From IMG/VR virus record IMGVR_UViG_3300017783_000271, positions 1 to 20,596 of that record: 20,596 nt of DNA. One strand, 5' to 3'. The notes under the pieces are model-generated. The model had not been told where the DNA came from. It searched no databases and saw nothing but the letters and a program-made list of their open reading frames with translations. Below are positions 1 to 20,596 of this stretch, in pieces. A program made the position numbers and the translations under genes. Source of the stretch: a virus. How positions within the stretch are numbered: position 1 is the first letter of the stretch; each line of letters starts with the position of its first letter.

Positions 1-107
1 CTACCTGACTTCGCTGGTGCTTCTCCTCGTTTTCGCTTTGCGTGGATATTTGCGTAGAGACCGCGCTTTGCTTCACAGAGTTCTTTTAGTTCTTTATAAT
101 CTCTCAT
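1..107 (-). CDS. Small basic protein, N-terminal part (partial)
   Basis: From ATG 107-105 the frame stays open to the window edge for 35 residues: MRDYKELKELCEAKRGLYA, then NIHAKRKRGEAPAKSG. The GLYANIHAKRKRGE-x-PAK motif is one I recognise from short, highly basic uncharacterised proteins that recur in marine T4-like phages. No function is known to me. The KRKR-type cluster could bind nucleic acid or an acidic protein partner, which is inference. It starts 28 bases after gp16 and precedes the expected place of gp17, the large terminase, which would lie beyond the window. No strong ribosome binding site is visible. Confidence 0.65.
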   Translation of the reverse strand, partial: MRDYKELKELCEAKRGLYANIHAKRKRGEAPAKSG

Positions 108-132
108 GACAACCGACGAGGGTGTACGAGAT

Positions 133-140
133 TATTTAGC
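133..140 (-). promoter_or_regulatory. Possible variant late promoter GCTAAATA at the gp16 stop
   Basis: GCTAAATA on the minus strand contains the gp16 TAA stop (138-136) at octamer positions 3-5, the same register as the two perfect octamers in this window. It differs from (N)ATAAATA by C for A at position 2. It lies 26 bases before the next ATG. Confidence 0.3.
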
Positions 141-555
141 GTTTACCCCCACTCATATCCTTAAGCATCTTTTGAAGCTCCGCTGTAGATCCTACAAACA
201 TAGCGTTGTTGGTAACCTTGGATGGTCCTTTCTTATCCTCGTCAAGATCCTTCATCTTCTTATGAAGGTCAGCAAGTTTGTCTGTCATGTCTGCGACGTG
301 CTTCATTGCCGCTACAGCGACTTCATACGCTCTTGGGTGCCCACTCTCCTGAGCGACCTCTAAGGCACCGTTAACCGCCTCCTGACCCTTGTCTATGAGG
401 GAGTACAATTCGGTACGTGTATATCTGTAATCTTTTTCACGATCTTCAGCATCAACCTTAGGTGGTTGTGGTTTAGATGGTTTGGATTCCTCAACAACTT
501 CAGCACTAATGTTAAGGATTTCCTCCATGTTTTCTTCTAGGTTACTCATAACCAT
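136..555 (-). CDS. 16: Terminase small subunit gp16
   Basis: The 139-residue protein corresponds to T4 gp16 (164 residues), which regulates the gp17 packaging motor and helps recognise concatemeric DNA. It has an N-terminal MEEILNI segment, a Pro/Lys-rich linker (25-33), then a central helical part with RYTRTELYSLIDKGQEAV and PRAYEVAVAAMKHVADMTDKL separated by one short turn, the oligomerisation coiled-coil region of the family. The C-terminal part is basic (DEDKKGPSK, MSGGKR). Two starts are possible. ATG 555 has AAGGG five bases upstream and overlaps gp15 by 10 bases. ATG 549 gives the classic ATGA overlap with the gp15 stop and a more family-like MSNLEENMEEI start. I list the longer form. 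Confidence 0.85.
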   Translation of the reverse strand: MVMSNLEENMEEILNISAEVVEESKPSKPQPPKVDAEDREKDYRYTRTELYSLIDKGQEAVNGALEVAQESGHPRAYEVAVAAMKHVADMTDKLADLHKKMKDLDEDKKGPSKVTNNAMFVGSTAELQKMLKDMSGGKR

Positions 556-1343
556 TCAATCCCTTCGTTAAATCCAAAGTCATCTGCGGATGTTACTAGC
601 AAATCATCTGCTGCATCGATGTTGCCATCTTCGTTGATATCTACTTTTGCTTTGGGTGTGTATGTTCTTGTAGCAATTCTTCTATTAACAGCGAGATCTC
701 CAATTGTCTCGTGAATAATTGCTTTCTTGATAATATCAGAAGTACTATAAGGACCGTAGAGGTAAGACTTCATAGTGAAGTTTAAAATATATGTAATGGA
801 TCTTCTATCCATAAAACTATCATCCCACTCATCCTCGCTACTGATGTTGTTAAGAACAATAGCAATATCTTTTTTCTCGTTCATTTCAGGTATCATGTTG
901 AGAGTAACAGACAATGATGGTTGAAAGTATGGTAGTATTTGTTCTACAATCTGCAAAGCATCGTCTTGAGATTTAGCAATAACTCCTAATTCAAAACTTA
1001 TATTATAAGGAACAGGAACATACTGCACTTTGACTTCATTGCCATTATCAGCAACGATTGTTTTATATTTTTGAATTGGTGATGTCTTACGGGAAGAATC
1101 ATAATCTATACTTGTCATCTCAAAATAGATGCGTGGCACAGTCATCGCCACTTTTGATGAAGAATTATCCGTAAGGCGAACTAAAAATTTTTGTTTAGGT
1201 CCGTATGCTAGAGGTACTTTTGTTTCCTCCAACACAGAACCATCGTTGGGATCAGTGCTTCTCAATGTAATATTATTGAAAAGAGTACCAAACGCAATAA
1301 TATTCTTGCGAACAATTTGATTATAAAAATGTGATCCTAACAT
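546..1343 (-). CDS. 15: Tail sheath terminator gp15 with a C-terminal EF-hand-like loop
   Basis: This 265-residue protein matches T4 gp15 (272 residues), which caps the tail tube and sheath and joins the tail to the neck. Landmarks are MLGSHFYNQIVRKNIIAFG at the N-terminus, KVPLAYGPKQKFLVRL (42-57), PRIYFEM (70-76) and VPVPYNISFEL (109-119). The last 35 residues carry D235-I-N-E-D-G-N-I-D-A-A-D246, which has acidic or amide side chains at loop positions 1, 3, 5, 9 and 12 with Gly at 6 and Ile at 8, the layout of an EF-hand or dockerin calcium loop. Its ATG shares a base with the gp14 stop, and its TGA overlaps the start of gp16. Confidence 0.87.
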   Translation of the reverse strand: MLGSHFYNQIVRKNIIAFGTLFNNITLRSTDPNDGSVLEETKVPLAYGPKQKFLVRLTDNSSSKVAMTVPRIYFEMTSIDYDSSRKTSPIQKYKTIVADNGNEVKVQYVPVPYNISFELGVIAKSQDDALQIVEQILPYFQPSLSVTLNMIPEMNEKKDIAIVLNNISSEDEWDDSFMDRRSITYILNFTMKSYLYGPYSTSDIIKKAIIHETIGDLAVNRRIATRTYTPKAKVDINEDGNIDAADDLLVTSADDFGFNEGIEWL

Positions 1344-2470
1344 TAGATGCTATCCGTAAAGTTACCAAATTCACCGAATGGATTACCTTCTGTCCAATCG
1401 ATAATTTCATCAGCTTCATCTTCGATTTCACGATTTTGATCGTAAGAAGCAGAACTCGTATTATTTAGAGTGTCAAATGTCTCAGGAGACCAGGTGGCAC
1501 CTGAAGTTAGTCCAGTGACTACTTCAGCAGTAGTAAAGGTTCCTGTTCGGTTGTAGACTTCAAGAGCTCTGGTTGTGTTATCCCAGGACTTAACTTCTGC
1601 TCTGTTATCTTTGGGGGAATAATCAATCGTGATAGTAGGTGCAGAACTATAACCGCTCCCACCACTGGTGATAGCAATGCCGTTAACAATGCCAGTAGAA
1701 CTAACCGTAGCAGTAGCTGTCGCACCTGTACCACCTCCTCCTGTAATAGTTACTGATGGTGGTGTAGCAACTTTATAATGCGATCCTCCATCTGTGAGAA
1801 CAATTGAATTAACTGTGTCGTTATCAATTGTTGCTGTTGCTTTTGCTAAGAATTCATCACCAACAATTTCTTCTCCAACAACAAAATCTCCAGACCCACC
1901 AGGGTCCATGAATAGTCTAATAGAACTATCGAAGAGTTGTTCTACTGCATCAATCTCAGCAACACCAGTATCAAAGTCATCACTACCGACTTCGTAGATC
2001 TCAGCAGTGATAGCATAGAATTGGATCTTACCAAACTGATAGAATGGTTGTTCCTTCTCTACAAATTTAATCTCGTAGATATCTTTTGTTAGTGCAAAGT
2101 ACAGCAAGTCTCCCTCATTGGGTCTACTGGTAACAGTAAGATTGGGACTGTGCTCAGACACCTCTTCATCCCATCGTCTTGTAGACACACGGAAGATTAC
2201 TTCATCTGAAATACGAAGACCAAACTTACTTACAAATTCTGCACCATCTCCAAAACCTGTTACGTTTTGTAGTAACATTTCAATTTGGAATTGTTCTTGA
2301 TACTTAGAGTATCTAACTTCTTCTAGTGTGTTATCTTGTAGAATAGTTCTTGGTAAGTAGTAAATGTCAGATCCAAAAAGCTTGATCTGTTCATCCACTA
2401 AATCTTGATACAGACCTTGCTCGCCTGCATCACCTTGATAATACGTTGGAAAATAGGGACTAGTAGGCAT
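1343..2470 (-). CDS. 14: Neck protein gp14 with an inserted GSGY beta domain
   Basis: This 375-residue protein is the T4 gp14 neck component. Residues 1-165 hold the family core (SPYFPTYYQGDAGEQGLYQDLVDEQ broken at Y, then DIYYLPR, YQEQFQIEMLLQN, DEVIFRVSTRRW and PNEGDLLYF), and the C-terminus has EIEDEADEIIDWTE with NPFGEFGNF. T4 gp14 is 256 residues; the extra length lies mainly in residues about 185-330. That part includes two GSGY-type repeats (GGSHY at 228-232 and GGSGY at 270-274) with TITGGGGTGATATA between them, of the same kind as in both large fibre proteins of this window. It starts one base after gp13, with GGAT before the ATG, and its TAA shares one base with the gp15 ATG, so translation is probably coupled. 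Confidence 0.85.
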   Translation of the reverse strand: MPTSPYFPTYYQGDAGEQGLYQDLVDEQIKLFGSDIYYLPRTILQDNTLEEVRYSKYQEQFQIEMLLQNVTGFGDGAEFVSKFGLRISDEVIFRVSTRRWDEEVSEHSPNLTVTSRPNEGDLLYFALTKDIYEIKFVEKEQPFYQFGKIQFYAITAEIYEVGSDDFDTGVAEIDAVEQLFDSSIRLFMDPGGSGDFVVGEEIVGDEFLAKATATIDNDTVNSIVLTDGGSHYKVATPPSVTITGGGGTGATATATVSSTGIVNGIAITSGGSGYSSAPTITIDYSPKDNRAEVKSWDNTTRALEVYNRTGTFTTAEVVTGLTSGATWSPETFDTLNNTSSASYDQNREIEDEADEIIDWTEGNPFGEFGNFTDSI

Positions 2471-2471
2471 T

Positions 2472-3272
2472 TTATCCGATCATATCCATAGGTGGGATTG
2501 CATACTTACTGAGAACTTCGCTTTCGATTTTCTCAATTTCTGCTAGTGCGTCTGTATATAATTCTCTGCCATTAAGAGTAACTCCACCAGGAAGTTGCAC
2601 ATTATTATATTTGATCAAGTTCATACCCCACTGTTTCTTCATAAGAGAAGTAGCATATTTTTTGACAAACATATCATTATTCATCTCTGTAGCATCTGTA
2701 GGATCAATCATCCTATGTGCCTCAATTACAAGATAGGTATCTTCTTTGAGGAATGCTTTATTGATGTCAAGATATAAACGATCACGACGCTGTGTATATC
2801 TGAACTGTTGGAACGAACCATTATTCAGAATCATATCTAGAGTTTCTAGATACTGTTTGTTCATAAAGTAGTTGACAATATCAAGAGACCCAAATGCATA
2901 TAGATCATTCAGGAACATCTGATACTCAACACCAAAGAGATTGGATCTAATTGAGTTGCTGACTAAACCAAAAACTTTACTAATACCAACTACATGATCT
3001 GGGATAGGAATATAGTTGGTAGATTCTTCCCAGTCTGTTGTTCCAGATGATGTAGTTGACTTACCATTGAAACGAGTTATGTCATCGGCAGTGATTTCAT
3101 GCCTCATGAAACATCTCTCCATGCCGTTGTAGCAGTTCTCTTGGAAGAACTGATACGTGTCATCAATAACGTTATCAACTTGATTGTCATCGATATTTAC
3201 TTGCAAGACAGGCTCACCCAACTGTCTCTTACAATAAGTTATAAGATCAGTCCTTGAGTTTGGAGATGCCAT
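2472..3272 (-). CDS. 13: Neck protein gp13 (head-tail connector)
   Basis: This 266-residue protein corresponds to T4 gp13, which with gp14 forms the neck that closes the filled head and accepts the tail. The N-terminus, MASPNSRTDLITYCKRQLG followed by VLQVNIDDNQV and IDDTYQFFQENC, is the pattern I know from T4-like marine phages, and the C-terminal half has the helix region YATSLMKKQWGMNL. T4 gp13 is 309 residues, so this form is shorter. I chose ATG 3272-3270. An in-frame TTG at 3281 would add three residues and sits closer to AAGGGA, so it cannot be fully excluded. gp14 begins one base after its TAA, and gene order 13-14-15-16 matches T4. Confidence 0.85.
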   Translation of the reverse strand: MASPNSRTDLITYCKRQLGEPVLQVNIDDNQVDNVIDDTYQFFQENCYNGMERCFMRHEITADDITRFNGKSTTSSGTTDWEESTNYIPIPDHVVGISKVFGLVSNSIRSNLFGVEYQMFLNDLYAFGSLDIVNYFMNKQYLETLDMILNNGSFQQFRYTQRRDRLYLDINKAFLKEDTYLVIEAHRMIDPTDATEMNNDMFVKKYATSLMKKQWGMNLIKYNNVQLPGGVTLNGRELYTDALAEIEKIESEVLSKYAIPPMDMIG

Positions 3273-3279
3273 TACACAC

Positions 3280-3317
3280 AAAAAATCCCTTCATACCTAT
3301 TTAGGAAGAAGGGATTT
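3280..3317 (-). terminator. Intrinsic terminator / leader hairpin between the oxygenase gene and gp13
   Basis: GAAGGGATTT (3308-3317) and AAATCCCTTC (3283-3292) form a perfect 10-bp stem, with an inner CCTA/TAGG stem (3296-3299 with 3302-3305). On the minus strand it ends in a six-T run (3285-3280). It would stop RNA coming from the oxygenase gene. The same 3' arm carries AAGGGA, the only ribosome-binding-like sequence before gp13, about 13 bases from its ATG. Confidence 0.75.
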
Positions 3318-3319
3318 GG

Positions 3320-3327
3320 TATTTATT
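3320..3327 (-). promoter_or_regulatory. Late promoter AATAAATA for the neck and packaging genes
   Basis: AATAAATA on the minus strand matches the relaxed (N)ATAAATA late octamer reported for T4-like cyanophages. It begins at the last base of the oxygenase stop codon (TAA, 3329-3327). The predicted start, about 6 bases on, is near 3314, inside the first arm of the hairpin at 3283-3317. It is placed to drive gp13, gp14, gp15 and gp16. Confidence 0.55.
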
Positions 3328-3980
3328 TAAAGTTCTATCATATTTGATTCTGGATATCTTTTAATAAAGATGTCGTAGCATTCTTCAGTTACTATATCAA
3401 ATGCTATTGTGATTCTAGTTTGTTTTTTCGGAACAGGATCTGTATAATGTTTAACAAAACTGGGGAACATAGTCATTTTGTTAACAATATTTTCAGATTC
3501 CCATAATTCATCTGTAAGGGGATGGATGTAATATGTTGATGTTCCGTCTACATCCAAACAAAAATTACCAGAAAGATACGAATAAGGATCTCCAGAATGT
3601 CTATGGGCAAACATCTTTTCTTTTTCCCTCATTACATTTGCCCAACATTGTACGTAATACTTATCTGATTCTAATTTTTGACCAAAAGCGTTTAAGTATA
3701 ATTGATGGCAGTTCTTAATCGCTTCTTTTAAATTTTTGGCATTTTCAAAGTTGAGAAGATTGTAATCATTTGATCTTGAGGTTAAACTATTTTTTCCCAT
3801 ACGAGTTCCCCAATCACTAAAAAATTTATTATCATTGATAATTTTAGATTCTTTAAAGAGTATCTCTTTTTTGAGTAAATCAAACTCATTGCTATCATCC
3901 ATCACTTCTACTTCTGCTACAACATAGTTTAAACTAGGAGCAAAAAAAGTTTTGCCCTCTTGAGAAAAATTATGAAACAT
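3327..3980 (-). CDS. Predicted 2-oxoglutarate/Fe(II)-dependent oxygenase
   Basis: The 217-residue protein fits the small phage 2OG-Fe(II) oxygenase group (TIGR02466/PF13759 type). These enzymes use iron, oxygen and 2-oxoglutarate to hydroxylate a substrate. Visible landmarks are a strand CWANV (112-116), AHRHSGD (125-131), YLSGNFCLDVD (135-145), then MFPSFVKHYTDPV (171-183) and QTRITIAFDI (187-196). By family knowledge the candidate iron ligands are H126 or H128 and H178, and R189 is the likely 2-oxoglutarate anchor. The substrate cannot be read from sequence. It is the only obvious enzyme in the window and is flanked by terminators on both sides, with its own sigma70-type promoter. ATG 3980-3978 follows the terminator U-run directly, so the leader has no Shine-Dalgarno sequence. 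A later start at residue 27 would remove part of the first strand and seems less likely. The local sequence is very AT-rich. Confidence 0.82.
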   Translation of the reverse strand: MFHNFSQEGKTFFAPSLNYVVAEVEVMDDSNEFDLLKKEILFKESKIINDNKFFSDWGTRMGKNSLTSRSNDYNLLNFENAKNLKEAIKNCHQLYLNAFGQKLESDKYYVQCWANVMREKEKMFAHRHSGDPYSYLSGNFCLDVDGTSTYYIHPLTDELWESENIVNKMTMFPSFVKHYTDPVPKKQTRITIAFDIVTEECYDIFIKRYPESNMIEL

Positions 3981-4008
3981 AAAAAATGAGGGTTTAAACC
4001 CTCATTTT
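3981..4008 (-). terminator. Intrinsic terminator after the coiled-coil gene
   Basis: Positions 3983-4008 are a perfect 26-base palindrome: arms AAAATGAGGG and CCCTCATTTT around TTTAAA. Read on the minus strand it is followed by a six-T run (3986-3981), the standard form of a rho-independent terminator. It lies 20 bases past the stop of the 65-residue gene and ends directly at the ATG of the oxygenase gene. Confidence 0.8.
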
Positions 4009-4032
4009 ATCAAACTGTTTTAAAAATGTCAA
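4004..4032 (-). promoter_or_regulatory. Strong sigma70-type promoter upstream of the oxygenase gene
   Basis: On the minus strand TTGACA (4032-4027, a perfect -35) is followed by exactly 17 bases and TAAAAT (4009-4004, five of six matches to TATAAT). Transcription should start near 3997, inside the palindrome at 3983-4008, so this RNA would lack the 5' arm of that hairpin. Such host-sigma promoters drive early genes in T4-like phages, in contrast to the late octamers around it. Confidence 0.65.
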
Positions 4033-4226
4033 CTATCAGATGGTGTTTCTTCTGTAGATGCTTCTTCCTCAGGTTTGTCTTCTAGAAGACCTAGAGTTTC
4101 TAGACCGCCTTCTAGTTTAATCTTATACTCTTTTGCTTTAATAAGGTTTGCTTCGAGTTCAACAATTTGCTTTTCGGTTGTAGCAATTTGCTCTTCAAAG
4201 TTTGTTTTGAGTTGTGCTGGATCCAT
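4029..4226 (-). CDS. 65-residue coiled-coil protein, possible gp57A-like fibre chaperone
   Basis: From ATG 4226-4224 the protein begins MDPAQLKTNFEEQ, followed by an uninterrupted helix to about residue 48 with heptad-spaced I, L and A residues (IATTEKQIVELEANLIKAKEYKIKLEG, broken here into its main turns), then an acidic, disordered tail rich in E, S and T. No membrane segment is seen. T4 gp57A, a 79-residue chaperone for trimerising tail fibres, has the same plan: short coiled coil plus acidic tail. I see no clear residue-level homology, so this is an analogy from shape and position just downstream of the fibre genes. A GTG codon at 4235 could add three residues, but neither start has a good ribosome binding site. 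The TGA stop (4031-4029) lies inside the -35 box of the next promoter. Confidence 0.62.
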   Translation of the reverse strand: MDPAQLKTNFEEQIATTEKQIVELEANLIKAKEYKIKLEGGLETLGLLEDKPEEEASTEETPSDS

Positions 4227-4254
4227 GGTTATCACATGTAATTGTGTATAATAT

Positions 4255-4262
4255 TATTTATA
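4255..4262 (-). promoter_or_regulatory. T4-type late promoter TATAAATA
   Basis: An exact TATAAATA octamer on the minus strand lies 29 bases before ATG 4226. The expected start is near 4249, giving a leader of about 23 bases. The TAA stop of the 88-residue gene (4260-4258) is positions 3-5 of the octamer, the same register as at 5572-5579. It would drive the coiled-coil gene, and the terminator at 3981-4008 would end that transcript. Confidence 0.72.
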
Positions 4263-4524
4263 TACCCATACACTCTTCACAATCTTCTCCATTCAAAGTT
4301 TTTAGTTCCTGACATGCATCATTTGGTGATGGTATAGCATTTCTAATCATTTTCAATTCATCTTGCTCTTCCAGTTTTAATTGAGGATCGATAATTTGAT
4401 CCTCAATTTGTTTTTCGATAAAGATCAAAAAATCATAATTTTCATGCCTATCTCTGCGAATTTTTTCGCATTGATCGTCGGTTAAACTGGCGTAATATAC
4501 CAGATCTTCTACTGTAAGTTCCAT
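4258..4524 (-). CDS. 88-residue acidic protein of unknown function
   Basis: I do not recognise this protein. It is acidic and predicted mostly helical, with charged stretches at 16-30 (DDQCEKIRRDRHENY) and 39-60. The C-terminus carries C71 and a CEEC pair (82-85), with C19 as a fourth cysteine, so metal or disulfide chemistry is possible but not shown. It starts nine bases after the stop of the 266-residue gene without a clear ribosome binding site, and its TAA (4260-4258) is part of a late promoter octamer. Steady codon use and tight packing support it being real. A perfect inverted repeat lies inside it. A role in fibre assembly is possible only by neighbourhood. Confidence 0.6.
   Translation of the reverse strand: MELTVEDLVYYASLTDDQCEKIRRDRHENYDFLIFIEKQIEDQIIDPQLKLEEQDELKMIRNAIPSPNDACQELKTLNGEDCEECMGI
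4379..4408. repeat. Perfect 11-bp inverted repeat inside the 88-residue gene
   Basis: AATTGAGGATC (4379-4389) is the exact reverse complement of GATCCTCAATT (4398-4408), with an 8-base loop. It could fold in RNA from either strand. On the plus strand it is followed by TTTGTTTTT and so looks like an intrinsic terminator for antisense RNA. On the minus (coding) strand no U-run follows directly. Confidence 0.7.
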
Positions 4525-4533
4525 AATTTTTAA

Positions 4534-5334
4534 TTAGAAATAATCCATTTTGATTGATGGTCGCTGGCTGACGGTGGCAGATGGTGAGTCAGAACAACTA
4601 GATCCACCAGCGTCTGTTCTCCTGTACCTAGAACCATTTCCATTTACTACTCTTGCCTGTCCATCGTTCCGATACCTGTTTTGATTTTGGGCAGTACAAT
4701 ATTCAATACAAATATTATTTGATCCATTCCATTCAAATGGAGTAGAGAAAGTAAATGTTTGTTCACCCGTGGATTGCCATTGTGATACGTCAGTGCCATT
4801 GGCAATAGAATACACTGTTGTTTTTGATTCTCCAGATATTGGAGATGCATCCGCACCCTTAGCAGCTGTTGTGTGGAATAATCTTATGTTAAGACCACGA
4901 GCAGAATAACTATTGCTAATTGCATTAGTAACATAGTGCTTCAAATTTCTAAAAATAGCACCATCTTCTACTGAACTTAAATCATCTGTATCATAAACAC
5001 TTTGGAAGATGTTTCTTCTAAACCAGATATTAATAGGATGTCCCTGTGAGTAGGTTCCATTGGAAGTACTTGAACTCCATCCAAACTCATACGTACCAGA
5101 TGGTTGAGAGAAAGATGATTTTGTTTGATAAGTTCCATCTCCTCTAGAGATGTATAGTTTATCATCACTATCATTAAAGTATATCTCTCCCGCTTCAGTT
5201 GAGGAAGCAGCTGGCAGAGTAGCATTAGTAACAACAGGAAGAACCAACCTATTGGGTTCCATTCTCGTATTTCCAAATGTTAAGGCAGTAGTTCCTCCCG
5301 TATTTTGGAATGAGTTAACTTTTAAAACTGACAT
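4534..5334 (-). CDS. 266-residue putative distal fibre / receptor-binding protein
   Basis: Residues 1-70 form the same attachment-like module as the 66-residue neighbour (MSVLKVNSFQN, GEIYFN, KLYISRGDGTYQ). Residues about 92-266 form a separate beta domain: an N-terminal strand IWFRRNIFQSVYDTDDL with DGAIFRNL, then W-Q-S-T-G, TFTFSTPFEWNGSNNICIEYC (196-213), DAGGSSC (241-247) and RPS-I-K (258-262). The order W, F-x-T/S-PF-x-W-x-G-x-N-I-x-I-E-x-C, D-x-G-x-x-C, RP resembles a beta-sandwich domain in secreted Bacteroidetes surface proteins, as I recall it. The layout, module then distal domain, suits a receptor-binding tip or decoration. Cys 209, 213 and 247 could form a disulfide or metal site. 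It follows the 66-residue gene after a 4-base gap, with a weak GTGGA before the ATG. Confidence 0.7.
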   Translation of the reverse strand: MSVLKVNSFQNTGGTTALTFGNTRMEPNRLVLPVVTNATLPAASSTEAGEIYFNDSDDKLYISRGDGTYQTKSSFSQPSGTYEFGWSSSTSNGTYSQGHPINIWFRRNIFQSVYDTDDLSSVEDGAIFRNLKHYVTNAISNSYSARGLNIRLFHTTAAKGADASPISGESKTTVYSIANGTDVSQWQSTGEQTFTFSTPFEWNGSNNICIEYCTAQNQNRYRNDGQARVVNGNGSRYRRTDAGGSSCSDSPSATVSQRPSIKMDYF

Positions 5335-5338
5335 TTTT

Positions 5339-5539
5339 TTATTTCCACTCAGAACCAGTATAGAAACTTAATTTTCCTGTATTGTTATTATAAATGATTT
5401 CACCTTTTACTGGACTAGAAGGAGTTCCATTGAAGACAGGAACCTTGCATCTATTCATATTCACCCTTCCAGAACCGTCGATAGTAAAAGCTTCAGTTCC
5501 GTTTAAGTTTTGTACTGTTGATAGTTTTAATGTAGACAT
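5339..5539 (-). CDS. 66-residue fibre-module protein, paralogue of the next gene's N-terminus
   Basis: The protein is similar along its length to the first 70 residues of the following 266-residue protein: MS-T/V-LK-L/V-S/N at 1-7, QN at 10-11, A-F/L-T-I/F, an N-R-x-x-x-P-V turn near 29-35, and GEI-Y/F-N-x-x-x-x-KL near 46-57. It ends at EWK, just where the other continues into a large domain. The MSTLK-type N-terminus is one I associate with small tail-fibre or adaptor proteins of marine phages. It is either a complete short adaptor or a truncated duplicate. Its leader from the late promoter at 5572-5579 is about 27 bases and shows no clear Shine-Dalgarno sequence. The stop lies four bases before the next ATG. 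Confidence 0.68.
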   Translation of the reverse strand: MSTLKLSTVQNLNGTEAFTIDGSGRVNMNRCKVPVFNGTPSSPVKGEIIYNNNTGKLSFYTGSEWK

Positions 5540-5571
5540 TTGATATTTTACAAAAGTAAACTGCTTTTTAA

Positions 5572-5579
5572 TATTTATA
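5572..5579 (-). promoter_or_regulatory. T4-type late promoter TATAAATA
   Basis: An exact TATAAATA octamer reads on the minus strand 33 bases before the ATG of the 66-residue gene. In T4 this octamer is the whole core late promoter, recognised by gp55 with gp33 and the sliding clamp, with a start about 6 bases downstream (near 5566 here). The TAA stop of the giant fibre gene (5577-5575) forms positions 3-5 of the octamer. It would start a transcript for the small fibre-like genes. Confidence 0.72.
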
Positions 5580-8500
5580 ATATAGCCCAGAAACTATTTG
5601 ATCCAATAGTAACGGTTTTTCCACTGCTAATGGTAATAGGTCCGACACTAGAAACTAGTTGGTTATTACCAATAGATAGAGTTTCATCAATCGTTGTTCT
5701 TTGAGTTTTAACTGTACCATAACTATCTACCCATTGATCTTGTCCGTTAACAGATAACGTTCCAGTAACATAGATATCACCTGAAACATCTAATGCTTCT
5801 CTTGGATTTGCACTACCTGTGTTAATACCTACCTTTGTAGATCTGTAAATATCAGTTCCATTTGGAGCTTCAGTCCATCTGGAAGTTACAAACGCATTTC
5901 CATCTTTGTAGATATCACCAGTGAAGTTGAAGTTACCTCCAACTGTAAGTGCCATATTGACACCACCAGCAGAGAATGATGTACTGTTAATAGCAACTCT
6001 GTTATCAGGACCATAGATCACCAGAGCAGGAGTAGAGTTCCAAGACGTTCCACCGTTTGCAGTAGACGATTGAATAGCAAATCTATGATTTCCAAAGTTC
6101 TGGGAACTTACGCGGAAGTTTCTATAAGAAGAAGAACCACGGAAACGGATGTATGCTCCATTATTATCATCATCTTGGTTAATGTCGATATACTTATCAA
6201 CTACTAATTGCTCTGTAACTCGTGCATCGCCAGTAACTGTTAGGTTATATGAACCTGGACTTGTATTATTAATACCCACTCGACCATCACCAGTGATGAT
6301 CATGTTATTTCTCAAGGAACCAGCATTTGTCATTCTGAAGATGAAGCTCGTGTTCGCTTCATCATTATCACCATAATCGGTGTCATTTACGGTCATCGCT
6401 TGGATGTAACCCTCGTTAGTAGAGTTATTACCGTCTTGGTTCTTAAACAGAATTGCAGAACCACCAGGAGTAGCATTAAAATCAGATCTGGTTGTTTCCA
6501 GTTTAAGCATAACTGGAACATCACTATTACCAACAGAAGTCTTTTTGACGTGAATTGGAATACCTGCTGTTGGTGCATTTGTTCCAAAACCAACAGCATT
6601 ATCTGTAGCATCTACATGGAAGACATTGGTGTCAACAGTTAGATCAGAAGTAACAGTAACATTGCTTAAGAAATCTGCTCTACCAGAAACACTCAATGCT
6701 TGACTGGAAGCAGGAACGTTAGTTATTCTTAAACGACCTGTCATATCATCACCAGATCTTACGACGTTCTCTGATGCTTGACCTGTTAGATCTGCAGTAA
6801 TTGTTCCTGCGGAGAAATTACCAGAGGCATCACGAATGACAGCAGTAGATGCAACGTTAGAAGAATTAAATTGTACGTTTCCTGCGTTCCATACTTTATT
6901 TCCATTAACCGTAAGTGAATCCGTAGTGGAAACTTTAACTTCCAATGATCCACTTCCATCAGCAGAATTACCACCAGTAGCAATAAGTGCTACATTATAA
7001 TTTGTTGGTGTCAACTGAGAAGATCTGAAGAAGATTGATGGATCTGATGCTTGACCATCTGTTCTACCAAGTCTTAGTCTAGCATTTCCAGAAACACTTT
7101 CTCCAACAATTACTTCATAAGTTCCGTCTACATCTCCATCTACATTATCATCTACTTGTGATATATTCCAATTTTGGAATCTAAATGAATTACCAACACC
7201 ACCAGTACCAATAAATGCAGCATCATCGAAAGAATTATAGTCTCCAGATGTTAAACTACCAGTGACAAGAGTATAGTTATTAGCAGCATCATTAACATCT
7301 TGATTAGGATCTACTTTCGTAATACTTAGTGATCCTCTAGCAACACCACCAGGAGTATAAAGATTTACGCTTTGTCCAGAAAGGAAAGGAGTTGTTCCAA
7401 GTAATTCATCTCTTACTAATACAGTAATTCTAACGTTTCCAGACCAATCTGCAATACGTAATTTATTTAAGAAGTCCTTTTCTCTTTGGAGAATTGGAAG
7501 TCTTTCGTTAGTTAATCTGCCATAGTCCATATGCTCGGCAGACTGATACCAAGTACCTTGGCGACTATCTAAGCGATCTGCATCTAAACCACTTCCTACG
7601 CCATCATTTCCTGAATGCCATATTTCATACCAATTACCAAATTGATTTGCTGGACTGTTGTAAGAACCACGCAACCACATGCCAGCTCCAACTGATTGTG
7701 ATGCATCTGTAAATGCTAACTGTCTAACACCACCAAAAGTAGGATCAAAATCAGAACCACCATTTCTCAATGTCATTACAATGTGCTTAGTTCCACCATC
7801 ACTAAGACCATCAGCAGAATTGTTTTTCGTTTCGGCAATAATACCAGCAGCAAATTCATTTGGTGTGTTGTTTGAAACAGGAGCATCCGATGACTTAAGT
7901 CTTAATGTACTACCAGACTGGTTAGCAATATTAATATTATAAGTACCAGATAATCTTTCAACTGGTAAAGTACCAGCACTCTGGTTGGTTGAGTTGAGGT
8001 AGAAAAGACCTTGTGCGCCATCAAGTGTATCAGCGTCAAGACCAGAATCTGGACCAGTGTTGATAGAGACAGAACCATTGCCTGCTTCACCAATTACAAA
8101 CTGAGACTTGAGGAATCTAGCAACGCCAAGTGTACCGTATGCATCACCCGAAGTTGTTAGATCAGAAACTCTATCAACATCAATAGTAACATTTGCATAC
8201 TGTCTAAGAACAGTTGTGACTTTTGCTAGTAATACTAGACCAGATCCACCGCCAATTTCGCTTGGAGAAGAACTAACAACAAAGTCTACATTAATTTGTG
8301 AAGTGTTCTGCCCATAATCCTTACCGCCATTAACGATAGTTACTCCGGTAACAACTCCACTAGCTCCGTCTGCGCCAACAGTTACGTTAGCTCGTAATCC
8401 GATTCCAAGACCACCAGAAAGTGGGACATTAAAGTATGTTCCATCTGTGAAGTTGGATCCTCCATCTTGAATAACAATTTCCTCAACAAAACCACCTTCG

Positions 8501-11500
8501 GTTTGTGATGATTCAACTGTTAATGGTGATCTTCCTCTATCGAATTCAAGAACAGTGTCAGCAGGAAGAGTTGCCGTTAAGAACTTATCTAATGTGATAG
8601 TGGTTTCTCCTTCTTCGGTCAAAACACCATCAATATTAGTATCTACTTGAATACCTGTAATTTGAGCAACTTCGTGTCCTTTGAGGAAGTTAGAACTAGA
8701 TTCAAAGACTAATTGGGAAGATCCACTATTTGCTTGGATTTTTAGTTTTGCAAAATATCTAGTCTCTGGACCTTTAACTGTTTGAACTGTTGCTGCATAA
8801 GAAGAATCACCCCTTAGGAAAGTAAACGAGTTAGCAGCACTATCAGCTCCAACAGCATTTGATGCAAGACGTGCTGGGGCAATAACACCGGAGGTAATGT
8901 CTCCTGCAGCAATTTGATTACTGGATAGAGAGACCCAGTTGTTAATGTTGTCAGCTGATGTGTTTACAACACGAGTAACATCAATTGTTTCAGGAGGAAG
9001 ATCACTTGATTGTAAATTATCTGTACTAGTAAGTTTTACATTATTAACAATATCACCATATAATCTAGATTCAATTAGACCAACTGCAGTTGCTTGTGTT
9101 CCTGATCCTGCAGGTGCTGCAATAGTAATTGTTGGTGGGGTAGTATATCCTTTACCGCCAATATAACCATTGAATAGTTCGATATTCAGGATAACAACTT
9201 GACCGTTAGCAATGGTAGTTGTAATATTTGCTGGTACTGCACCTGCTTGTGGATTACCACCAGAAACAGTGACAACAGGAGGAGTGATATACCCAGAACC
9301 ACCATCAGTAATTTCTACTTGCCAAAGAACACCTTGTCTGTATTCTGTCGCTTGAATCTTACCACCTGCAGCAGTTGATCCAGTAAAGATATCTCCAATA
9401 GTAAATTGTAAAGTTGTGTCAACCGCAAATGAAGCAAACAAACTTTCATTATCATTGTTTAAAATGAATGAAGTATTTGTATCTTGTTGGATCGCGATAT
9501 CACCTGCTAGTGCTCCTTCAATTGAAGTTCTTTCTGCTTGATCGGCAACTGTATAAACTTCAAATGGACGTAGAGGTGGAATTTGATCTTCGTTAATTTT
9601 TCCGTCTGTGGTTAACTGAACCAACGCATTGGGAACAGGGAAAGTAGAATACTGAAGACCGATATATGGTCCAAGGTTGTTGGTGATATAATCTTTAACT
9701 GCTTTCTGAGTTGGTAGTTTGCTATCAGTAGATGAAGAACCACCAAGAGTATTACTATTATCGAAACCAGTAACAACAACGTCGCCACCTTTCAGTTTTA
9801 AGAATTCAACTTCTGAGATAGTAACTGTACCCGTAAAGGTGATATTACCAGTTCTGTTCTCAATTCTTGCGAACGTACCAACTTTAAAATCACCTAGTTC
9901 GTCAGTACCAGAAACATATGTTCTACCATAATTCTCAGATACTTGTTCGTTTGCTTCAATCTTAGTACCACCATTCTCAGGTAGAGCATTGTAACTAGTA
10001 CCAGATCCAGCATACTCCCAAGTGTGAGAAGAAGAGTTAACAATAGATGGTCTATGAAGTCTAATAGTCTTGCCTACTAGATTAGCATTAGAAAGGGGAT
10101 TTCCTGTGCTATCATCGACAAATTCTGTGGGACCACCAGAACCTGATTCTAGTGTTAATTGAGCAGAGAAAGGAGGACCAACTGTTACTCCTTCTACAAC
10201 ATCAACAAAATATTCAATATCTGTATTTGAATTAGATAGTCCGTCAAACTTAACAACATAGTGCTCTAGTGGTTCTCTTCCTAATCCATTTACAGAAACA
10301 ATTGTTCTTCCAGTTGGTGTAGAAGAAACGGAAGAAACTATAGCAACGTCAAATGAGTATGCTTCTCTTCTAAAACCAGATGATCTTAGTGAATAGATAC
10401 CAAAGTTAGAAGCGGAGTTTGTAACTGAAGCATATCCACCAGATTCAGCAAGAACACCATCTGCAGTAAAGATACAGAAGACAGAAACTAACTGCACATA
10501 ACCATCTTCGATAATCTTATAACCAATACCACCTTCAGAAACAATCGTGAAGGCAGACGCAACCATCGACTTACCCTGATTGGGGAACTTAGCAGTTCCA
10601 TCTATATTAAGACCAGGGAAAGGACAGTTGGGTTGCTTGACTTTACTACCATCAATTAGAGCACCACTACCACCCAACTTGGAGATGATAGAAGCGTTCT
10701 GTGTATATGGTGATGCTTCGATGATAGGGTAGTCATCATAAATTGCTTTTACAGTAATTACATTTCCATTGAAATCTGTAATTGTGCTATCTGCATATGT
10801 GTACAGTGTCGAGACATCATAAAGTGTTCCTTTAGTTTTTGTTGTGGCACCAGGAAGTATTGCTCCACTTAAAATATCATCTAAGATCCCAAATTGTGTT
10901 GTAAGTGTTGCTTCAACATTAGCACACTGAGCGGATCCACCTGCGGGATATCTAGCAACTACATTATCTTCAGTAACACGTTTGAATGTCTGGGTAGATT
11001 GTGGTAAATGTGATACTGCATTTGCAGTAGCAGAGATGAATGAATGTACTGATTGTGGTTCATGCTTGATAGCATTGGAAGTAGCACTTACAAATGTATG
11101 TGCCGAGGTATCAGAAGATGTTCCAACAAAGAGAGTGAAAGTTCCATCCTGACGCTTGAGGCTATTGCCTGCAAAACTTACAAAACTGTGAGTTGAAAGA
11201 TCTTGTGGAATTGGAAGACCAGTGATTGTAAATGTATTTGTAGTTACATTTGTTATAGCAAACCATCTTCCGCTAGCATACTCATAAGGACGTGGATATG
11301 TATGCTGTGTAGCACCTCCATCTAAATCACATGTAAATGTAATAGCATTATCATCAATCTTGATGTAGTCGCCATTAGCAAAAGTATGTCCGTTTAAGGT
11401 AATAGTTAATGTACCTGCTGCTGGATCATACTCAGCATTAGATGGAGAATGATCTGTGCTTCCAACAGCAGTGATCGCAATAGACTTTCCTGCATAAGGG

Positions 11501-14500
11501 TCCTGTCCAGGACGTGGATATGTTTTAGGATCAGCAGGATCAGTTAGACAAGTAAAGGTGAACGAGTTGTCTTCTAGAACAACGCTGCGTCCAACACCAA
11601 GACCATGCTGTCCGACAGTGACAGTCATGTCACCAGTCGAAGGATCGTATGTAGCATCAGATGGTTGGAAATACTTGTTAGGACCAGAAGCACCTACGTT
11701 AACTGTAATAGTATCTTCACTAGTTCCTGTAATTTTTAAAGATCTTCCAGCAAATGGATCAATACCAGGACGAGGATATGACTTTTGAGAATCATCACCA
11801 TCCATAGTACAAGTGAAGGTGAATGAATTGTCAGCAAGAACAATACCTTCTCCATTGGAAAGTGTATGTGTTCCAATTTCAATAGTGAAATCACCAGTAG
11901 AAGCATTATACGTAGCATCTGTTGGTGTAAATTGTACGTCAGGACCAGAAGCACCTACATTAACTGTAATTGTATTTGTAGTTACTGCAGTAATTTCTAG
12001 TAACTGTGTTCCTGCAGGTTGATCCGCTTCAGGTAGATAGTGCTCTGACCTGTTATTATCCATATCACAGGTGAACACAAAAGATTCCACCTGCAATCTA
12101 ATAAATTCAGCAGTTGAAGCTCCATGAGCACTAGCGAATGTCATCACGAAATCGCCATTAGCGGGATCGTAAGTAGCGTCAGTGGGTGTTAATGTTGCTG
12201 TTGGGGTTCCATTGGGATCAACTAAAATACTTAAATCCGTAAACTGTGGAATGGATGTATAGATAGGATTAATTGTATTTCCAGTAGATGTCTTCCAATT
12301 CCTCATTGATTGAATTGTAAGATCTCTTACATATTCAAAAGCATATCTAGTTGCACCAAGTTCACTTTGGGGAATACCTGTTAGTTCTGTTCCTGTAAAG
12401 TATAGTTCGCCATATGAAACAACCCCAAAATTTCCGCCAAGAACTAGGTCTCTCAGTACAGCAGAAATAACATAATTGATATCCCTACGACACTTACGCT
12501 CATCTATATTATTAAGACCTAATGATGGGAATTGAACGATTGCAGCTTTGTATGCTTCGTCTGCAATATGGTGTCTATTTCTGGCAATCAACCATGCAGC
12601 ATCTAGATATGTACCAGAAGAATTATTTGTTAAAACGTCTACAAACAGATATGATAGAGTATCAATTGCTGACCTTACGTTAGCACATACTTCAGTGGGA
12701 TCTGTGTCATCAATAATTGAAGGATCGAAATATCTAGGAACAGAAGAATATTGTGGTGTATAGATTGGATCTGCTGCTAATCCATTACCAGTTTTCCACT
12801 TCCTCATGGCGAAGATTGCTAGTTCTCTAGCATACTCAATAGCACGTACTGTTTGAATAATTTCAAAGTCAATAGTTTCGTCAATGAAACTATTTGTTCC
12901 ATCAATATATCTTCTAGCTGCAGTTATAATATTGTTATTACTTCCAAATTCTAAGTCAGCAATTAACGCATTTAAGAAGTGCTTAATGTCTCTGCTACAC
13001 TTATTGTCATTTACGGGAATACTAAAACTTGGATATTCCTTTTGAGTTATTATACCATCAAGATTGCATTCTACTAAAATTCCATCAAGTTTTACAAGAT
13101 CGTCTTCAACAACTCCAGCGGGTGAGTTGTCGATTGTAATTGTTGCTTCTCCTGTAATAAGATTATCATAAACAAAATTTGTTATATTATAAGTTGCTAC
13201 ACCAAATTGTGCTGTTCCTCCGCTAACATATGTGTGTGTATCACCCGTATTTCCCAGGAAGATTTTAAAATCAAATCCACCGCCACCACCAATATCATAA
13301 ACAGAGAAATACTCTTTCTTGAATTCGTCATTAATTCTCTTAACTACTTCATCACCAATAAATTCTCTGTTATTTCTAATTTGATTGCAAGCATCCTGGA
13401 ATCTTCTTGCAACAGGAGTTGCCTCATCAAATTTAAATGGGGAGTTTAGTAGTGATAAAGTTGCTGACTTTGCGTAAGATCTAACAGTTGCAAATTCACC
13501 AGGATCAAAATCACTAACCGTTGCTAGACCTGATAAACTAGTTGGTAATTTTTTAGGAATTACAAATCTTCTTGATCTACCATCAGGATCTTCTATAACT
13601 TTGTAGATTCTCTGCTTACCATTAAGAAAGCTTAAATCAGGTGATGATACTGGAAGGTTTTCAATCCAAATTTCTTCACCATTTTGAAAATCGTGAATAT
13701 TATCTCCTTCTACTAGTGGGTTAGTAAAGAATACAATACCACCAAGATCTTCTGTAAATCCAGGATCTCCAAATCCTCCACTAAATGTTCCCTGTTGGGT
13801 GAAATCAATTTGATAAATTGGAAGTGGTGGACTTAATAGATTAGGTCTGTTTTCAAATACAACTTCTCCTTCTGGTCTAATTGATTTGATATCAAGCGTA
13901 ACTAAAGAATATACATCTCTAATGTATGTAAATTCTAAAGTGTCTGGTCCGTTAGCTTCTGTACCTTGATCAACTGTTGGGTTTGTTTCTCCTGCAGTAC
14001 CACCAACAGATACATTATAAACATGATCTTCCGTCCAAACAATATCACCTGTTTGATAAACAACAGTTGGTTGGAATCTTTCTCCAGTTCCAGCATAGAC
14101 TAACGTTTCACCAGCATTAATAGATCCTGAAGATACTGTAAAATTAAATGTTCCACCGGTATACGCACCATTACCAGTGGTATTAGTGAATGTAACGTTT
14201 TTAACGTCTACAATACCACCAGCGTTAACACCTCTTAGTTCAATACCAGCAACTAAATTTTGTAGACCGCCATTGGACTGGAAAGATGCATTGAAAAGTG
14301 GATCACCAAAAATCTGATGACCTACAGGGAAAGCAGTGTCGAAGTCTCCATTTACATCATAGTCATATGTAAGTCTTTGCTTGTCGTCAAAGACCATAGC
14401 AAAGTCCCATGTAAAGGTATCGGCACCTTCTTGGTCTCTGTAAGTAACACCAATAACGTAGTTTTTATCACCAAATTTAAAGATGTGTTTTCTTGGATTT

Positions 14501-15648
14501 GCGGGGCGAATGATGACAAGACGAAGGTTATCACCAACAACTGATGCATCGGGTGGGATTGAAATCGGGTTATCTTCTGTGTAATCACCACCAGCAACAA
14601 TAATAGTTTCTTTTACGCCAGGAGTTTCCCATGCCAGTTGACATGCTCTTTTAATTGTTCTGACTGGATTTACGGGAGAGCGACCATCTCTCTCATCATT
14701 ACCAATTTGCTGTGAAACATAGATACGACCACCAACGTCATTCGTTGCTAGGTTAAGGACGTATTCAGTTGTTGCAATTTTATCAGACTTATCACCTAGG
14801 ATTGGAGTGATAGATCTTGGGTAGATACCTGCTTCACCAGAGTCATTGTAGTATACTTCATCTGGATCATTTACACGAAAACCAATATGTTTGAATAAAA
14901 CTCCTGGTTTTGGCTCATCTAACTCATTACCATTGAGTTCAGTACCGTCAATGTGTAGAGGTGGATCAATTGGGTTTATTGATGTTGTTCCTGTGTTTAT
15001 CGCCTGATAAACGTTAGGACCACGATAAACAAAAGAATCTTTCTGAAGTAATCTGTCTGCCGCCCAAGCGGTTCCAGTATTATTCATGAAGGTCTTGAGA
15101 TTTGGTGCCCTGTACGCTGCGTCAGGAGTAACCAAATTGTCAATATCTAGGTTTAGAATTCTTGCCGTATCTGAAATGATAGACGTTGAAGTTCTAATAG
15201 CACCGTTAATATCAAGTTCAAAATCAACAGTATCTAGAAATGCGCTAGCAGTAGCACCAAAACCATTACCACCAGTAATACTTACAGCAGGAGCTGAGGT
15301 ATATCCTGAACCAGGATTATCAATCAAGACACCAGATACTCTTCCTTCTGGTGATACTACAGCAGAAGCTAATGCCTGTATTGGATTTTCGCCAGTTGGA
15401 GCAGTAACAGTAACCGAAGGAACTAAAGTATATCCAGATCCAGGATTTGTTACCTGATATCTATCAATTTTATTTCCAGTTCTATTAATACCAACACGCG
15501 GAGTTTTGGTATTTGGCTCCAAAAGAGCTCTCATTACTTCTTTTTCATCAGTGCCAGTACCAGATCTAATTGATACTTCACTATCACCGATAATAGAAGG
15601 AGCGTTAGCTCTGATATTTTCCTTGTCAGAATTAATCTTAAAGCTCAT
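5575..15648 (-). CDS. Giant 3357-residue mosaic tail-fibre / adhesin-like protein
   Basis: This single uninterrupted frame of about 10 kb encodes a probable virion fibre. From the N-terminus: GSGY turns at residues 70 and 113; a region near 305-405 (IYVSQQIGNDERDGRSP...) typical of right-handed beta-helix folds; two alpha-rich units with CxRDI and WKT motifs (about 770-1145); four Cys-containing beta repeats (about 1150-1475); 18-residue HSF repeats (about 1485-1555); more GSGY-like turns (2117-2440); two GSGLDAD-x-LD motifs (about 2532 and 2683) of phage fibre type; a collar-like stretch with RDASGNFSAGTI and LTGQAS (about 2920-2990); and three V-G-I/F-N/G-T-x-S/A-P beta units (about 3018, 3122 and 3271). 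It ends TIGSNSFWAIL, with no SDxRLK-type Peptidase_S74 self-cleaving chaperone domain. ATG 15648-15646 has a weak GGA upstream (GGACAAGAA). It is far longer than T4 gp34 (about 1290 residues). Fibre or adhesin function is inferred from these modules; the ligand is unknown. Confidence 0.85.
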   Translation of the reverse strand: MSFKINSDKENIRANAPSIIGDSEVSIRSGTGTDEKEVMRALLEPNTKTPRVGINRTGNKIDRYQVTNPGSGYTLVPSVTVTAPTGENPIQALASAVVSPEGRVSGVLIDNPGSGYTSAPAVSITGGNGFGATASAFLDTVDFELDINGAIRTSTSIISDTARILNLDIDNLVTPDAAYRAPNLKTFMNNTGTAWAADRLLQKDSFVYRGPNVYQAINTGTTSINPIDPPLHIDGTELNGNELDEPKPGVLFKHIGFRVNDPDEVYYNDSGEAGIYPRSITPILGDKSDKIATTEYVLNLATNDVGGRIYVSQQIGNDERDGRSPVNPVRTIKRACQLAWETPGVKETIIVAGGDYTEDNPISIPPDASVVGDNLRLVIIRPANPRKHIFKFGDKNYVIGVTYRDQEGADTFTWDFAMVFDDKQRLTYDYDVNGDFDTAFPVGHQIFGDPLFNASFQSNGGLQNLVAGIELRGVNAGGIVDVKNVTFTNTTGNGAYTGGTFNFTVSSGSINAGETLVYAGTGERFQPTVVYQTGDIVWTEDHVYNVSVGGTAGETNPTVDQGTEANGPDTLEFTYIRDVYSLVTLDIKSIRPEGEVVFENRPNLLSPPLPIYQIDFTQQGTFSGGFGDPGFTEDLGGIVFFTNPLVEGDNIHDFQNGEEIWIENLPVSSPDLSFLNGKQRIYKVIEDPDGRSRRFVIPKKLPTSLSGLATVSDFDPGEFATVRSYAKSATLSLLNSPFKFDEATPVARRFQDACNQIRNNREFIGDEVVKRINDEFKKEYFSVYDIGGGGGFDFKIFLGNTGDTHTYVSGGTAQFGVATYNITNFVYDNLITGEATITIDNSPAGVVEDDLVKLDGILVECNLDGIITQKEYPSFSIPVNDNKCSRDIKHFLNALIADLEFGSNNNIITAARRYIDGTNSFIDETIDFEIIQTVRAIEYARELAIFAMRKWKTGNGLAADPIYTPQYSSVPRYFDPSIIDDTDPTEVCANVRSAIDTLSYLFVDVLTNNSSGTYLDAAWLIARNRHHIADEAYKAAIVQFPSLGLNNIDERKCRRDINYVISAVLRDLVLGGNFGVVSYGELYFTGTELTGIPQSELGATRYAFEYVRDLTIQSMRNWKTSTGNTINPIYTSIPQFTDLSILVDPNGTPTATLTPTDATYDPANGDFVMTFASAHGASTAEFIRLQVESFVFTCDMDNNRSEHYLPEADQPAGTQLLEITAVTTNTITVNVGASGPDVQFTPTDATYNASTGDFTIEIGTHTLSNGEGIVLADNSFTFTCTMDGDDSQKSYPRPGIDPFAGRSLKITGTSEDTITVNVGASGPNKYFQPSDATYDPSTGDMTVTVGQHGLGVGRSVVLEDNSFTFTCLTDPADPKTYPRPGQDPYAGKSIAITAVGSTDHSPSNAEYDPAAGTLTITLNGHTFANGDYIKIDDNAITFTCDLDGGATQHTYPRPYEYASGRWFAITNVTTNTFTITGLPIPQDLSTHSFVSFAGNSLKRQDGTFTLFVGTSSDTSAHTFVSATSNAIKHEPQSVHSFISATANAVSHLPQSTQTFKRVTEDNVVARYPAGGSAQCANVEATLTTQFGILDDILSGAILPGATTKTKGTLYDVSTLYTYADSTITDFNGNVITVKAIYDDYPIIEASPYTQNASIISKLGGSGALIDGSKVKQPNCPFPGLNIDGTAKFPNQGKSMVASAFTIVSEGGIGYKIIEDGYVQLVSVFCIFTADGVLAESGGYASVTNSASNFGIYSLRSSGFRREAYSFDVAIVSSVSSTPTGRTIVSVNGLGREPLEHYVVKFDGLSNSNTDIEYFVDVVEGVTVGPPFSAQLTLESGSGGPTEFVDDSTGNPLSNANLVGKTIRLHRPSIVNSSSHTWEYAGSGTSYNALPENGGTKIEANEQVSENYGRTYVSGTDELGDFKVGTFARIENRTGNITFTGTVTISEVEFLKLKGGDVVVTGFDNSNTLGGSSSTDSKLPTQKAVKDYITNNLGPYIGLQYSTFPVPNALVQLTTDGKINEDQIPPLRPFEVYTVADQAERTSIEGALAGDIAIQQDTNTSFILNNDNESLFASFAVDTTLQFTIGDIFTGSTAAGGKIQATEYRQGVLWQVEITDGGSGYITPPVVTVSGGNPQAGAVPANITTTIANGQVVILNIELFNGYIGGKGYTTPPTITIAAPAGSGTQATAVGLIESRLYGDIVNNVKLTSTDNLQSSDLPPETIDVTRVVNTSADNINNWVSLSSNQIAAGDITSGVIAPARLASNAVGADSAANSFTFLRGDSSYAATVQTVKGPETRYFAKLKIQANSGSSQLVFESSSNFLKGHEVAQITGIQVDTNIDGVLTEEGETTITLDKFLTATLPADTVLEFDRGRSPLTVESSQTEGGFVEEIVIQDGGSNFTDGTYFNVPLSGGLGIGLRANVTVGADGASGVVTGVTIVNGGKDYGQNTSQINVDFVVSSSPSEIGGGSGLVLLAKVTTVLRQYANVTIDVDRVSDLTTSGDAYGTLGVARFLKSQFVIGEAGNGSVSINTGPDSGLDADTLDGAQGLFYLNSTNQSAGTLPVERLSGTYNINIANQSGSTLRLKSSDAPVSNNTPNEFAAGIIAETKNNSADGLSDGGTKHIVMTLRNGGSDFDPTFGGVRQLAFTDASQSVGAGMWLRGSYNSPANQFGNWYEIWHSGNDGVGSGLDADRLDSRQGTWYQSAEHMDYGRLTNERLPILQREKDFLNKLRIADWSGNVRITVLVRDELLGTTPFLSGQSVNLYTPGGVARGSLSITKVDPNQDVNDAANNYTLVTGSLTSGDYNSFDDAAFIGTGGVGNSFRFQNWNISQVDDNVDGDVDGTYEVIVGESVSGNARLRLGRTDGQASDPSIFFRSSQLTPTNYNVALIATGGNSADGSGSLEVKVSTTDSLTVNGNKVWNAGNVQFNSSNVASTAVIRDASGNFSAGTITADLTGQASENVVRSGDDMTGRLRITNVPASSQALSVSGRADFLSNVTVTSDLTVDTNVFHVDATDNAVGFGTNAPTAGIPIHVKKTSVGNSDVPVMLKLETTRSDFNATPGGSAILFKNQDGNNSTNEGYIQAMTVNDTDYGDNDEANTSFIFRMTNAGSLRNNMIITGDGRVGINNTSPGSYNLTVTGDARVTEQLVVDKYIDINQDDDNNGAYIRFRGSSSYRNFRVSSQNFGNHRFAIQSSTANGGTSWNSTPALVIYGPDNRVAINSTSFSAGGVNMALTVGGNFNFTGDIYKDGNAFVTSRWTEAPNGTDIYRSTKVGINTGSANPREALDVSGDIYVTGTLSVNGQDQWVDSYGTVKTQRTTIDETLSIGNNQLVSSVGPITISSGKTVTIGSNSFWAIL
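10955..11196 (-). repeat. 18-residue HTFVSATSNAI mini-repeats in the giant fibre
   Basis: Units beginning HTFVSATSNAIKHEPQS, HSFISATANAVSHLPQS and QTFKRVTEDN start at codons 11100, 11046 and 10992, spaced exactly 54 bases (18 residues). An upstream related unit, HSFVSFAGNSL, begins at 11190, 30 residues earlier. The periodicity is exact at protein level and visible at DNA level. Confidence 0.8.
11210..12200 (-). repeat. Four tandem Cys-containing beta repeats in the giant fibre
   Basis: Four copies of a domain begin at conserved DATY/NAEY residues encoded at 12180, 11919, 11658 and 11439 (residues about 1157, 1244, 1331 and 1404). Spacings are exactly 87, 87 and 73 residues. The third unit lacks the ITVNVGASGP segment that ends units one and two. 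Shared landmarks are D/N-P/A-x-x-G, a Ser/Asn-x-F/I-T/V-FTC core, an acidic D-x-D-like loop, YPRP (LPEA in the first unit) and an AG-x-x-x-x-IT strand. Confidence 0.85.
12280..13340 (-). repeat. Two alpha-rich CxRDI...WKT repeat units in the giant fibre
   Basis: Two diverged units share an N-x-x-x-I-x-x-E helix (FIGDE and HIADE), then C-x-RDI, an A-x-x-x-DL-x-x-G-x-N helix, an EY-x-R-D/E-L helix, M-R-x-WKT and P-I-YT. The CxRDI boxes are encoded near 13000 and 12493 and the WKT boxes near 12795 and 12290. The first unit carries a longer insert after its first helix. These helical units interrupt an otherwise all-beta protein. Confidence 0.7.
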
Positions 15649-15684
15649 TTCTTGTCCAGCCTGCTGACTATCTTATTCTATTTC

Positions 15685-15692
15685 TATTTAGT
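15685..15692 (-). promoter_or_regulatory. Possible variant late promoter ACTAAATA
   Basis: ACTAAATA on the minus strand lies in the 45-base gap before the 3357-residue gene. It differs from the T4-type late octamer (N)ATAAATA at the second position. This gap is one of the few intergenic spaces in the window and precedes the largest gene, which makes a promoter plausible. The match is short and AT-rich, so chance is a real alternative. Confidence 0.33.
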
Positions 15693-15693
15693 A

Positions 15694-16203
15694 TCAACTC
15701 CAGTCGATACTAACAACTTTAAGATAAGCAATCCACTTAATAATTCTAGATGTTCCAGCTCTAGTAGTTTGATAACTGAATTGATTTGCTCCTCCTCCTA
15801 AAAAAGGAGAAACAGTCCAAGTTTGACCATCAGGAATTGTATCACCAACGGTAATTTCCATGGTTGAGAGTTCTGTGAGAACTCCAGTAAAAGAAACCTG
15901 CATAACTGTTTCTAGTTTAGTAGAAATATTTGCAGAAGCGTTGTCGTTAATACCTATAATTGAAGTTTCAATAAAGTTAATAGTGTTTGATGGTAGTACA
16001 ATAGTAGTGTTGACATCATCAACAGAAAGAACTGAATTATTAACACCTCTCATTATATAATGTGAAACTGAACTATCATCGTAAAAGGAATTTTTTACCT
16101 CAAGACTATTAACGTTCTTGACATCTTTAAGTTCATTTACTAAAATTGTCTTATCAACAGAAAATCCACCAACTGAATCTAGCGTTTTTAAATTTGTTGC
16201 CAT
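15694..16203 (-). CDS. 169-residue probable virion structural protein
   Basis: I do not recognise a named domain. The protein is serine-, threonine- and valine-rich with alternating hydrophobic strands, consistent with a small all-beta structural protein. It starts three bases after the TAA of the 1445-residue gene. A good ribosome binding site, AAGAGGT, sits about 6 bases before ATG 16203-16201 and overlaps the upstream coding end, so the two are probably translated together. It ends with aromatic and charged residues (IKWIAYLKVVSIDWS). Its place between two fibre-like genes argues for a virion role such as a fibre joint or baseplate attachment, but this is inference from neighbourhood. No signal peptide or membrane segment is visible. 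Confidence 0.7.
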   Translation of the reverse strand: MATNLKTLDSVGGFSVDKTILVNELKDVKNVNSLEVKNSFYDDSSVSHYIMRGVNNSVLSVDDVNTTIVLPSNTINFIETSIIGINDNASANISTKLETVMQVSFTGVLTELSTMEITVGDTIPDGQTWTVSPFLGGGANQFSYQTTRAGTSRIIKWIAYLKVVSIDWS

Positions 16204-16206
16204 TTT

Positions 16207-19200
16207 TTACCTCTTAGTAATGTGCGATATAACGGTGACTTCTACATCATCTCCAGTAGTTAGATCACTGTTTAAAGTATATGAAATTCTAACTTCACTG
16301 GATTCATTAAAACTGAAATTTGTATCTACTAAATTTTCTCCTGTTGAAATGTTACCAAAATCTGTGAAGAAAATATCAACTCCATTATCAATTACAGAAT
16401 ACTCTACGAATTCTTTATCTCCTGTTGTAACATTGTGTGCTGAAAGTTGAACCTTTGCTGACTTATGTACTGCTGGGTCATAGACAATAGCATCTCCACT
16501 ATCTATAGATCCTCTCTCCAAATCAGTTGTTTTTGTTGTAATTTTGTATTCACCTAATTCTATCTGGGTGAGATCACTACTCAGAATTTTAATACCGTTA
16601 TAAATTCCTGTTCCAAAACCAACATTGTAAAATACTTCACCTAGATCATTTAATCTAATTAAAGAGTCTGTATTTAATCCAGAAGATAAACCAAAGTCAA
16701 AATTATCTTTGGTTGTGAATAAGAATGTACTTGTAGAATCAGTGTTGAGTAATGTAGTTGATAAGTTGTCAAAAGTTATTGTAGTAGCGTTAACATCGAG
16801 AGTATTTGATGTTGGAGAATTGATAACATTAACTGTATCAAAGTCTAAAGAAGTTGCTGACAAACGAATAGTTTCACTTCCAGCATTAAAGAATGTTAAA
16901 GTATCTTCGTCTGCACCAGGAGCAGATTCTGCTTCAATTTTAGTATCTTGGTCTACATCTTTAACTCCACCCAATCCTCCCCATTGAGTTCCATTATATC
17001 CTTCAAATTGAGTATCTGTAGTGTTGTATCTAATTGAACCTTGAATAGCAACACCCTGAGTAGCTGTAGGTCCAACTGGAACGACAAGAGAAGTATCAGA
17101 TAAGAAGACTACTTTTTGTCCTCCATTTGGTTGAATTACTAAATCATTGACATTTGTTGATATTACATTTTCAGAAAAACGAAGTTCGTCATTAACAACT
17201 AAATCTGTAAATCCTAATGGGTCAATTCTTACTTCATTAATTTCATCAAATGTAAGATTTGCTACAGCAGTTGTAAAATAAGTAAGTTCTACATCACCGT
17301 TTGTTACAGTTCCTGTGGTATGTGTTGGATCATTTCCAGATGTTCCTGTTAAGTTAGTCTCACCTACACCTGTATTAGCAACAACTGTTACTTCGTAAAT
17401 ATTATTTCTACGTTTTAGATAATCCCCTAAACTGACTGGAGTATTTGCTGTCCACTCAGAATAGTCTGGAGCAGTAATATTTGGTGATCTGACATTTTTT
17501 ACATTTACAAATTCTAGATATTGTGATGAGAATTTGAAAGTATTAATGTTGTCATTGAAGAACCATAATGTATTATCATTTACACCTACATTTTCTTCTG
17601 CTAAAATAAATGTATTTCCATCTAGGTCTCTAACTCCACCTAATGATGACCACGCAGATGATGTTGTTGAATAACCTTCATATTGATTAGTTTCACTATT
17701 AAATCTAATTGCACCATCGTAAGATTCAGATTCAATTGGTCTTTGATCTGTTGAACCTGCTGGTATAACAAAAGCACTAGTAGATATTACTTTAGTTTGT
17801 TTAATACCGGCAGGTTCAATTTCAATATCATTTCCAGATGTGGAATAAATTTTATTGTCTTGAATTATTAGTTGATCGTTTGAATTTATTGATCCTGTTG
17901 ATTTTAGTACACCCGAAGTTGTGAGGTTTCCTGTGGAATTTTCAACTTGAAGTGTAGTACCAATGTTAAAATTACCTGTTAAAATTGATAATCCAGTTCC
18001 TGCATTGACATCAATTTTGTCTGCTCCATCTTCACCAGAATCTGCATTAATTACATCAACAGTTAAAGATCCTGATTTTGCAGTAAGGGCAGTTAAGTCA
18101 TCAATTGTTCCACTATCAAAGTCTAATGTTGTACCACTAACTGATGTCGCATTGACAGTTCCTGTAGCAACAGCAAAAGAAATATTTGTATCTTCGCTAA
18201 TACTAATAGTAGAAAACTGTGCTCCGCTACCAAATACTTTGGGGTTGTTTGGATCTACTACATATTTGTTTTCTACTCCACTAGGAGAAACTGCCATACC
18301 AACATGGAAGGGGCAGTAACCATATAGTGGAGATGGAGTGCTGGAAGATACAGTTAAAGTTAATGTAGAGTTTACAACGTCTCTTACAACACCAGTGATC
18401 ATTTCAACACCAGTAAATGTAAGGTCTGCTGCACCACTAGTTGTTGGTAATGTATCTAATGTAATAGTGTTATTTACAGTATCTACAGAAACTACTGTTG
18501 TTCCTGCAGCAATTTCTCCATCTCTTACGACAGCATCATCTAGGATAGATACTACAGTTCCAGGAAGAATAGTAGCAGTAAGAGAAGGATCTGTGATGGG
18601 AACATCAAAAGAATTGTTTGCAAGGGTTCCGTTAGCACTTGCTACATTTTGTGTTCCATCTAAAACTTCACTTAATGCAAAAGCATGACCACCGTTAGAA
18701 GGATCTGAAAAATCAAATAGATATTTACTATCAACATACAAAGGATCATTGTCCCATGTATAAGATCCATTAATTTTAAATTTGTTTGCTGGTACTGGTT
18801 CTTCTCCAATAGTATATGGAGTTCCTGGTACACCATCAAGAGTAAAATCTGAATCGGCAGCTGCGAGAGATGATCCTAAAACAACAATTGCTGTTGTCTG
18901 TGATCCACTATCAATTACTGCAACAATTGGTAAAATTTCTCCGTTTTGGAAATCAATAAGATCTCCTACACTAAATGTAGAATTTGCTACGGGTGTGTCT
19001 AAAGTAATCGTCTCGACAGCATCTACAGTTACAAGTTTTTCAATTGGGTTTACAAGATCTCTTGCGTCAACTGTAACTATATCTCCTACATCATATCCAG
19101 AACCTCCATTTGTAATTGTAATTGAATCAACTATACCTAATTGGGTGATTGTGTATTGTAAATCTTGACTTGGAGATCCATATGCAGGAGAGAACGAAAA

Positions 19201-20544
19201 GTCGCCAGAACCATTGGAAAATGCAATATGACTTGTTTCTACTGTAGTTGCATCAGGAATTGAAACAACTGTAGGCACACTAGGATCCGTCCCCTCCTGA
19301 AAACCAGATCCTGAAGTTTGAGCGACAGCAGATCCAATTCCTATTCCCGAACTATCGGCAACTGTAATATTAAAACTACCTTCTACTACAGTTCCTGCAA
19401 CTCCTGTGAGTGGTCCTGCAGGTGTAAGTACATCTCCTACTTGATAACCACTTCCAAAAGCAGAAATAGTAAATTCATCTACTTGTAGTGGATCGTTGCT
19501 AATTTCAAATGTTGGAGCTACAGAACCAGCATAGTTGCCAACATCAGATAAATTTACAGAAAGAGTATCACCAGTTTCATATCCTTGTCCGCTTTGGCTA
19601 ACACTAATTGATTCTACTGAACCATTACCACTTAGAGCACTAATTGTATATTCAAATCCAGCACCACTAGCACCTACAATTAATGGATATGCTGCAGCAT
19701 CTAGAGTTAGAACATCTCCAACTTCATAATTACTACCAGAATCTTCTGGAGTTGCAACTGTAAATACTCCAGAAGCATTAACTTCCAAAACAGCAGTAAA
19801 ACCAGTACCACTACCACCTGCTAAAGAGATGCCATTATATCCACCTGTTACGTATCCAGTACCAGCATCTGTAATTGAACCACTAACAGTAAGAGTACCA
19901 TTAAATATGATCTCTGCTGTAGCACCAGTACCAGTACCACCAGTTAAAGGAACATCGCTAAAAGTGCTAGGAGCAAAATTAGATCCGGCTGATGTAGTAG
20001 TTAAAACTAACTGAGGAACTCGAAGTACTGCTGTAGCACCAGTACCATTGCCACCTGAAAGATTTGCTATATGGTTGCCACTAGCATATCCCAGTCCTGC
20101 TTGGGTAGTTGAACCAAGAAATCCAGCAACTACAATAGTTGCTTCTGCTAGATCTCCAGTTCCACCATCAATTTCTACATCAGTAAAAGTTCCAGGATCA
20201 TAACCAGTTCCAGTTGAATCAATTACCATTCCCCCAGTATTGAGGGATTTGTTTATAACATTGAAGTCTTTAAAACTTACAAAAGAATCTTCTTGGATAT
20301 TAATAATTCTTTTTGATCCACTAACAAATCCAATAGCTTTACTATTTGGTTTGTATAAACCTAGAGTTGCATCAGTACTAAATGCTAATGATGGTACAGT
20401 TTTTGTTCCATCTCCTAATTTTAAATTTCCAGTGGCAAGATCGCTTCCTCCAGCAGAAATATTGAATAGTATGGAACCAATTTCATTAATTTTGACCCTT
20501 TGTTTTTCAAAGGTATCAGTTCTAGCGACATTAATTGCTGGCAT
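16207..20544 (-). CDS. 1445-residue virion structural / tail-fibre-like protein with GSGY repeats
   Basis: This is a large, threonine-, serine- and glycine-rich beta-type protein, probably a tail fibre, baseplate fibre or other virion surface protein. Residues 10-80 hold a segment (DTFEKQRVKINEIG, then LKLGDGT and LGLYK) of a type I associate with N-termini of marine T4-like phage structural proteins. Residues 112-484 carry nine G-x-G/N-Y/F turns (at 112, 150, 187, 228, 270, 319, 364, 411 and 481) spaced about 37-49 residues, with one wider gap, and intervening GGTGTGATA-type strands. This suggests a repeating beta fold. Two copies of a roughly 100-residue module, containing G-x-I-R-F/Y-N, Y/F-x-G-Y, W and LGGV, lie near 919-1020 and 1142-1245. 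There is no transmembrane segment or catalytic motif that I recognise. The ATG lies 14 bases inside the preceding frame, with only a weak AGAGAG upstream. The exact role is unknown, but a virion role is well supported by context. Confidence 0.8.
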   Translation of the reverse strand: MPAINVARTDTFEKQRVKINEIGSILFNISAGGSDLATGNLKLGDGTKTVPSLAFSTDATLGLYKPNSKAIGFVSGSKRIINIQEDSFVSFKDFNVINKSLNTGGMVIDSTGTGYDPGTFTDVEIDGGTGDLAEATIVVAGFLGSTTQAGLGYASGNHIANLSGGNGTGATAVLRVPQLVLTTTSAGSNFAPSTFSDVPLTGGTGTGATAEIIFNGTLTVSGSITDAGTGYVTGGYNGISLAGGSGTGFTAVLEVNASGVFTVATPEDSGSNYEVGDVLTLDAAAYPLIVGASGAGFEYTISALSGNGSVESISVSQSGQGYETGDTLSVNLSDVGNYAGSVAPTFEISNDPLQVDEFTISAFGSGYQVGDVLTPAGPLTGVAGTVVEGSFNITVADSSGIGIGSAVAQTSGSGFQEGTDPSVPTVVSIPDATTVETSHIAFSNGSGDFSFSPAYGSPSQDLQYTITQLGIVDSITITNGGSGYDVGDIVTVDARDLVNPIEKLVTVDAVETITLDTPVANSTFSVGDLIDFQNGEILPIVAVIDSGSQTTAIVVLGSSLAAADSDFTLDGVPGTPYTIGEEPVPANKFKINGSYTWDNDPLYVDSKYLFDFSDPSNGGHAFALSEVLDGTQNVASANGTLANNSFDVPITDPSLTATILPGTVVSILDDAVVRDGEIAAGTTVVSVDTVNNTITLDTLPTTSGAADLTFTGVEMITGVVRDVVNSTLTLTVSSSTPSPLYGYCPFHVGMAVSPSGVENKYVVDPNNPKVFGSGAQFSTISISEDTNISFAVATGTVNATSVSGTTLDFDSGTIDDLTALTAKSGSLTVDVINADSGEDGADKIDVNAGTGLSILTGNFNIGTTLQVENSTGNLTTSGVLKSTGSINSNDQLIIQDNKIYSTSGNDIEIEPAGIKQTKVISTSAFVIPAGSTDQRPIESESYDGAIRFNSETNQYEGYSTTSSAWSSLGGVRDLDGNTFILAEENVGVNDNTLWFFNDNINTFKFSSQYLEFVNVKNVRSPNITAPDYSEWTANTPVSLGDYLKRRNNIYEVTVVANTGVGETNLTGTSGNDPTHTTGTVTNGDVELTYFTTAVANLTFDEINEVRIDPLGFTDLVVNDELRFSENVISTNVNDLVIQPNGGQKVVFLSDTSLVVPVGPTATQGVAIQGSIRYNTTDTQFEGYNGTQWGGLGGVKDVDQDTKIEAESAPGADEDTLTFFNAGSETIRLSATSLDFDTVNVINSPTSNTLDVNATTITFDNLSTTLLNTDSTSTFLFTTKDNFDFGLSSGLNTDSLIRLNDLGEVFYNVGFGTGIYNGIKILSSDLTQIELGEYKITTKTTDLERGSIDSGDAIVYDPAVHKSAKVQLSAHNVTTGDKEFVEYSVIDNGVDIFFTDFGNISTGENLVDTNFSFNESSEVRISYTLNSDLTTGDDVEVTVISHITKR

Positions 20545-20596
20545 TTTTTATTAACTCTCTAAGTAGGAATTTAATTTCAGAGACTTCATCCTTCAA
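20531..20596 (-). CDS. C-terminal end of an unidentified upstream gene (partial)
   Basis: The reading frame is open from the window edge and ends at TAA (20533-20531), overlapping the start of the next gene by 14 bases. The visible 21 residues begin LKDEVSEIKF and end IKNASN. Hydrophobic residues (V5, I8, L11, L12, L15, I16) alternate with charged ones in a heptad-like way, so the end of the protein is probably an amphipathic helix or coiled coil. The other two frames give only short stop-bounded peptides. Nothing visible identifies the family. Its position just upstream of fibre genes suggests another structural or baseplate gene, which is an inference from context only. Confidence 0.5.
   Translation of the reverse strand: MKDEVSEIKFLLRELIKNASN

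Follow-up and report, generated by a model that had tools for sequence, protein, structure and literature searches.

A putative fused terminator and sigma70-type promoter upstream of a moron-like oxygenase gene in a T4-like marine cyanophage

The oxygenase insert and the signals upstream of it

The window (the whole stretch analysed here, 20,596 nucleotides, IMG/VR record IMGVR_UViG_3300017783_000271) is part of a T4-like marine cyanophage. Along its minus strand, fibre genes are followed by an 88-aa gene, a coiled-coil gene, a 2OG-Fe(II) oxygenase gene, gp13, gp14, gp15 and the small terminase gene. The features of the locus, in the direction of transcription, are:

4262–4255, minus: perfect late promoter box of the T4 type, TATAAATA, preceding the coiled-coil gene
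4235–4029, minus: coiled-coil gene (phrog_580, T4-GC 834), 68 aa, upstream of the element
4032–4027, minus: -35 hexamer TTGACA, with the TGA stop of the coiled-coil gene (4031–4029) inside it
4009–4004, minus: -10 hexamer TAAAAT, 17-bp spacer after the -35, overlapping the 5′ arm of the hairpin
4008–3983, minus: terminator hairpin, the perfect 26-base palindrome AAAATGAGGGTTTAAACCCTCATTTT, stem of 11 bp and loop of 4
3999–3995, minus: predicted transcription start zone, inside the hairpin (7 nt past the -10 would be 3997)
3980–3327, minus: 2OG-Fe(II) oxygenase gene, 217 aa, its ATG directly 3′ of the T run
3317–3283, minus: conserved terminator preceding gp13, its loop holding a late promoter box
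3272–2472, minus: gp13, neck protein (head-tail adaptor), the downstream unit

In related phages gp13 directly follows the coiled-coil gene, both in the annotated isolate loci (14/14) and in the IMG/VR loci that carry the coiled-coil gene (79/80). The oxygenase was missing from 93 of these 94 other loci (80 IMG/VR and 14 isolates), and we therefore regard the oxygenase and the element upstream of it as an insert. The GC content of the oxygenase gene (30.3%) is below that of its neighbours (33–40%). The coiled-coil protein has a C-terminus unlike that of its relatives, and the gene now stops at the TGA within the -35 hexamer. The sole other carrier of the insert was a sister contig (L018), which shares 98.9% identity with the window along 14.3 kb and has kept the hairpin as well as TTGACA at its 17-bp spacing. 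The single change in its element, A4007G, gives the -10 hexamer TAGAAT, which still matches the consensus at 5/6 positions and turns one A-U pair of the stem into G-U. Loss of the spacing between TTGACA and the -10 in relatives keeping the gene had been named in advance as evidence against the element; in the only relative found, the spacing was retained.

All signals of the 54-base element lie on the minus strand, at the position given by the initial annotation, whose description of a TGA stop within a perfect TTGACA, 17 bases to TAAAAT, and a TAAAAT overlapping the 5′ edge of a perfect 26-base palindrome ending in T6 was confirmed in each part. The -35 matches the sigma70 consensus at 6/6 positions and the -10 at 5/6. 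The TGA just before TAAAAT, which that annotation did not list, adds an extended -10 (TGn). Sigma70-like matches were common in the window (62), although only four scored 11/12 and just one of these four, the element's own, had TGn. A promoter of at least 11/12 with its -10 abutting a terminator occurred in 0/150 dinucleotide shuffles of the 20.6-kb strand. As an intrinsic terminator, the element has an 11-bp stem with four G-C pairs, a loop of 4 and, with two further T after the palindrome, a run of six (3986–3981) that ends immediately before the oxygenase ATG (3980). The full-length RNA was predicted to fold at -13.8 kcal/mol (z -4.7, 30-nt stretch), whereas RNA from 3998 onward gave 0 kcal/mol and was unstructured by the same computed folding. 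The predicted +1 (3997) is a T, i.e. a pyrimidine, and the closest purines are G3999 and A3995. No Shine-Dalgarno sequence was seen in the nested-promoter RNA before the oxygenase AUG, which the hairpin adjoins.

The gap before gp13 holds a fusion of another kind. The box in the loop of the window's terminator is CTAAATA (3304–3298, minus), and a late box in this gap (CTAAATA or ATAAATA) was present in all of the approximately 90 loci with a readable gap. The stem pairs of this terminator change on both sides between cyanophage lineages. A second late box, ATAAATA (3326–3320, minus), lies directly upstream of the gp13 hairpin; some relatives lack it, and most of the hairpin might still form in RNA started from it. 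Further downstream, gp14 (1343–2470, minus) carries an insert of approximately 95 residues (residues 188–282), whose GGSGY-type repeats give matches to structural protein families of fibres and baseplates; the gp14 proteins of S-PM2 and Syn1 are shorter than that of the window.

Recurrence at psbA and psbD 3′ ends and in cyanophage genomes

The element had been presented as singular. This did not hold, as it is one member of a class that recurs at the 3′ ends of psbA and psbD. In a scan of four genomes, S-PM2 (138888–138914) and S-RSM4 (6233) had this layout at their psbD ends. Syn9 also carries it at the end of psbD (NC_008296, 168325; hairpin GGGGGTC AAAC GACCCTC). A blastn search with the psbD-end stretch of the S-PM2/S-RSM4 type, a query consisting mostly of psbD coding sequence, matched 421 phage records, 412 of them over most of the query. 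We surveyed at least 120 unique psbD ends and at least 129 unique psbA ends, and the fractions given here are of that sample. Among the 120 unique psbD ends listed, a sigma70-like -10 abutted the terminator in 42, a few of which (e.g. L213, L260) are better taken as late boxes, and a late box abutted it in 14. Gaps between the two signals at psbD ends were mostly 0–4 nt, stem pairs changed on both sides, and the next start codon usually lay directly 3′ of the T run. Most psbA/psbD-end elements (loci L146–L265, L443–L553) have the start codon in this position, which leaves no room for a Shine-Dalgarno sequence. A promoter abutted the terminator in 30 of the 129 unique psbA ends listed; a stop codon lay inside TTGACA in 14, nine of which had the full layout. 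The phage late box can stand in for the sigma70 -10 in psbA/psbD-end elements.

A pattern search for all three signals together identified 19 IMG/VR contigs. Besides the window's sister, these were mostly psbA ends (...TAPSIG, with the TGA stop within TTGACA) or psbD ends, and the gene that followed, where readable, was mostly glutaredoxin. These matches align with the window and have in common with it a G before TTGACA and the TGn, neither demanded by the search pattern, from which part of the remaining invariance stems. The window's element fits the psb-end class in having its -10 within 0–4 nt of the stem, a predicted start inside the stem and a T run leading into a start codon. In Sf-CH3, a psbA-end element stands upstream of a 2OG-Fe(II) oxygenase of another subfamily than the window's, and Syn1 has a similar element ahead of yet another 2OG oxygenase.

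The window's element may have been borrowed from psbA/psbD 3′ ends, on the basis of a short similarity that is largely common regulatory consensus. A search with the palindrome matched the sister contig only. Among the distant oxygenase homologues returned, the upstream element was found in none except the sister contig; homologous oxygenases elsewhere lie within operons without it. The element therefore does not track this oxygenase family. Direct descent of the window's oxygenase from the psb-end oxygenases was unsupported (SfCH3_203, 21% identity over 104 aa; Syn1_210, no match).

We then scored sigma70 promoters (cut-off ≥10) around 135 distinct terminators in ten cyanophage genomes. Nine promoters on the same strand as the terminator started inside the hairpin and 22 at 15–29 nt past it, while none started within the 45 nt before it. 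The opposite-strand control gave nine promoters in total, six of them before the hairpin. Three of the nine inside-hairpin starts were psbD ends, hence the nine are not all independent. In the same genomes, 14 terminator loops contained TTGAC, frequently with a -10 at a spacing of exactly 17 bp, compared with an average of 1.1 loops for permutations of the motif. In 1000 trials that swapped downstream parts between terminators, the observed count was not once reached. Examples with the -35 in the loop and the -10 17 bp on, past the T run, are S-H9-2 107894, Sf-CH3 178105, Syn1 184255 and S-PM2 124303 (pieces L120–L315). At S-PM2 136629 (plus, L126), a sigma70 promoter abuts a terminator whose T run passes straight into a late box (TTTTTTTATAAATA), placing three signals within approximately 60 bases. 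The fused registers of these genomes thus extend beyond that of the window and include loops that hold a -35 and T runs followed directly by a late box. Syn9 has the inside-hairpin sigma70 register. Neither T4 (19 terminators) nor KVP40 (48) had a sigma70 start inside a hairpin or a TTGAC loop; in both, however, a late box lies at a terminator or next to one. A general enrichment of -10 motifs just upstream of terminators was dropped, as reversed and complemented motifs were similar in count; scored full promoters alone separate from the controls and bare -10 motifs do not.

Predicted function and competing explanations

We consider it probable, from sequence and comparative evidence, that in this element an intrinsic terminator and a sigma70 promoter are fused and serve a moron-like oxygenase unit, and that it belongs to the psb-end family, from which it was perhaps borrowed. 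Late RNA entering from the coiled-coil gene would form the whole hairpin and end at the T run. RNA polymerase on TTGACA/TAAAAT would start approximately 7 nt past the -10, inside the hairpin, so that the new RNA would lack the 5′ arm and the terminator could not form. This arm-less RNA, predicted to be unstructured, would escape termination and run into the oxygenase ATG. As the gp13 terminator is kept at 3317–3283, RNA from the oxygenase promoter would end there after approximately 715 nt, and the late box in the loop would start gp13 RNA, leaving the oxygenase as an insulated unit within the late structural cluster.

A dual terminator and promoter function is well supported by these sequence comparisons. 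The proposal that one stretch of DNA ends an incoming RNA and starts an arm-less outgoing one gained support from the recurrence of the same geometry, built from different stems, at psbA and psbD ends. The more specific suggestion, that a late RNA would end and an early RNA begin here, is plausible because the coiled-coil gene has a late box (4262–4255) and the nested promoter is of the host type. Cyanomyoviruses are without known genes modifying the host RNA polymerase and without motA/asi (PMC2984593), which means that host sigma70 may stay active throughout infection. Since a shut-off of host sigma70 thus seems unlikely, the phage could produce the oxygenase at all stages of infection. Counting against the preferred reading are the occurrence of the exact locus in only two near-identical contigs, the pyrimidine at +1, the lack of a Shine-Dalgarno sequence, the small number of G-C pairs in the stem (four), the mainly consensus-type similarity behind a psb-end origin and the operon setting, free of the element, of homologous oxygenases elsewhere.

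Passive compaction, in which both signals work with no coupling or timing role and owe their overlap solely to the tiny intergenic gaps of cyanophages, has a little under an even chance of being the better description and is itself compatible with a dual function. The overlap of terminators and promoters in several other registers (-35 in the loop, late box after the T run) fits it. Starts, however, fall inside or after hairpins and not just before them, which suggests that selection has at least favoured sparing the outgoing RNA, even if compaction may still drive the arrangement. The AT-rich genome could also produce an ordinary terminator with a chance sigma70 match, and bare -10s near hairpins were common, including in the reversed and complemented controls; an 11/12 match with TGn, the joint occurrence in 0/150 shuffles and the recurrence of the layout at psbA/psbD ends make this explanation very improbable.

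Two further explanations were considered. One is a translation lock of the kind described for T4 e, soc, 49 and I-TevI, with late readthrough RNA left untranslated and arm-less RNA translated. The T4 precedents (PMC3014915, PMC2988022), the hairpin ending a few bases before the AUG and the folding difference between the full RNA (-13.8 kcal/mol) and the truncated RNA (0) are in keeping with this, but no Shine-Dalgarno sequence is sequestered and the T run marks a terminator; we hold a lock to be rather unlikely, though it could act besides termination. Alternatively, the polymerase might stay on the DNA after the T run and restart at the overlapping promoter. In vitro, bacterial polymerase that has terminated can recycle to whichever promoter lies nearest (PMC11347151), and here the distance is practically zero. 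Such re-initiation would need sigma to be retained or to rebind, and a late polymerase carrying gp55 is not expected at a sigma70 promoter; we judge it improbable.

Relation to known systems and significance

In the T4 e, soc, 49 and I-TevI leaders, a late promoter is nested in a ribosome-blocking hairpin (PMC3014915, PMC2988022). As in those leaders, the window's promoter lies in the region of the 5′ arm, so that a short RNA would lack the arm, as predicted from promoter position and folding, while upstream RNA would form the hairpin. In contrast to them, the nested promoter is sigma70-type and not late (late-box versions occur at psbA/psbD ends), and the hairpin is an intrinsic terminator. 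The element is thus one that works like the T4 leaders without being a member of their group. RB49 and S-PM2 have overlapping early and late promoters, the early sites being sigma70-like (PMC2984593), and the S-PM2 psbA leader combines early and late sites with an inverted repeat (PMC5931967). These T4-like phages, too, pack their transcription signals closely together; they involve promoter-promoter overlap or a leader hairpin, whereas here the predicted start is inside a terminator. We found no description of promoters nested in cyanophage terminators in the open-access literature searched, although one may exist elsewhere.

A moron is an ORF that sits as an insert between phage genes and brings a promoter and a terminator of its own (term per PMC1524935), and the oxygenase insert fits this definition. 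The gene is absent from relatives that keep both flanking genes (93/94), has a promoter of its own (4032–4004), is flanked by terminators, the downstream one (3317–3283) being common with gp13, and has a distinct GC content, below that of its neighbours. It differs from a standard moron in that the upstream terminator contains its promoter and the downstream terminator is that of gp13, with the gp13 late promoter.

More broadly, there is perhaps an even chance that marine T4-like cyanophages have a general family of fused terminator-promoters that insulate accessory inserts, and that a psb-end version moved with an oxygenase into the late head-tail cluster. The registers defined for this proposed family are the 5′ arm with a -10 or a late box, the loop with a late box, and the loop with a -35. 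In cyanomyoviruses, the early and middle phases of transcription have been described as unclear (PMC2984593), and the timing and insulation of auxiliary genes in packed cyanophage operons are poorly known. A fused terminator-promoter at psbA/psbD ends would predictably mark transcript boundaries in many genomes, and would account for the way in which late structural genes can accommodate a foreign gene and remain undisturbed.
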